A stretch of DNA of 64,000 bases from Burkholderiales bacterium (GTDB lineage Bacteria; Pseudomonadota; Gammaproteobacteria; Burkholderiales; Burkholderiaceae_C), in the NCBI GenBank assembly GCA_947372465.1, contig CANBTT010000008.1, forward strand, positions 1 through 64,000, read 5' to 3'. The notes under the pieces are model-generated. The model saw nothing but the letters and a program-made list of their open reading frames with translations, searched no databases and was not told the origin of the DNA. Numbering within the stretch: position 1 is the first letter of the stretch; each line of letters opens with the position of its first letter. Positions 1 to 64,000 of the stretch are shown piece by piece. The translations under genes were made by a program, and so were the position numbers.

Positions 1-1425
1 AAGCCAGAGCCCAAGAATGAGCCCTTGATTGCCAAGGTGGTTGAGTTGGCTGAGGGCCCCCTCAGAGCCGCTTATCAAATTCGCAACAAGCAGCAAAGAA
101 CACAAGCTTGCCGTGAAACATATGCGGCAACATTGTCTGGTTTGACTGCACAGGGTGCAGAATTTGATGCGGTAAAAGTGGAGTCCTTGCTGTTTGACAT
201 TGAAGCCAGGATTGTTCGTTCACAAATTTTGGCTGGTGAGCCTCGCATCGATGGAAGAGATACGCGCACTGTACGTCCCATTGAAATCAGAAACAGTGTG
301 TTGCCTAGAACGCATGGATCTGCATTGTTCACCCGTGGTGAAACCCAAGCTTTGGTCATTACCACGTTGGGCACTGACCGTGATGCGCAAAGGATCGATG
401 CCTTGGCCGGAGAGTTTGAAGACCGTTTCATGTTCCATTACAACATGCCTCCCTTTGCGACTGGTGAGGTTGGAAGAATGGGCAGCACCAAGCGCAGAGA
501 AATTGGCCACGGCCGCTTAGCCAAGCGTGCTTTGGCGGCTTGTTTGCCCGATAAGGTTGATTTTCCCTACACAATGCGTGTGGTGTCTGAAATCACCGAA
601 TCCAACGGTTCCTCCTCCATGGCCTCTGTTTGCGGCGGATGTTTGTCCTTGATGGACGCAGGCGTTCCCATGAAGGCTCATGTGGCCGGCATTGCGATGG
701 GTTTGATCAAAGAAGACAGTCGTTTTGCCGTTTTAACGGATATCCTGGGTGATGAAGATCATTTGGGTGACATGGACTTTAAAGTTGCTGGGACGACAAA
801 CGGGATCACTGCATTGCAAATGGACATCAAAATCCAAGGCATTACAAAAGAAATCATGCAAGTTGCATTGGCCCAGGCCAAAGAAGCACGCATGCACATT
901 TTGGGCAAAATGCAAGAGGTGATGGGTGAAGCCAAGACGGACGTTAGCAATTTCGCGCCACGCTTGTACACGATGAAGATCAACCCAGAAAAGATTCGTG
1001 ACGTGATTGGTAAAGGGGGCGCAACGATCCGTGCTTTAACGGAAGAAACTGGCACTCAGATCGATATTTCTGAAGATGGAACCATCACCATTGCTTCGAC
1101 CGATGGCGCAAAAGCTGAAGAAGCCAAGCGTCGCATTGAGCAAATTACTGCTGAGGTAGAAATCGGCAAAATTTACGAAGGCCCCGTCACCAAGATCTTG
1201 GACTTTGGTGCATTGATCAATTTGTTGCCAGGTAAAGATGGTTTGCTGCATATCAGTCAAATCAGCCATGACCGCATTGGTAAAGTCACCGATGTGTTGG
1301 CTGAGGGCCAAATTGTCAGAGTCAAAGTGCTCGAGACCGACGAAAAAGGTCGCGTCAAGTTGTCTATGAAGGCTTTGCTTGATCGCCCACAGGCATCAGA
1401 AGAAGGTTCAGAGCCTCAACACTGA
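1..1425 (+). CDS. pnp: Polyribonucleotide nucleotidyltransferase, 3' part (5' end outside window)
   Basis: The reading frame is open from base 1, so the start listed in the ORF track (a TTG at 25) is only an internal codon and the gene begins before the window. The visible part holds the second RNase PH-like core with the motif [19 protein letters not shown] domain follows at about residues 315-375 ([20 protein letters not shown]), then an S1 RNA-binding domain ([18 protein letters not shown]). This is the standard order for PNPase, a phosphate-dependent 3'-5' exoribonuclease that acts in mRNA decay. A strong terminator hairpin lies just after the stop codon. Confidence 0.97.
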
Positions 1426-1442
1426 GAGCTGTGATGCAATTC

Positions 1443-1484
1443 AAGGCGACTCCCTCTGAATCAGAGCTAGGGTCGCTTTGTTTT
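1443..1484 (+). terminator. Rho-independent terminator after pnp
   Basis: The arms AAGGCGAC and GTCGCTTT pair (one G-T wobble) around an inner near-perfect palindrome CTCTGAATCAGAG, and the hairpin is followed by TTTGTTTT. It starts 17 bases after the pnp stop and ends before the ribosome-binding site of the next gene, so it should separate pnp from the quinone oxidoreductase-tpiA-secG group. Confidence 0.75.
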
Positions 1485-1510
1485 GCAAAGCCCACAAAGA
1501 GAGTGAACCT

Positions 1511-2509
1511 ATGAAAGCCATTGAAATCTCCACCTATGGAGGACCAGAGGTCCTGCACTTGGTTGATCGTGATAAGCCAAGCCCCGCTTTTGGGGAGGCT
1601 TTGATTCGGGTCAGTGCAAGTGGTGTGAATCGTCCAGATGTCATTCAGCGCAAAGGCCATTATCCCGTGCCCCCAGGTGCATCCGATTTGCCGGGCTTGG
1701 AGGTGGCTGGTGTGGTTGAGGCCGGTGATGAAGCTGCTTTGGCCGCCAAGGGTTTGCGCATTGGGGACCGAGTTTGTGCATTGATTGCCGGAGGTGGCTA
1801 TGCGCAGTGGTGTGTAGCGCCCATTGATCAATGCTTGCCCGTCCCTAAAGGCATGAGCGATGAGCAAGCAGCAAGCTTGCCAGAAACATTTTTCACGGTG
1901 TGGAGCAATGTTTTTGATCGCGGGCAACTCAAGGCTGGTGAATGCATTTTGATCCAAGGGGGGACCAGTGGTATTGGCGTCACGGCCATTCAAATGGCCA
2001 AGGCCTTTGGTGCGCTGGTGATTGCAACGGCTGGTTCAGACGCCAAGTGTGCGGCATGCATTGAGTTGGGTGCTGACTTTGCAATCAATTACAAAACTCA
2101 TGATTTTGCCGCTGAGGTCAAGCGCCTTGGACCCAAGTCAGGCGTCAATGTGATTTTGGACATGGTTGCGGGTGACTATGTGGCCAAAGAGGTCGAGATT
2201 TTGGCCGAGGATGGTCGCTTGGTGATCATTGCCGTTCAAGGCGGCGTCGAGTCCAAACTCAACGCTGGTTTGGTGTTGAGAAAGCGTTTGACGGTCACGG
2301 GCTCAACACTTCGGCCGCGTTCGGTTGCATTCAAGGCTCAAATTGCAGAGTCTTTAAGGGCCAAAATCTGGCCTTTGCTAGAAAATGGGGTCATCAAGCC
2401 TGTTATTTTTAAGCAGTTTGATGCCCATTTGCCAGAGACTGGTGCTGCGGCCCACACTTTGATGGAATCCAATCAGCACGTTGGCAAGTTGGTCCTTTCG
2501 TGGGGATGA
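1511..2509 (+). CDS. Zinc-type NAD(P)H quinone oxidoreductase (PIG3/QOR-like)
   Basis: This 332-residue protein belongs to the medium-chain dehydrogenase/reductase family. It has the N-terminal GroES-like fold (SDLPGLEVAGVVEAGDEA) and a Rossmann dinucleotide-binding motif, IQGGTSGIGVTAIQMAKAFG. No structural zinc Cys cluster is seen, which fits the QOR/PIG3 branch that reduces quinones with NADPH. The ATG at 1511 is chosen over the upstream TTG because AAGAGAG precedes it and the family starts with MKAIEIS-like sequence. It ends 10 bases before tpiA and is probably co-transcribed with it. The exact substrate is unknown. Confidence 0.88.
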   Translation: MKAIEISTYGGPEVLHLVDRDKPSPAFGEALIRVSASGVNRPDVIQRKGHYPVPPGASDLPGLEVAGVVEAGDEAALAAKGLRIGDRVCALIAGGGYAQWCVAPIDQCLPVPKGMSDEQAASLPETFFTVWSNVFDRGQLKAGECILIQGGTSGIGVTAIQMAKAFGALVIATAGSDAKCAACIELGADFAINYKTHDFAAEVKRLGPKSGVNVILDMVAGDYVAKEVEILAEDGRLVIIAVQGGVESKLNAGLVLRKRLTVTGSTLRPRSVAFKAQIAESLRAKIWPLLENGVIKPVIFKQFDAHLPETGAAAHTLMESNQHVGKLVLSWG

Positions 2510-2519
2510 GGCAAAAAAA

Positions 2520-3278
2520 ATGCGTAAAAAATTAATTGCTGGTAATTGGAAAATGAATGGTTCCCAGTCCTTTAATTCGGACTGGGTCAAGGTCATTCAA
2601 GGGGCTTTGTCTGATTTGGGGATGAAGCACCTTCCTGATACGATGGTGTGTGTACCGTCCCCTTATTTGTCACAAATGGGTGCATTGCTTCAAAGCTGTC
2701 CCATAGCACTTGGCGCGCAAGATGTCAGTGCGCATCCAAAGGGTGCCTACACAGGCGAGGTTTCTTTGAGCATGTTGGAGGACTTGGGCGCTGAGGGGGT
2801 GATCATTGGTCACTCTGAGAGGCGAGCGTACCATTTTGAGAGCGATTTGACGGTGGCTCAAAAGGTCAAGGCGACCATGGCCACAAAGATAACGCCCATT
2901 GTTTGCTTTGGGGAGACCCAAGAGCAAAGACAGTCAGGGCAAACCCAGTCGGTCATCGCGGCGCAATTGAAGGCTGTGACGGATGTGTTGGCGCCTGATT
3001 TTGATCGATTGGTGATTGCATATGAGCCCGTCTGGGCCATTGGCACAGGGTTGACCGCTACGCCAGAGCAGGCGCAGGAAGTCCACGCATTCATTCGAGC
3101 TCAATTGAGTGCCAAAACGTGCCATGCCAATGCCTTAAAAATACTTTATGGCGGCAGCATGAATGCCCAAAATGCAGCGGCCCTCTTAAGCTTGCCCGAT
3201 GTCGATGGAGGCTTGATTGGAGGGGCTTCTTTGGTCGCGCAGGATTTTGTGAAGATCATCGCCAGTGCTGGCGTTTGA
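2520..3278 (+). CDS. tpiA: Triosephosphate isomerase
   Basis: The 252-residue product interconverts dihydroxyacetone phosphate and glyceraldehyde 3-phosphate in glycolysis. Visible landmarks are AGNWKMNG at the N-terminus with the substrate-binding Asn and Lys, the electrophilic His in GHSERR (about residue 98), the catalytic Glu in AYEPVWAIGTG (about residue 169), and the phosphate-binding GGSM and GGAS loops near the C-terminus. The ATG at 2520 lies behind GGGGATGAGG, which overlaps the end of the upstream gene. The longer ORF in the track starts inside the upstream gene and is rejected. The length is normal for the family. Confidence 0.98.
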   Translation: MRKKLIAGNWKMNGSQSFNSDWVKVIQGALSDLGMKHLPDTMVCVPSPYLSQMGALLQSCPIALGAQDVSAHPKGAYTGEVSLSMLEDLGAEGVIIGHSERRAYHFESDLTVAQKVKATMATKITPIVCFGETQEQRQSGQTQSVIAAQLKAVTDVLAPDFDRLVIAYEPVWAIGTGLTATPEQAQEVHAFIRAQLSAKTCHANALKILYGGSMNAQNAAALLSLPDVDGGLIGGASLVAQDFVKIIASAGV

Positions 3279-3338
3279 TTTGACGGTGTATTGAAGAGAA
3301 TTAGAGATTAACAAGAGAAATTACGGAGTAACGACAAG

Positions 3339-3797
3339 ATGGCAATGTTCACAAATATCATATTATTGGTTCAAGTTCTTTCAGCCTTGGCCATGATAGG
3401 CTTGATACTCATTCAACACGGTAAAGGCGCTGACATGGGGGCCGCTTTTGGTTCAGGCAGCTCAGGCAGCTTGTTTGGCGCAACGGGAGGTGCCAACTTC
3501 CTGTCCAGAAGCACGGCCGTTTTGGCGGCCGTTTTCTTTGTTGCCACTTTGGCCTTGGCTTATCTGGGTGGCGCTAAAAAGGATGCTCCTTCTGGCAGTG
3601 TCTTGGAGAGCGTTCAAATTCAAAATGCGCCTGCTGATAAGTCTTCTGCTGCGGTGAATCAAATTCCTGGCGCCAATGAGCCAGTTAAATCCAGTGCGGG
3701 CTCTCAATCAGATGCATCCGTTCCGTCAATGCCTGTGAGCAAAACAACAGCGGGTGAAAAAGTGCCTTCCTCGGGCAATTCAAGCGCCACCAAGTGA
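3339..3797 (+). CDS. secG: Preprotein translocase subunit SecG
   Basis: The 152-residue product is the small SecG partner of the SecYEG channel in the inner membrane. Two hydrophobic helices are visible (about residues 5-24 and 56-75), separated by a Gly/Ser-rich stretch with GKGADMGAAFGSGSSGSLFG, the usual SecG signature. The C-terminal half is a Ser/Ala/Lys-rich tail without recognisable domain, common in beta-proteobacterial SecG. GGAG precedes the ATG. It sits between tpiA and tRNA-Leu, the usual arrangement in this order. Confidence 0.95.
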   Translation: MAMFTNIILLVQVLSALAMIGLILIQHGKGADMGAAFGSGSSGSLFGATGGANFLSRSTAVLAAVFFVATLALAYLGGAKKDAPSGSVLESVQIQNAPADKSSAAVNQIPGANEPVKSSAGSQSDASVPSMPVSKTTAGEKVPSSGNSSATK

Positions 3798-3819
3798 TTG
3801 GAAAAAATATCTAAAAAAC

Positions 3820-3842
3820 CAATATTTGGGTTACGAATATTG
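3820..3842 (+). terminator. Possible weak AT-rich hairpin after secG
   Basis: CAATATT and AATATTG form a 7-bp inverted repeat with a 9-base loop 22 bases after the secG stop, followed by TGTTTTC. The stem is AT-rich and the T tract is interrupted, so it may be only a weak terminator or a processing site before the tRNA. Confidence 0.3.
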
Positions 3843-3919
3843 TGTTTTCGAGGTAAACTCATAGGCTGACTTGAACGACCTTCTTCCTCTTGGTTTTGTA
3901 AAGTTTTTGAATTTATTTG

Positions 3920-4004
3920 GCCGTCGTGGTGAAATTGGTAGACACGCTATCTTGAGGGGGTAGTGGCGAAAGCTGTGCGAGTTCGAGTCTCGCCGACGGC
4001 ACCA
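3920..4004 (+). tRNA. tRNA-Leu (anticodon GAG)
   Basis: The acceptor stem GCCGTCG pairs with CGACGGC, followed by the encoded ACCA end. The anticodon stem is CTATC/GGTAG around the loop TTGAGGG, which puts GAG at the anticodon and reads CUC/CUU leucine codons. A long variable arm (TGGCGAAAGCTG) shows a class II tRNA. The T arm is GCGAGTTCGAGTCTCGC. The total of 85 bases is normal for tRNA-Leu. It lies between secG and nuoA, and no convincing terminator separates it from nuoA. Confidence 0.97.
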
Positions 4005-4083
4005 AATGAAGTGCTTGTAACCCTGGTGTCAACCAGTTCGTGCACACTACAGGTTGATCAAGCAGTCATAATTCGAGATTGAG

Positions 4084-4443
4084 ATGAACCTTTACTCTTA
4101 CTTGCCGGTTTTACTGTTCATTCTTGTTGGCCTCGCTGTAGGCGTGGTTCCACAGCTACTTGGTTATCTCTTGGGTCCAAAGCGACCCTATGCTTCCAAA
4201 AATTCTCCCTACGAATGTGGCTTTGAGGCGTTTGAAGATGCCCGCATGAAGTTTGATGTTCGCTACTATTTGGTGGCGATTTTGTTCATTCTTTTTGATT
4301 TGGAAATTGCATTTCTTTTCCCCTGGGCTGTTTCATTAAAGCAAATTGGTGCTGTTGGCTTTTGGGCCATGATGGTCTTCTTGGGTATTTTGGTGGTTGG
4401 CTTTGCCTATGAGTGGAAAAAAGGCGCACTCGACTGGGAATAA
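4084..4443 (+). CDS. nuoA: NADH-quinone oxidoreductase subunit A
   Basis: The 119-residue product is a small membrane subunit of complex I with three predicted transmembrane helices. The loop motif [20 protein letters not shown] between helices 1 and 2 is characteristic of NuoA/ND3, including the conserved Cys. The next region, [18 protein letters not shown], is the second helix. It is the first gene of the complete nuo operon. The start codon lies 79 bases after the tRNA-Leu, so the operon may be transcribed partly from upstream. Four bases separate it from nuoB. Confidence 0.98.
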
Positions 4444-4447
4444 AAAC

Positions 4448-4924
4448 ATGTCTATGGATGGCGTAATCAAAGAGGGATTTATCACAACGTCAGTTGACTC
4501 GGTTGTCAACTGGGCCAAGACGGGGTCTTTGTGGCCCATGACGTTTGGTTTGGCGTGTTGTGCTGTTGAGATGATGCACGCGGGCGCTGCCCGTTACGAT
4601 ATTGATCGTTTTGGCATGCTTTTTCGTCCAAGCCCTAGACAATCTGATTTGATGATTGTTGCAGGAACTTTGTGCAACAAAATGGCGCCCGCATTGAGAA
4701 AGGTTTATGACCAAATGTCAGAGCCTCGCTGGGTGCTCTCTATGGGTTCATGTGCCAATGGAGGTGGGTACTATCACTACAGTTACTCCGTTGTGCGTGG
4801 CTGCGACAGAATCGTGCCCGTGGATGTGTATGTTCCAGGTTGCCCTCCCACGGCTGAGGCGCTCTTATACGGTGTGCTTCAGTTGCAAACAAAAATCCGA
4901 CGTGAAAATACAATTGCTAGATGA
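4448..4924 (+). CDS. nuoB: NADH-quinone oxidoreductase subunit B
   Basis: The 158-residue product carries iron-sulfur cluster N2 at the junction of the peripheral and membrane arms, next to the quinone site. The ligand motifs are visible: [11 protein letters not shown] with the paired Cys, [20 protein letters not shown], and [14 protein letters not shown]. The ATG at 4448 ([11 protein letters not shown]) is used instead of the longer ORF because that extension runs back into nuoA. It is the second gene of the operon. Confidence 0.98.
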
Positions 4925-4942
4925 GTCAAAGGTAAATCTCCC

Positions 4943-5551
4943 ATGAGCTCACCCAATCAACAACTTTGTGCCTCGATCACTCAAATTTTTGGTGATCAAG
5001 TGCAAGATATCCGTTACGCGCTTGGCGAGGTGACTTTGACTGTCAAGGCGCAGGACTATTTGCAAGTTGCGCAAACGTTGAAGACCCATCCAGAATTGGC
5101 CTTTGAGCAACTGCTGGATTTGTGTGGTGTTGATTATTCAGACTACAAGCAAGGTCAAGAGAGTGCTTTTTCTGCTGGCCCTAGGTTTGCAGCTGTATTG
5201 CATCTTTTGTCAATTGTGCACAACTGGCGCATTCGTTTGAGGGTGTTTGCTCCTGACGATGAGATGCCGATTTTGCCTTCGGTTTGTACCGTTTGGTCAT
5301 CGGTCAATTGGTTTGAGCGAGAAGCGTTTGATCTTTATGGTTTGATCTTTGAGGGGCATGAAGACTTGCGCCGCATTTTGACCGATTACGGCTTCATCGG
5401 GCACCCCTTTAGAAAAGATTTTCCACTGTCAGGTCATGTTGAGATGCGGTATGACTCAGAGCAGTCAAGGGTGGTTTATCAAGCCGTCACAATTGAGCCC
5501 CGCGAGAATACGCCTCGTATTATTCGTGAAGAGCATTACGGTGGTTTGTGA
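4943..5551 (+). CDS. nuoC: NADH-quinone oxidoreductase subunit C
   Basis: The 202-residue product is the 30-kDa peripheral-arm subunit. The signature segment [20 protein letters not shown] and the C-terminal [13 protein letters not shown] with the ending EEHYGG match the family. In this genome nuoC is separate from nuoD, as in other beta-proteobacteria and mitochondria, and not fused as in E. coli. The start ATG follows AAAGGT. The stop codon lies 12 bases before nuoD. Confidence 0.97.
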
Positions 5552-5563
5552 TAAGAGAAAAAA

Positions 5564-6817
5564 ATGGCCGAAATTAAAAATTACACACTTAACTTAGGAC
5601 CGCAGCATCCAGCTGCCCATGGTGTTCTTCGTTTGGTGCTGGAGCTTGACGGTGAGGTGGTCCAGCGCGCTGACCCGCACATTGGTTTGTTGCACCGTGC
5701 CACTGAAAAATTGGCTGAGAGCAAAACCTACATTCAATCGCTCCCCTACATGGATCGTTTGGATTATGTCTCAATGATGAGCAATGAGCATGCTTATTGC
5801 CTGGCCATCGAGCGCATGTTGGGTCTTGAGGTGCCTGTGCGCGCGCAATACATTCGTGTGATGTTTGCTGAGATCACGCGACTGTTGAATCATTTGTTGT
5901 GGTTGGGTTGCCATGGTTTTGACTGTGGTGCGATGAATATTTTGATTTATTGCTTCAGAGAACGTGAAGACCTCTTTGACATGTATGAGGCCGTCTCTGG
6001 TGCCCGAATGCATGCGGCCTATTTTAGGCCTGGTGGTGTTTATAGAGACTTGCCAGCCGAGATGCCTCAGTACAAAGTCAGCAAAATCAAAAATGCCAAA
6101 ACCATTGCTCGGATGAATGAAAACAGGCAGGGCTCTTTGCTCGATTTCATTGAAGATTTCACCAAGCGCTTTCCTAAATTGGTCGATGAGTATGAGACGC
6201 TGCTGACGGACAACAGAATTTGGAAGCAGAGAACGGTTGGCGTTGGCGTCGTGACGCCAGAGCGGGCTAAAAATTTGGGTTTTACTGGGGCCATGCTCCG
6301 GGGCTCGGGCATTGCTTGGGATTTGAGAAAGCACCAGCCCTACGATGTTTATGGGCAGTTGGATTTCGATATCCCAGTGGGGAAAACTGGCGATTGTTAT
6401 GACCGTTATTTGGTTCGTGTTGAAGAAATGCGTCAATCCAACAAAATCATTCAGCAATGTATTCAGTGGCTCAAGCACAACCCAGGTCCAGTCATCACGG
6501 ATAACCACAAAGTTGCGCCTCCAAGTCGCGTGGCGATGAAGTCGAGCATGGAAGAGTTGATTCATCACTTCAAACTCTTCACCGAGGGCTTTCATGTGCC
6601 CGAGGGTGAGGCCTATGCGGCAGTCGAGCATCCCAAGGGAGAGTTTGGTATTTATTTGATCAGTGATGGAGCCAACAAGCCTTATCGTCTGAAAATTCGT
6701 GCGCCTGGTTTTGCGCACTTGGCGGCCATGGATGAGATGGCTCGCGGGCACATGATTGCTGATGCTGTTGCAATCATCGGCACGATGGACATTGTTTTTG
6801 GAGAGATTGATCGATGA
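5564..6817 (+). CDS. nuoD: NADH-quinone oxidoreductase subunit D
   Basis: The 417-residue 49-kDa subunit forms the quinone pocket together with NuoB. The N-terminal [20 protein letters not shown] and [14 protein letters not shown] are the family hallmarks, with conserved quinone-pocket His residues. GEIDR at the C-terminus is the usual ending. The stop overlaps the ATG of nuoE by four bases, pointing to coupled translation. The long minus-strand ORF (5771..6826) is an antisense shadow. Confidence 0.98.
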
Positions 6818-7326
6818 GTTCATCACATGACAAAACCGTGTTCAGCGCAGAGTTGATGGCCGCCTTTGACCGCGAGACGGCCAAATATCCCGCTGAGCAG
6901 AGGCAATCTGCCGTGATGGCCTGTCTTGCCCATGTTCAGCAAGCCTTCGGTTACGTGAGTCCACAAAGTGAGTCTGCTTTGGCGGATTATTTGCGCATGC
7001 CTGCCATTGCAGTGCATGAGGTCACGACCTTTTACAACATGTACAACCAAGAGCCCGTTGGTCGTTTCAAAATCAATGTATGTACCAATTTGCCTTGTCA
7101 ATTAAGAGGGGGTCTTGAGGCGCTCAATCGCATTTGTAAAAAGTTATCCATTGAGCCGGGTCAGACGAGCAAGGATGGTCTGATCACAGTGCAAGCCGCT
7201 GAGTGCATGGGTGCCTGTGCGGATGCACCTGTTTTGTTGGTCAATGATGTGAACATGTGTAGCTTCATGGAGAGCGAAAAAATTGATCGACTCCTAGAAG
7301 GTTTAAAACAAGAGGCCCACTCATGA
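6814..7326 (+). CDS. nuoE: NADH-quinone oxidoreductase subunit E
   Basis: The 170-residue 24-kDa subunit of the NADH-oxidising module has a thioredoxin-like fold and binds the [2Fe-2S] cluster N1a. Its ligands are visible as [11 protein letters not shown] and [12 protein letters not shown], the standard C-x4-C and C-x3-C pairs. The N-terminal region has the helical [21 protein letters not shown] segment. The ATG overlaps the nuoD stop and the TGA overlaps the nuoF ATG, four bases in each case. Confidence 0.97.
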
Positions 7327-8675
7327 GTTTGGAGTCGTTGCTCAAATCGTTTCAGGCCACAGGCACTGAGACTTGTTTTCATGATCGACACATCAACCCG
7401 CAAATTTATGCGGGTTTGAATGGTCAAAATTGGTCCCTCAAAGACTACGAGGCCCGTGGAGGTTACCAGGCTTTAAGGCAAATTTTGGGAATGGATGGCG
7501 CTGAGCCCATGACGCAAGATCAGGTCATTGCAACGGTCAAGGAGTCTGGTTTAAGAGGGCGTGGGGGCGCAGGCTTCCCAACGGGCCTGAAGTGGAGCTT
7601 TATGCCACGTCAGTTCCCTGGACAAAAATACTTGGTTTGTAACTCCGATGAGGGGGAGCCTGGGACGTGCAAGGACAGGGATATTCTTGAGTTCAATCCG
7701 CATATCGTGATTGAGGGAATGGCCATTGCGGCTTATGCCATGGGCATCACGGTGGGTTACAACTACATTCATGGCGAGATTTTCCAGTCTTATGAGCGTT
7801 TTGAAGCTGCGCTCGAAGAGGCCAGAGCGGCCGGTTATTTAGGACAACACATTTTGGGCAGCAACTTTTCTTTTCAGTTGCATGCTGCTCATGGCTTTGG
7901 CGCTTACATCTGCGGTGAAGAGACGGCTTTGTTGGAGTCTTTGGAGGGCAAAAAGGGTCAACCCCGCTTCAAACCCCCGTTTCCCGCGAGTTTTGGTCTG
8001 TACGGAAAGCCTACAACCATCAACAACACGGAGACCTTTGCGGCAGTGCCTTGGATCATTCGAAATGGCGGTGCGGCTTATTTGGCCTGTGGAAAGCCCA
8101 ACAATGGCGGCACGAAGATTTTTTCAGTGAGTGGTGATGTCGAGCGTCCAGGTAATTACGAAATTCCCATGGGGACGCCTTTTGCCAAGTTGCTCGAGCT
8201 CGCCGGTGGTGTGAAGGGCGGGCGGGCTTTGAAAGCGGTGATCCCTGGCGGATCGTCTGCGCCTGTTTTGCCCGCCTCGGTCGCTATGGAGATCACCATG
8301 GACTACGACTCCATTGCCAAAGCAGGTTCGATGCTTGGATCAGGTGCGGTGATTGTCATGGATGAGACCCGTTGCATGGTTAAAAGTTTGCAGCGTTTGA
8401 GTTATTTTTACATGCACGAGTCATGTGGTCAGTGCACGCCATGCCGTGAAGGCACGGGTTGGCTTTGGAGAGTGGTCGACCGCATTGAAAATGGTCAAGG
8501 TCGACAAACTGATTTGGACATGTTGGACAGTGTGGCTGAGAACATCATGGGGCGAACCATTTGCGCTTTGGGTGATGCTGCAGCAATGCCTGTGAGGGGC
8601 ATGCTCAAACATTTTCGTGCTGAGTTTGAACACCACATCGCGCACAAGTGTTGTGCGGTTGACTCCACCGTATAA
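7323..8675 (+). CDS. nuoF: NADH-quinone oxidoreductase subunit F
   Basis: The 450-residue 51-kDa subunit oxidises NADH with FMN and carries cluster N3. The NADH/FMN loop [16 protein letters not shown] lies near residue 75, and [15 protein letters not shown] is in the FMN-binding region. The [4Fe-4S] ligands appear as [15 protein letters not shown] with the distal Cys in [13 protein letters not shown]. The ATG overlaps nuoE. The gene is of normal length with no unusual features. Confidence 0.98.
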
Positions 8676-8690
8676 GGCAAAAAGTAAATC

Positions 8691-10820
8691 ATGGTTGAAA
8701 TTGAACTTGACGGCAAAAAAATTGAAGTGCTAGAAGGCAGCATGGTGATGCATGCTGCTGAAAAAGCGGGCACCTTCATTCCTCATTTTTGTTACCACAA
8801 GAAGTTAAGCATTGCAGCGAATTGCCGCATGTGTTTGGTTGATGTTGAAAAAGCACCCAAGCCCATGCCTGCCTGTGCGACACCTGTTACGCAGGGCATG
8901 GTTGTTAAAACTCAGTCAGACAAGGCCTCAAAGGCTCAAAAATCTGTCATGGAATTTTTGTTGATCAACCACCCCTTGGATTGCCCCATTTGTGACCAAG
9001 GTGGGGAGTGTCAGCTTCAGGATTTGGCTGTTGGCTACGGTGGTTCTGCCTCCAGATACCAAGAAGAAAAACGTGTGGTTTTTCATAAAGATGTTGGCCC
9101 TTTGATCAGCATGCAAGAGATGAGTCGTTGCATTCATTGCACGAGATGTGTGCGTTTTGGTCAAGAGATTGCTGGTGTGATGGAGTTGGGCATGACGCAC
9201 CGTGGAGAGCACTCTGAAATTGAGAGCTTTGTTGGAACAACGGTCGACTCGGAGTTGTCGGGCAACATGATAGACATCTGTCCCGTAGGCGCCTTGACCA
9301 GCAAACCCTTCCGATATCAAGCAAGGACTTGGGAGTTGAGCCGTCGCAAGTCGATCAGTCCGCACGATTCAACGGGTGCGAATTTGATCATGCAAGTTAA
9401 AAACCACCAAGTTTTGAGGGTGGTTCCTTTAGAGAATGAGGCCATCAACGAGTGTTGGATTGCTGACAGGGATCGCTTCTCTTATGAGGCCTTGAGCAGT
9501 GCCGATCGTTTAAAGACCCCAATGATCAAGCAAGCTGGTGTTTGGAGTGAAGTGGATTGGCAAACCGCCTTGAACTTCATTGCCCATGGCTTGAAAGACA
9601 TCAAAGCCAGTCATGGTGCTCAGTCCATTGGGACATTGATCGGTCCTTCAAGCACACTTGAAGAGTTGTACTTGGCAAGTGAGCTCACCCGAGCTTTTGG
9701 CAGTCAAAATGTGGACTCAAGACTCAGAGCGGCTGATTTCACCCATGAGGGCCATGTGCACTGGTTGGGGACATCGATTGCGTCTTTGTCTCAGATGCAG
9801 CGCGTCTTGGTCATTGGATCCAATATTCGAAAAGATCAGCCTTTATTGGCTCAGCGCATTCGTCAAGCCAGCAAGCTTGGAGCGAAGGTGTTGAGCATCA
9901 ACAATTTTGCGCCTGATTGGGCCATGAATGTGCATGAGGCAGCGAGCGTGCCCAGCAAGGATTGGGGTCAAGCGCTTGCCGTTCTATGTATAGAGATCGC
10001 AAAACTAACGCAAGCAACTCTTCCCAATGAGCTCAAGGATTTCGTAAGTTCGCAAGACAACCCTTCGATGTCCAATATTGCAGCTTCATTGACAGACGTT
10101 CAAGGCAATAAATGTATTTTGCTTGGCAATGCTTTTGCGCATCACCCCAATGCCAGCGCCTTGTTGTCGATGATCAACTGGATTGCACAAGTGACAGGGT
10201 GCAGCTTTGGTTTCCTTGGAGAGAGTGCCAACACGGTGGGCGCTCAGTACGCTGGTGCCAGACCCGCTTTGAATTCGACTGGCCTTAACACACAAAAAAT
10301 GTTGACGCCAGGTGCCTTAAAGGCGGCTGTGCTCATCAATCTGGAGCCCGAGTTTGATTGTGCCAACCCGGTACAAGCTGTGAATGCATTGACCCAAATG
10401 GATTTGGTGATTAGCCTTTCGCCCTTCAAGACCAATTTAGAGTTCAGTGATGTGCTTTTGCCCATTGCGCCTTTTAGTGAAACACCTGGTACCTTTGTCA
10501 ACACTGAAGGGGTCTCACAAACCTTCCACGCTGTGGTCAGGCCTCTGGCTGATACAAGACCGGCTTGGAAGGTCTTGCGTGTTTTGGCCAATGTGCTGGA
10601 TGTGCCCGGTTTTGAGTTTGAGAGCATTGAGGACTTGAGGTTGAAAATGCAAGCCAATTTGCCCCCCATCAGCAGCGTTTTATCCAACCAGAGCCAAGCT
10701 GTGATTGATTTGACCGCCAGTGAGGTGGCGCCTTGTGTGAGTGCCAGTTATCAGCTCGATGGCTTGGTCCGCAGATCTTCATCTTTGCAGTTGACTGCAG
10801 ATGCCAGGATGGGGAGATAA
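8691..10820 (+). CDS. nuoG: NADH-quinone oxidoreductase subunit G
   Basis: The 709-residue 75-kDa subunit carries several iron-sulfur clusters. The N-terminal 2Fe-2S ferredoxin domain shows [18 protein letters not shown]. The His-Cys3 motif follows as [18 protein letters not shown], then [16 protein letters not shown] and [14 protein letters not shown] for the remaining cluster. The rest is a molybdopterin-oxidoreductase-like domain. The protein is of the shorter mitochondrial/Paracoccus length class, not the longer E. coli form. The stop TAA is four bases before the nuoH ATG. Confidence 0.97.
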
Positions 10821-10824
10821 GCAC

Positions 10825-11907
10825 ATGGTGGATGTTCTCTTTAATTTTGGTCACGACTTGTTGCTCGCTCCTTGGTGGACACAGTTGGCATGGCCCGTGA
10901 TTTGGAATTTGTTGAAAATTGTCGCCTTGTTGCTCCCTTTGATGTTGTGTGTTGCGTACTTAACCCTTTGGGAAAGAAAAGCGATTGGCTTTACGCAAAT
11001 TCGAGTGGGTCCCAATCGGACGGGCCCCTTTGGCTTGTTGCAACCCATTGCAGATGCATTGAAGCTCCTGACCAAAGAGATCATCATGCCGACTCAAGCC
11101 CATTCGGGTTTGTTTTTGCTCGGCCCCATCATGACCATCATGCCAGCGTTGGCGGCATGGGCTGTGGTGCCCTTTGGTCCTGAGGTGGCTTTGGCCAATG
11201 TCAACGCAGGCTTGTTGTTTTTAATGGCGATCACTTCTTTGGAAGTCTATGGTGTCATCATTGCTGGATGGGCTTCAAACTCCAAGTACGCTTTTTTGGG
11301 TGCGATGAGGGCCTCGGCCCAAATGGTGAGCTATGAGATTGCCATGGGCTTTTGTCTGGTGGTGGTCTTGATGGTCACGGGTTCTTTGAACATGTCTGAA
11401 ATTGTGATGGGTCAAAACAAAGGCATGTTTTCCTCAATGGGTCTGGGTTTCTTGTCTTGGAACTGGCTGCCTTTGTTGCCTATTTTTGTGGTCTACTTTA
11501 TTGCCGGTTTGGCTGAGACAAACAGACACCCATTTGATGTGGTTGAGGGGGAGTCAGAGATTGTGGCGGGCCACATGATTGAGTACTCGGGCATGTCCTT
11601 TGCGATGTTCTTCTTGGCCGAATATGCGAACATGATTTTGGTCTCTACCATGTCAGTGATCATGTTCCTAGGCGGTTGGTTGCCCCCCATTGAATCGGAT
11701 CTTTTGGCATGGGTGCCGGGTTGGATTTGGATGGCCGCCAAAACCTTTGTGGTCGTCACCATGTTCTTGTGGGTGAGGGCGACTTTCCCAAGATTTAGAT
11801 ACGATCAAATCATGCGGTTGGGCTGGAAAATATTTATACCAATCACCCTGGTGTGGTTGGTGGTGGTAGGCCTTTGGATGCAAACACCTTGGAGTATCTG
11901 GAACTAA
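10825..11907 (+). CDS. nuoH: NADH-quinone oxidoreductase subunit H
   Basis: The 360-residue product is the ND1-type membrane subunit that contributes to the quinone access channel. Family motifs are [41 protein letters not shown] and the acidic loop [20 protein letters not shown]. About eight transmembrane helices are apparent. The start at ATG 10825 is preferred over 10801 because GGGGAG lies eight bases upstream and the longer form would run far into nuoG. Confidence 0.97.
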
Positions 11908-11927
11908 TAAGTCTGGAGCAAATTTAG

Positions 11928-12449
11928 ATGACCACCCTCTCTTTAAGTGCCGATAGATCCGCCTTTTCATGGCGCGACTTTTTGTCGAGTTTTTTGCTTC
12001 TTGAATTGTTCAAAGGCATGGCGCTGACTGGCAAGTATCTTTTCGCAAGAAAAATCACCATTCAATTTCCGGAAGAAAAAACACCTGCAAGCCCTCGCTT
12101 TAGGGGCTTGCATGCGCTTAGACGTTATGAAAACGGTGAAGAGCGTTGCATTGCTTGCAAGTTGTGCGAAGCGGTGTGTCCCGCCATGGCCATTACCATC
12201 GAGTCCGATGTCAGAGAAGACGGCTCTAGAAGAACCACTCGCTATGACATCGATTTGACCAAGTGCATTTTTTGTGGTTTTTGTGAAGAGAGTTGTCCAG
12301 TTGACTCCATCGTTGAGACGCACATTTTTGAGTACCACGGTGAAAAAAGAGGTGACTTGTATTTCACCAAGGAAATGCTATTGGCTGTTGGGGATCGTTA
12401 TGAGCCCGAAATTGCCAAGAACAAAGCGGCCGACGCCATTTATCGTTGA
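11928..12449 (+). CDS. nuoI: NADH-quinone oxidoreductase subunit I
   Basis: The 173-residue product is the 23-kDa 8Fe ferredoxin subunit that carries clusters N6a and N6b. Two classic CxxCxxCxxxCP motifs are visible: [16 protein letters not shown] and [16 protein letters not shown]. An amphipathic N-terminal segment precedes them. CTGGAG sits upstream of the ATG. It lies between nuoH and nuoJ in the usual order. Confidence 0.98.
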
Positions 12450-12493
12450 TTCAAAGTTTTAATAAAAAAACAAGACAAACACCACCTAAACAT

Positions 12494-13177
12494 ATGGATC
12501 CTCAGTCTGCACTTTTTTATGTTTTTTCCGCCATTCTTTTGCTGGCGGCCTTTCGCGTGATCACGGTGAGCAATCCCGTTCATGCCGCACTTTTCTTGGT
12601 GCTGAGCTTCTTTCAAGCCTCTGGCATTTGGATGCTCTTAGAGGCTGAATTTTTGTCCATCACCTTGGTGTTGGTGTATGTTGGGGCGGTGATGGTGTTG
12701 TTTTTGTTTGTTGTGATGATGCTCGATGTGGATTTGGAGGCGATGAGGCGCGGATTTTGGAGCAATTTTCCACTCGCGGCCACCATTGGTTCTGTGATTG
12801 CACTTGAACTGGCCGCCGTGCTGATGGGTGGGTTTAGATTGAGTCAACCTGCCAAGCAAGTGGCAGTTGACGCGACGGCTCAGTTGTCCAATACACAACT
12901 CTTGGGCGTGTCGCTTTACACAGACTACTTGTACCCATTGGAGTTGGCGGCTGTCATTTTGTTGGTCGCCATCATTGCAGCCATCGCTTTGACGCTTAGA
13001 GACAGAAAAGACAGCAAGTACCAAAACCCATCGGATCAAGTCAGGGTGCGGCCAGCTGATCGATTGAGCATTGTGAAAATGAAAGCCATTCAACCTGTCG
13101 CAGACGAAGTCTTCGTGCCAGAGAGCGAAGGCGCTGGTGCGCTTGCGGGCGGCAAAGAAGGGGAGCAAAAAAAATGA
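12494..13177 (+). CDS. nuoJ: NADH-quinone oxidoreductase subunit J
   Basis: The 227-residue membrane subunit resembles ND6, with five predicted helices and the conserved stretch [18 protein letters not shown] that includes the helix-bulge region. The C-terminal tail is charged and Gly/Ala/Glu-rich. I use the ATG at 12494 ([11 protein letters not shown]), the family start. The ORF-track start at 12446 is a TTG inside the nuoI stop region. The ribosome-binding site at 12494 is weak. The stop overlaps nuoK. Confidence 0.95.
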
Positions 13178-13482
13178 CCGTGACGCTTGGACACTATTTA
13201 ACCCTTGGCGCTATTTTATTTGCTCTATCGGTCACCGGTATCTTTTTGAACCGCAAGAACATCATTGTTTTGTTGATGGCCATTGAGCTGATGCTTTTGG
13301 CCGTGAATATGAATTTCATTGCCTTTTCTCATTATCTCAACGACATTCAAGGGCAAGTGTTTGTCTTCTTTATTTTGACTGTTGCTGCAGCAGAGTCGGC
13401 GATTGGTTTGGCAATTTTGGTTCTTTTATTTAGAAACAGATCCAGCATCAACGTTGATGAACTCAATACGCTCAAAGGTTGA
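13174..13482 (+). CDS. nuoK: NADH-quinone oxidoreductase subunit K
   Basis: The 102-residue product is the ND4L-type subunit with three transmembrane helices. The family pattern is visible: [20 protein letters not shown] with the conserved membrane Glu, and the second buried Glu in [18 protein letters not shown]. The ATG overlaps the nuoJ stop codon by four bases. Confidence 0.98.
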
Positions 13483-13514
13483 TTGGGTCATTTAACAAAA
13501 CACACATTGAATTC

Positions 13515-15533
13515 ATGAGTCAAACCCTTAATCTCACAACCCTCACCTTGATCCCTTTGGCGCCCCTTGTTGGCTCCATTCTTTCGGGTGTGTTGGGTAC
13601 TCGCATGGGTGGAAATCTCTTTGGGCGAAACGCTTCACATGGCGTGACGATACTTGGTGTTTTCATTGCCTTTGTGCTGTCTGTCTTGACCTTGCAAAGC
13701 GTTGCCATGGATGGTGGCCGTTTTGAGCAGACGCTCTACACTTGGATGCAAGTGGGTGACTTGAAAATGGAAGTTGGCTTCTTGATCGACGGACTCACGG
13801 CGCTCATGATGTGCGTGGTGACTTTTGTGTCATTGATGGTTCATATTTATACCATTGGCTACATGCATGAGGATGAGGGTTATAACCGTTTCTTCTCCTA
13901 CATCTCTCTGTTTACCTTTGCCATGTTGATGCTTGTCATGAGCAACAACTTGTTGCAACTTTTCTTTGGCTGGGAAGGTGTGGGCTTGGTGTCGTATTTG
14001 TTGATTGGATTTTGGTTCAACAAACCCACCGCGATATTTGCCAATATGAAAGCATTCTTGGTCAACCGTGTAGGCGACTTTGGTTTTATTTTGGGCATTG
14101 GCTTGATTGCCGCTTACACCGGCAGTTTGAATTACTTAGAAATCTTTGACAAAATTGCTTCTCAGTCGCAAACCTTGTTGCCAGGCACGGATTGGTTGCT
14201 GGTCACGGTGATCTCTATTTGTCTGTTTATCGGTGCAATGGGCAAAAGCGCACAATTTCCTTTGCACGTTTGGTTGCCTGACTCGATGGAAGGCCCGACC
14301 CCTATTTCAGCCTTGATTCATGCGGCCACCATGGTGACAGCGGGTATCTTCATGGTCACTCGCCTATCGGCTATTTTTGAGATGAGCGATGCTGCACTCA
14401 ATTTTGTGTTGGTGATTGGTTCGATCACTGCTTTGTTCATGGGGTTTTTAGGCATCATTCAAAACGATATCAAGAGAGTGGTGGCCTATTCGACCTTGTC
14501 ACAGTTGGGGTACATGACCGTTGCACTCGGCGTCTCGGCTTATCCGGTGTCTATTTTTCACTTGATGACGCATGCGTTTTTCAAAGCGTTGCTTTTTTTG
14601 GCGGCAGGTTCCGTCATCATGGGTGTGCACCACAACCAAGACATTCGTTGGATGGGTGGACTGAGAAAGTACATGCCCATTACTTGGATCACATCTCTCA
14701 TAGGCTCCTTGGCTTTGATCGGGACGCCATTCTTTGCTGGGTTCTACTCCAAGGACAGCATCATTGAGGCCGTGGCTGAGAGTCATCTCCCAGGTTCTGG
14801 ATTCGCATATTTTGCTGTTCTGGCTGGTGTATTTGTGACCGCCTTTTATTCCTTCCGAATGTATTTTTTGGTCTTTCACGGCGAAGAGCGTTTCCATTTA
14901 AACCCTGATGCGCACCATGGGCATGATGACCATGGTCACGAAGAGACGCCCCACGAGTCGCCATGGGTGGTGACATTGCCCTTGATTTTGTTGGCCATTC
15001 CATCAGTGTTCATTGGATACCTGAGCATTGAAGGGGTTTTGTTCAGTGACTTCTTAACAGATGCCATTCGCATTCAAAATGATCTGCATCCCGTGATGCA
15101 CGAATTGGCTGAAAAGTTTGAAGGCCCCTTTGCAATGGGGGCACTTGCTTGGAGTTCAGTGCCTTTTTGGTTGGCGCTGGCTGGCGTATTTTCTGCGTTT
15201 TATTTTTACATCGTTAACCCAGCGATTCCCGCATGGTTCAAAGCACGTTTGTCCTGGGTTCAAAACATCCTTGAGAACAAATATTATTTGGATTGGTTCA
15301 ATGAGCATGTGCTTGCCCGTGGGGGCCGTATTTTGGGGTCTGTGCTGTGGAAGACGGGCGACCAACGCATCATTGATGGATGGATTGTGAACGGCGCATG
15401 GCGCTTGATGGGTAAATTATCTGTGTTGATTCGCCCCTTGCAAAGTGGTTACTTGTACCACTATGCATTGGTGATGATACTGGGTGTATTTTTGTTGATG
15501 TCTTGGTTCGTTTGGATCAAACCAACATTTTGA
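13515..15533 (+). CDS. nuoL: NADH-quinone oxidoreductase subunit L
   Basis: The 672-residue product is the large antiporter-like subunit (ND5 type) at the distal end of the proton-pumping arm. Signatures include FFGWEGVGLVSYLLIGFW, GKSAQFPLHVWLPDSMEGPT and the long C-terminal segment expected for the lateral helix. A His-rich loop (DAHHGHDDHGHEETPHES) lies at about residues 465-482 between helices. The ATG at 13515 is chosen; the ORF-track start is a TTG overlapping nuoK. Confidence 0.97.
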   Translation: MSQTLNLTTLTLIPLAPLVGSILSGVLGTRMGGNLFGRNASHGVTILGVFIAFVLSVLTLQSVAMDGGRFEQTLYTWMQVGDLKMEVGFLIDGLTALMMCVVTFVSLMVHIYTIGYMHEDEGYNRFFSYISLFTFAMLMLVMSNNLLQLFFGWEGVGLVSYLLIGFWFNKPTAIFANMKAFLVNRVGDFGFILGIGLIAAYTGSLNYLEIFDKIASQSQTLLPGTDWLLVTVISICLFIGAMGKSAQFPLHVWLPDSMEGPTPISALIHAATMVTAGIFMVTRLSAIFEMSDAALNFVLVIGSITALFMGFLGIIQNDIKRVVAYSTLSQLGYMTVALGVSAYPVSIFHLMTHAFFKALLFLAAGSVIMGVHHNQDIRWMGGLRKYMPITWITSLIGSLALIGTPFFAGFYSKDSIIEAVAESHLPGSGFAYFAVLAGVFVTAFYSFRMYFLVFHGEERFHLNPDAHHGHDDHGHEETPHESPWVVTLPLILLAIPSVFIGYLSIEGVLFSDFLTDAIRIQNDLHPVMHELAEKFEGPFAMGALAWSSVPFWLALAGVFSAFYFYIVNPAIPAWFKARLSWVQNILENKYYLDWFNEHVLARGGRILGSVLWKTGDQRIIDGWIVNGAWRLMGKLSVLIRPLQSGYLYHYALVMILGVFLLMSWFVWIKPTF

Positions 15534-15575
15534 TCGAGTCATTGAAGTCATAAAAACAGAGAGAATCAAAACAAC

Positions 15576-17054
15576 ATGGGACTGTTAAGCATAGCGATCT
15601 GGACGCCGATTATTTTCGGTTTGGTCTTGCTTCTTTTTGGACGCGATCAGCATGCCAAGGTTGTTCGTTGGATGGCGCTCGTTGGTGCCTTGTTGAGCTT
15701 GCTTGTAACCATTCCCTTGTACCTCAATTTTGATGCGACTTTGTCTGGCATGCAGTTTGTGGAGAACGTCTCTTGGATTGAGCGCTTCAATGTGTTTTAT
15801 CACTTAGGGATTGATGGCATCTCTATTTGGTTTATTTTGCTCACCGCTTTCATGACCTTGATTGTGGTGATTGCCGCTTGGGAAGTGATCACAGAGCGGG
15901 TGAATCAGTACATGGGCGCGTTTCTCGTTTTGAGCGGGCTCATGATGGGTGTCTTTGCAGCGCTTGACGCATTGCTCTTTTATGTGTTTTTCGAAGCGAC
16001 CTTGATTCCGATGTACTTGATCATTGGCGTCTGGGGTGGGCCTAGAAAAATTTATGCCGCGTTCAAGTTCTTTTTGTACACCCTTCTTGGATCGGTGTTG
16101 CTGTTGGTGGGATTGATTTATTTGTATGTTCAGTCCAGTGGCAGTTTTGATTTAAGCCGTTGGTACGAATTGCCTTTGGATTCACATGTGCAGACCTTGC
16201 TCTTTTTCGCATTTTTTGCTGCCTTTGCCGTGAAAGTGCCCATGTGGCCAGTGCACACTTGGTTGCCAGATGTTCACGTCGAGGCACCCACGGGCGGATC
16301 CGCTATTTTGGCCGCGATCATGCTGAAGTTGGGTGCGTATGGCTTCATACGCTTTTCCTTGCCCATTTTGCCCGATGCTTCTCACACCTGGGCACCGTTG
16401 ATGCTTGGCTTGTCGCTCGTTGCAGTGATTTATGTGGGCTTGGTGGCCTTGGTACAAGAGGACATGAAAAAGCTGGTGGCCTACTCCTCAGTGGCACACA
16501 TGGGATTTGTGAGCTTGGGTATCTTCCTCTTCACACCTTTGGGTCTTGAAGGGGCGTTGGTTCAAATGATTGCGCACGGCTTTGTTTCTGGTGCGATGTT
16601 TTTGTGCATTGGGGTCTTGTATGACCGTGTTCACTCTAGAGAGATATCCTCTTATGGTGGGGTGATCAACACCATGCCTAAATTCACGGCTTTTGCTCTT
16701 TTGTTCTCCATGGCCAATTGTGGATTGCCTGGCACTGCCGGCTTTGTAGGGGAGTGGATGGTCATTTTGGCCAGTGTCAAAGAAAATCTTTGGCTTGGAC
16801 TGGGCGCGGCGACGGCCTTGATTTTTGGTGCTGCTTACACTTTGTGGATGGTCAAGCGAGTCTATTTGGGCCCTGTGACCAAGCCAGACGTGGCAGAGCT
16901 AAAAGATATCAACGCCAGAGAATTTTTCATGCTGCTTTTATTGGGCTTGGCCGTGATTGCAATGGGTGTGGATCCCAAGCCATTCACGGATGTCATGGGC
17001 AACTCTGTCACTGAGTTGCTCCGATTGGCTTCATTGAGCAAAATTCCTGCATGA
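15576..17054 (+). CDS. nuoM: NADH-quinone oxidoreductase subunit M
   Basis: The 492-residue ND4-type antiporter subunit has about 14 membrane helices. Key features are the Glu in the YVFFEATLIPMYLIIGVWGG helix and VKVPMWPVHTWLPDVHVEAPT with the buried Lys and His region, typical of the Mrp-antiporter-like subunits. GAGAGA lies upstream of the ATG. It follows nuoL after 42 bases. Confidence 0.97.
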   Translation: MGLLSIAIWTPIIFGLVLLLFGRDQHAKVVRWMALVGALLSLLVTIPLYLNFDATLSGMQFVENVSWIERFNVFYHLGIDGISIWFILLTAFMTLIVVIAAWEVITERVNQYMGAFLVLSGLMMGVFAALDALLFYVFFEATLIPMYLIIGVWGGPRKIYAAFKFFLYTLLGSVLLLVGLIYLYVQSSGSFDLSRWYELPLDSHVQTLLFFAFFAAFAVKVPMWPVHTWLPDVHVEAPTGGSAILAAIMLKLGAYGFIRFSLPILPDASHTWAPLMLGLSLVAVIYVGLVALVQEDMKKLVAYSSVAHMGFVSLGIFLFTPLGLEGALVQMIAHGFVSGAMFLCIGVLYDRVHSREISSYGGVINTMPKFTAFALLFSMANCGLPGTAGFVGEWMVILASVKENLWLGLGAATALIFGAAYTLWMVKRVYLGPVTKPDVAELKDINAREFFMLLLLGLAVIAMGVDPKPFTDVMGNSVTELLRLASLSKIPA

Positions 17055-17097
17055 AATTTCTTTCAAACATCAATTATTCTAAGAGTGGAACACTAAC

Positions 17098-18585
17098 ATG
17101 ATCGACGTTTCAAGTTGGATCAGTATCAGTCCTGAGGTGATTTTGTTGCTCATGACCTGTGTCATTTCTTTGGTTGACCTTGGGGTTCAATCTGCTAAAA
17201 GAACGCTGACCTTTGCACTCACGCTGGCGACACTGTTGATGGTGAGCGGCTTGGAGATTTTCTTGGCCAATGAGGGCAGCGTTGGGTTTGGTTTTTCTCA
17301 CATGGTTGTCTTCGATCCCATGGGGCATTGGCTCAAGGCGTTTTCTGCATTGGCTGTTTTGACGACCTTTGTCTATGGTCGACCCTATGCGGCGGATCGA
17401 GGCATGTTGAAAGGGGGTGAGTTGTTCACCCTTGGTCTGTTTGCACTGCTTGGGATGATGGTGATGATTTCTGGTAATCACTTTTTGGTGATTTACCTGG
17501 GTCTTGAAATGCTCACACTGTGCAGCTATGCGCTGGTGGCTTTGAGGCGAGACAACGCTGCGGCCACAGAGGCTGCGATGAAATATTTTGTGTTGGGGGC
17601 GTTGGCCAGTGGCTTTTTGCTTTACGGCTTGTCCATGCTCTATGGTGCCACGGGTTCGCTGGACATCAGTCGTGTTTTTGAGAGCATCTCCTCGGGCCAA
17701 ATCCAACCTCAGGTCTTGGTGCTGGGTTTGGTGTTTGTGGTTTGCGCATTGGCCTTTAAACTGAGCGTGGTGCCATTTCACATGTGGGTGCCTGATGTTT
17801 ATCAGGGCGCACCAACGGCTGTGACTTTGATGATCGCTGGTGCGCCAAAGCTTGCTGCTTTTGCGATCACGATCAGGCTGTTGGTGAGTGGGCTCTTACC
17901 GATGGCTCAAGACTGGCAACAGATGCTGATCATCTTGAGTGTTTGCTCTTTGGCGGTGGGTAATTTGGCTGCGATTGCTCAGACCAATTTAAAGCGCATG
18001 CTTGCGTTTTCTACCATCTCTCAAATGGGTTTTGTACTGATTGGTTTGTATTGCGGCGTCTTTCAAGGCAGCACCGCAGACGCCGCCAATGCCTACAGCT
18101 CATCGATGTTTTATGTGATCACGTATGTGCTCACCACTTTGGCCGCCTTCGGTGTGATTTTGCTCTTGGCCAGAGAGGGTTTTGAGAGCGAAGAAATCTC
18201 AGATCTTGCCGGTTTGAACCAACGCAGTCCTTTGTATGCAGCCGTGATGGCCATTTGTTTGTTCTCCCTCGCTGGAGTGCCTCCCTTGGTTGGTTTTTAC
18301 GCAAAACTCTCGGTATTGCAAGCCTTGCTGGCCTCGCAGTTGTTTGCAAGCACGTATTTGGTGGTGTTCGCATTGATCATGTCCTTGCTCGCTGCGTTTT
18401 ACTACATTCGTGTGATCAAAGTCATGTACTTTGATCAGCCCTTGACCGCTACGACCGTCTCAGCATCTTGGGAGGTGCGTTGGGTCCTGACCCTCAATGG
18501 TTTGCTGATTTTGGCGCTGGGCCTCTTTCCAGGCGGTTTAATGACTTTGTGTGCTCAAGCCATTTTAAAATCTTTTGCATCTTGA
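17098..18585 (+). CDS. nuoN: NADH-quinone oxidoreductase subunit N
   Basis: The 495-residue ND2-type antiporter subunit completes the operon. It shows the HFLVIYLGLEMLTLCSYAL segment with the membrane Glu and FKLSVVPFHMWVPDVYQGAPT with the conserved Lys. With this gene all 14 nuo subunits are present, in the order A to N without interruption. No strong terminator was found in the 164 bases that follow. Confidence 0.97.
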   Translation: MIDVSSWISISPEVILLLMTCVISLVDLGVQSAKRTLTFALTLATLLMVSGLEIFLANEGSVGFGFSHMVVFDPMGHWLKAFSALAVLTTFVYGRPYAADRGMLKGGELFTLGLFALLGMMVMISGNHFLVIYLGLEMLTLCSYALVALRRDNAAATEAAMKYFVLGALASGFLLYGLSMLYGATGSLDISRVFESISSGQIQPQVLVLGLVFVVCALAFKLSVVPFHMWVPDVYQGAPTAVTLMIAGAPKLAAFAITIRLLVSGLLPMAQDWQQMLIILSVCSLAVGNLAAIAQTNLKRMLAFSTISQMGFVLIGLYCGVFQGSTADAANAYSSSMFYVITYVLTTLAAFGVILLLAREGFESEEISDLAGLNQRSPLYAAVMAICLFSLAGVPPLVGFYAKLSVLQALLASQLFASTYLVVFALIMSLLAAFYYIRVIKVMYFDQPLTATTVSASWEVRWVLTLNGLLILALGLFPGGLMTLCAQAILKSFAS

Positions 18586-18749
18586 CGCTCCGTGCTTGTG
18601 GCCCTTGAGGTCCAAAAACCTTGAGAGGACTTCCCTGGTACATGCTCTTAGGGCCCTCTCTTGAGAGAAACGTCCAAAAAAATCCTCGCCTTCACGGGGA
18701 TTGAGCAACGCAACGGGCACAGTCGTCATTTTTCAGTCATAATTTCCCC

Positions 18750-19316
18750 ATGAAAGTTTTAGATCTCCAATGTTCCCAAGCCCATCAATTTGAAGGCTGG
18801 TTTGGCTCTGAGGAGGATTTCCAAACGCAGCTCTCGCGTGGCTTGGTTGAGTGTCCCATGTGTGGGCAAGTTGATATCTCCAAGAGATTGAGTGCGCCAA
18901 GATTGAACTTGTTGTCCTCCAAGACCTCTCGTACAGAAGGCCTGTCTTTGGCGAAAGCAAAGGTGTCAAGCGCTGAGTCCGAAGACAAAAGCTCAAACAG
19001 CTTGGTCATGGGTTCCACGGCCTCCTCTGGTGCAGCCCCATCCAATGAAGTGGCCTTGGCCAGGGATGCACATACTCAGGAGGCTCAACAACAAATGCAG
19101 GCCAATTGGCTCAAAATGGTTCAAGAAGTCATTGCCAACACCGATGACGTTGGAACCCAGTTTGCCAATGAGGCTCGAAAAATGCACTACGGTGAAACGC
19201 AAGAAAGAAACATCCGTGGGCAAGTCAGCGCCGAGGAATCCTTGGAGTTGATCGAGGAGGGCATCCCCGTCATGCCCTTGATGATCCCATCCGCCCTGAA
19301 GGGGCCGGTTCAATAG
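18750..19316 (+). CDS. DUF1178 family protein
   Basis: This 188-residue soluble protein matches the DUF1178 family by its N-terminal zinc-ribbon-like segment: LDLQCSQAHQFEGWFGS followed by VECPMCGQVDISKRLSAP. The Cys and His at about residues 8-12 and the CPMC at 36-39 could bind a metal. The middle is Ser/Ala-rich, and the C-terminal half (QEVIANTDDVGTQFANEARKMHYG) is a conserved helical region. Its function is unknown. A DUF1178 gene is frequently found just downstream of nuo operons in Burkholderiales. Confidence 0.85.
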   Translation: MKVLDLQCSQAHQFEGWFGSEEDFQTQLSRGLVECPMCGQVDISKRLSAPRLNLLSSKTSRTEGLSLAKAKVSSAESEDKSSNSLVMGSTASSGAAPSNEVALARDAHTQEAQQQMQANWLKMVQEVIANTDDVGTQFANEARKMHYGETQERNIRGQVSAEESLELIEEGIPVMPLMIPSALKGPVQ

Positions 19317-19326
19317 TCCCTGCGGC

Positions 19327-20322
19327 TTATTGCTCGCGTTTAAAACCAATGGTTTTAACAAGCTCATTCCATTGATTTTTTTCCATACTCAAAAGTCGAG
19401 TGAACTCAAGTGGTGTGCTGGTTTGAGACTCAATGCCTTGCGACTGCATGTTTTCTTTCACCGTGCTTGAACGCGCCGCAAGGGCAATCGTCTTGGCAAT
19501 GCTTTGTGTCAATTCAGCAGACATGTTGGCCGGTCCAATGAGGCCGTACCATGTGCCAATGGTCACACCTTGAACGCCTTGCTCTGAAAAAGTTGGGACA
19601 TCGGGCATCAATGAAGACCTGCTGCTTGTGGCCATGCCCAAAGGCTTGAGGCGATTGGTCTTGATGTGTTGCAGTACCGCTGGAGGGGTGGAGAAGGTCA
19701 TCTGTACACGAGACGCCAGTAAATCGACCAAGGCTGGGCCTGAGCCTTTGTAGGGGATGTGGGTGGCTTGAATGCCTGCTTTGTTCAAAAACAACTCCAT
19801 TGCCAAGTGGGTCAGTCCGCCGCTGCCCCCAGAAGAGTAGCTGATCTCTCCCGGGTGTGACTTGGCGTAAGCCAGTAGGGTGGGCAAGGTATTGAGGCCA
19901 GCATTGCTGTTGACCACCAAGACCAATGGGGTGGACGCAAGCAAACTGATGGGTGTGAAGTCTTTGCTTGCATCGAAGGTGAACTTTTGAAGCTGCAAGG
20001 CATCTATGAACTGGGACACGCTGATGAAGCCCAAGGTATAACCATCGGGGGAGGATTGCGCAATCAAATCCAGTCCAATCATGCCTGAGGCACCTGAGCG
20101 GTTGTCCACAATGACCGACTGCTGCCATGCGTCACTTGCGATTTGAGCGAATTTCCTGGCCGTGAAGTCTGTGCCAGCGCCAGGTGCAGTTGGCACGATC
20201 CAACGAATGGGTTTATTGGGGTAATCGTTGCCTGCTGCCCAAGTCACCAAAGACAGCGCAAGGGCCCCAGTCAAGACAGACCATTTGTGCAAGGCCACAC
20301 CGAGTTGAGTTTTGTTCATCAT
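19327..20322 (-). CDS. Bug/TctC family periplasmic substrate-binding receptor
   Basis: The protein is about 331 residues with a hydrophobic signal sequence, then the mature N-terminus NDYPNKPIRWIVPTAPGAGTDF typical of tripartite tricarboxylate transporter receptors (Bug proteins). Further signatures are VVDNRSGASGMIGLDLIAQS, LTHLAMELFLNKAG, and the C-terminal LLSMEKNQWNELVKTIGF. The ATGATG at 20317-20322 is chosen since it gives a proper signal peptide; no clear ribosome-binding site is seen. It is the last gene of a three-gene minus-strand transport group. No TctA or TctB permease gene is in the window. Confidence 0.85.
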   Translation of the reverse strand: MMNKTQLGVALHKWSVLTGALALSLVTWAAGNDYPNKPIRWIVPTAPGAGTDFTARKFAQIASDAWQQSVIVDNRSGASGMIGLDLIAQSSPDGYTLGFISVSQFIDALQLQKFTFDASKDFTPISLLASTPLVLVVNSNAGLNTLPTLLAYAKSHPGEISYSSGGSGGLTHLAMELFLNKAGIQATHIPYKGSGPALVDLLASRVQMTFSTPPAVLQHIKTNRLKPLGMATSSRSSLMPDVPTFSEQGVQGVTIGTWYGLIGPANMSAELTQSIAKTIALAARSSTVKENMQSQGIESQTSTPLEFTRLLSMEKNQWNELVKTIGFKREQ

Positions 20323-20396
20323 TGAGCCAAGCTTGTAAGGGGGTGCAATTTCCATGGGCAGCGACGAGAGGGTGCCCATGGGAGCGATTGAAAAAT

Positions 20397-21212
20397 TTAA
20401 TATTCTGCCGTGATTTTAAACGTCCGAGCGATTGGTTCAGGCGCTTTTAGGCCAAACCATTTGTCCCAAATGTCTTGGGCCTCGCCTGAAGACTCAATGT
20501 CAAGCAAGGCGCGATTGACTTTTTCTAAAAAACGAGCTTCGCCCTTTTTTAAAGCAAAGCCGACATCTCTGGATTTGGTGAAGTCTTTGAGAAAGCGGTA
20601 TTGTTCGGCATGGCCATCCTCTTTCAAAATGGCAGTCAACACAGTCTGATCGGTGGTGAACGCATCAACTGCACCGGACTTTAATTCAGAAAATGCAAGG
20701 AAATAATCTCGCACGTATTTAATGTTGACCAAGGGCTGTGCTTCAAGCAAATTGCCACCCGCCGTGGAGGTGTTTACCGAGGCCGCTGTCTTGCCAATGA
20801 GCTGTGCAATGGACTGGATGGGCGACGTGTTTTTGACGATCACAGCGTGTGGTGTCACAAAGTAGATGAGGCTGAAGTCGATGTCTTTTAGTCGATCTTT
20901 GGTGCGCGTCATGGAGGTTGCTACAAAATCCAACTGACCTGATTGGAGCAAAGGAATTCTTTGCGCGCTGGTGAGTGCCGTCATCTCAAGCTTGAGATGC
21001 AGCCGTTTGGCCACTGAACGCACCAAATCTATGTCGTAGCCATCAAACTGTCCCTCTTGATTTTTAAAGCTAAAAGGGGGCGTGGTGTCACTCACACCCA
21101 CCTTTAGAACGGCTCGATCCATAACGGTGTCCAGGCGATCTGCAAAAGCCCCCGTCATGCTTAAGCATGACATCAAGAGGGTCAAGCATTGGATGAAGTG
21201 GCGTTGTCTCAT
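20397..21212 (-). CDS. Amino-acid-type ABC transporter substrate-binding protein (SBP_bac_3)
   Basis: The 271-residue protein has a signal peptide (LTLLMSCLSMTGAFA) and the type 2 periplasmic-binding fold with LKVGVSDTTPPFSFKNQEGQ and FDGYDIDLVRSVAKRL, the classic polar amino-acid binding pattern. VAFALKKGE-like sequence near the end (VGFALKKGEARFLEKVN) also fits. The ATG at 21212 starts directly before the signal peptide; the longer ORF is rejected. No ABC permease or ATPase gene is adjacent, which is unusual. It lies between two Bug receptors on the same strand. Its ligand is unknown. Confidence 0.85.
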   Translation of the reverse strand: MRQRHFIQCLTLLMSCLSMTGAFADRLDTVMDRAVLKVGVSDTTPPFSFKNQEGQFDGYDIDLVRSVAKRLHLKLEMTALTSAQRIPLLQSGQLDFVATSMTRTKDRLKDIDFSLIYFVTPHAVIVKNTSPIQSIAQLIGKTAASVNTSTAGGNLLEAQPLVNIKYVRDYFLAFSELKSGAVDAFTTDQTVLTAILKEDGHAEQYRFLKDFTKSRDVGFALKKGEARFLEKVNRALLDIESSGEAQDIWDKWFGLKAPEPIARTFKITAEY

Positions 21213-21246
21213 TGAGTTCTTTCGAATTGAAGGAGGGGGATGATTT

Positions 21247-22218
21247 TTAGTCCGATGGCACAATCGCATTGCGCTTGATGAACGAGGCGTAGTTGTCACG
21301 CTCTTTTTTCATGGACAAGAACAAGCCACTTAAAGTTTCAGTCTCTGCAATGAGCCCTTGGGATTCCAGTTTGCTAGCAAATGCAGCGGACTTGGTGATC
21401 AGCATCAATTCTTTGTGCATTTTTTCTACAATGGCGTTCGGTGTCGAACTGGGGGCAACAAGGCTAAAGGAGCTGTTGGTGTTGACCTCCGGATGTCCCG
21501 CCTCTGCCATGCTGGGCAAGCCGGGTATCAGGGCTGTTTTGTACTCGCTCACGATCGGGATGACTTTGCCAGATTTGATGAGTTGCAAAGAGGAGGCGAC
21601 ATCAGGCATCATGAATTGAATTTGACCGGCGAGCAAGTCTTGGTAGGCTGGTGCAACCCCTTTGTAGGGCACATGCAAAAATTTAGCGCCCGTCTTTTCT
21701 TCAAGCATCCGCACGCCAAGGTAGGTCGTACTGCCTGTGCCAGCCGAGCCAAAGGAGAGTTTGTTGGGCTCTCGTTTGCCAAGTTCGATCAAGTCTTGCA
21801 GGGTTTTAATTTTCGATTGTGGGTGGACCACAATGACCAAAGGCCCCAGGGCTCGAGCGATGGGGGTGAAGTCTTTTTCTGCATCGTAGGAGAGGTTCTT
21901 GTACAGTGCGCCATTGATGGTGAGTGAGGTGTTGGCGGAGACCAAAAAGGTGTAACCATCGGCAGGCGATTTCGCTGCAGCACTGGCGCCAATATTGCCG
22001 CTCGCGCCGGGTCGATTGTCCACAATGAATTGCTGCTTAAAGAGCTCACTCAAGGACTGCGCCAACATGCGTGCATACATATCGGTGCCGCCTCCTGCAG
22101 AGGAAGACACGATGAATTTAACGGGCTTGTCGGGCCAATTCTCTTGAGCCTGGGCACCCAAGGCAAACAAAAGATAAAAGACAAAAATGCGAAAGGCTTG
22201 AATGAGAATCTTGTTCAT
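21247..22218 (-). CDS. Bug/TctC family periplasmic substrate-binding receptor
   Basis: The 323-residue protein has a signal peptide (RIFVFYLLFALGAQAQ) and the Bug pattern WPDKPVKFIVSSSAGGGTDM, FIVDNRPGASGNIGASAAAKSP and FLHVPYKGVAPAYQDLLAGQ. The second loop, with its Pro-Tyr-Lys-Gly, is part of the carboxylate-binding site known in Bug proteins. It is the first gene of the minus-strand group and starts 482 bases from the divergent catabolic operon. The ligand is unknown but likely a carboxylate. Confidence 0.88.
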   Translation of the reverse strand: MNKILIQAFRIFVFYLLFALGAQAQENWPDKPVKFIVSSSAGGGTDMYARMLAQSLSELFKQQFIVDNRPGASGNIGASAAAKSPADGYTFLVSANTSLTINGALYKNLSYDAEKDFTPIARALGPLVIVVHPQSKIKTLQDLIELGKREPNKLSFGSAGTGSTTYLGVRMLEEKTGAKFLHVPYKGVAPAYQDLLAGQIQFMMPDVASSLQLIKSGKVIPIVSEYKTALIPGLPSMAEAGHPEVNTNSSFSLVAPSSTPNAIVEKMHKELMLITKSAAFASKLESQGLIAETETLSGLFLSMKKERDNYASFIKRNAIVPSD

Positions 22219-22663
22219 AAAGTGCTTTGATATAAAAAGTAACCGTTCGTTCCCAGGCTTGCATGGGGATCCATTTTTAAAAATGCTTCAAGTCTAGGCG
22301 TGAAAACATGCTTTTCGAAATTGGGCGCCACTGGTTCTGCACCCTTGGCGATGTTCCCCAAACCGTGTACAGCCGAGATCAAACTCGACGCACCCCTGGT
22401 GGGTGGCCTTGAGAGAGGCCCCAAGACCTTGTAAATGATTTCGAGTTGGGACAGGAAGGGTCGGGGGGCTGTTGGCGCCTTGCGTGAATTGCTGTCCTTG
22501 ATTGCGGTGCCCATGGCTTTGAATGGATGGATTCTTTAAAATCCTGATGATGCCTGACATTGCACGTCCTGATCTAAGGGATCTTCCCTATGCGGTGGAC
22601 GTCAAGGTCGATGGGATTTCATCGCTTTTGCACGCTGAGTTTTCGGGTGATCAGGGTAATAAT
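22219..22663. other. Divergent intergenic region without a recognised gene
   Basis: About 480 bases separate the minus-strand Bug gene from the plus-strand operon. Two small ORFs lie here: a minus-strand frame at 22215..22514 and a 38-codon plus-strand frame at 22550..22666. Neither has a recognisable domain or a clear ribosome-binding site. The segment could be a remnant of a lost gene or simply a long regulatory region. The promoter and palindrome at its right end are listed separately. Confidence 0.5.
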
Positions 22664-22682
22664 TAGTTGTAAAAATCAACTA
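22664..22682. promoter_or_regulatory. Palindrome TAGTTG-n7-CAACTA, candidate MarR operator
   Basis: TAGTTG and CAACTA are exact reverse complements around TAAAAAT, giving a 19-bp dyad that covers the predicted -35 box of the operon starting at 22701. AGTTG/CAACT half-sites are of the kind bound by several MarR-family repressors that control aromatic acid pathways, and the operon contains a marR gene. The assignment to that regulator is inferred. Confidence 0.55.
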
Positions 22683-22694
22683 TTTAGGCATAAT
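22667..22694 (+). promoter_or_regulatory. Predicted sigma-70 promoter of the CoA-ester operon
   Basis: TTGTAA (22667-22672) and CATAAT (22689-22694) are separated by 16 bases. The expected transcription start falls at or next to the ATG at 22701, so the first gene may be translated from a leaderless mRNA; no ribosome-binding site is visible before that ATG. Confidence 0.5.
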
Positions 22695-22700
22695 ATAAGC

Positions 22701-23705
22701 ATGCAAACGCGTTTAACTCAACTGATTGGCATCGAGCACCCCATCATTCAAGCGGGAATGAGTTGGGCCTCTTCAAGTGCAGCCTTGCCCACAGCGGTGT
22801 CCCAAGCGGGCGGACTGGGCGTGCTGGCAGCCGGTCCTTTGTATGTGGATGATTTAGAGCGTGAGTTGTTGGCCATCAAAGCTGCGACGAAGTTGCCCTT
22901 TGGCTTGAACATCCCTTTGTACAGTCCCAAATCCAATTCGTTTTTATCCTTGGCGCTCAAGCACCAAGTGCCCTTGGTCATTGCCTCCCAGGGGGGACCC
23001 AAACAGCACATTCGGGCCTTCAAGGATCAGGGTATTTTGTGGTTCCATGTGGTCGCGTCCCTCGAGCATGCTTTAAAAGCGCAAGACGCTGGCGTGGATG
23101 CGGTCGTTGTCGTTGGGGCTGAAGCGGGAGGACACCCGCCGGGCAACGATGTCAGCACGCTGATCAATGTCAGGCATGTCTTAAAGCACCTGAGCATTCC
23201 AGTGATCGCGGGTGGTGGTGTTGCCGATGGTTGGGGCATTGCCTCTTTGATCGCGCTTGGCGCAGACGCGGTTCAATTGGGGACGCGGTTCTTGATGACC
23301 CAAGAGGCATGGGTCCACGCTCATTACAAAGAACAAGTCTTGAAGACCCAAGTCAATGAAACCTTGATGGTTGGGCGCAGCATGCAACCCGTTCGAATGA
23401 TCGACAATGCATTTGCCCAGGCGGTGATAAAAGCAGAAAAAGAGGGTTTGCCGCAAGAGCACATTGAGCAGCTCTTTAAGGCGGGGACCCTCAAGCAAGC
23501 CGCACTTCTTGGCGACATGCAGTGGGGCAAAGTGGAGTTGGGGCAAAGTGCGGGACTCATTGATGATGTCTTGAGCGTGCACGACTTGATGGCTCAATTG
23601 GTGAGCGAGCTCAACACGGCAACGGCGAGATTGGTGAACATGGGTCGTCAAGACCAAGCGTTTAATGAAAAAACTGGAAATTTAAATGAATGTACTTCTG
23701 AGTGA
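22701..23705 (+). CDS. Nitronate monooxygenase / 2-nitropropane dioxygenase family flavoprotein
   Basis: The 334-residue TIM-barrel FMN protein carries PIIQAGMSWASSSAALPTAV at the N-terminus, VVVVGAEAGGHPPGND with the conserved His at residue 145, and the phosphate-binding IAGGGVADGWGIASLIALGA followed by AVQLGTRFLMTQEA. These match the NMO family; many members in CoA-ester operons have unknown roles and could act as flavin reductases or enoyl reductases. ATG 22701 matches the usual start. It is the first gene of the operon and overlaps the next gene by 20 bases. Confidence 0.87.
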   Translation: MQTRLTQLIGIEHPIIQAGMSWASSSAALPTAVSQAGGLGVLAAGPLYVDDLERELLAIKAATKLPFGLNIPLYSPKSNSFLSLALKHQVPLVIASQGGPKQHIRAFKDQGILWFHVVASLEHALKAQDAGVDAVVVVGAEAGGHPPGNDVSTLINVRHVLKHLSIPVIAGGGVADGWGIASLIALGADAVQLGTRFLMTQEAWVHAHYKEQVLKTQVNETLMVGRSMQPVRMIDNAFAQAVIKAEKEGLPQEHIEQLFKAGTLKQAALLGDMQWGKVELGQSAGLIDDVLSVHDLMAQLVSELNTATARLVNMGRQDQAFNEKTGNLNECTSE

Positions 23706-24423
23706 AAAAAAAGACGGCGTTTTATTGCTGACCATGAACCGTGCGCAAAAGCACAACGCGTTGAACACCGATCTCACGCAACAGCTCTTGGATGCGATCA
23801 CGGCGTGTGAGTTCGATCCCGATGTCCGCGCTGTGGTGTTGTGCGGACAAGCGCCATCATTTTGTGCGGGTGCAGACACCACTGAGTTTTCCTCTCTCAC
23901 CCCACAAGATCCCCAAGCGGTCCAAGCACGCGCAGACTTGACGATGGCGCTTCACTTGTCGTTTTCTAGAATTTCTAAACCCGTGATTGCTGCTGTGACC
24001 GGCAACGCTTTGGGTGGCGGCGCTGGATTGGCCTTGGCCTGTGATATGGTGGTCATTGCAGAAAATGCGAAATTTGGCTATCCCGAACTCAAACACGGAA
24101 TCGTTGCGGCTGTGGTCTTGGCCAATTTGGTTCGACAAATAGGCCCTAAGAAAGCCTTTGAGTTGGTTGCCAGTGCAACGCCCATCGATGGCTTTAAAGC
24201 CCATGCCTATGGCTTGGCCAATCAGGTGGTGCCTTCTGAGAGCGTCTTGCCTGCGGCCTTGGCTTTGGCACACAGTTTGGCCGCTTGGAGCCCCATCGCC
24301 ATGGCCACCACCAAAAGAACCTTTTACCGCGCCATGGATCTGAGTCTGTCCCAGGCCCTTGAGGTGGGGAGAGATGCCAACATCATGATGCGTGGTTTTC
24401 AGATGGCCAAGACGCATGCGTGA
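23686..24423 (+). CDS. Enoyl-CoA hydratase/isomerase family (crotonase fold)
   Basis: The 245-residue crotonase-fold protein shows the CoA-binding and oxyanion-hole segments SFCAGADTTEF and GNALGGGAGLALACD. Of the two Glu residues of classical hydratases, the one in the GGGCEL position is Gly here (GGGAGLAL), while the second, in YPELKHGI, is kept. It may therefore be an isomerase, hydrolase or lyase, not a true hydratase. It overlaps the NMO gene upstream, and its stop is followed by the CoA-transferase gene. Confidence 0.85.
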   Translation: MNVLLSEKKDGVLLLTMNRAQKHNALNTDLTQQLLDAITACEFDPDVRAVVLCGQAPSFCAGADTTEFSSLTPQDPQAVQARADLTMALHLSFSRISKPVIAAVTGNALGGGAGLALACDMVVIAENAKFGYPELKHGIVAAVVLANLVRQIGPKKAFELVASATPIDGFKAHAYGLANQVVPSESVLPAALALAHSLAAWSPIAMATTKRTFYRAMDLSLSQALEVGRDANIMMRGFQMAKTHA

Positions 24424-24470
24424 ACGCAGTTCAGGCGCACAAAGCTCAAAAAGGCGAAAGGGAGTCAACC

Positions 24471-25667
24471 ATGAGGCCACTTGAGGGAATCAAAATATTG
24501 GACCTGTCCAGGGTTCTGGCCGGCCCCTTTGCGAGCATGATTTTGGCCGAACTCGGCGCCGAGGTCATCAAGGTCGAGCAACCCATTCAAGGCGATGAAA
24601 CACGAGGCTATGAGCCCTTTGTCAAGGGTCCCGATGCCTCGGTCTCGGCTTATTTCATGGCCTTCAATCGAAGTAAAAAATCGATCACTGTGAATTTGCG
24701 CGAGCCAGAAGGTCAGGCGTTGATCAAACAGTTGTCCCAGAAAGTGGATGTGGTGCTGGAAAATTTCCCCGTCGGCACGCTCAAAAAATACGGGCTCGAT
24801 TACCTGGCCATCAAAGAGGTGAATCCGAATCTGCTCTACATCTCTTGCACGGGTTTTGGCGAAACGGGCCCTTATGCACCGAGGAAAGGCTACGACACCG
24901 TGTTTCAAGCCATGGGCGGCATCATGAGCTTGACTGGAGAGCGTGGAGGCGGTCCCGTCAAGCCAGGTTTGCCCGTGGCGGACTTGACCTCCGGCTTGTG
25001 GTTGTGCATCGCTGTGCTCAGCACCCTCATAGGACGCTTGAAGACCCGTCAAGGCGCCCATGTGGACTTCTCAATGCTAGATGGGCAAGTGGGGCTCTTG
25101 TCCTTGGCCGCTGCACGGTATTTCACCTTGGCAGAGGTGCCAGAAAGAATGGGCACTGAGCACCCTGGACGCATCCCTTCATCGGCCTTCTTGTGTGCAG
25201 ATGGCAAATGGGTGCAAATCACGGGCGCTGATCAGCATTGGGCACCGCTTTGTAATTTGTTGGGCTTGGAGTCCTGGGCGAGCGATCCCTCACTTGTTAA
25301 AAATTCCGACCGAATCAAGCGCCGAACCGAGGTCATGGACGGCTTGTCCAAAGCCATTGCCAGGCTTGATCGCGATGAGATGTGTCGTCGATGTGACGCG
25401 GTGGGTGTGCCGGCTGGTCCGATTTTGCAAGTCGATGAAATATTGGCCAATGAGCACGTTCAAGCCAGGGGGATGGTGGGTGAATTTGATCACCCGTTGA
25501 TTGGTGCATTTCCCTATTTGAAAGTGCCCTTTCAATTCGAAGGCTTTGATGCCGTTCAGGCCACGCATCCGCCCATGCTTGGCGAGCACACAGACCAAGT
25601 GCTCAAGGATTGGCTGGGTTTGAGCCCACAAAGCATTGACGCATTGAAGAGCGCAAAAGTTATTTAG
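24471..25667 (+). CDS. Class III (CaiB/BaiF, formyl-CoA transferase-like) CoA-transferase
   Basis: The 398-residue protein starts with the canonical RPLEGIKILDLSRVLAGPFA and AELGAEVIKVEQP. The catalytic Asp of the family is at about residue 171 in PGLPVADLTSGLW. GYDTVFQAMGGIMSLTGERG also matches. The ATG at 24471 has GGGAG just upstream and replaces the ORF-track GTG that overlaps the previous stop. It probably moves CoA between a dicarboxylate or aromatic acid and its thioester. Substrate unknown. Confidence 0.92.
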   Translation: MRPLEGIKILDLSRVLAGPFASMILAELGAEVIKVEQPIQGDETRGYEPFVKGPDASVSAYFMAFNRSKKSITVNLREPEGQALIKQLSQKVDVVLENFPVGTLKKYGLDYLAIKEVNPNLLYISCTGFGETGPYAPRKGYDTVFQAMGGIMSLTGERGGGPVKPGLPVADLTSGLWLCIAVLSTLIGRLKTRQGAHVDFSMLDGQVGLLSLAAARYFTLAEVPERMGTEHPGRIPSSAFLCADGKWVQITGADQHWAPLCNLLGLESWASDPSLVKNSDRIKRRTEVMDGLSKAIARLDRDEMCRRCDAVGVPAGPILQVDEILANEHVQARGMVGEFDHPLIGAFPYLKVPFQFEGFDAVQATHPPMLGEHTDQVLKDWLGLSPQSIDALKSAKVI

Positions 25668-25707
25668 TCATTGAGCAAAACAAACACAATCATTCAAGGA
25701 GACCTTC

Positions 25708-26682
25708 ATGAAAACATTGATCACAGTCCTGAGTCTTTTGGCGTCCCTCATGGGCGCCATGCACAGCGCGTGGGCGCAAGCGACGTATCCAAACAAGCCC
25801 GTGGTGTTGATCAACCCCTATGCCCCAGGGGGCCCAACGGACTTGATCAGCCGTGTCATGGCCAAGGGTTTGAGCGATCAACTGGGGCAAAACGTGCTTG
25901 TCGAGAACAAAGCGGGTGGGGGCGCCTCCATTGGAGCGAGCTTTGTGGCCAAAGCACCTGCGGATGGGTACACCTTGCTCATGGGCACATCGGCCGCGCA
26001 TGTCGTGACACCCATGGCCACATCGGTGTCTTATGATGGATTGAAAAGCTTTGAATTCATTGGCATCATTTGCAATGTAGCCAATATTTTGACCGTGCAT
26101 CCCAGCGTCAAAGTCGATAATTTAAAGGACTTTGTTGCCTTGGCCAAGTCCAAGCCTGGGCTGCTGAGTTACGGCTCAGCTGGAATGGGCAGCTCACCCC
26201 ACATCGGGGCTGAGATGTTCAAGTACAAGGCCGGCATAGAGATGACCCACATTCCCTACAGGGGAGCAGGTCCGGCCATCACCGACATGATTGCCGGCGC
26301 AGTGCCCGTTGGTTTATTGAACATTTCTGTGGTCCAGCAATATGTAAAAAATGGGCAATTAAAAGCCTTGGCCTTTGCCAGTACCAAAAGGTCACCCACT
26401 TTGCCAGATGTGCCCACATTCGCTGAGGCTGGTTTGCCAGGTTTTGTCTCGGGCAGTTGGTACAGCCTGGCTGCACCTGCTGGCACGCCCACCGCCGTCA
26501 TTGACAGGCTGGCGAAAGCCTTTGCTGCGGTTCAAAGCAGTCCAGAATTTCAAGCGGCCATGACGATGCAAAATGGCGAAATTTTTTATCTCAATCGCGC
26601 TGAGACCTCCAAGTTTTTACAAGACGATGCGCGGGCCATGCAAGACTTGATCAAGTCAACAGGCATGAAGCTGCTGGATTGA
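25708..26682 (+). CDS. Bug/TctC family periplasmic substrate-binding receptor
   Basis: The 324-residue protein has a signal peptide (MKTLITVLSLLASLMG ending near AWAQ), then the Bug core YPNKPVVLINPYAPGGPTDL, VLVENKAGGGASIGASFVAK and MTHIPYRGAGPAITDMIAGA. AGGAGA stands before the ATG. It lies inside the catabolic operon between the CoA-transferase and the second crotonase gene, which suggests its ligand is the acid that enters this pathway. No TctAB genes are nearby. Confidence 0.92.
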   Translation: MKTLITVLSLLASLMGAMHSAWAQATYPNKPVVLINPYAPGGPTDLISRVMAKGLSDQLGQNVLVENKAGGGASIGASFVAKAPADGYTLLMGTSAAHVVTPMATSVSYDGLKSFEFIGIICNVANILTVHPSVKVDNLKDFVALAKSKPGLLSYGSAGMGSSPHIGAEMFKYKAGIEMTHIPYRGAGPAITDMIAGAVPVGLLNISVVQQYVKNGQLKALAFASTKRSPTLPDVPTFAEAGLPGFVSGSWYSLAAPAGTPTAVIDRLAKAFAAVQSSPEFQAAMTMQNGEIFYLNRAETSKFLQDDARAMQDLIKSTGMKLLD

Positions 26683-26698
26683 TACAAAGGACATGGAC

Positions 26699-27454
26699 AT
26701 GAATTTTGAGACCATTGAACTGCACATCGAGGAGCACATTGCAACGCTCACCTTGAGTCGAGAGAAGAGCAAAAATGCTTTGAATTTACAGATGTGCTTG
26801 GAGCTCACCCAGGCCTGTCATTTGCTCAACGACAATGAACAAGTGCATGTGGTCAAAATCAATGCACTGGGCAATGTTTTTTGTGCGGGTGCTGATCTCA
26901 AAGAGCGCCCCCACATGAATGAACAAGAAATTGTTGCACGCAGAGTGGCCGGTTTTACAGCGTATGCAAGCATTGAGGCTTTGCAAATGCCTGTCATTTG
27001 TGTGGTTCAAGGGGCCGCTTTTGGTTCTGGTTGCGAAATTGCTGCTGCGAGTGATTGGATCATTGCCTCTCATGACGCCAAGTTCAAATACCCTGAGGTG
27101 GGCTGGGGGACGGTTGGGGCGACCCAACGATTGCCAAGAATCGTTGGGCGTCGCATGGCCAAAGAGTTGCTTTTTACGTCCAGAACCTTTGATGCAAAGG
27201 AAGCCCATGACTTGGGCTTGGTCAACCACTTATACGATGCGGATGATCTCGAGTCCCAAGCGAATGCACTTGCAAAGCACATCAGTCAATGCAATCCATT
27301 GACCGTGCGACTGACGAAAAAATGCATTGACCAAGGGCTTGAAACAACACGAGAAGGTGCCATGGCTGTGGAGCTCTTGGCCATTCAAGAGAATTTACAA
27401 AAAACCGATTGGAAGGCGGCCATTTCTAAATTCAGCGGTAACAGCAAACCATGA
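26699..27454 (+). CDS. Enoyl-CoA hydratase
   Basis: The 251-residue crotonase keeps both catalytic Glu positions: GSGCEIAAASDWIIASHDAK and KYPEVGWGTVGATQRLPRIVG. FCAGADLKERPHM is the oxyanion-hole segment. It is thus the likelier true hydratase of the operon. Two ATGs are possible; 26699 is preferred because AAAGGA sits 7 bases before it and almost touches the one at 26693. The stop overlaps the next gene by four bases. Confidence 0.9.
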   Translation: MNFETIELHIEEHIATLTLSREKSKNALNLQMCLELTQACHLLNDNEQVHVVKINALGNVFCAGADLKERPHMNEQEIVARRVAGFTAYASIEALQMPVICVVQGAAFGSGCEIAAASDWIIASHDAKFKYPEVGWGTVGATQRLPRIVGRRMAKELLFTSRTFDAKEAHDLGLVNHLYDADDLESQANALAKHISQCNPLTVRLTKKCIDQGLETTREGAMAVELLAIQENLQKTDWKAAISKFSGNSKP

Positions 27455-29097
27455 GTGCTCTTGTGCTTGAGCCCACGTGCTTAAAAGAGGTTCTGACTCA
27501 AACAGCCCTTCTTTACCCGACAAGCGAGTCTTATGTTGGGCCCGATGCCAGGCGAACTTGGCGCGAGACATTGGAGCGCAGCACGCGTGTGGCCAAAGCA
27601 CTCCTGGCTTTGGGGGTGAACAAGGGGGACCATGTCGGTATTTTGCTTGGCAACTGTTCACAGTGGATCGAGATTTTTTTTGGGTGTGCATTGATCGGTG
27701 CGGTGACTGTGCCGATCAACACCCGATTTAAAAAAAATGAACTCGAGTACTGTTTAAAGCAATCGAATGTCAAAGTCTTGTTCTTTGTTGAACGTTTTTT
27801 AAACATCGACTTTGAAGCCATGCTCAAAGAGCTCGAGCCCGCTTTGGAAGAGGTGCTTCCCGGGCAGGTTTTGCCCAGCTTGCTGCACTGCATCAGTACG
27901 GCTGGCACAAGCGGTCTTGAGGGGGTGATGGGCCTTGATGACTTCATGGGTTTGGCAAATTCGCTCGCTCAGTCGGTGTTTGAAGCGAAAAGTGAGATGG
28001 TCACGCCCCATGATGTGCTCTTGATTCAATTCACCTCTGGCACGACCTCCTTTCCCAAAGGCGTGATGCTGACTCACAGCAATATGCTTTTGAATGCAAG
28101 AGCTGTTGCGAGCCGAATGAGGGTCAGCAGTGAGGACCGGTATTTCAGCATTCGCCCCTACTTCCATGTGGCTGGCAGCACCTTGTCGATTTTGGTGAGC
28201 TTGAACACGGGGTGTTGTTTGCTCACCTTGCCAAAATTTGATGTCAAAGAAAATTTAAAAGTGCTCTTTGAGGAAAAGTGCACACTCATATCGGGCAATG
28301 ACACGATTTTTCTGTCCTTGATTGGGGATGAATCGTTTGATGTCAAGCGACTCTATTTGACCGGTGGTTGGGCCGCAGTCGATCCAGGCGTCATGCAAAA
28401 AATACACGATGAGATGGGGATCAAAACCATTTGCAATGCCTATGGGCAGTCCGAGGCCTCGCCCAATGTGTTGTTCTCAAGTTGCGATGAACCCTTTGAG
28501 CTTCGCAAATCTGGCTTTGCAACACCCTTGCCGGGTGTTCAGGTTCGATTGGCCGATCCGCTGACCGATGAAGCCGTCTGCATTCATGAAACAGGAGAAA
28601 TTCAAGTCAAGGGTTGGAATGTGATGAAGGGTTACTACAACATGCCCAAAGAGACTGCAAAAGCGTTCACAAAGGACGGGTGGCTCAAAACGGGTGATTT
28701 GGGTGAGTACGATCAAGAGCAGCGTGTAAGAATGGTGGGCCGTTTAAAAGACATTTTTCGAGTGGGTGGCGAGAACGTGGCGCCATCGGATGTTGAGGAG
28801 GTTTTGCATGCTCACCCAGCTGTTCAACAAGCGCAGGTGGTGGGTGTGCCAGATCAGCGACTGGGGGAGGTCTGTGCAGCCTTTGTCATCTCCAATGGAT
28901 CGCAAGCGGTGAGCGTTGAGGACTTGGTGATGTGGTGCAAGGTGAGGTGTGCAAACTTCAAAGTCCCCAAGTACTTGGCCTTCGTTGAATCCTTTGAGCA
29001 CATTGGGATGACGGGCAGTTCTAAAGTTCAAAAGAACAAACTTCGAGAGCATGCCATTGAGCTGTGGCAGTTGTCGCCCAAGACAACAGTGAATTGA
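27451..29097 (+). CDS. AMP-forming acyl-CoA synthetase
   Basis: The 548-residue ANL-superfamily ligase activates a carboxylic acid with ATP and CoA. The ATP-binding motif is IQFTSGTTSFPKGVMLTHSN, with GQSEASP as the second adenylate motif, KTGDLGEYDQEQRVRMVGRLKD as the hinge, and GSSKVQKNKLRE near the C-terminus holding the catalytic Lys. The ATG overlaps the enoyl-CoA hydratase stop. Together with the upstream CoA-transferase it gives the operon two ways to form CoA thioesters. Confidence 0.92.
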   Translation: MSALVLEPTCLKEVLTQTALLYPTSESYVGPDARRTWRETLERSTRVAKALLALGVNKGDHVGILLGNCSQWIEIFFGCALIGAVTVPINTRFKKNELEYCLKQSNVKVLFFVERFLNIDFEAMLKELEPALEEVLPGQVLPSLLHCISTAGTSGLEGVMGLDDFMGLANSLAQSVFEAKSEMVTPHDVLLIQFTSGTTSFPKGVMLTHSNMLLNARAVASRMRVSSEDRYFSIRPYFHVAGSTLSILVSLNTGCCLLTLPKFDVKENLKVLFEEKCTLISGNDTIFLSLIGDESFDVKRLYLTGGWAAVDPGVMQKIHDEMGIKTICNAYGQSEASPNVLFSSCDEPFELRKSGFATPLPGVQVRLADPLTDEAVCIHETGEIQVKGWNVMKGYYNMPKETAKAFTKDGWLKTGDLGEYDQEQRVRMVGRLKDIFRVGGENVAPSDVEEVLHAHPAVQQAQVVGVPDQRLGEVCAAFVISNGSQAVSVEDLVMWCKVRCANFKVPKYLAFVESFEHIGMTGSSKVQKNKLREHAIELWQLSPKTTVN

Positions 29098-29116
29098 ATT
29101 TTTTCAAACGCCAACC

Positions 29117-29581
29117 ATGACTGCAAAAAACTTTAAAGACTTGTTGACCTATCGCATCAATGTGTTGGCGAACTTGTCGAGCAAAATCGCCTCGCATTTG
29201 AACCAAGTTGAATTCCAATTGGCTCCTCGTGAGTGGAGAATCATTGGCTTGCTCGGGCAGTTGGAGCAAGTCTCGCTGCAACGCTTGGCTGTCGAGGTGG
29301 ATGTGGACAAGAGCCAAGCGAGCCGAATGGTGGCCTCTTTGATTGATCGTGGTTACCTCAGGCGCGTGATTGATGCAAAGGATGCACGAGGTATTTTGCT
29401 TTTTTTGACCCCCAAGGGCCAGTCCATCTACGAGCGTGCTTTCCCTAGTGCGGTTGAGCGAAATGAGGCCTTGTTCAAAGCCTTGAGTCAGCAAGAGCGT
29501 GTGATGTTTGAGCGCTGTCTTGACAAGTTAACGCTGCATGCAAAAGAGCAGCTTGAAAGCATGCGCGAGTCTGTGAGCTGA
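29117..29581 (+). CDS. MarR family transcriptional regulator
   Basis: The 154-residue protein has the winged helix-turn-helix: LAPREWRIIGLLGQLEQVSL, LAVEVDVDKSQASRMVASLIDRGYLRR, and the wing VIDAKDARGILLFLTPKG. MarR proteins in such clusters commonly repress CoA-ester degradation genes and release DNA when the CoA thioester or free acid binds. It lies inside the operon 19 bases after the ligase, so autoregulation through the palindrome at 22664 is plausible. Confidence 0.92.
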   Translation: MTAKNFKDLLTYRINVLANLSSKIASHLNQVEFQLAPREWRIIGLLGQLEQVSLQRLAVEVDVDKSQASRMVASLIDRGYLRRVIDAKDARGILLFLTPKGQSIYERAFPSAVERNEALFKALSQQERVMFERCLDKLTLHAKEQLESMRESVS

Positions 29582-29636
29582 CAGTAGCGCAGCTTGGCTC
29601 AAAAGAGAAGAGAAAAAATATTGGAGAAGCTTGAAG

Positions 29637-30020
29637 ATGAGTACGTTTAATTTAAGCCACGAATCTCCCTTGGGGATTTATCAGCAGTTTTGTGAAGAAG
29701 GTAAATTGGCTTATCAAGTCACGCCTTCGGGTCAAGCTGTTTTTTTTCCTCGCATTGTGGCGCCTAAAACGGGTGAAACCTTGAGTTGGCAAATCTCTAA
29801 GGGCTTGGGACAGGTCTATTCGACCACGGTGATTTATCCCAAAGGTCAAGCGCCCTATAACCTTGCATTGATTGATTTGGACGAGGGTTTTCGAATGATG
29901 AGCCGAGTTGAGGGCTTGCCAGCAGAGCAGGTGAGCATAGGTTTGCGTGTGAAGTTAAAAATGACCAAGGACAAGGAAGGCCGTGCCTTGCCTGTTTTCT
30001 TTCAAGGAGAAGCCCAATGA
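29637..30020 (+). CDS. OB-fold acyl-CoA-associated protein, DUF35-like
   Basis: The 127-residue protein resembles the C-terminal OB-fold of DUF35 proteins, with GQVYSTTVIYPKGQAPYNLALIDLDEGFRMMSRVEG as the recognisable core. The N-terminal rubredoxin-like zinc ribbon of the family has lost its Cys residues; only one Cys (in QQFCEEGKL) is present. The ATG at 29637 is placed behind GGAGAAG; the ORF-track start is a TTG. It overlaps the thiolase-like gene by four bases, the typical pair arrangement. Confidence 0.82.
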   Translation: MSTFNLSHESPLGIYQQFCEEGKLAYQVTPSGQAVFFPRIVAPKTGETLSWQISKGLGQVYSTTVIYPKGQAPYNLALIDLDEGFRMMSRVEGLPAEQVSIGLRVKLKMTKDKEGRALPVFFQGEAQ

Positions 30021-31165
30021 GGGGATTAAAACGTGCAAGTGTGGCCATTGTCGGTGCAGCAGAGTCTGATCTGGGGCTGTGTGCGCCTGGCACCAGTCCC
30101 ATTGATTTGATGGTGCAAGCCACGCTGAGGGCTTTGGATGACAGTGGGCTAAAACTCTCCGACATTGATGCCGTCTTTTCTGCATCGACGCAAACGCGCT
30201 ACCCCACTTTGGCCTTGAAGGAGTATTTGGGCATTGAGCCGAGCTACCATGACAATTCACACATTGGAGGAGCCTCTTTCATGACGCACGTGGCCCATGC
30301 CATGATGGCACTGGAGTTGGGCTTGTGCAAAGTGGCCTTGATCACGTACGGCAGCACGCAGCGCTCGGTCAGTCGAGCGGCCGCCTCGCCTAGGGAGTAC
30401 AACCCCTATGAGACACCCTACAGTCCCTTTTTGCCTGCTGCGGCTTATGCCATGGCTGCGGCAAGGCACATGCATCAGTACGGGACAAAGCGCGAGCATT
30501 TGGCGCAAGTGGCTGTCTCGGCAAGAGAGTGGGCGCTTAAAAATTCTGTGGCGTGGGAGAAGTTGCCATTGACCCTTGAGGAGGCCTTGAATTCAAAAAT
30601 GGTGAGTTATCCCCTCACCGTGAGAGACTGCTGTTTGGTCTCCGATGGTGGAGGAGCCATCATTTTGACATTGAGCGACAGAGCACGAGACTTGAGAAAG
30701 AAGCCTGCGTATGTGTTGGGCGTTGGTGAGGCCTTGTCCCATTTGAACATCTCCAACATGCCGGACTTGACGGTCACGGCCGCCAGTCGCTCTGGTCCGC
30801 TCGCCTTTGAGATGGCCCAGCTAGGAGTGAAGGATGTGGATGTGGCGCTTCTTTACGATGCATTCAGCATCAACACCATTTTGTTTCTTGAGGACTTGGG
30901 CTTTTGTCCCAAAGGGGAGGGCGGGCGTTTTGTGGAGGGCGGCCGCATCTCACCAGGCGGCGCTTGTCCGGTCAACACCAATGGTGGGGGCTTGTCGTAC
31001 TGTCATCCAGGGATGTATGGTTTGATGCTTTTGATTGAAGCAACGCGGCAAATCCGTGGCGAGTGTGGTGAGCGACAAGTGGGCAATTGTGAGGTGGCGC
31101 TTGCACACGGCAATGGTGGCGTGCTCTCTAGCCAAGCCACCATTGTCTTGGGTGCACAGGCTTGA
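30017..31165 (+). CDS. Thiolase-like protein (SCP2/Ltp2 type) without nucleophilic Cys
   Basis: The 382-residue protein has the thiolase fold (AIVGAAESDLG, NTNGGGLSYCHPGMYG with the C-terminal catalytic His, VALAHGNGGVLSS). At the place of the usual nucleophilic Cys the sequence is DNSHIGGASFMTHVAHA, and the second Cys of the CxG motif is replaced in HGNGG. This matches non-canonical lipid-transfer thiolases that pair with DUF35 proteins; the steroid retro-aldolase Ltp2-ChsH2 is the known example. A C-C lyase or aldolase role on a CoA thioester is inferred. Confidence 0.85.
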   Translation: MRGLKRASVAIVGAAESDLGLCAPGTSPIDLMVQATLRALDDSGLKLSDIDAVFSASTQTRYPTLALKEYLGIEPSYHDNSHIGGASFMTHVAHAMMALELGLCKVALITYGSTQRSVSRAAASPREYNPYETPYSPFLPAAAYAMAAARHMHQYGTKREHLAQVAVSAREWALKNSVAWEKLPLTLEEALNSKMVSYPLTVRDCCLVSDGGGAIILTLSDRARDLRKKPAYVLGVGEALSHLNISNMPDLTVTAASRSGPLAFEMAQLGVKDVDVALLYDAFSINTILFLEDLGFCPKGEGGRFVEGGRISPGGACPVNTNGGGLSYCHPGMYGLMLLIEATRQIRGECGERQVGNCEVALAHGNGGVLSSQATIVLGAQA

Positions 31166-31198
31166 TGGGCAAGACCTCAAGGTGCAGCGACTGGGTAT

Positions 31199-32836
31199 TT
31201 ACCTTTTGACCTGTAAGTCAACCGCTCGCTGTCTGAGTGAAATGTCTGAACGCAAAACGGCTTTGGCAATTTTATTGGTCGCTGTGTAGGGCAATGCCTC
31301 GAGGAAGATGACAAAGCGGGGCACCTTCATGGCCGAGAGTTTTTGTGCACACCAATCGGCCACGTCTTGGTGACGCATCTGTGCGTCTTTCTTCAACACC
31401 ACCGCCACCAAAATTTCATCCTCCCCCAGCTCGGCCGGGACTGCAATGGTGGCGACCTCTGCAACACTGGGGTGTTCCGAAATAACGCGGTCGAGTTCTG
31501 CACCAGCAATGTTCTCCCCGCGGCGACGGATGATGTCTTTTTTTCTTGAGATGAAGGTGTAGTAGCCATCTTCGTCACAAGTGACCAAGTCACCTGTCAA
31601 AAACCAGCCCTCCCTGAAGGCTTGCTGAGTTTGTTCGGGATCTCTAAAGTAGCCTTGGGTCACGATAGGGGTTTTAACGAGCAACTCTCCCACAACGCCT
31701 TTTGGGACTTCTTTGCCTTGTTCGTCCACGACCTTGCACTTGGCCCAGGGTTGTGTGGGATCGGGGTGTTTGCCTTCTGGCCCCATGCTGCCTGGCTTTT
31801 GCAGTCCACCATAAGGGCTGCATGTGACACCTGGGATTTCGGTCATGCCGTAGCCGCTGACAAAATAGGGCACTTTGAACTCGTCTTTAAAAGCGGCTTG
31901 TGCGCTTTGACGCACACCGTATGCACATCTCAATTGATGATCGGCTCGAAATTCACTTCTGTCGCGTGCTTTAAGAATGTTAGAGGCGGCCTCAATCACA
32001 TTGACCACGGTGGCTTTGAGTTCTGCGGCTTGTATCCAAAATTCAGAAGCAGAAAACTTTGGCTGAACGATCATGGTGCAGCCGCTTGCGATGACGCCGG
32101 AGACGGAGTAGAACAAAGCGTTCATGTGAAACATGGGCAAAACAATCATCACGCGGTCGCTGGGTTGAAGATAGACGCGCTCGACAAAAGCTTCTCCTGC
32201 TAAAAGAAAGCTGCGTTGACTGTGCATGACCCCTTTTGGAAATCCCGTGGTCCCAGATGTGTAAATGATGATGCAGGTCTCATCGGCCAAGGCTTGGGGT
32301 GCTTTTCCTGAGTTGGGTGTGAAGGTGTTCAACAAATCTGTGAATTTGGGGATCTCTGGGTGAACTTGCTTGTTTGTTTGCATCAAAGAGAGCAACCAAG
32401 GGTTCAAGTTCTTTTCCTGCAGCGCCAACAAGGCATTGTCGACCCCATGTTCATCCACGGCCAAGCCACAAAGGTCCGCGTGTTGGATCACATAGCTGGC
32501 CTCGCCAACTGAGAAGTCGGGATTGATCGGGACCATGATGGCGGCTATTTTGGACAGAGCGAAAAGGATGACGATGTGAGCGTATTGATTCTTGGCCATC
32601 ACGCCAAAGCGATCTCCCTTTTTGACGCCTTTGCTTTCAAAAAGCAAGGCCGCTTTGTTGACGTCGTCGTGAAACGCTTGCCAGGTGAAAGTGTGTCCTG
32701 CATGCATGCAAAACAATTTTTTGGGGTCTTTTTCAAGTCGGCTTTCCAAAGCGCCAAAGAGCGTGAAATCGTGCTTTTTGTAGAGTCTTAAAACTTCCAA
32801 TGAGGGTGTGAGTGTTGGCGTGAGAGTGGGTGACAT
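31199..32836 (-). CDS. AMP-forming acyl-CoA synthetase (long-chain/aromatic type)
   Basis: The 545-residue ligase has IIIYTSGTTGFPKGVMHSQR, SGYGMTEIPGV, TGDLVTCDEDGYYTFISRKKD and a C-terminal TATNKIAKAVLR with the catalytic Lys. It converges on the catabolic operon and is transcribed on its own. The ATG at 32836 is used; the ORF-track start is a TTG further up. The N-terminus has the repeat TPTLTPTLTP of unknown role. No ribosome-binding site is obvious. Substrate unknown. Confidence 0.9.
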   Translation of the reverse strand: MSPTLTPTLTPSLEVLRLYKKHDFTLFGALESRLEKDPKKLFCMHAGHTFTWQAFHDDVNKAALLFESKGVKKGDRFGVMAKNQYAHIVILFALSKIAAIMVPINPDFSVGEASYVIQHADLCGLAVDEHGVDNALLALQEKNLNPWLLSLMQTNKQVHPEIPKFTDLLNTFTPNSGKAPQALADETCIIIYTSGTTGFPKGVMHSQRSFLLAGEAFVERVYLQPSDRVMIVLPMFHMNALFYSVSGVIASGCTMIVQPKFSASEFWIQAAELKATVVNVIEAASNILKARDRSEFRADHQLRCAYGVRQSAQAAFKDEFKVPYFVSGYGMTEIPGVTCSPYGGLQKPGSMGPEGKHPDPTQPWAKCKVVDEQGKEVPKGVVGELLVKTPIVTQGYFRDPEQTQQAFREGWFLTGDLVTCDEDGYYTFISRKKDIIRRRGENIAGAELDRVISEHPSVAEVATIAVPAELGEDEILVAVVLKKDAQMRHQDVADWCAQKLSAMKVPRFVIFLEALPYTATNKIAKAVLRSDISLRQRAVDLQVKR

Positions 32837-32893
32837 GGTTGAGCTTTGAGTATGAGTTGCGAGCAATTTGCAGTGGTTTTGATTTTAGTCCTG

Positions 32894-32906
32894 TTCGATG
32901 ATCGAA
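32894..32906. promoter_or_regulatory. Short perfect palindrome in the divergent region
   Basis: TTCGAT and ATCGAA flank a single central G, giving a 13-bp dyad 58 bases from the ligase ATG and about 200 bases from the membrane-protein operon. It could be an operator for either gene set. No regulator gene lies next to it, so the partner is unknown. Confidence 0.3.
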
Positions 32907-33001
32907 AGCGCAAGGTCCAATCGATCTTGTGCGCGCAAGTCGTATCAACTCAAATGCTGGTAAGGGTATTTCCCGACTTTATTGAGCATGGATCAGAGGG
33001 G

Positions 33002-33058
33002 GGAGGTCTTACAATGAAAAATCATACCACTCGCAGACCCAATCAAAGTGAGACCTCC
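33002..33058 (+). promoter_or_regulatory. Leader stem-loop that hides a strong ribosome-binding site
   Basis: GGAGGTCTTAC (33002-33012) pairs with GTGAGACCTCC (33048-33058) over 11 positions with one G-U wobble, leaving a 35-base loop. The left arm contains the strong Shine-Dalgarno sequence GGAGG of a small reading frame starting at 33014, and CCTCC in the right arm covers it. The element lies in the leader of the downstream four-gene module. Confidence 0.5.
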
Positions 33059-33079
33059 AGCCCTTTTAGCTTTTTGTGA
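33014..33079 (+). CDS. Small leader ORF (21 codons)
   Basis: An ATG seven bases after GGAGG opens a 21-codon frame, MKNHTTRRPNQSETSSPFSFL, that stops 28 bases before the next gene. The start signal is one of the best in the neighbourhood. The same frame stays open further upstream, as in the 77-residue ORF in the track, but the ATG at 33014 has the ribosome-binding site. It may be a leader peptide; I recognise no family. Confidence 0.35.
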   Translation: MKNHTTRRPNQSETSSPFSFL

Positions 33080-33107
33080 ATCGTTGCAGGAGACTGAATT
33101 AAGTCAA

Positions 33108-33536
33108 ATGATTCAGAACAACTCCGACTTGATTGCGTTTTTTCAAAGCATTCATATTTTGGCCCTTTCAGCCGTGTTCATGGCCATGCTTGTTTTCAAC
33201 ATTCGCTTGATCACAGGCAGGCTCAGTGATGAGGCGTTTTTAAGTGGCTTTAAGTACAACGCTGTCATCGGCTTGCCTGTGTTGTTGATCACAGGTGTTT
33301 TTTTGATCATCGCGGAGCCTGCAAGGTCCCTGGCCAATGATGCATTTCAGTTGAAGATGGTTTTGTTGGCCATCGTTTTGCTTCTTTATCGATACCTTGG
33401 TCGCTTTGCAATGCCTACAGTGAATTTTTCGCACAAACATGTAGAAGTGACTCTGAGTAAAAAATTTTTGGCCCTGTTATCCATTTTGATTTGGATAGGT
33501 ATTGTTTTTGCGGGTCGATGGATCGCTTATCTTTGA
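33108..33536 (+). CDS. Four-helix membrane protein, DUF6644-like (first copy)
   Basis: The 142-residue protein has four predicted transmembrane helices. The first begins FFQSIHILALSAVFMAMLVF and contains a His; the third (QLKMVLLAIVLLLYRY) starts with a Lys; the fourth ends AGRWIAYL. The next gene has the same pattern, so the two are likely paralogues. The start at ATG 33108 is uncertain because the nearest AGGAG is about 15 bases away. No enzyme motif is seen. The function is unknown. Confidence 0.7.
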   Translation: MIQNNSDLIAFFQSIHILALSAVFMAMLVFNIRLITGRLSDEAFLSGFKYNAVIGLPVLLITGVFLIIAEPARSLANDAFQLKMVLLAIVLLLYRYLGRFAMPTVNFSHKHVEVTLSKKFLALLSILIWIGIVFAGRWIAYL

Positions 33537-33545
33537 GTGAACACT

Positions 33546-34058
33546 ATGAACGAATTGAGTGACTTGTTTAAATTTCTCAATGACTCCAATCTGGGTGTCG
33601 CGATCCGTGAGAATGACTATTTGTTTCCAAGCATTGAATCCTTGCATGTGCTGTCGGATGCGGTTGTCTTTGGCTCCATTGCCATGGTTGATTTGCATTT
33701 GTTGGGCTTGACCTTCAAGCGCAGTAATTTCGCCAAGGTCTCGACCGAGTTGTTGCCTTTTACCTGGTTTGCATTTGTCTTTGCGTTGATCAGTGGTGCA
33801 TTGCTGTTTGTCTCAAGCGCAGTGAATTATTCGGCGAACATCTACTTTCAAATCAAAATTGCTTTGTTGCTCTTGGCTGGCGTGAACATGCTGGTTTTTC
33901 AGCGCTTGATCAGTCAAGATCAACACCGCTGGGCCCAGCAGTCTCAAATCCCACGTTCTGCAAGGCTGGCTGGGTTGATCTCGCTCACCCTTTGGTTGGG
34001 CGTGATTTTGTGTGGTCGCTGGATTGGTTTTACCATTGAGCCAGTGTTGGTCAATTGA
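33546..34058 (+). CDS. Four-helix membrane protein, DUF6644-like (second copy)
   Basis: The 170-residue protein has the same plan as the preceding gene: a His in the first helix (ESLHVLSDAVVFGSIAMVDLHLLG), a Lys at the start of the third (FQIKIALLLLAGVNMLVFQ), and CGRWIGF at the end of the fourth. The conserved His and Asp could bind heme or metal, but this is a guess. A GTG nine bases earlier (33537) is an alternative start. It follows the first copy immediately, so the pair may form a complex. Confidence 0.72.
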   Translation: MNELSDLFKFLNDSNLGVAIRENDYLFPSIESLHVLSDAVVFGSIAMVDLHLLGLTFKRSNFAKVSTELLPFTWFAFVFALISGALLFVSSAVNYSANIYFQIKIALLLLAGVNMLVFQRLISQDQHRWAQQSQIPRSARLAGLISLTLWLGVILCGRWIGFTIEPVLVN

Positions 34059-34074
34059 ACGAAAGGATCGTTGA

Positions 34075-34911
34075 ATGAAACGTGTTTATCATGCGCTCAG
34101 TGCTGTTTGTCTCGGTGCATTTGTTTTGGGTGCATCCTTGCAAAGCCATGCACAAGTTGGTAGCAAGCCTGGTTTTAACGTCACGCCCTCTGCACGGGAT
34201 TGGCAAGACTTGGCAAAACTGCCTGATTGGAGTGGGACTTGGAATCCAAAAATCACGGATCAAGATCAACAAATCAAAACCAATATGCCACCTTGGAAGC
34301 CAGAGGTGGCCGAGATCATCAAGTTTCAATTGGCCGAGGAGAAGGCGGGTCGGCCCACGCCTCTTTTTGTGAACTGTTTGCCAGAGGGCATGCCCGCATG
34401 GATGCTGATTTCTCACAATTCAATGGAGGTTCTTTTTACCCCAGGCCGGGTCACCATGCTTGGGGAGTCGGATGGCAATCGATTGCGTCGAATTTATACC
34501 GACGGTAGAAAGCACCCAGAGGATCCAGATCCCACATTTCATGGTCACTCGATTGGTCACTGGGAGGGAGACACCTTGGTGGTCGATACGGTGGCCATTT
34601 TGCCCCAGGCCATCTTTGCCATCAGCGAGGCGGCTGGGGTGCCACACAATGGTGACATCCGTATCACCGAGAGGATTCGTTTGGTGGGCAAAGATGAGTT
34701 GCACGATGAGCTCTTGATCACTGCGCCCCATTTGTTGACCAAACCCTGGAAGACCAATCGCATTTCATTCAGGCAACGTGCTCAAAAATTTGATATCGTT
34801 GAAGGTGTCTGTTTGGAGGGCACTTTCAGGCCTGCAAAGGACGCCAAAGGATATGATATTTACGAACCCATCCCCATGGATATTGGCGGCAATAGAATTC
34901 CACCGCAATGA
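34075..34911 (+). CDS. Exported conserved hypothetical protein
   Basis: The 278-residue protein has a clear signal peptide (HALSAVCLGAFVLGASLQSHAQ), so it is probably periplasmic. The core motif is RIYTDGRKHPEDPDPTFHG followed by HSIGHWEGDTLVVDT, with many His and Asp residues. I recognise this pattern from uncharacterised proteins often encoded near DUF6152 genes, but know no function. AAAGGAT stands before the ATG. The stop overlaps the ORF of the next gene. Confidence 0.75.
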   Translation: MKRVYHALSAVCLGAFVLGASLQSHAQVGSKPGFNVTPSARDWQDLAKLPDWSGTWNPKITDQDQQIKTNMPPWKPEVAEIIKFQLAEEKAGRPTPLFVNCLPEGMPAWMLISHNSMEVLFTPGRVTMLGESDGNRLRRIYTDGRKHPEDPDPTFHGHSIGHWEGDTLVVDTVAILPQAIFAISEAAGVPHNGDIRITERIRLVGKDELHDELLITAPHLLTKPWKTNRISFRQRAQKFDIVEGVCLEGTFRPAKDAKGYDIYEPIPMDIGGNRIPPQ

Positions 34912-34928
34912 TGATTAAAGGACCTATG

Positions 34929-35363
34929 ATGAAAAAACCAATGAAACACCTGTTGCTGTCATTGAGCATGTTTTTAGGCATGTCTCACTTGCAAGTGGCT
35001 CAGGCCCACCACTCAACCACCATGTTCGATCACGCTCAAAGTGTCACCATCACCGGTGTGATCAAGGAGGTCCAATGGACCAATCCCCATGTGGCCATTT
35101 TTATATCGGGTGCCATCAAGGACGAGGAGCCCACGGTTTGGTTGATGGAGATGACCAGTCCCGGTAATTTGACGAGGGTGAGCAACTGGACGCGAAATTC
35201 AGCAAAGGTGGGTGACAAAGTTGTGGTCGCTTTCAGTCCTCTTCGAAATGGCAAAAAGGGTGGGGCCTTGAAGAAAATGACGCTTGAGAGTGGCCGCATG
35301 CTCACCACCGATATTCGCGCACAAGAATCTGCCAATTTGGACGAGGTTCAAAGCGGCAAGTAA
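34929..35363 (+). CDS. DUF6152-like exported protein
   Basis: The 144-residue protein has a signal peptide (HLLLSLSMFLGMSHLQVAQA) and then HHSTTMFDHAQSVTITGVIK, with QWTNPHVAIFISG after it. If cleavage occurs before HHS, two His lie at the mature N-terminus, a setting suited to copper or nickel. The rest resembles a small beta-barrel. The ATG at 34929 is 7 bases after AAAGGA; others at 34908, 34911 and 34926 are possible. It is the last gene of the module. Confidence 0.75.
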   Translation: MKKPMKHLLLSLSMFLGMSHLQVAQAHHSTTMFDHAQSVTITGVIKEVQWTNPHVAIFISGAIKDEEPTVWLMEMTSPGNLTRVSNWTRNSAKVGDKVVVAFSPLRNGKKGGALKKMTLESGRMLTTDIRAQESANLDEVQSGK

Positions 35364-35411
35364 ATTGCGCTTGGGGCTGTGTATGTTCGGTTGTGTGAGC
35401 AGGCCATACAA

Positions 35412-35440
35412 GAGAAGGCGCTTTATCAGCGCCTTCTTTC
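35412..35440. terminator. Bidirectional rho-independent terminator
   Basis: GAAGGCGC (35414-35421) and GCGCCTTC (35429-35436) form a perfect 8-bp stem around TTTATCA, flanked by pyrimidine-rich TTTC on one side and its mirror on the other. It lies between the convergent DUF6152-like gene and the MmgE/PrpD gene, and overlaps the latter's stop. Confidence 0.7.
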
Positions 35441-36803
35441 AATCGATGTACACGGTCTCCAAGTGCGCGAAGTTCAGCACACGGTCAATGAGCTGAGTTG
35501 TTTTTTCATGGCTCAATCTTGTGTGCAGTTCCGCAGTTAATTTTCTCAAGTGATCCTTCAATTCATACGGTCTTGAAGCGCTGCCTTTGGGTGCTTGAAC
35601 AAAATGACTGGATGTGGTTTTGTCGCTCCAAGTCACAGTGAGCTTTGCACTCACCGATTCTTGAGAGCTGGTGGCTTCAACTTGCTCGTCCAAATGACAA
35701 TGAATTTTTTCGCACAAGGCCCTCACACCTGCGTCTTGGATGAAGCGCTCAAAGTCATCCATGTTGATCGATTGCTCGGTATTTTTTCTTAAGTAAAGTG
35801 CAAGTGCCACGCAAAAGGGCGCAGACATCTGGGCCGCTTGAACATCCTTTGGCTTGCTTGACGTTAAGCGCCCAAAGATGACCTTGGGGACGCCCAGATC
35901 GATGCGTTCAATTTTTTGTGGGTCAAAATCCTTTGTCTCCACAAAAGTCGAGGCCGCTTCAATGGCCGAGAGCACCCGCGCTGAGCTCGCATGCGGTTTG
36001 ATGGCCACACCCGCTGTCTCATAATGCTGTCCCAAGCCATTGAGCAGCTGCCCCAAGTCCAAGTTGTCTGAGTAGGCTTTGAAGAAGCCATCCTCGCCCT
36101 CGAGAATGTCCACTGGCCCATCAAAGCCAGCCTCCACCAAGAGCGCGGCCTTCACGCCCGAGCTTGCGGCTTGTGCGGCATGCAGTCTTTTAACGGTTGA
36201 GCCAGAATGAAAAAATTGGGTCAATCCACCACAAAATGAGGCGGCCACGCCCAGCGTTTGGGCCACTTTTTCGGCGCAATCAGGGCCCTTAAAGATCAGT
36301 TTTGCCGCGGTCACTGCAGCGCCCAAAACACCACAGGTGGACGTGCTTTGAAAGCCTCGCTTAAAGTGACCGGGTTGAATGGCAAGTCCCAAACGAATCA
36401 TGCTCTCATACCCGGCCAAGATGGCGTCCAGTGTTTCAAGGCCTGTGCTTTGACGTGCTTGGGCCACGGCCAAAGCGCTGGAGATGACCACACACCCTGG
36501 GTGCAGCATCGCGCCGACGTGAACATCATCCGCGTCCACGCTGCCTGAGTAGATGGTGTTTAAAAAGGTGCAACTGACAGCATCGAGTTCAAGCTCACCA
36601 AAGAGGACTCGACTGATGCCAGCGTGGCTGGTCTTGGCAGTGAAGTCTTCACTCCAGCGACTCCAGGGCATGCGTTGACCAATGGAGGCAACACGAAAAT
36701 AGTCAAGCAAGCACGCAATCAATTGATCTTGAATCGCTTTTGGGGCAAGCGAATATTTCGCACTTGCGACAAATTCAGACAGTTCTAGTGTGGGTGCTTT
36801 CAT
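35439..36803 (-). CDS. MmgE/PrpD family protein (second copy)
   Basis: The 454-residue protein belongs to the family of 2-methylcitrate dehydratase and cis-aconitate decarboxylase. Visible features include SGSVDADDVHVGAMLHPGCV with the active-site Asp/His region and AHAAQAASSGVKAALLVEAGF-like sequence (LHAAQAASSGVKAALLVEAG). The ATG at 36803 overlaps the stop of the upstream paralogue. The two copies are clearly related but divergent. Members act as dehydratases, decarboxylases or isomerases, so the reaction cannot be given. Confidence 0.87.
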   Translation of the reverse strand: MKAPTLELSEFVASAKYSLAPKAIQDQLIACLLDYFRVASIGQRMPWSRWSEDFTAKTSHAGISRVLFGELELDAVSCTFLNTIYSGSVDADDVHVGAMLHPGCVVISSALAVAQARQSTGLETLDAILAGYESMIRLGLAIQPGHFKRGFQSTSTCGVLGAAVTAAKLIFKGPDCAEKVAQTLGVAASFCGGLTQFFHSGSTVKRLHAAQAASSGVKAALLVEAGFDGPVDILEGEDGFFKAYSDNLDLGQLLNGLGQHYETAGVAIKPHASSARVLSAIEAASTFVETKDFDPQKIERIDLGVPKVIFGRLTSSKPKDVQAAQMSAPFCVALALYLRKNTEQSINMDDFERFIQDAGVRALCEKIHCHLDEQVEATSSQESVSAKLTVTWSDKTTSSHFVQAPKGSASRPYELKDHLRKLTAELHTRLSHEKTTQLIDRVLNFAHLETVYID

Positions 36804-38224
36804 GATTTCAATCTCAGCTTCATCAAGGCACTCGTGTTGGGTAGGCGCGCAACATCCTGGGTCGATTCGATCCAGTCCAGGCATGCCGCAGCCCCCACCT
36901 TTTCTTGCGACAGGCTGATGAATCGGCTGGAGATGTCCGCAAGTTTCATGGGGTTGGCTGGGCAACCCAGTGGATGCTCAATGAAGTGTTCCAGCGTTGT
37001 GCCATCAAGCAAGCGACAGCGCACTCTTGCTGCCACAGATGCTTGGGAAGTTTTTTCCTCAACCTCAGGGTCCACGTAGCAAGAGACCTTTGAAGACAGT
37101 TTCATCACTTGAGGGTTTTCAAATGCCAAAGCGAAGTCATCAATGGACAGAGAAATGGGAGCTGCTCTGGTGAGGCTCAAGTAAAAAGCCATGGCCACTG
37201 CAAACGGCGTGCTCAATTGGGCTTGCTGGTGATCAACGGGCTGAATGGACGTGAGCTTACCCACCATGGCTGGATGCACGCCGATTTCTATCGACTCAAT
37301 CTGCTCAATGGGCAAGGGCTGTTGCGAGGCGATGCTCAAAGCGCACTCAATGGCACTTTGCATTCGGACACTGCCTGCATGAGGTTTGAGGGATATTTTT
37401 TCTATTTCAAAATACGACCCCAAGCGATGGGTCACCGTGGCTTCATCAAAGCGGTTAGAAAACGCTTTTCCAAATCCTTGAACACCCTCAATGGCATCAA
37501 AGGGACCACTGAGGCCTTGGTGAGCCAGCAGGGCAGCCTCGACGCCATTCATGGCGGCTTTGCCAGCGTGAAAGCGTTTGATGTCTGAGCCCGATACAAA
37601 AAACTGAGAAATCCCGCATGCAAACGTGGCTGCAATTCCAAGTGCATTGCGGTGCCCTTGAACGTCCAGTTTGAGCAATTTGGCACAAGCTGCAGCGGCC
37701 CCAAATGCACCGCATGTGGGTGTGCCTTGAAAGCCCCTCAAAGAATGCTCGGGTTGGATGGACATGCCAATGCGAATGGCTGTTTCATAGCCAACCAGGC
37801 AGGCCTCTAAGAGCTCTTTGCCAGTGGCTTGGGTCACTTGAGCCATGGCAAGGGCTGCGGGCCACACACAAACGCCTGGATGGATGATGGCCGCCACATG
37901 CGAGTCATCCCAGTCCAAGCTGCCACACGCCGTGCCGTTGATGAAGGCCGCTTTTGCAACATCGACTTGCAGATCGTGCAGCATGACTTGTGCATTTCGA
38001 TCCGATTGGTGGTGCCGATAAAGAGACAAAATATCTTGGGTCCATTTGCGATCAATGCCGCCAACACTTGCTCGAAAAATGTCGATCATCAAGACATGCA
38101 AAATGTCCTTGACGTGAGCAGGCACTGCATTCCATTGCAGATCATGGCCAAACTGTGCCAGAGCTTGGGTGGCCCCCCCTTGAGGCAAACCCTGAAATGG
38201 ATCATTGATTTTTGATGTTTGCAT
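36800..38224 (-). CDS. MmgE/PrpD family protein (first copy)
   Basis: The 474-residue paralogue of the neighbouring gene has ACGSLDWDDSHVAAIIHPGV, CGAFGAAAACAKLLKLD and RFHAGKAAMNGVEAALLAHQ, matching the MmgE/PrpD fold. The active-site Asp and His region appears intact. It overlaps the Bug gene upstream by 23 bases and the next paralogue by four, so the three genes form an operon. A hetero-oligomer of the two copies is possible but not shown. Confidence 0.88.
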   Translation of the reverse strand: MQTSKINDPFQGLPQGGATQALAQFGHDLQWNAVPAHVKDILHVLMIDIFRASVGGIDRKWTQDILSLYRHHQSDRNAQVMLHDLQVDVAKAAFINGTACGSLDWDDSHVAAIIHPGVCVWPAALAMAQVTQATGKELLEACLVGYETAIRIGMSIQPEHSLRGFQGTPTCGAFGAAAACAKLLKLDVQGHRNALGIAATFACGISQFFVSGSDIKRFHAGKAAMNGVEAALLAHQGLSGPFDAIEGVQGFGKAFSNRFDEATVTHRLGSYFEIEKISLKPHAGSVRMQSAIECALSIASQQPLPIEQIESIEIGVHPAMVGKLTSIQPVDHQQAQLSTPFAVAMAFYLSLTRAAPISLSIDDFALAFENPQVMKLSSKVSCYVDPEVEEKTSQASVAARVRCRLLDGTTLEHFIEHPLGCPANPMKLADISSRFISLSQEKVGAAACLDWIESTQDVARLPNTSALMKLRLKS

Positions 38225-39182
38225 TTTTAATGACTTTTTCCCATTTGGAGTAATCGGCTCTTAAGTATTGAGTGAGTTGACTGGGTGTGCCGCCCATCAA
38301 TTCAATGGACTCTTCAGCAAAGCGTTTTTTGCTGTCTTTGTTGCTCAATATTTTATTCATCTCGGCGTTGAGTCTTGCAACAACAGAGCCACTCATGGCC
38401 GGTGGCCCATACAAGCCCCACCACTGATTGGATTCAAATCCTTTGAGGCCACTTTCTGAAAGGGTGGGCACATCTGGCGTGATTTCAAGGCGATTGAGGC
38501 TGGTGACACCAATCATTTTGAGCTTGCCGGCTTTGACCATCCCGTTGACACTTGCATAGGCGGCAAACAAGGCGGTGACTTGCCCTCCAATCGTGTCTGC
38601 TACAGCGGGCGCTGCGCCTTTGTAGGGAACATGAAGCAGTGTCACCCCAGCGTATTGGTTAAAGAGCTCTCCAGTGAGGTGACTCAAGGTGCCCGATCCA
38701 TTGGAGGCAAAACTGAATTGAGAGGGCTTTGATTTGGCTTGAGCAATCAAGTCGCCGATGGTGTTGATGGACTCTTTGGGGTTGACGACCAAGACATTGG
38801 GTGATGAGCCTATCAAGACAATCGGGGTAAAGTCAGTGAAGGGGTTGTAGAGCGACTTCTCTGCCAAAAGGGGATTGATCGACATGGCACTGCTGGAGGT
38901 CAACAGCAAGGTGTATCCATCCGGTTCAGCTTTTGCTACAAAGAGGCTGCCAATGCCGCCGCCCGCGCCTGCTTTGTTTTCAACGACAAAGGGTGTTCCA
39001 AAGGCGTCGGATAATTTTTGAGTGACCAATCTGAGCACCACATCGGCCGCTCCTCCGGCTGGAAAAGGGGTGATGACGTGAACGGGATGATCGGGGTAGG
39101 CCGCGGCAAAACTGAATGCACTTGAAAGTGTCAATAGCACCCCAAGGGTGAATTGTTTATAGGGTGTGAATGGATCGGTCAT
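38202..39182 (-). CDS. Bug/TctC family periplasmic substrate-binding receptor
   Basis: The 326-residue protein has a signal peptide (FTLGVLLTLSSAFSFAAA) and the Bug pattern YPDHPVHVITPFPAGGAADV, FVVENKAGAGGGIGSLFVAK and LLHVPYKGAAPAVADTIGGQ. It begins the MmgE/PrpD operon, so its ligand is perhaps a hydroxy or tricarboxylic acid used by those enzymes; that is inference. It is divergent from the cyclase gene, with 184 bases between them. Confidence 0.9.
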   Translation of the reverse strand: MTDPFTPYKQFTLGVLLTLSSAFSFAAAYPDHPVHVITPFPAGGAADVVLRLVTQKLSDAFGTPFVVENKAGAGGGIGSLFVAKAEPDGYTLLLTSSSAMSINPLLAEKSLYNPFTDFTPIVLIGSSPNVLVVNPKESINTIGDLIAQAKSKPSQFSFASNGSGTLSHLTGELFNQYAGVTLLHVPYKGAAPAVADTIGGQVTALFAAYASVNGMVKAGKLKMIGVTSLNRLEITPDVPTLSESGLKGFESNQWWGLYGPPAMSGSVVARLNAEMNKILSNKDSKKRFAEESIELMGGTPSQLTQYLRADYSKWEKVIKNANIKNQ

Positions 39183-39366
39183 GGGGCTTTGTTCAGGGTC
39201 GGAGGTTGAGGGGCCAAGTGTTGGTAAATTTTATCTGCGGTCTTTGTCCGAATACCTCATTTGGAGATATATTTCAAGCACCATTGTAAAAATGAATACT
39301 TACACCAAAGTGGTGGCAGTGAGTCAAGTGGCCTAGGGAAAATCATAGCAAAGGAAAGCAAGGCTT

Positions 39367-40392
39367 ATGAGCAAGAGATGGCGCGTGAGGCCCGAGGGGT
39401 CGAATTGGGGAGACTTTGGCGAAGATGATCAATTTGGGCGGATGAATCTCATCACCCCCCAAAGAAGGCTTCAAGCCATGCAGGAAGTGCGCACTGGAGA
39501 GGTTTTCTGTCTCAGCTTGCCGCTGGACAAGCCGGGCGGTCAAGTGCTCAATGGGCACCGGTGTGCACCGGTCTTCAAGCCCGTGACCAACGCACAAGGG
39601 CACAAGATCTTTAATTTTGCTTTGAATGAGTTGGATCAAAGGCTCACCGATGTCTCAAGCGATGAAGCGGTGCTCTTGTACAGCCAGTACTCCACGCAGT
39701 GGGACAGTTTTTCGCACAAAGGGTCGTGGTTCGATGTGGACGGCCATGGCCAGCCGAAAAAAGTTTTTTATAACGGTTGGGACATCGTTGACGCGCAAGG
39801 TCAAGGCCTTCAAGGCGAACTCGGTGCCAAGGCCTTGTCCATTGCCAACATGGCACAAAAGGGCGTTCAGGGCCGTGGCGTGATGATCGATCTTTTTCGC
39901 CATTTTGGCCAACAAAGGGTGCATGTGAACTTGTCGATGCTTTTGTCCATCATGGACAAAGAGGGCATAGAGGTTCAAGAGGGGGACATGGTGTGCTTTC
40001 ACACAGGCCTGGATGACTTGATCATGCAAAGCCCGGTCAGTGGCCCCAATGAAACCATCAAAACGGCTTGCGCCGTCTTGGACGGTGAGGATGAGGGCAT
40101 TCTCAATTGGATCACGCAAACGGGTTTGAGTGCCATTGCTTCTGACAATTTGGCGATCGAGGCCTCTTCCACTTTAGGGGTTCGACACAATTTGGGCGAG
40201 CGAGGTGCGGTTTTGCCGCTTCATGAGCACTGCTTGTTCAAACTTGGCGTGCACTTGGGTGAGCTTTGGTATTTGAGCGAGCTCTCGAGTTGGCTGCATC
40301 AAAACCAACGCCACCGGTTTTTGTTGACCGCGCCGCCCTTGAGGTTGCCTGGTGCGGCGGGCTCGCCGGTCACGCCCATTGCAACAGTGTAG
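39367..40392 (+). CDS. Cyclase family protein (kynurenine formamidase-like)
   Basis: The 341-residue protein resembles the long form of the cyclase/metal-dependent hydrolase family. The usual HxGTHxDxPxH metal motif is not present as such; instead there is the QWDSFSHKGSWFD segment seen in this long branch. Later features are DMVCFHTGLDD, SDNLAIEAS, LPLHEHCLFKLGVHLGELW and PPLRLPGAAGSPVTPIA, all typical of the family's C-terminus. It is convergent with the alpha/beta hydrolase gene, 20 bases away. The substrate is unknown. Confidence 0.85.
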   Translation: MSKRWRVRPEGSNWGDFGEDDQFGRMNLITPQRRLQAMQEVRTGEVFCLSLPLDKPGGQVLNGHRCAPVFKPVTNAQGHKIFNFALNELDQRLTDVSSDEAVLLYSQYSTQWDSFSHKGSWFDVDGHGQPKKVFYNGWDIVDAQGQGLQGELGAKALSIANMAQKGVQGRGVMIDLFRHFGQQRVHVNLSMLLSIMDKEGIEVQEGDMVCFHTGLDDLIMQSPVSGPNETIKTACAVLDGEDEGILNWITQTGLSAIASDNLAIEASSTLGVRHNLGERGAVLPLHEHCLFKLGVHLGELWYLSELSSWLHQNQRHRFLLTAPPLRLPGAAGSPVTPIATV

Positions 40393-40412
40393 TCTCCAAG
40401 GTCTTCGTGTTC

Positions 40413-41240
40413 TTAGTGGGATTGGGCAAGAAGGAAGTCAAGGACTTGAGCGGTGCATGCTTGAACATGGGTCAGATGAATCATGTGGTACTCAGAGGGG
40501 ATGTGTTCAATGCGAATGTTTTTGATGTGCGCTTGAATCAAGGCTTCTTGATCTGCATCGGTGATTTGACCGTTGCTTGGCATGATGGCCAAGGTTGGGC
40601 AGTGGATGAGGGGCAAGAAATCCTTGGCGTTGGCACTGTTGACGAGTTCAGAGTAACGCACCAGCACCTCGGGTTGACCTTTTGCAAACTCGTCGACATA
40701 CCAGTCAATCAACTTGGGATCCGTCTCAGGTGCAAAGCGAGTCATGACGCTCGTCTCGCGGACCCAGTTTTTGATGCCCATTTTTTTCATGGCATCCAGC
40801 CTCGAGCCGTGTCCCATGGCGTAACGCGATTTCATGGCGTCACTGATGTAGACAGGGGTGGCCACCAAGATCAACGCTTTGACAAGCCTTGGGTGCAGGC
40901 TGGCCAGTGCCATGCCCAAAATCCCGCCCATGGACTCGCCGCAGTAATAAACAGGCGCTGAGCCAAGGTGATGGATCAATTGAACCAAGTCATTGACACA
41001 GTCCTGGATCGAGATGTCTTTGGCAGGGTCTTCAATGCGAGACGACTGGCCCACGCCGCGCATGTCGGCGCGAACAATTTTGAAATGTCTGCTGAGCTCT
41101 GGGATCCATCTGTACCAAAATTCGCCACTGCGTCCATTGCCGTGCTGCAAAAGGAGGGTGGGTCGGTCTTGCCAAGGATCGGTGAAATCATCCTCGCGGT
41201 AAAAAATTTCTATGTGTTTGGCAACTTGAAGTCTGGGCAT
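40413..41240 (-). CDS. Alpha/beta hydrolase
   Basis: The 275-residue protein has the oxyanion-hole region LLLQHGNGRSGEFWYRW, the nucleophile elbow CGESMGGILG with catalytic Ser, and a C-terminal His in SEYHMIHLTH. RADMRGVGQSS is the usual strand-4 loop. It is the third gene of the minus-strand group, four bases after the Bug receptor. Members include esterases, lactonases and C-C bond hydrolases. The substrate is unknown. Confidence 0.88.
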   Translation of the reverse strand: MPRLQVAKHIEIFYREDDFTDPWQDRPTLLLQHGNGRSGEFWYRWIPELSRHFKIVRADMRGVGQSSRIEDPAKDISIQDCVNDLVQLIHHLGSAPVYYCGESMGGILGMALASLHPRLVKALILVATPVYISDAMKSRYAMGHGSRLDAMKKMGIKNWVRETSVMTRFAPETDPKLIDWYVDEFAKGQPEVLVRYSELVNSANAKDFLPLIHCPTLAIMPSNGQITDADQEALIQAHIKNIRIEHIPSEYHMIHLTHVQACTAQVLDFLLAQSH

Positions 41241-41244
41241 GGGG

Positions 41245-42249
41245 TCAATCCAATGTGATTTTAATTTTTTGGCTCAGCTCCAACCACTGTTTTTTGTCGC
41301 GGTTAAAAAAGTCAGCAAATTCTTTTGGCGAGCTGCCAATGGGCGTTGCGCCATCTTTGCTCAAGCGGCTCAAGACCTCAGTGTCTTTCAAGGCTTTGGT
41401 GATTTCTAGAGAAAGCTTGCTCACAATCGCTGCAGGCGTTTTTTGCGGCACAAAGACGCCGTACCAGCCATCGACTTGGTATTTGGGGTAGCCCAGTTCC
41501 TTGATGGTCGGCACATCGGGCAAGACCTTGGAGCGGTGTTCACTGGTCACGGCCAAGACTTTTAATTTCTGTGCTCGAATCAAGGCGCCGCCGGCCAAGA
41601 GATTGTTGAGCATGGCTTGAACTTGTCCGCTGATCAAATCGTTGTTGGCCGGTGCCGCGCCTTTGTAGGGCACGTGGATGAGTTCAATGCCCGTGATGTC
41701 TTCAAGCAACTCCATCCCCAAGTGCGGGCCACTGCCCGTGCCAGAGGAGGCGTAGCTTACCTTTGCGGGGTTTTGCTTGGCGTATTCAATGAATTCTTTG
41801 AAGGTGTGGATGGGCAAATTTTGAGGAACGGTGAAAAGATAGGGGTAAAGGGCCACGAGGCTCACTGGGGCAAAATCTTGATCGGTGTTGTAGGGCAGGC
41901 TTTTATAGATCGCAGGTGCAATGGCGTGCGAGGCAATGGTCAATAAAAGGGTCAAACCGTCAGGGCTTGAATGGGCCACATAATCAGCGCCGATCACACC
42001 ATTGGCGCCAGATTTGTTCTCCACGATCACCGCTTTACCGAGTTGTTGGCTTAATTTGTTCGCCAGAGCTCTGGCAACAGCGTCTGTTCCTCCTGCTGCG
42101 GGGAAGGGCACAATCATCTTGATGGGTTTGCTGGGCCAATCCAAGGCGTCTTGGGCGTGGCTTGTGCTTGTGAGACATGCAAAGTGGATGCAGCTCAGTG
42201 CAAGGCCAAAGAATGTAAGGCGATTGACAATGTTCAGGATGGGCGGCAC
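41245..42249 (-). CDS. Bug/TctC family periplasmic substrate-binding receptor
   Basis: The 334-residue protein has a signal peptide (LTFFGLALSCIHFACL, ending near SHAQ) and the Bug motifs WPSKPIKMIVPFPAAGGTDA, VIVENKSGANGVIGADYVAH and LIHVPYKGAAPANNDLISGQ. The start codon is a GTG at 42249, supported by AGGAA about 7 bases upstream. It lies between two hydrolase genes, so it may deliver an ester or lactone type substrate. Confidence 0.9.
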   Translation of the reverse strand: MPPILNIVNRLTFFGLALSCIHFACLTSTSHAQDALDWPSKPIKMIVPFPAAGGTDAVARALANKLSQQLGKAVIVENKSGANGVIGADYVAHSSPDGLTLLLTIASHAIAPAIYKSLPYNTDQDFAPVSLVALYPYLFTVPQNLPIHTFKEFIEYAKQNPAKVSYASSGTGSGPHLGMELLEDITGIELIHVPYKGAAPANNDLISGQVQAMLNNLLAGGALIRAQKLKVLAVTSEHRSKVLPDVPTIKELGYPKYQVDGWYGVFVPQKTPAAIVSKLSLEITKALKDTEVLSRLSKDGATPIGSSPKEFADFFNRDKKQWLELSQKIKITLD

Positions 42250-42335
42250 AACAGATTCCTAGCGGGTGGGGTCAAGGCGCTTGGTTCAAAAGAAGTGGCA
42301 CGCCAAAGGTTTAAAAAAAAGAGAGGGGATGCAAC

Positions 42336-43391
42336 TCAAGGTTTGCGCAAGGGGGTTGCACGGAGCTCTTTGCTCAACTCCTGGTGCCACCATTTGGCTT
42401 GTCCTGTTGTGCCGTGGCCGGATGTTTGGTCGCTCGATGCGATCAAGTGTAAGCGCGCATTGTTGAGTTGTTGAAGCGCTGACTCGATGCGGGCGAGCTC
42501 GGGCGGATTTCTCTCATCGTCCTCGGCATTGATGATCAGCACACGGGCCTTGATGTTTTTCAAGAAAGGCTCAGGATCGTAATCGGCAGAAGACTCCCAT
42601 TGGTACAAATTGTCATTGGCATCGGCGGGCGCAGTGTCGTTCAGTTTGGCGTTGACAAACGCGTCTGCTTTTTCTCGAGTGGCACCAATTCTTTGCAAGG
42701 CTTTCGTGCCACCACTCGTGGCGATTGAGAAAAAAGCGGATGCAAACTTTAAGCTTTTGGGCTGCTCCGTGTAGTTGCCGTTGTTCCAAGTCGGGTCGTT
42801 TTTGATCGAGTCAATGATGAGCCTTCTCGTCATCCAATTTCGGCCTGACATGGCACTTGGCGTTGAGGCCAAGGGGACCAAGAGGTCCATGAAATCGGGG
42901 TACTTGATGCCCCACAGCCAAGTTTGCATGCCGCCCATGGAGTTGCCAGCCACAAGTCTCAAATGCTCAATGCCCAAGCCCTCTGTGACGAGCCTGTACT
43001 GCGCAAGCACCATGTCATCGTAGTTGTATTTGGGAAATTGTCGTTTGAGCCCATCTGAGGGTTTGCTGCTTTTTCCAACCCCAATGCTGTCAGGCAAGAC
43101 AATGAAATATTTGCTCGCATCGAGTGCTTGTCCAGGGCCAAAAAGTTCCCCTGCAAATTGATTGTTCAAGAGGGATTTGGCGCTGCCTGCTGTGCCGTGC
43201 AGCATCAAGACAGGCAAACCGCTAGGGTCTCCCACGGTCACGAAACCAAGGGTCAACTCTTTGAACACCTCACCGGTGTGAAATTTAAAGTTTTTGGCAA
43301 CCCAAGTCCGCTCAATGGCTTGGGGGTGGTTTTGTGCTTTCGCACCCAGCACATTCATCATGAGCAACACGCAAAAAATAAACCGAAACAT
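42336..43391 (-). CDS. Exported alpha/beta hydrolase, homoserine acetyltransferase-like
   Basis: The 351-residue protein has a signal peptide (FRFIFCVLLMMNVLGAKAQ), so it likely acts in the periplasm. The hydrolase core shows VLMLHGTAGSAKSLL, the elbow VAGNSMGGMQTWLWG with Ser, and a C-terminal His in DQTSGHGTTGQAKWW. This architecture resembles MetX-like hydrolases, but the signal peptide speaks against methionine synthesis. It is the first gene of the hydrolase - Bug - hydrolase group. Confidence 0.85.
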   Translation of the reverse strand: MFRFIFCVLLMMNVLGAKAQNHPQAIERTWVAKNFKFHTGEVFKELTLGFVTVGDPSGLPVLMLHGTAGSAKSLLNNQFAGELFGPGQALDASKYFIVLPDSIGVGKSSKPSDGLKRQFPKYNYDDMVLAQYRLVTEGLGIEHLRLVAGNSMGGMQTWLWGIKYPDFMDLLVPLASTPSAMSGRNWMTRRLIIDSIKNDPTWNNGNYTEQPKSLKFASAFFSIATSGGTKALQRIGATREKADAFVNAKLNDTAPADANDNLYQWESSADYDPEPFLKNIKARVLIINAEDDERNPPELARIESALQQLNNARLHLIASSDQTSGHGTTGQAKWWHQELSKELRATPLRKP

Positions 43392-43490
43392 GGGTCTTTG
43401 GGCTTTTGAGGGCCAAAAAGGTCAACAGAGCTGCTCAGTATATTTTATTTGCAAGCTTTGTGCTAGCGCTTGTGTTCTGTGCCGATGCGC

Positions 43491-43691
43491 TCAAGGCCTT
43501 AGATTGGGCTGTGCAAGGCTTGAGTCTTTGCGATTGGGTTTGATGACGGTTTGTGCAGTGAACTGTTGCATCAAGGGGCAGGGGTCATCGCTAAAGCATT
43601 GGTGCTCATTGATGCACGCGTCAAAGCCGTCTTTGGGCTGCACGTGGACTTGCGCATTGGGGCAATAGGGAAGGGTTTGTTTTTTTTGCAT
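43491..43691 (-). CDS. Small Cys-rich conserved-looking protein
   Basis: The 66-residue ORF has four Cys in LPYCPNAQVHVQPKDG and FDACINEHQCFSDDPCPL. The spacing suggests a metal-binding or redox unit. It lies 136 bases downstream of glnS on the same strand and does not overlap another gene. I have an impression of similar short proteins in related genomes but cannot name a family. The ribosome-binding site is weak. Confidence 0.5.
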   Translation of the reverse strand: MQKKQTLPYCPNAQVHVQPKDGFDACINEHQCFSDDPCPLMQQFTAQTVIKPNRKDSSLAQPNLRP

Positions 43692-43827
43692 CTTGAACTT
43701 TCAAAGCGGTCTTGCCGGTTCAATTTACTGTGAACAAGCTTTGCGGTCTTTGATAAATATCAAGCAATCAAAACAAACGATCAAGGCCTAGCCCAAGCGC
43801 AAGTGTTTTTTTAAGACTGAGAGCGTC

Positions 43828-45672
43828 TCAACTGCCGGGCGCCCAAGAGTCCTTCAAGCCCGTGATGCGATTAAAGACGGGTGACGTGCTCGTGTGGTCG
43901 ATGCGGTCACTCACAAAGTAGCCGTGACGCTCAAACTGAAAGTGCTGGTTGCCAGGCGCAGCACTCAAACTGGGCTCCACTTTGGCTTGAACAGTTCTGA
44001 GGCTTTCTGGGTTGATGGCAAGGAGGAAGTCTTTGCCGCCCGCATCGGGTTGGGGGTCGGTAAAGAGTCGGTCATAGATGCGCACTTCAGCACTCAGGGC
44101 GTCGATTTGACTTACCCACGTGATCACCCCTTTGACCTTGACGGCATTGGCGCCAGGTGTGCCGCTTTTGGTGTCTGCAATGATTTTTGCCAAGACTTCA
44201 GTCACCTCGCCTTGTTCGTTGGTGACACACCCTTCGCATTCAATCACGTAGCCGTATTTGAGTCGCACTTTGTTGCCGGGGAAAAGCCTAAAAAAGCCCT
44301 TTGGGGGTGTTTGGGCAAAATCGGATTTTTCGATCCACAGGTGGGGGGAGAACAAAAAGTCCCGCTGGCCCCATTCAGGGTGACTTGGATGCATGGGGGC
44401 AGAGACAGGGATGCTGCTCACGCCTTGCATCACCTCTTGCCAGTTGGTCAACGTCAGTTGAAGAGGTTCCAAGACGGCCATGGCTCTGGGCGCTTTGTCC
44501 TCCAAGTCTTCTCGCAGGCAGCCCTCAAGGGTGCTGTAATCAATCCAACTGTCGCTTTTTGTCACCCCAATGCGTTCGACAAAGGCGCGGATGCTCTCGG
44601 GCGTGAAGCCTCGTCTTCGAAGTCCTACAAGGGTGGGCATCCTCGGGTCATCCCAGCCGCTCACATGGCCCTCGTTCACAAGTTGAGCCAATTTTCTTTT
44701 GCTGGTGATCACGTAGCTCAAGTTCAAACGTGCGAATTCATACTGCTTAGGGGCTGGGGCGCTCAATAGACCAAGGCCAATCAGTTTGTCCAATAGCCAA
44801 TCGTAAAAGGGGCGTTGATCTTCAAACTCTAGGGTACAAAAGCTGTGTGTGATCTGTTCAAGTGCATCCTCTATCGGGTGCGCAAAGGTGTACATTGGAT
44901 AGATGCACCAACGCTCTGCGGTTCGGTGATGGTGTGCGCGACGAATGCGGTAAATGGCCGGGTCACGCATGTTCAAATTGGGAGACGCCATGTCAATTTT
45001 TGCTCGGAGCACGGCCGCTCCATCTGCCAACTCTCCATTTTTCATGGCGTCAAAGCGAGCCAAGTTCTCTTGGGGGCTTCGATCGCGAAAGGGGCTGTTG
45101 GTCCCAGGTGTAGAGAAGTCCCCACGGGTTGACCTCATTTCATCAGCACTTTGCTCATCAACATAGGCATGCCCTGACTCAATCAAGGCGACTGCGGCTT
45201 CGTGCATGAATTCGAAATAAGCGCTCGCCTCATACAGATGGGAGACCTTTTGGCCCTTGATCTCTTTGTCCCAATCAAAGCCAAGCCACTTGACCGCATC
45301 CAAAATGGAGTTGACATATTCGGTGTCTTCTTTCTCTGGGTTGGTGTCATCAAAGCGCATGTGACACACCCCATCGTAATCTTGCGCCAGGCCAAAATTG
45401 ATGCAAATGCTTTTTGCATGACCGATGTGCAAGTAGCCGTTGGGCTCAGGTGGAAAACGAGTTCGAATCGCTGCCGTGTCCAAGGGGCCTTGATCTTGGT
45501 GTGATTTAGGGCCTGGAGAGCCAACCCACTTGCGTGTGCTGTACTCGCCTTTGGCCAAATCTTGCTCAATGATTTGGCGTAAAAAGTTGCTGGGCTTTTC
45601 TTGCGTCAAGGCGGGCGCAGCAGGATGCGCGGGCGTGGGTGCTTGGTTTGGAGATGGATCTTTGGCGCTCAT
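43828..45672 (-). CDS. glnS: Glutaminyl-tRNA synthetase
   Basis: The protein of about 614 residues is a class I synthetase that charges tRNA-Gln. The signature FPPEPNGYLHIGHAKSICI contains the HIGH motif, and SYVITSKRKLAQL carries the KMSKS-equivalent loop. RFDDTNPEKEDTEYV and RRRGFTPESIRAF are also typical. A Pro/Ala-rich stretch precedes SNFLRQIIEQDLA. The start is uncertain: ATG 45672 (MSAKDPSPN) is used, ATG 45702 is possible, and the ORF-track start is a TTG. Confidence 0.96.
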   Translation of the reverse strand: MSAKDPSPNQAPTPAHPAAPALTQEKPSNFLRQIIEQDLAKGEYSTRKWVGSPGPKSHQDQGPLDTAAIRTRFPPEPNGYLHIGHAKSICINFGLAQDYDGVCHMRFDDTNPEKEDTEYVNSILDAVKWLGFDWDKEIKGQKVSHLYEASAYFEFMHEAAVALIESGHAYVDEQSADEMRSTRGDFSTPGTNSPFRDRSPQENLARFDAMKNGELADGAAVLRAKIDMASPNLNMRDPAIYRIRRAHHHRTAERWCIYPMYTFAHPIEDALEQITHSFCTLEFEDQRPFYDWLLDKLIGLGLLSAPAPKQYEFARLNLSYVITSKRKLAQLVNEGHVSGWDDPRMPTLVGLRRRGFTPESIRAFVERIGVTKSDSWIDYSTLEGCLREDLEDKAPRAMAVLEPLQLTLTNWQEVMQGVSSIPVSAPMHPSHPEWGQRDFLFSPHLWIEKSDFAQTPPKGFFRLFPGNKVRLKYGYVIECEGCVTNEQGEVTEVLAKIIADTKSGTPGANAVKVKGVITWVSQIDALSAEVRIYDRLFTDPQPDAGGKDFLLAINPESLRTVQAKVEPSLSAAPGNQHFQFERHGYFVSDRIDHTSTSPVFNRITGLKDSWAPGS

Positions 45673-45844
45673 GTCTGCGATTTTAGGCGTGTCTTGGTGC
45701 ATTAGTGCGTTCAAGAGGGCGTAAAACTATATTTTTTTGTATTCGTGCACCAAAGCTTGCACTTGCAAAGGATAATTGGCAGGCTTTGTGTGAGAAAAGA
45801 TCAAAGCAACACAAAGACTTTTGAACCAAGGATTGAGCGTGGAC

Positions 45845-46696
45845 ATGGATGTGATGCTGTTGTTAAAAGCGGCGCTGATGGGTGTCGTTGAGGGGTTGAC
45901 TGAGTTTTTACCCATTTCCTCAACGGGACACTTGGTGCTTGTGGGTTCTTTGATTGACTTCCATGACGAACGCGCCAAGGTCTTTGACATCGCCATTCAG
46001 TCGGGCGCTATTTTTGCAGTGGTGCTCGTCTTTTGGACGAAGATTAAAACAACGGTGAAGGCGCTCCCCAGATCAAGAACCGCTCAGCGCTTGACCATCA
46101 ATGTGTGCATCGCCTTTTTGCCTGCGGTCATCATGGGGCTGCTTTTTGGTCACTGGATCAAAGCGCATTTGTTCACGCCTTGGGTCGTTGCCAGCACCTT
46201 CATCGTTGGGGGTCTTGTCATTTTGTGGGTCGAAGGCTTGGGTCGCCCCAAAGCGTTGGATGAGCACCCCAATGACCGTGTTCGCGTGCTGAATGTGGAA
46301 TCCATGTCGGGTCAAGATGCGTTGAAGGTTGGACTGGTCCAGTGTTTGGCCATGTTGCCGGGTACGTCCAGATCGGGCGCCACAATCATTGGAGGCATGC
46401 TCTTGGGTTTGAGCCGGCAAGTGGCCACCGAATTTTCTTTCTTTTTGGCCATCCCCACGCTTCTCGGTGCAGGTGCCTACAGCCTTTACAAGGAAAGGGC
46501 TTTGTTGAGTTGGCACGATGCGCCGCTCTTTTTGGTGGGATTGATCGTCTCCTTTTTAAGTGCCTGGCTGTGTGTGAGGTGGTTGCTCAAATTCATCTCA
46601 ACGCACAACTTTCTCGTGTTCGCTTATTACCGCATTGCTTTTGGTGTTTTGATTTTGATCACCGCCCACTACGAGTGGGTTCTGTGGAGTCATTGA
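45845..46696 (+). CDS. uppP: Undecaprenyl-diphosphatase UppP/BacA
   Basis: The 283-residue membrane enzyme recycles the undecaprenyl carrier lipid for cell-wall synthesis and can confer bacitracin tolerance. Active-site motifs are [20 protein letters not shown] near the start and [20 protein letters not shown] in the middle. Eight or so helices are predicted. The ATG at 45845 gives [13 protein letters not shown], the family N-terminus; the ORF-track start is a TTG further up. It converges with mutS. Confidence 0.96.
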
Positions 46697-46746
46697 GCGC
46701 ACACCTGCATCGCTCTGAGTGGGGGCTGCAAGCAGATGGCTGGAGC

Positions 46747-49377
46747 TTACAGCAATTTTTTTAAAGCATACAAGGCGTCAAGGGCCTCTTTGGGCGAGAG
46801 TTGATCGGGGTCAATCTCCTTGAGTCGGCTCTCAAGGGCCGTGGTGCTAAGAGAGGCGTCCACTTCGGGAACATTGAACAAATCAATCTGCGCTTCTTGC
46901 AAATGGGCTTGTGCTTCAAGGGCGCCCAACACTTGTCTTGCATGGTTCAACACAGCTTGGGGGATGCCGGCCAATTTGGCCACTTGAATGCCGTAGCTTT
47001 GACTGGCTGGGCCGGGTTCAATTTCGTGCAAGAAAACAATGTTCGAGCCCGTCTCGCTGGCCCCCAAATGGATGTTGATTGATTGCAAGTGGTGATTGGG
47101 GAACTCAGTCAACTCAAAATAATGGGTTGCAAACAAGGTAAAGGATTGGCACTTGTTGTGCAGTTGAGTGGCTATGGCAGAGGCGAGTGAGAGGCCGTCA
47201 AAGGTGGAAGTGCCTCGCCCTATTTCATCCATCAAGACCAAACTGTGGGCGCTTGCGTTGTGCAAAATAAACGCCGCCTCGGTCATCTCCATCATAAAAG
47301 TCGACTGTGCATTGGCCAAATCATCGGCGGCTCCAATGCGGGTGTAAATGGCATCAATGGGGCCAATGGCACAAAACTGGGCGGGCACATGGCTCCCCAT
47401 GCAGGCCAAGAGGACGATCAATGCGACTTGTCGCATGTAAGTGGACTTTCCCCCCATATTGGGTCCTGTGATGATGTGCAGGCGCTGCTTGCCACTCATG
47501 GCGGTGTTGTTGGCAATGAAGGCCTTGTTGGAGACCTCTTGCAGGCGGGCTTCAACCACCGGGTGTCGACCTTTCGTGATCTCAATGCAGGGGTGGCTCA
47601 CAAAGGTGGGGGCGCACCAGCCCAAGGTCTGGGCGCGTTCACAAAGGGTCAACAGGCAGTCCAACTGAGCCAAGGCCTTGGCCATTGCGGCAAGCAGGGG
47701 AACAGTTTCTTGAAGGCTGTCTAAAAGTTGCTCATAGAGCCATTTTTCTCGAGCCAAACCTCTTTCTTGAGCAGACAAAGCTTTGTCTTCAAATTCCTTG
47801 AGCTCTGGGGTGATAAAACGTTCCGCATTTTTGAGCGTTTGTCGTCTTCTGTAATTGTCAGGAATGCGGTCCAGTTGACCTTGCGTGACTTCAATAAAGA
47901 AGCCATGCACTTTGTTGAACTGGACCCTCAAGTTGGGGATGCCTGTGCGAGCGCGCTCTTTGGTCTCAAGGTCCAAAAGAAAGGCGTCGCAATTGTTCTG
48001 TATGTCCCTCAATTCATCAAGAGGGGCATCAAAGCCGTCAGCGATCACGCCGCCATCGCGCACCAGGGCCGATGGCTCTGGCGCAATGGCGCGTGCGATC
48101 AAAGCCGGCCAAGCCGGATCGATCACGAGTTCTGCACCGAGGTGCGACAACAAGGGTGCGGGTGTGAGCTCAAGCAGTTGCTCGCGAAGCACCTGCGCTT
48201 TTTGAAGTGAGCGGGTCAAGGCGATGAGCTCACGGGGTTTGACTTGTCTGAGTGCAATGCGTGCGCTGATGCGCTGAACATCGGCCATGCCTTTGAAGTG
48301 AGCGCGCAGTTGGATGTAATGGGCTTGGCTGTTGCCTTGCATCATGATGTCAATGGCTTGCAGGCGCTGACGGGGGGTGTCCCTGGATCTGCTGAGCTCC
48401 AGCATCCATCGCTTGAGCTCTCTGGATCCCATCGAGCTTTGACAGGTGTCCAGCAAAGAGAACAAGGTGGGCGCATCCTCGCCTTTGAGCGTTTGGGTGA
48501 GCTCCAAATTTCTGCGTGTGCTGGGGGGCAAATCTATCAAATCGTCCTTCAAGATCACTTGTAGAGATTTGATGTGAGGCAGGCTTTGACCTTGCGTGTG
48601 CTCTGCATAACTGAGCAATGCGCTGGCCGCGGCATGTGCAGCACTCAAGTGTTGGGCATGCCAGGCTTCAAGAGATTGGGTTTGGAGTTGTTCTTGGAGT
48701 TTTCTGACCCCCAGATCGGCTTCAAATTGCCACTGCGTTCGCTGCGTCAGGACATGGGGGCCCATGAGTTTTGCTCTCAATGCGTCGGGCAAGGATTGGG
48801 AGCAAATCACCTCACTTGGGGAGATGCGGTTGATCCATTCGCTCAGGTCTGAACTGGGGCATTGCGTCAGATAAATTTCGTTTTGCGTCAGACTCATCCA
48901 AGCCAGGCCACAGCCTTGTTCAGAGGCGGCCCGCTCACTGGCGAAGACGCTCAATAAATAGGACTCGGTTTTGTCGGCCAAGAGCTCGGTGTCCGTTAAG
49001 GTGCCGGGTGTCAGGACGCGAACGACCTTTCTCTCAACCGGTCCTTTGCCTGTGATCTCTCCAACTTGCTCGCAAATGGCGACCGATTCACCGCGTTTGA
49101 GAAGTTTTGCCAGGTAACCTTCTGCCGAATGAAAAGGCACGCCCGCCATGGCGATCGGTTGGCCCGCACTTTGACCGCGGTGCGTTAAGGTGATGCCCAG
49201 CAAGTCGCTGGCTTTGTGAGCGTCTTCATGGAACAATTCATAAAAGTCCCCCATCCTGTAGAACACCAAGGTCTCTGGGTATTGCGCCTTGATCGCTTTG
49301 TATTGCTGCATCATGGGCGTATCCGTCTCGCCCTTTTGCGGGACCTCTTTGGTCGTTTTGCTGCTGTCCTCTTTCAT
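46747..49377 (-). CDS. mutS: DNA mismatch repair protein MutS
   Basis: The 876-residue protein has the mismatch-recognition domain with [11 protein letters not shown] (the conserved Phe-x-Glu), connector and lever domains, and the C-terminal ATPase with Walker [29 protein letters not shown] and [11 protein letters not shown] short charged N-terminal extension ([19 protein letters not shown]) precedes the usual start region TPMMQQY. It lies downstream of suhB on the same strand, separated by a terminator. Confidence 0.98.
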
Positions 49378-49423
49378 GCGAGTGGTGGGGGTGTGGTGCA
49401 GGATGCGCGAAGCTTAAAGGGTG

Positions 49424-49458
49424 AAAAAAAAGCCAAGAGAAGGCCCACTGGCCCTCTT
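49424..49458 (-). terminator. Rho-independent terminator after suhB
   Basis: Read on the minus strand, AAGAG-GGCC pairs with GGCC-CTCTT (two bases bulged), and the hairpin is followed by GGC and eight T. It starts at the suhB stop codon and lies before mutS. Confidence 0.6.
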
Positions 49459-50401
49459 AGTGGCCTTGCGAAGAACGCAATCTTTTAAGTGCCAAGGAGG
49501 TGGGTGAGGTGGGCGCCTTGAGCGTGAAGGTGCCGCTTGGAGCGGCTTTTTCCTCGCTATGGGCCTCCTCGGTGTTTGCGGCGCTCATGTTGAATTTGGA
49601 ATAAGGCTTCAAAATAGGGACCATTTGCGCGTAAATTTTGGGACTTGCGGCCATGACCTCTTGAGCATCTAGAAAAGGGGCTTCACCGCTGTAGTTGCCA
49701 ATGAGCCCGCCAGCTTCGGTGACCAACAAGGAGCCCGCAGCAATGTCCCAGGGCGCCAGGCCCGTTTCAAAAAAACCATCGGTGTAACCCGCAGCAAGAT
49801 AAGCCAAATCAAGTGCTGCAGAACCAGGGCGTCTGAGGGCGGCTGTTTTGGGGATGATGTCTTTTAAGAGGTTCAAGTACGCGTTCAAGTCATCGTCAGC
49901 GCGAAAGGGAAAGCCTGTGCTCAGCATGCAATCTTTGAGCTGTGTGCGCTTACTGACTCGCATGCGACGGTCGTTGATAAAGGCGCCGCGCCCCTTGGTG
50001 GCGGTGAACAAGTCGTTTCGAGTGGGGTCATAAATGACGGCTTGCTCAATTTTGCCCCTGACTTGAAGGGCAATGCTCACGCAATAAACGGGAAATCCGT
50101 GAATGAAGTTGGTGGTGCCATCCAAGGGGTCAATGATCCAGATGTGGTCTGCGGTGGGTGAGCCGTGGGTCGTGCCCGACTCCTCTGCCAAGATGCCGTG
50201 ATCGGGATATGCGCCAAGGAGCGTCTCGATGATGAGTTGTTCGCTTTCGTGGTCAATTTCAGTCACGAAGTCATTGATTTTTTTCTCGGAGATGCGAACA
50301 GACTCGACGTCCAAAGCGGCTCGATTGATCACGGACCCTGCGGCTCTCGCTGCTTTGATGGCCACATTGAGCATGGGGTGGAGGGAATTGGAGGGCATCA
50401 T
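49457..50401 (-). CDS. suhB: Inositol-1-monophosphatase family protein (SuhB-like)
   Basis: The 314-residue protein has the magnesium-binding motifs ILAEESGTT and [18 protein letters not shown], and [17 protein letters not shown] near the end. SuhB acts as inositol monophosphatase and, in E. coli, in rRNA antitermination. The C-terminal extension of about 45 residues ([16 protein letters not shown]...) is Pro/Ser/Ala-rich and beyond the normal domain. Two adjacent ATGs (50401, 50398) are possible starts. It is divergent from trmJ. Confidence 0.93.
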
Positions 50402-50697
50402 AAAAGAACAATCGTGGGTTTCAAAGGGGCGGTATTGCGAGTGGGGTGTCTCAATGCAAATCCGGTGTGCTTGTAAAAGAAAGTCACCCTGGACCAGGAA
50501 AAGAGCCTTGATAAATCTTTAAAATAGCGCTTGGACCAAAGCCTGGGTGCAAATGTCTGCCATTGGCTCTTGAGCACATGAGCGGTTTTTTGCCATTTAA
50601 AGATCACTGGTCGTATTTTAAGTCATCATTGGGGGAACTTCTCCTTTTTTAACGCCTCTTCAAGGCTTTGCCTGTCCTTGCCTCAATTTAAGCCTTC
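50402..50697. other. Divergent intergenic region between suhB and trmJ
   Basis: These 296 bases separate two divergent housekeeping genes and should hold both promoters. Minus-strand ORF 50398..50607 shows no recognisable domain. I see no strong hairpin or RNA gene here. Confidence 0.5.
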
Positions 50698-51465
50698 ATG
50701 AAAACGCGTTTTATATTAATTCAGACCAGCCACGCTGGCAATGTGGGTGGTGTTGCGAGAGCCATGAAAGTCATGGGTTTTGATGATTTGGTCTTGGTCA
50801 ACCCACGTTTTGACAATGTGCTCAGGCGCGAGGAGACCAAACAACGCGCAAGTGGCGCACACGATGTGTTGGAGTCGGCACGCGTGGTCTCAAGCCTAGA
50901 GGAGGCGCTTGACGGGATAACGCATTTGTGTGCCACTGCCATGACCCCGAGAGATTTTGGCCCCCCTACGCGATTTCCCAGAGAGCATTTTCAAGATCTG
51001 TTGGCGCCCGGGGGGGAGACACCCACAGGCATTGCATTTCTATTTGGCTCAGAGCGCTTTGGCATGCTCAATGAGGATGTGTATCGCTGTGATGTGGCAT
51101 TGAGCATCCCCACCAACCCCCATTTTGGGTCCTTGAATTTGGCCAGTGCGGCGCAGGTGCTGGCTTACGAATGGCGTTTGGCGCTTGGCGGGTTCTCGCC
51201 AAGCCCACCCGCCGCCTATGCCTCTTTTGAGCCTTTCTCTGAGGTGCGTTCCTTGGCCGATGCCAAAGAGATCGCCGGTCTCGTGTCGCATTGGCAAGAC
51301 TCGCTTGTGAAAATTGGTTTTCTTGACCCATTGGCACCCAAGAAGCTCATGCCACGCTTGCAGCAAATATTTAACCGTGCACATCTCTCGACTGAAGAAG
51401 TCCACATTCTCAGAGGTGTTGCTAAACAAATGGTCCCCAAAGAACCGTTAAAAAGAATAGACTAG
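50698..51465 (+). CDS. trmJ: tRNA (cytidine/uridine-2'-O) methyltransferase TrmJ
   Basis: The 255-residue SPOUT-family enzyme uses AdoMet to methylate ribose 32 of tRNAs. Features are [20 protein letters not shown] at the start, LVNPRF, the knot motif [19 protein letters not shown] and [20 protein letters not shown]. The C-terminal half is the helical extension of TrmJ, which separates it from TrmL-type proteins. It is followed after seven bases by cysE. Confidence 0.92.
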
Positions 51466-51472
51466 AAGTGCC

Positions 51473-52264
51473 ATGTTTAAAACAATAAAAGATGATATTG
51501 AATGCATTTTTGAGCGCGATCCTGCGGCCAAGAGCCGCTTTGAGGTGCTCACTTGCTACCCAGGCTTGCACGCTTTGATCTTGCACCGCGCAGCGCATGC
51601 CCTTTGGGGCATGGGATTGTGGTGGCTGGGTCGCTTCATTGCGCATGTGAGTCGTTTTTTAACGGGCATTGAGATCCACCCGGCGGCCAAAATTGGTCAC
51701 CGTGTATTCTTTGACCATGCCATGGGCGTGGTGGTGGGGGAGACTGCCGAAATTGGGGATGGTTGTACCATTTACCAAGGCGTAACGCTTGGGGGAACAA
51801 GTTTGTACAAAGGTGCAAAACGCCACCCCACACTGGGTCGAGATGTGGTGGTGGGTGCGGGTGCGAAAGTGCTGGGTGGGTTTGACGTGGGCGACGGCGC
51901 TCGCATTGGGAGCAATGCGGTGGTGACCAAGCCTGTGCCCAAGGGTGCCACGGCCATCGGAAACCCAGCGCGCATCATTGAGTCTCAAGCCAAAGGGCCT
52001 GAGCGTCATGACAATGTTCAGGCCTCAGCGGGTGAGCGTTCCTTGGCAGAGGCAAGTCGGGTCACGGCCTTGGCTTCGGCAGAGAACTTAAGTGCGCAAA
52101 ATCAACAAGAGCAGTCGGCTTTTTCTGCTTATGGCATCACCCAGGCAGATGATCCCGTGGCCCAGTCCATCAAGGAACTGAGCGACCGCGCTTTGGAGCA
52201 AGACCGTCTCATCCAAGCCCTGCAAACTCAGTTGGCATCTCTTCAAAGACAGGCCAACCGCTGA
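51473..52264 (+). CDS. cysE: Serine O-acetyltransferase
   Basis: The 263-residue enzyme makes O-acetylserine for cysteine synthesis. The left-handed beta-helix core is clear: [40 protein letters not shown] and [19 protein letters not shown]. The N-terminal helical region is of the short type. A C-terminal extension of about 90 residues after [11 protein letters not shown] ends in a predicted coiled coil ([20 protein letters not shown]). trmJ lies directly upstream. Confidence 0.95.
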
Positions 52265-52280
52265 GCGCATTGTCAGGCGT

Positions 52281-52895
52281 TTAAGTTCTTCTTGAGTGAA
52301 GGGCCGTTTTGGGTCTGAATGCTTTGCAAAACGCTTCTCGGCATTCCATGTAGGGCCCACCAATGAGGTCGATGCAGTAAGGCACGGCAGCGAAGATGCC
52401 GTGCACCACGGTGTGCCCATTTTCGTCCTTTAGACCGCCCAAGGTCTCTTCGATGGATTTGGGTTGGCCTGGTAGATTGATGATCAAACTGGCGCCTTTG
52501 ATGACTGCAACTTGTCTGGACAAGATCGCCGTTGGCACAAAATGCAGGCTGATTTGGCGCATTTGTTCGCCAAATCCAGGCATTTCTTTGCCTTGAACTG
52601 CCAATGTGGCCTCAGGCGTCACGTCCCTTGGTGCCGGGCCTGTGCCCCCTGTGGTCAAAATCAAATGGCAACCCTCTTTGACCAAGTCCAACAAGCTTGA
52701 TGTGATCAAGGCTTGCTCATCAGGGATGATGCGGGCTTGCCAATCGATGGGGTTCCAAAGGGCTTGGCCCAGCCAATTTTTCAAAGCGGGCAGTCCCTTG
52801 TCTTCGTAAACGCCACTGGCAGCGCGGTCGCTGATGGAGAGCAAACCAATCTTTAAGGCGTCGCATCTGGGGTCAACGGTTGGGGAGGTGTTCAT
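52281..52895 (-). CDS. mog: Molybdopterin adenylyltransferase-like protein (Mog/MoaB family)
   Basis: The 204-residue protein has the MoCF-binding fold with IGLLSISDRAASGVYEDKG, the nucleotide/pterin motif LTTGGTGPAPRDVTPEATLA and INLPGQPKSIEETLGG. This is the pattern of Mog, which adenylylates molybdopterin before molybdenum insertion. The ATG at 52895 replaces an ORF-track TTG. The C-terminus (PYMECREAFCKAFRPKTALHSRR) extends the usual end. It is convergent with cysE. Confidence 0.9.
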   Translation of the reverse strand: MNTSPTVDPRCDALKIGLLSISDRAASGVYEDKGLPALKNWLGQALWNPIDWQARIIPDEQALITSSLLDLVKEGCHLILTTGGTGPAPRDVTPEATLAVQGKEMPGFGEQMRQISLHFVPTAILSRQVAVIKGASLIINLPGQPKSIEETLGGLKDENGHTVVHGIFAAVPYCIDLIGGPYMECREAFCKAFRPKTALHSRRT

Positions 52896-52964
52896 GTTGA
52901 TCAAGAGGGATGGGGGAGTTCTGAAGGGTGTGGGCTTTGCGAAGGCAAAAGGCTTGAGGGCGAT

Positions 52965-53651
52965 TCAAGGCCTAGGGGGGTCTTCTTCTTCTTTTTCTTC
53001 TTCCAGCGAGAGGCTTTCTTGATGCTTCAGGCTCATGGCGGCTCTGATCCACTGAAAAATTTCTCTGTAAGCGCGAGACTGTCTAGGGGCCAGTCCCATG
53101 GAGGTTTCTTTCTGACCCAGGGGCACGGCGTCTTTTCTGGCTTGTCGAATCAAGGCGCGAAGTTGTTGTGCATCGGTGTCTGCAAAGAGGGCCATCCACT
53201 GCGCAAACGCATCTTGATCGTTGATCAAGCGGTCCCGCCACATCTCCGCTTCGTGCAGGGCTTTGGTCTCTGCGGCAGACCCACCGTGTTGAACCAGAAG
53301 GCTCTCTTTGATGCGCTCAATGTCCTCTTCGGTGAGTTTGCGCATGAGTTTGCCAACGTACTGCATTTGACGGCGTTTGCCCTCAAAGTCGGTGATTTTT
53401 TTCGCTTGCGCCAAGGCGTCCACGAGAGTGCTTGAGAGGTGCCCCAGGTCGAGCAATTTTTGTTTCAGATCGGTTCTGAGGTCCAGCAATTCAACGCCGA
53501 GTTTTTGCCGCTCAGTGCTTTCGCGTTTGAGATCGGTTTTGCTTGCGCTGTCGCTGCCTTTGAGTTCACGTTTATAGGCCAAATCAAGCTCGCTGCCTTC
53601 AGCAACAAACTCTCCTCGAACGTAGTAGCCTTTTTTGGGTTTTCTTGACAT
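52965..53651 (-). CDS. darP: DarP/YjgA family ribosome-associated protein (DUF615)
   Basis: The 228-residue protein begins SRKPKKGYYVRGEFVAEGSE and contains RQMQYVGKLMRKLTEEDIER, the hallmarks of DUF615. E. coli YjgA/DarP binds the 50S subunit and helps its late assembly. The C-terminus is unusually acidic (SLSLEEEKEEEDPPRP). The ATG at 53651 is used because the longer ORF runs into the divergent pmbA promoter region. Confidence 0.92.
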   Translation of the reverse strand: MSRKPKKGYYVRGEFVAEGSELDLAYKRELKGSDSASKTDLKRESTERQKLGVELLDLRTDLKQKLLDLGHLSSTLVDALAQAKKITDFEGKRRQMQYVGKLMRKLTEEDIERIKESLLVQHGGSAAETKALHEAEMWRDRLINDQDAFAQWMALFADTDAQQLRALIRQARKDAVPLGQKETSMGLAPRQSRAYREIFQWIRAAMSLKHQESLSLEEEKEEEDPPRP

Positions 53652-53712
53652 CTTGGGGTGAATTATCGCCTGCATTGCGAGAAGGTCAAAGGCGACAGTA
53701 TCATATACGTTC

Positions 53713-55104
53713 ATGAAAAAATTAAAAACATCCCAACTTTCCTCCCCCAAAGACGCTTTGACGGGGTTTTCTTATACCAGGGCGCACTTTGAGTCCCTCG
53801 TCGATCATGCTTTGGCCCATGCCCTCAAGCTGGGTGCAAGCGATGCGGGAGCGGAGGCCTCAGAGGGCTGTGGCTTGAGCGTTTCGGTCAGAAAGGGCGC
53901 GCTTGAGACGGTGGAGCGAAACCGAGACAAGGCACTGGGGGTGACGGTGTATTTGGGTGCAAGACGTGGCAACGCCAGCACCTCGGACTTCTCCTTTGCC
54001 GCCATAGAGAGAACTGTGCAAGCGGCCTACGACATTGCGCGCTTCACGGCAAAAGACCCCGCTGCGGGATTACCAGATGCGAGAGACGTCTGCAAAAGTT
54101 ACAAAGATTTGGCGCTGTTTCATCCTTGGCAAATCACAGCACAAGACGCTTGTGCGTTGGCCATCGAGTGCGAGGACGCGGCGTTCAAGACCGACAAGAA
54201 GATCACCAACAGCGAGGGCGCGGCTGTCTCTGCGCAACAAAGCCACTTCTTTAGCAGCCACACCAAAGGGTTCAGAGGCGGTTATGCAAGCTCCAGGCAC
54301 AGCCTGTCTGTGGCCCCCATCGCCGGCAAGGGCGAGCACATGCAAAGGGATGCTTGGTACAGCTCCATGAGGGACCCGCTGTTGTTGGCCTCTCCGCAGT
54401 CGGTTGGACGCTATGCAGCTGAACGCGCTTTAAGCCGCTTGAGATCTCGCAAAATCGCAACCATCGAATGTCCTGTGCTTTTTGAGTCCACCTTGGCTGC
54501 CGGATTGCTGGGGCACTTTGTTCAAGCGGTCAGTGGTGGGGCTTTGTACAGGAAAAGCACCTTCCTATTGGACGCCATGGGTCGACAAGTCTTTCCTCGT
54601 GACATCTATTTGGAGGAGGATCCCTTTGTGATGGGCGGCAAGGGCAGTGCGCCCTTTGATGACGAGGGGGTCAAGACGCATGCAAGACGGGTCGTGGACG
54701 CAGGGCGCGTGCAGGGCTATTTCCTTGGCACCTATTCGGCTCGAAAGCTTGGCATGAGGACCACTGGCAATGCTGGAGGGTCCCACAATTTGGTTTTGAG
54801 CTCCAAGCTCACGCGCGAGCACGATGATTTGAAACGCATGATCGAAAAGTTGGGCACGGGTCTGTTTGTCATCGAATTGATGGGCCAAGGTGTGAACTAC
54901 GTCACCGGTGACTACTCAAGAGGCGCGAGTGGTTTTTGGGTGGAAAAGGGTGAGATTGCCTACCCGGTTCATGAGATCACCATTGCGGGCAATTTGGCCA
55001 AAATGTTCAAGGGCATCAAGGCGGTGGGCGCAGACCGCTACAACCATGGTGCCAAGTCGGTGGGCTCCATTTTGATTGATAAGATGACCGTTGCGGGCAG
55101 CTAG
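53713..55104 (+). CDS. pmbA: Metalloprotease-associated protein PmbA/TldE
   Basis: The 463-residue protein belongs to the TldD/TldE family. PmbA forms a heterodimer with TldD that processes small peptides such as microcin B17 and degrades CcdA in E. coli. Visible regions are GCGLSVSVRKGALETVERNRD, DPFVMGGKGSAPFDDEGVKT, LGMRTTGNAGGSHNLVLSS and MGQGVNYVTGDYSRGASGFW. As expected for the TldE half, no HExxxH motif is seen. It diverges from darP; tldD is not in the window. Confidence 0.95.
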   Translation: MKKLKTSQLSSPKDALTGFSYTRAHFESLVDHALAHALKLGASDAGAEASEGCGLSVSVRKGALETVERNRDKALGVTVYLGARRGNASTSDFSFAAIERTVQAAYDIARFTAKDPAAGLPDARDVCKSYKDLALFHPWQITAQDACALAIECEDAAFKTDKKITNSEGAAVSAQQSHFFSSHTKGFRGGYASSRHSLSVAPIAGKGEHMQRDAWYSSMRDPLLLASPQSVGRYAAERALSRLRSRKIATIECPVLFESTLAAGLLGHFVQAVSGGALYRKSTFLLDAMGRQVFPRDIYLEEDPFVMGGKGSAPFDDEGVKTHARRVVDAGRVQGYFLGTYSARKLGMRTTGNAGGSHNLVLSSKLTREHDDLKRMIEKLGTGLFVIELMGQGVNYVTGDYSRGASGFWVEKGEIAYPVHEITIAGNLAKMFKGIKAVGADRYNHGAKSVGSILIDKMTVAGS

Positions 55105-55130
55105 GGCCCAAGGCCATGCGGGTTAAAAAT

Positions 55131-55155
55131 GGGGCGCTCAAGCGCGGTGCGCCCC
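55131..55155 (-). terminator. GC-rich hairpin between pmbA and yqeY
   Basis: GGGGCGC and GCGCCCC form a perfect 7-bp stem with an 11-base loop. On the minus strand it is followed by ATTTTTAA, so it can end yqeY transcripts; on the plus strand the T tract is interrupted but it may also affect pmbA. Confidence 0.6.
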
Positions 55156-55177
55156 TTGGTCGTTTTAAGGCTTAGCG

Positions 55178-55198
55178 TGAGACTCAGTCTGAGTCTCA
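55178..55198. repeat. 21-bp palindrome at the yqeY stop
   Basis: TGAGACTCA and TGAGTCTCA are exact reverse complements around GTC, and the dyad starts with the yqeY stop codon. It may stabilise the yqeY mRNA 3' end or add to the adjacent terminator. Confidence 0.6.
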
Positions 55199-55642
55199 AG
55201 GGTTGAGGGCGGCTTTGACGGCCAAGGAGACGTGTGACATCTCCGCTTTGCCCGTGAACTCTGTCTTGGCCGCGGCCATGACACGCCCCATGTCAGCGGG
55301 CCCACTCGCGCCCAATTGGGTCACCAAGGCTTGAACGGCCGCGTTCACTTCCTCTTGGCTCATTCTTTTAGGCAAATACACCTCAAGAACCGCCATCTCA
55401 TTGCGCTCGATTTGGGCCAAGTCCTCGCGCTCAGCTTGCTCGTAGGCGCTGATGGAATCTTTTCTTTGTTTGATCAGTTTGTCGATGATGGCAACAATTT
55501 GGATGTCATCCAAGGCGATGCGCTCATCAACTTCCTTTTGTTTCATGGCCGCTTGCAGCAAGCGAATGGTGCCCAAGCGAGTGCTGTCTTTGGCCTTCAT
55601 GGCCGTTTTCATGTCTTCGGTGATGGTTTCTTTGAGGGTCAT
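55196..55642 (-). CDS. yqeY: GatB/YqeY domain protein
   Basis: The 148-residue helical protein resembles the tRNA-binding tail domain of GatB. Features are MTLKETITEDMKTAMKAKDS at the start, TIRLLQAAMKQKEVDER and PKRMSQEEVNAAVQAL. Its role is not well defined. The ATG at 55642 follows TTGGAG; the ORF-track start is a TTG. It lies downstream of rpsU on the same strand with a terminator between them, so it is likely expressed by readthrough. Confidence 0.93.
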   Translation of the reverse strand: MTLKETITEDMKTAMKAKDSTRLGTIRLLQAAMKQKEVDERIALDDIQIVAIIDKLIKQRKDSISAYEQAEREDLAQIERNEMAVLEVYLPKRMSQEEVNAAVQALVTQLGASGPADMGRVMAAAKTEFTGKAEMSHVSLAVKAALNP

Positions 55643-55664
55643 TGTGGTCTCCAAGGCTCAATGC

Positions 55665-55702
55665 AAAAAGCTCGTCAAGGGGATGGACCCAGACGAGCTT
55701 TT
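55665..55702 (-). terminator. Rho-independent terminator after rpsU
   Basis: On the minus strand AAAAGCTCGTC and GACGAGCTTTT are an exact 11-bp inverted repeat with a 15-base loop and end in five T. It lies 34 bases after the rpsU stop and before yqeY, so it should limit readthrough into yqeY. Confidence 0.85.
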
Positions 55703-55735
55703 AAAGGGAGGGGGGAAGTTGGATTGATCGTTGAA

Positions 55736-55948
55736 TCAATAAAGCTTCTTGGGCAACTGCATGCTGCGCACACGTTTGTAGTGGCGTTTTACTGCGGCTG
55801 CTTTTTTCCTTTTGCGCTCGGCAGTGGGTTTTTCATAAAACTCACGTGCACGAAGGTCGGTCAAAAGACCTAATTTTTCAATAGTGCGCTTGAATCTGCG
55901 CAGTGCCACATCAAAGGGCTCGTTTTCTTTAACGCGAATGGTTGTCAT
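55736..55948 (-). CDS. rpsU: 30S ribosomal protein S21
   Basis: The 70-residue basic protein matches S21 over its full length: [20 protein letters not shown] and the C-terminal [20 protein letters not shown]. It binds the 3' end of 16S rRNA on the small subunit. A good sigma-70 promoter and a leader of roughly 115 bases stand upstream, and a strong terminator lies downstream. dnaG and rpoD, neighbours in E. coli, are absent. Confidence 0.98.
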
Positions 55949-56069
55949 TGACGGTGAAATTTAATTGTGCTCACAGCGGGTTTCGAAGAAGATCAGACTT
56001 CAAAGCCATATCAGCGGTTATCCCAACTCGAACATTTGTGGCCGTTGGGTTTAGCCAGTAAAGACCACG

Positions 56070-56097
56070 ATTATAGCTTATTTAATTGACTTGCCAA
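56070..56097 (-). promoter_or_regulatory. Predicted sigma-70 promoter of rpsU
   Basis: On the minus strand TTGGCA (56097-56092) and TATAAT (56075-56070) are separated by 16 bases. The -10 box is perfect and the -35 box differs from the consensus at one base. It lies inside the 3' end of the upstream flavoprotein gene. Transcription would start near 56063. Confidence 0.65.
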
Positions 56098-57312
56098 GCC
56101 ATTTGCACATGCAAATGCGCTGGACCACGCCCATTGGAAGTTGTAGCCCCCAAGCCAGCCCGTGATGTCGACGACTTCTCCAATGAAATACAGGCCCGCT
56201 TGTTTGGATTGCATGGTTTGCTGGGACAAGTCCCTGGTGTCGACGCCACCTGCCGTGACCTCCGCTTTTTTATAGCCTTCTGTGGTTTGAGGGTGCAGTT
56301 CCCAGTTTTGCAGGGATTGGGTGATATTTTGAATACTTTTGTTTGATAGATCTGGCATGGACTTGAGCCAATCAGGGTTGTGTTGGCTCCAAGTTTGTGC
56401 GAGTCGGTTGGGCAGTTGGGTGCTCAATTCATTGAGCAGGAGTTTTTTTGATTGTTGTTTTAAAGTCAATAAATACGCCCCAAGGTCCAAATGGGGCAGC
56501 AAATTGATGTGCAGTGCTTGCTCCTCGTGCCAATAAGAGGAGATTTGAAGGGCGGCGGGTCCTGAGAGCCCTTTGTGCGTGAAGAGCAAGTCCTCTTCAA
56601 AGCTGGTTTTTTTCTTGCCTTGCCCAATTTCAATCAACACGGGCAGTGACAAACCCGAGAGACTTGCAAAGGACGACCACGCCTTGGGCTCAAAAACCAG
56701 GGGCACCAAAGCCGGTCGCGTTGGGGTCACGCGAAGGCCGAATTGCTTGGCCAAGCGGTAACCCAAATCGGAGGCACCAATCTGCGGAATCGATAAGCCC
56801 CCAGTGGCGACGACCACAGCTTGACTTTGAATGGGGCCTTGATCGGTGAGTGCTTCGTAGTAAGGCGTGGCCTGGTCGTGGTGATTCAAGTGTTCAAGTT
56901 TGCAAGACTGAAGGATCTGTACGTGTGCGCCGCTCGCGCCTGCCTCGCATTCAGTGCGCAGTGCTTGGATCAAATCCTCAGACGAGCGATCGCAAAAGAG
57001 TTGGCCTTTGTGTTTCTCATGAAAGGGCACGTTCTTGGCGCGCATCCACTGAACGAAATCGTTGGCGCTGTATCTGCTCAGGGCGCTGGTGCAAAAGCGC
57101 GGGTTTTCTGAGATGAAGTGCTTGCTTGGTTGTTGTGGATCGATGTCGATATTGGTGAAGTTGCTGCGCCCGCCCCCAGAGATGCGCACTTTTTCAGCCA
57201 ATTTGCTGGCGTGGTCAATCACGATGACGTTCAAACCCTTTTGTTTCGCAATGCCAGCACAAAACAGGCCTGCCGCTCCCGCGCCAATGATCAAGACATC
57301 GGTTTTAAACAT
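56071..57312 (-). CDS. BaiN/HI0933 family FAD-dependent oxidoreductase
   Basis: The 413-residue flavoprotein starts with the FAD-binding motif DVLIIGAGAAGLFCAGIAKQ and VIVIDHASKLAEKVRISGGG followed by RSNFTN, typical of the HI0933/YhiN/BaiN family. VVATGGLSIPQIGASDLGYR and TAGGVDTRDLSQQTM also match, with GWLGGYNFQWAWSSAFACAN near the end. The physiological substrate is not known for most members. The rpsU promoter overlaps its 3' end. Confidence 0.92.
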   Translation of the reverse strand: MFKTDVLIIGAGAAGLFCAGIAKQKGLNVIVIDHASKLAEKVRISGGGRSNFTNIDIDPQQPSKHFISENPRFCTSALSRYSANDFVQWMRAKNVPFHEKHKGQLFCDRSSEDLIQALRTECEAGASGAHVQILQSCKLEHLNHHDQATPYYEALTDQGPIQSQAVVVATGGLSIPQIGASDLGYRLAKQFGLRVTPTRPALVPLVFEPKAWSSFASLSGLSLPVLIEIGQGKKKTSFEEDLLFTHKGLSGPAALQISSYWHEEQALHINLLPHLDLGAYLLTLKQQSKKLLLNELSTQLPNRLAQTWSQHNPDWLKSMPDLSNKSIQNITQSLQNWELHPQTTEGYKKAEVTAGGVDTRDLSQQTMQSKQAGLYFIGEVVDITGWLGGYNFQWAWSSAFACANGLASQLNKL

Positions 57313-57336
57313 GGTGTATCAAGCTTCACATCAGGG

Positions 57337-58251
57337 TCATGGGGCAAGAAAGGCCTCAATTTCTTGGGCCAATGCTTGGGGTTGGTCGTGGTGCACCATG
57401 TGACCGCTTTCTTTGACTTGGGTTTGTCGCAGTTGAGCCACCGCTAGAAGTCTTTCTTGGTACTGATCAAAGGTATACGCCCCCTTCCACCAGCGGTCCA
57501 ATTGTAGGTCACTTGAATGAATGCAAAGGGTAGGGGCCGTGATGCACTTGAAGATTTCTTGCATTTCGTCCAAGCGGTACAAATGTGCGCTGACCACTTT
57601 GTGGGCCGCCCGCGCTTTGAGCCGCCACTCACCGTTTTCGTTCGGGCAAGCCCACTGACTTGCCAACCACTGGGCAAAGTCTTCTTTGAGCCTTGGGTTG
57701 TTCTTCATCAACCGTTTGGCCACATCGGCCAAACTGGCATACGGCTTGAGGGTTAAATTTTGTTGGTCAAAGGCCTTTAATTCATCAAGCCAGCGGCGAA
57801 AGCGTCCTTTCGCCATCGAGGCGCTTGTTGCAGGCATGCCAAAGCCCTCAAGATTGATCAATTTGTGGATTCGCGCTTCTTGAATCCCCGCATACATCAT
57901 GGCCACATTGCCCCCCATGCTGTGACCAAGCACATTGAATGTTTTGCAGCCCAAGCTTGTTTCAAAGTGATCCAATAAAAAATCCAAGTCCCCCAAATAG
58001 TCCGCAAAGACATAGTGATCCACATCGGGTCCTTGGGTGTCGCCAAATCCTCGCCAGTCAGGTGCAATGATGAATCTGCTGGGTTCCAGGGCATCCACCA
58101 AAAACTGGAAAGAGGCAGCCAAATCCATCCAGCCATGAAGGAGCACCAATGGAGGCTGCCCCGTTTGGTGGTGTCCCCAGGTCAGCACGTGGTACTGTTG
58201 TCCTCGGATGTTGAGCTTTAAAGACGAGGGGACGCGTTGAGGTCGGTACAT
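57337..58251 (-). CDS. Alpha/beta hydrolase
   Basis: The protein of about 304 residues has LVLLHGWMDLAASFQFLVDA, PDWRGFGDTQ, the nucleophile elbow VLGHSMGGNVAMMYAG and a C-terminal His in KESGHMVHHDQP. These give the Ser-His-Asp hydrolase pattern. The start is uncertain: ATG 58251 (MYRPQRVPSS) is used, while 58275 and 58299 would add short N-terminal extensions. It lies 24 bases from the BaiN-like gene on the same strand. Substrate unknown. Confidence 0.87.
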   Translation of the reverse strand: MYRPQRVPSSLKLNIRGQQYHVLTWGHHQTGQPPLVLLHGWMDLAASFQFLVDALEPSRFIIAPDWRGFGDTQGPDVDHYVFADYLGDLDFLLDHFETSLGCKTFNVLGHSMGGNVAMMYAGIQEARIHKLINLEGFGMPATSASMAKGRFRRWLDELKAFDQQNLTLKPYASLADVAKRLMKNNPRLKEDFAQWLASQWACPNENGEWRLKARAAHKVVSAHLYRLDEMQEIFKCITAPTLCIHSSDLQLDRWWKGAYTFDQYQERLLAVAQLRQTQVKESGHMVHHDQPQALAQEIEAFLAP

Positions 58252-58475
58252 GGTGGGGGCTGTGTTGATGTGCATGGGAATGGGTGGGTGCCAGTGCATT
58301 GTAGTTTGTGCGCGCAAAGCGTTTTGGGCTGAGCGCATCGACCATGCGCTTGATGCCAAGACCTCTCAGAATTGCTCTCATTGGAAGATAAAAATTGGTT
58401 TTGAGCCCCAGGGTTCGGGGGCCTATTTGGGCCTATACTTGCTCAGGCAATCTTACTAAAGGGTGGTTTGAACCG

Positions 58476-59183
58476 ATGGGTGAATTTTTATCTGGTACCG
58501 GTGGTTTTTTCTTGACTTGGGTGTTCATGCTGTTGGTGGCTTATTTGATCGGCTCATTGTCCTTTGCTGTCCTTGTCTCCAAGCTCATGGGACTTGAGGA
58601 TCCAAGAACATTTGGCAGTAAAAATCCTGGCGCAACCAACGTGCTCAGAACCGGCAACAAAAGAGCTGCCGCTTGGACGCTTTTCATGGATGCCTTCAAG
58701 GGTTGGTTGCCTGTTGTGGTGTTCAAATGGTTCTTGGTGGGCTCCTACGGCATTCCCTCTTGGTTTTTCAACGCAAGCGATGTGTCTTCGAGCGTGGTGC
58801 TCGAGCCCATGGTGCTGTGGGGTGCAGGTTTTATTGGCTTGTTCGCCTTTTTAGGCCATTTGTGGCCTGTCTTTTTTGCCTTCAAGGGCGGCAAAGGGGT
58901 GGCCACTGCGGCTGGCGTTTTGGCCGGCTTTGAGCCTTTGTTGGGTTTGGCCACCATGCTTTGCTGGGTGGGTGTGGCCAAGATATGGCGTTACTCCTCT
59001 TTGGCGGCGTTGATTGGGGCCTTGTTCGCTCCGATCTTTTATGCCCTGATGAACAACTGGCTTTGGCAAACGCGCTTGGACGTCTTGGTGTGTTGCATTT
59101 GCATGACCTGTTTATTGCTTTATCGCCACAAAGAAAATCTGCGCAGGTTGGTGCAAGGCCAAGAGAGCAAAATCGGTCAGTGA
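58476..59183 (+). CDS. plsY: Glycerol-3-phosphate acyltransferase PlsY
   Basis: The 235-residue inner-membrane enzyme transfers the acyl group from acyl phosphate to glycerol 3-phosphate. Motifs are GSLSFAVLVSKLMGLEDPRT, GSKNPGATNVLRTGNKRAAA and FAFKGGKGVATAAGVLAGFE. Compared with the usual length of about 200 residues there is an insertion of some 25 residues (VGSYGIPSWFFNASDVSSSV) between helices. The ATG at 58476 fits the family start; the longer ORF is rejected. Confidence 0.95.
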   Translation: MGEFLSGTGGFFLTWVFMLLVAYLIGSLSFAVLVSKLMGLEDPRTFGSKNPGATNVLRTGNKRAAAWTLFMDAFKGWLPVVVFKWFLVGSYGIPSWFFNASDVSSSVVLEPMVLWGAGFIGLFAFLGHLWPVFFAFKGGKGVATAAGVLAGFEPLLGLATMLCWVGVAKIWRYSSLAALIGALFAPIFYALMNNWLWQTRLDVLVCCICMTCLLLYRHKENLRRLVQGQESKIGQ

Positions 59184-59227
59184 CCCGTCTTTGATCTTCT
59201 CGTACGCTGAGCCCCAAAAGAGCGAGC

Positions 59228-59713
59228 TCAGTCTCTAAAATTATTGAACGTCAAGGGCAGGTCGGTCATTTCTTTTTTGATGACGGCCATTGCACTTTGC
59301 AAATCGTCTCTTTTCGCTCCTGTGACTCTCACCGACTCGCCTTGAATGGCGGCTTGCACTTTGAGTTTGCTGTCTTTGATGAAGCGTTGGAGTTTTTTCG
59401 CGTCTTCAGCTTTGATGCCATCCTTCACGCTCAGGACCACTTTGACTTTGTCGCCGCCCATTTTTTGGGTTTCACCTTTGTCGATAAAGCGCACATCCAC
59501 CTCGCGCTTGGTGAGTTTGCCACGCAAGATGTCTTCGATTTGACTCAATTGAAAGTCGGCGTCACCAATCAAGGTGATCTCTTTGTCCTTGAGCTCGATG
59601 GCCGCTGCTGTGCCCTTGAAATCAAAGCGTGTGCCTATTTCCTTGGCCGTGTTGTCCACAGCATTTTTAACTTCAACCAAATTGGCTTCGCAAACGGTGT
59701 CAAATGAAGGCAT
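59228..59713 (-). CDS. yajQ: YajQ family nucleotide-binding protein
   Basis: The 161-residue protein begins [20 protein letters not shown] and has [20 protein letters not shown] and [20 protein letters not shown], which define the YajQ family. Members bind nucleotides, and some bind cyclic di-GMP. The ATG at 59713 is the family start; the longer ORF reads into the region divergent from murB. It converges with plsY. Confidence 0.96.
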
Positions 59714-59768
59714 GTTATTTAATTCTTTCTTTTGAAAATTAGATTCAAGCAATGAGACAATTGTACCC

Positions 59769-60926
59769 ATGGCCATTGAATTCAACCACTCCCTTCAATC
59801 CTATAACAGCTTTGGTATTTTGGCCAGAGCACAAGAGATGCTGCGGGTCACCAACATTGAGGCCTTGCAAGCCCTCGTTCGCACACCCTCCTTCAAGGAC
59901 AGCCCTCGACTGGTTTTAGGAGGCGGGTCCAATTTGGTGTTGACGGGTGACGTGAAAGCCATGGTGCTCAAAGTGGAGCTCATGGGCAAGCGGCTGGTGA
60001 GGGAGGACGAAAGGGGTTACCTGGTTGAGGCCATGGCTGGAGAAAACTGGCATGATTTTGTCACTTGGACCCTTGAGCAGGGTTGGCCTGGTTTGGAGAA
60101 TTTGGCCCTGATTCCTGGCTCGGTGGGCGCCTCTCCTGTACAAAACATCGGTGCCTATGGGGTTGAACTCCAGGACCGCTTCTTTGATTTGGATGCGGTC
60201 GATTTGTCCACAGGGCAACGCTTTCGACTCAATGCTGCGCAGTGTGCGTTTGGGTACCGCGACTCGATTTTTAAACACGGCCCACTCCAGCATCAACGCA
60301 TCCCTGCACTCAGAGACTCGGCCTTGGAGAGGCCGCCTGCACAAAAACCGCCTCTAGCCTTGAGCCTTGAGTCGCAAGCGAAGGGCCCACCCATTGAGTT
60401 GGGGTTGGGCTTGGCCAACCGTGCTTTGATCACGCATGTTCGCTTCTTTCTGCCCAAAAAATGGCAGCCTGTTTTGGACTATCAAGATTTACAAAAAAAG
60501 TGTCTTGAGCATGCCAATCCCACCCCAAGCGCAAAGGAAATCTACGACTGGGTGTGTGACATTCGGCGAGAAAAACTCCCCGACCCCAAAGTCATTGGCA
60601 ACGTTGGCAGCTTCTTTAAGAACCCAACGGTCAGCAGCGAGCAATGCAAAGACATCATCGCACGTGAGCCAAGCGTCGTGCATTACCCCTTGCTTGATGG
60701 ACGGTTTAAGTTGGCCGCTGGGTGGTTGATCGATGCCTGTGGGTGGCGAGGCAAGAGCATTGGCATGGCCGGTGTCTACCCCAAACAAGCGTTGGTGTTG
60801 ATCAACAAAGGTGGGTTTGAGAATCCTTGCACGGGAGGCGAGGTCATGACCTTGGCGCGTGCCATCCAAACGAGTGTGTATGAGCGGTTTGGTATTCTTT
60901 TAGAGCCCGAGCCAACAGTCCTTTGA
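59769..60926 (+). CDS. murB: UDP-N-acetylenolpyruvoylglucosamine reductase
   Basis: The 385-residue FAD enzyme makes UDP-N-acetylmuramate for peptidoglycan. Features include [20 protein letters not shown], the FAD-binding [21 protein letters not shown], the catalytic Ser region [10 protein letters not shown] and [18 protein letters not shown]. It is longer than the E. coli enzyme (342). A Pro/Ala-rich insertion of about 40 residues ([20 protein letters not shown]) lies after YRDSIFK. It starts 55 bases from divergent yajQ. Confidence 0.96.
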
Positions 60927-61028
60927 GCTTTTGGGGGGCCCTCTTCATGCGCACAAGCCCCACTTGCGCGGGGGCCGCCGAAGCGGTGTAATATAGAGAC
61001 TCATTCAATGCAAGGGACGTTTGAAAAA

Positions 61029-62039
61029 ATGCAAACCATCAAATCATCTTCACCATTTCACAGCAAGCGTTTGAGCCCTTTGTTGGTGGGTTTGCTCGCT
61101 GGCTTGGCGCTCTCAGCCAGCTTTGACGCTTTCTCTCAAGCCTACCCGAACAAGTCCATCCGGCTTCAAGTGCCTTTTGCCCCAGGTGGGACCACAGACA
61201 TTGTGGCCCGTGTGATTGCTGAGCCCTTGGGTCGAGTGCTTGGACAAAGCGTCGTGGTTGAGAACAAGCCTGGCGGGGGAGGGGTCGTTGGGGCCAATGA
61301 AACCGCCAAAGCCGTGCCCGATGGATACAATTTGGGCGTGGCCACGGTCTCCACCACGGCGGCCAATCCGGCAATCAATCCCAAGATTCCCTACAACCCG
61401 ATGACGGATTTCACCCCCATCATCAACATTGCTGCGACACCCAATGTGATTGCGGTGCACCCCAGTTTCCCGGCCACCGATTACGCGGGCTTCGTTGCAG
61501 AGCTTAAAAAGCATCCTGGCAAGTACTCCTACTCTTCTTCAGGCACGGGTGGCATTGGGCATTTGCAAACGGAGCTCTTTAAAAACCTCTCCGGCACCTT
61601 CATCACCCACATTCCTTACCGAGGAGCGGGACCGGCTTTGAACGACACGGTGGCGGGTCAGGTGCCAATGATTTTTGACAACTTGCCCTCAGCCTTGCCC
61701 TTCATCAAAGAGAACCGACTCGTGGCCATCGTGGTGGCTGCGCCTCAGCGCTTGGCGGTTTTGCCCAATGTGCCGACCTTCAAAGAGGTGGGTTTGGAGC
61801 CTGTGAACCGAATGGCCTACTACGGCATTTATGGGCCCAAAGGACTTCCAAAGGAGGTGGTCGAGCGGATCTCCAATGGTGTTAAAAAGGCTTTGGAAGA
61901 CCCTCAGGTCAGAAAACGCATTGAGGACACGGGGTCCTTGGTTGTGGCCAACACGCCAGAGCAATTTCAAGCCCAAATCAAAGCAGAGTTTGACATTTAC
62001 AAAAAAGTGGTGGACTCCCAAAAGCTGAGCCTTGACTGA
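61029..62039 (+). CDS. Bug/TctC family periplasmic substrate-binding receptor
   Basis: The 336-residue protein has a signal peptide (LSPLLVGLLAGLALSASF) and Bug motifs YPNKSIRLQVPFAPGGTTDI, VVVENKPGGGGVVGANETAK and ITHIPYRGAGPALNDTVAGQ. ATG 61029 follows GGGACG; ATG 61008 is an alternative. Unlike the other five it sits alone between murB and xerD, so its context gives no hint of the ligand. Confidence 0.9.
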   Translation: MQTIKSSSPFHSKRLSPLLVGLLAGLALSASFDAFSQAYPNKSIRLQVPFAPGGTTDIVARVIAEPLGRVLGQSVVVENKPGGGGVVGANETAKAVPDGYNLGVATVSTTAANPAINPKIPYNPMTDFTPIINIAATPNVIAVHPSFPATDYAGFVAELKKHPGKYSYSSSGTGGIGHLQTELFKNLSGTFITHIPYRGAGPALNDTVAGQVPMIFDNLPSALPFIKENRLVAIVVAAPQRLAVLPNVPTFKEVGLEPVNRMAYYGIYGPKGLPKEVVERISNGVKKALEDPQVRKRIEDTGSLVVANTPEQFQAQIKAEFDIYKKVVDSQKLSLD

Positions 62040-62093
62040 GCGTTTTGGCCTCTCAGGTGAGATGCGTGAGCAAATCCGAGCACAAAGGTTTGC

Positions 62094-62999
62094 ATGCCTT
62101 TTGAGAGCCACCCCACCATTGAGTTGTTTTTAACAGCCCTGTGGCTGGAGGATGGTTTGTCCACGCAAACCATCCAAGCGTATCGCCAAGACCTTCAGGG
62201 TTGGTCAGGCTTCATCGACTCGGTGGGCGAAAAGCTCTTAGAGGCCAATGAAGGTCATCTCAATGCCTATTTCGCTCACGAGCACGCCAAGACCCGGGCC
62301 ACCACGGCCAATCGGCGACTGAGTGTGCTGAGGCGTTTTTACAGGTGGGCTGTGCGCGAGCGCCACGTCTTGCAGGACCCCACCTTGAAGCTGCTCTCGG
62401 CCAAGCAGCCCATGCGGGTGCCCAAGACACTCAGCGAGGCCCAGGTGGAGGCCTTGCTCAATGCGCCCGATGTGAGCACCCCACTCGGCGTTCGCGATCG
62501 CACCATGTTTGAGTTGCTGTATGCCTGTGGCTTGAGGGTGAGTGAGTTGGTGGGCTTGCACGTCTACCAAGTCAGTTTGAACGAGGGGGTCCTCAAAGTC
62601 ACGGGCAAAGGCAACAAAGAGCGTCTGATCCCTTTTGGTCAAGTCGCGCTCGATTGGCTGGAGCGCTACATCCAAGGTGAGCGGGCAATCTTGTTATCTG
62701 GGCGCATGCAAGATGCACTCTTTGTGACGCAACGGGGCAGTCGCTCAGGCTCAGCCATGAGTCGCGTGATGTTTTGGAGCTTGATAAAGAAGTATGCCCT
62801 TGTGGCGGGCATTCACCAGCCCATCTCACCGCACACCCTCAGGCATGCTTTTGCGACGCATTTGCTCAACCACGGCGCAGATTTGAGGGCGGTGCAGATG
62901 CTGCTTGGGCACGCCGACATCTCAACCACCACCATTTACACCCATGTGGCTCGTGAGCGCTTGATGGCCCTTCACGCGCAGCATCACCCCAGGGCCTGA
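62094..62999 (+). CDS. xerD: Site-specific tyrosine recombinase XerD
   Basis: The 301-residue recombinase resolves chromosome dimers with XerC at dif. The N-terminal SAM-like domain is followed by catalytic residues: Arg148 in CGLRVSELVGL, Lys in GKGNKERLIPF, His and Arg in SPHTLRHAFATHLLNHGA, His in LLGHADISTT and the nucleophile Tyr282 in IYTHVARERL. HTLRHAFATHLL favours XerD over XerC. No dif site was found here. Confidence 0.95.
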   Translation: MPFESHPTIELFLTALWLEDGLSTQTIQAYRQDLQGWSGFIDSVGEKLLEANEGHLNAYFAHEHAKTRATTANRRLSVLRRFYRWAVRERHVLQDPTLKLLSAKQPMRVPKTLSEAQVEALLNAPDVSTPLGVRDRTMFELLYACGLRVSELVGLHVYQVSLNEGVLKVTGKGNKERLIPFGQVALDWLERYIQGERAILLSGRMQDALFVTQRGSRSGSAMSRVMFWSLIKKYALVAGIHQPISPHTLRHAFATHLLNHGADLRAVQMLLGHADISTTTIYTHVARERLMALHAQHHPRA

Positions 63000-63006
63000 G
63001 AACGCT

Positions 63007-63831
63007 TCAGGACAACGCGGCTTGCTCGTTCAAGGCCTGGAGGTCTTCTTCGCTAAAACCCGCCAGGCGTCTGGCGGCTTCATTGAAGGGGGGTCTGATT
63101 TTGGGGGCACGGTATTGGAGCGTGAGTGCTGCGTAGCACGCTTGAGGATTTAATTTTTGTCTCGCACACAACCACAAATACCAGTGATTGCCCACTTGGA
63201 CGTGGGTGATTTCATCTCTGAGGATGAGCGCCAAGATCTCGTTCGCTCGGGCGGCAAAGCTCTCCAGGGGGCCCTTCAAATTGCGCAACTTCTCTTGGAT
63301 GACTGGGGTTGCATCAAGACCGCGTGCTTCAAGGGTTCTGGGCACCAAGGCCATGCGAGCCAAGAGATCCTCTTGTGTTTTCTCACACATCAGCCACAGA
63401 CCCTCGTGCGCATCAAAGTCGCCATAGCGATAACCCATTTGCTCCAAAAGTCCAGACAAGAGTTCAAAGTGCGTGGCCTCTTCATAGGCCACGCGGGCCC
63501 AGTCGAGATAAAAGCCTTGGGGCATCTTGTCGTAACGCCATGCGGCATCCAGTGCTAAATTGATGGCATTGAACTCGATGTGACAAACCGAGTGAATCAA
63601 GGCGCCCAGTCCTTCAAGGGTGGACGGTTTTCTGGAGGGCACTTGCTTTGCGGGCTTGAGCGTTGGGCGCTCGGGCCGCCCCATGGAGAAGCCTTTGAGT
63701 TGCAGGTCCTCAACAACTTGCCAGGTCTCTTTCTTGCTCCAAAGGGTTTTGAGGGCGGCAACTTTGAGCTCAGGCGCTGAGAGTTCAAAGACTTGGGCGA
63801 GTGCTGTTCTGATGTCGATCATGAAAGACAT
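63007..63831 (-). CDS. DUF455 family ferritin-like protein
   Basis: The protein of about 274 residues is a ferritin-like helical bundle. Metal-type motifs are VCHIEFNAINLALDAAWRY, VAYEEATHFELLSGLLEQMG and LRDEITHVQVGNHWYLWLC, each with Glu and His spaced as in a di-iron site. The function is unknown. ATG 63831 is used; 63852 and 63822 are possible. It is convergent with xerD and divergent from the gamma-carbonic anhydrase-like gene. Confidence 0.88.
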   Translation of the reverse strand: MSFMIDIRTALAQVFELSAPELKVAALKTLWSKKETWQVVEDLQLKGFSMGRPERPTLKPAKQVPSRKPSTLEGLGALIHSVCHIEFNAINLALDAAWRYDKMPQGFYLDWARVAYEEATHFELLSGLLEQMGYRYGDFDAHEGLWLMCEKTQEDLLARMALVPRTLEARGLDATPVIQEKLRNLKGPLESFAARANEILALILRDEITHVQVGNHWYLWLCARQKLNPQACYAALTLQYRAPKIRPPFNEAARRLAGFSEEDLQALNEQAALS

Positions 63832-63870
63832 TGTAAGATCTGAACTTGTCATTCACCAAAGGAGTTAGGC

Positions 63871-64000
63871 ATGGCTTGTTTTAAATTGGGTGAGCTCGCG
63901 CCCGTCTTGTCCCAAGGTGCTTGGGTGGCCGAGAGCGCAGATGTGCTGGGCAGCGTTGAGTTGCACGAGGATGTGAGTGTGTGGTTTTCTTGTGTCATCA
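63871..64000 (+). CDS. Gamma-carbonic anhydrase-like hexapeptide protein, 5' part
   Basis: The frame starts at ATG 63871 behind AAAGGAG and is open to the window edge (43 codons). LAPVLSQGAWVAESADVLGS and VELHEDVSVWFSCVI match the N-terminus of the YrdA/PaaY gamma-carbonic-anhydrase-like family, a left-handed beta-helix. The His ligands lie beyond the window, so catalytic ability cannot be judged. The ORF track did not list it. Confidence 0.8.
   Translation, partial: MACFKLGELAPVLSQGAWVAESADVLGSVELHEDVSVWFSCVI

Follow-up and report, generated by a model that had tools for sequence, protein, structure and literature searches.

A conserved envelope module linking paired DUF6644 membrane proteins, a predicted lipocalin-like barrel and an exported DUF6152 protein to a cytochrome c′-like lipoprotein

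CopD is a single eight-helix membrane protein, and the CopC/CopD systems, represented by Bacillus subtilis YcnJ and Escherichia coli YobA-YebZ, share with the locus described here the combination of a small exported protein bearing a predicted N-terminal histidine and a multi-helix membrane protein. Further points of comparison are CusF, a periplasmic copper/silver chaperone; HemJ (UPF0093), the protoporphyrinogen oxidase family; the cytochromes c′ (PF01322); and the lipocalin/FABP-type calycins. According to the model proposed for CopC/CopD import, copper goes from the exported domain to a membrane domain carrying an essential histidine, and in YcnJ, a proposed importer, the N-terminal histidine brace of CopC and a conserved histidine of CopD are both required for copper-limited function (PMC13344008, PMC12362106). 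The literature searched names DUF6644 and DUF6152 in no paper, and it holds nothing that joins CopD with HemJ, UPF0093, DUF2214 or DUF2269, or histidine braces with OB-folds; the original prediction for this locus, which knew of no described function for the gene set, agrees with this search.

The window, the whole 64,000-nucleotide stretch of DNA that was analysed, carries four genes, M1, M2, P and D, that form a tight operon at 33108-35363, with spacings of 9 and 16 bases followed by a 4-base overlap. The original prediction had described two paralogous DUF6644-like membrane proteins followed by two exported proteins, one of them DUF6152-like, and profile searches bear out both family assignments: M1 and M2 each score 40.1 bits against DUF6644 (PF20349), above the curated cut-off of 27, and D scores 93.6 bits against DUF6152 (PF19649), for which the curated cut-off is 27. 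The features of the locus are as follows.

33108-33536, plus strand: M1 gene, encoding a DUF6644 four-helix membrane protein of 142 aa
33153-33155, plus strand: codon of M1 His16, in helix 1, at what is inferred to be the periplasmic end
33354-33356, plus strand: codon of M1 Lys83, at the start of helix 3
33546-34058, plus strand: M2 gene, encoding a second DUF6644 four-helix membrane protein, of 170 aa
33645-33647, plus strand: codon of M2 His34, in helix 1, likewise at the probable periplasmic end
33855-33857, plus strand: codon of M2 Lys104, at the start of helix 3
34075-34911, plus strand: P gene, encoding an exported protein of 278 aa with a predicted lipocalin/FABP-like (calycin-like) barrel and no Pfam family
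34908-35363, plus strand: D gene, encoding an exported DUF6152 protein of 151 aa with a predicted OB-fold
35007-35012, plus strand: codons of D His34-His35, the predicted mature N-terminus
35413-35437, no strand assigned: inverted repeat AGAAGGCGC-tttatca-GCGCCTTCT between convergent genes, read from the sequence

The hairpin at 35413-35437 lies 3′ of D, before the convergent gene, and is likely a terminator shared by the two; it is absent from the output of the terminator scan. No fused module proteins emerged from the gene-fusion check.

Conservation of the set was followed computationally in one homologue collection and in two genome samples drawn regardless of the module, 150 genomes of the order and 249 of the phylum. 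The collection yielded 80 loci, namely 79 found on contigs with P relatives from other genomes, after one duplicate was dropped, together with the window itself; locus counts derive from clean HMMs built on alignments A2-A6, and gene calling was heuristic in the high-GC loci. P is followed by D in 80/80 loci, and the M1-M2 pair adjoins P-D in 62 of the 80, mostly in the order M1-M2-P-D; as the loci were picked via P, this count is uninformative on how frequently the membrane genes occur without it. The expectation that the four genes would recur together is thus borne out. The P-relative loci come from Burkholderiales, several Polynucleobacter isolates among them, and also from contigs that carry the labels Gammaproteobacteria, Alphaproteobacteria, Myxococcota and Acidobacteria. 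In three of these loci (L068, identical with L135; L137; and L138) the P-D unit is tandemly duplicated inside the module, which supports P-D as the inherited unit.

The genome samples reveal two architectures, a single DUF6152-DUF6644 pair (type A) and the window's own arrangement of two DUF6644 genes with P and D (type B). DUF6644 occurs in 23 of the 150 genomes of the order, every one of which has DUF6152 in the same module or at a distance of about 1 kb, and in 16 of the 249 genomes of the phylum, with DUF6152 within about 4 kb in 15; in the exception, G405, the closest DUF6152 gene lies about 31 kb from DUF6644. This is the one exception to the pairing among 38 distinct genomes across both samples, and the nominal linkage probabilities of about 1e-20 are too small because the genomes are related. 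P is confined in the order sample to exactly the five type-B genomes (G000, G025, G058, G072 and G131) and in the phylum sample to exactly the six genomes with at least two DUF6644 genes, and the minimal DUF6152-DUF6644 pair exists without P, and likewise without a full-length copy of the cytochrome described below. In type-A loci, clustering of neighbours gave no constant partner beyond the pair itself. Side observations in these loci include a DsbB-like gene near the pair in L074, L083 and L084 and, judged by eye, an ordinary cytochrome c′-like gene about 1 kb from the pair in L074 and L076. Separately, three phylum-sample genomes (G296, G300 and G323), all from a single family that belongs to a class other than the window's, carry up to nine P-like and up to eight DUF6152 matches, many of which lie away from DUF6644.

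A fifth component, C, was absent from the four-gene set of the original prediction. It is a cytochrome c′-like protein whose gene sits beside the M1-M2 genes in the other type-B loci that were examined first and lies within 1.5 kb of the module in 28 of the 80 loci. Its members match Cytochrom_C_2 (PF01322) in 27/28 cases (E <= 1, best 3e-6), a representative scoring 26.7 bits against the cut-off of 26.5, and the C-terminal CxxCH motif is invariant in 38/38. In these respects C resembles cytochrome c′; it differs in forming a distinct subfamily, often with a lipobox-like N-terminus. In the window's genome the C gene (G000:C1:60088-60540, locus L225; 189 bits) is unlinked and lies on a different contig from the module, downstream of genes for a UbiD-family protein and an MFS-type transporter. 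Within the order sample of 150 genomes, full-length C (at least 150 bits) is present in precisely the five genomes that have P, each with two DUF6644 genes, and all remaining matches to the C model there score 27 bits or less. Of the six type-B genomes in the phylum sample, five have C (at least 50 bits), and the only further genome with it is G410; most other cytochrome matches in the genome samples reach about 32 bits or less against the C model. Co-occurrence of C with type B in genome samples makes the association independent of gene order. All five products carry computed features of exported or membrane proteins, and together they constitute a real, conserved and previously undescribed envelope module.

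M1 and M2 are paralogues (25% identity, E 5e-11), and the DUF6644 profile is matched by all 54 M2 and 55 M1 homologues at a threshold of E <= 1. The features that the original prediction had noted in both proteins, a histidine in helix 1, a lysine at the start of helix 3 and GRWI in helix 4, correspond to H16, K83 and residues 136-139 in M1 and to H34, K104 and residues 157-160 in M2. The histidine and the lysine are invariant in 64/64 M1 and 64/64 M2 homologues and so are not a chance resemblance, and the C-terminal GR of the family is invariant or almost so, M2 R158 being nearly invariant. For these residue counts, as for the 38/38 of the CxxCH in C and the 91/91 of the His-His in D, segments were picked with earlier models, and the conservation agrees with the clean alignments. 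Further invariant positions are Q13, E70, P71, R73, F80, G136, R137, I139 and Y141 alongside H16 and K83 in M1 (alignment A5), and E31, G43, T73, F77, G84, F88, Y95, N98, N114 and S146 alongside H34 and K104 in M2 (alignment A4). Loop charge counts place the N-terminus, the helix 2-3 loop and the C-terminus outside according to the positive-inside rule, which would put the conserved histidine, lysine and arginine, all three of them at one end of the bundle, on its periplasmic side.

At the family level, M1 members match CopD in 29/55 cases (best 4.8e-7, E <= 1), DUF2214 in 24/55 and UPF0093 in 7/55 (best E 0.00095), and M2 members match DUF2214 in 41/54 and UPF0093 in 23/54 (best E 0.0031). 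The window's own M1 and M2 fall below the cut-offs of CopD (PF05425, 32.1 bits) and UPF0093 (PF03653, 34.2 bits), neither of which is matched anywhere in the window's genome, so DUF6644 looks like a superfamily relative that is a member of neither. From these matches across many members, M1 and M2 look like distant relatives of the CopD, HemJ (UPF0093) and DUF2214 membrane families. Residue-level alignments were treated as weak: hhalign, with small alignments, places M1 His16 and Lys83 on the conserved histidine and lysine of CopD (E 1.4e-3), the M1 HMM weakly places the M1 histidine on YebZ H154, and hhalign of M1 or M2 against a small HemJ alignment gives a probability of about 6% or less. 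The likeness to CopD therefore comprises the Pfam matches of M1 relatives and, in weak alignment, a histidine and a lysine at corresponding places; unlike CopD, M1 and M2 are two separate four-helix proteins. With HemJ they share four helices, the helix-1 histidine and the helix-3 lysine, in addition to the weak Pfam matches, but they lack HemJ's own motifs and showed no linkage to genes of heme biosynthesis. Most of the related genomes searched encode HemJ itself separately.

The DUF6152 profile is matched by 75/75 homologues of the exported protein D (E <= 1). The predicted cleavage site of D has alanine at -1 in 75/75 homologues and A, V, S, G or T at -3 in 75/75, and by the -3/-1 rule the mature protein is predicted to start at His34-His35, which sustains the proposal that D begins with HHS after signal cleavage. 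This His-His pair is invariant in 91/91 sequences, and type-A DUF6152 relatives start with AHHG in 16/16; the full invariant set of D comprises A33, H34, H35, W57, P60, H61, W78, E81, S84, G86, L88 and W94. D is modelled as an OB-fold (pLDDT 86), and among PDB structures CusF (1zeq) fits the model best (probability 1.00, E 3.2e-3, 20% identity); unrelated OB-folds come only slightly behind, and the fold is a common one. Against the NCBIfam CusF model, D reaches a sub-threshold 17.7 bits (E 0.0028; cut-off 143 bits), and no CopC or CusF homology is found at the Pfam level. D thus resembles CusF in being an exported OB-fold protein with CusF as its best structural match; it differs in lacking Pfam-level homology, and a CusCBA-type partner was not seen. 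The ligand set of CusF also differs from the conserved N-terminal His-His and internal Pro-His of D. Unlike CopC, D is modelled as an OB-fold and lacks the CopC fold.

The second exported protein, P, has a signal-like helix at its N-terminus, in keeping with its predicted export, and has no match in Pfam or NCBIfam. Searching the PDB by sequence returned no relative of either P or D. The AlphaFold2 model of P (pLDDT 86) finds its best PDB matches among barrels that bind fatty acids or bile acids (probability 0.98-1.00, TM 0.5-0.63 on target, E at best 7.7e-3), with nitrophorins among the weak matches. Conserved positions include a G-x-W motif near the start of the barrel (G54-W56) and the cysteines C101 and C246; homologues have exactly two cysteines after the signal region in 67/67, and many of the invariant residues are Arg, Asp or Glu. 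The predicted barrel of P and the conserved G-x-W close to the barrel start recall the lipocalin/FABP-type calycins; unlike them, P matches no Pfam calycin family by sequence, and it adds a helical region at the N-terminus and a conserved pair of cysteines. CopC/CopD has no counterpart of P or of C, and the module, as tested, belongs to none of CopD, CusF and HemJ.

In the window the module is surrounded by catabolic genes for MmgE/PrpD, acyl-CoA ligase, CoA-transferase and Bug-type binding proteins. The two MmgE/PrpD reading frames (35439-36965 and 36800-38224, both on the minus strand) are adjacent and overlap at 36800-36965, and the true start of the downstream MmgE/PrpD gene is probably internal, near 36800. 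The original prediction had suggested coupling of the module to these genes, and an accessory role of this kind can appeal to their presence around the module in the window and its closest relatives and to the position of the genome's C gene downstream of a UbiD-type gene. The neighbour set is common, however, only to the three closest relatives (L094-L096), and other lineages have housekeeping or unrelated genes in its place; Bug-type genes do recur near the module in 33 loci, but they are very abundant in Burkholderiales, so their recurrence discriminates poorly. Coupling to catabolism is accordingly very improbable, and this part of the prediction finds no support. Its broader suggestion of an envelope system handling a metal, heme or electrons fares better, being supported by the cytochrome c′-like C, the CopD/HemJ-superfamily likeness and the CusF-like fold. 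Elsewhere, TonB-dependent receptors lie near the module in 14 loci and a PepSY-like protein or cluster in 6; in L069, L070, L127 and L144, the module has TonB-dependent receptors of the siderophore type and a PepSY-like membrane protein as neighbours, which suggests a link to a metal or a chelate in some lineages. Recurring copper genes were not recognised beside the module in the loci, and no enzyme is constantly linked to it.

Transport of copper ions or transfer of electrons across the periplasm is the probable task of the system in many environmental bacteria. A tentative reading, given somewhat less than an even chance, is that the four window genes and the unlinked C gene form one envelope system for CopC/CopD-like copper handling with a redox arm. 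In such a system D would bind copper through its N-terminal histidines, like the histidine brace of CopC or of DUF1775 proteins, and would hand it to a periplasm-facing site on M1/M2 based on the conserved histidine, while C would give or take the electron that Cu(II)/Cu(I) cycling requires. P may hold a small bound ligand or dock D, a role proposed because P and D are always a neighbouring pair. The single-copy DUF6152-DUF6644 pair of other Burkholderiales might then represent this device in its minimal form. We infer the copper role, as well as the direction of transfer and the formation of a complex. The copper reading draws on the linkage and co-occurrence of the five genes, on the CopD matches of M1 relatives with the weakly aligned histidine and lysine, on the CusF match and predicted His-His start of D, and on the precedent of YcnJ. 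Against it count the lack of Pfam-level homology between D and CopC or CusF, the narrow lead of CusF over unrelated OB-folds, the weak profile comparisons of M1 and M2 with CopD and HemJ, and the failure to recognise a recurrent copper gene beside the module; simple copper import also leaves the requirement for P and a c-type cytochrome unexplained. A fuller version, which we regard as unlikely, envisages an envelope redox system of five proteins that is widespread among environmental Proteobacteria, in which D, with an N-terminal-histidine copper site on its OB-fold, and the lipocalin-like P pass copper or electrons to and from a CopD/HemJ-superfamily membrane pair and a dedicated cytochrome c′.

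The main rival to copper handling is electron transfer through heme on the periplasmic side, in which M1/M2 would hold heme b via the helix-1 histidine, perhaps with the helix-3 lysine, and C would hold heme c, the chain exchanging electrons with chemistry on a small lipophilic molecule held by P, and D serving as a copper protein or a structural partner. This reading, which we regard as rather doubtful, draws on the cytochrome c′ family membership and invariant CxxCH of C together with its co-occurrence with the module, on the UPF0093 matches of 23/54 M2 members, on the small-ligand barrel type of P with its invariant charged residues, and on the TonB-dependent receptors that adjoin the module in some loci. 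The UPF0093 matches are nevertheless weak (best 0.0031 for M2) and the hhalign comparison with HemJ yields about 6% or less, while the lack of a constantly linked enzyme and the occurrence of the minimal pair without P or full-length C also speak against a heme chain. A related proposal is uptake or reduction of a chelate (heme, siderophore or another metal-chelate), which a TonB receptor would import, P would hold and C with M1/M2 would reduce or strip. The siderophore-type receptors and PepSY-like protein beside the module in four loci would fit it, as would the small-ligand barrel of P with nitrophorins among its weak matches; the linkage is a minority one, with PepSY-like clusters in 6 loci and TonB receptors in 14, and the window's module has neither, making chelate processing quite improbable.

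Through the module, two Pfam families that lack a known function, together with a third family that has no Pfam entry, are tied to one another and to a specific cytochrome. If the fuller, five-protein version of the copper reading is true, D would carry the first histidine-brace-like site on an OB-fold, none having been found in the literature searched, and DUF6644 and DUF6152 would gain a function. Cultured hosts exist (Polynucleobacter isolates, Novosphingobium and Sphingobium), and the candidate ligand residues are invariant. A group of hypothetical proteins thereby becomes a testable envelope system, one that may reveal new copper or electron handling in common freshwater and soil bacteria.
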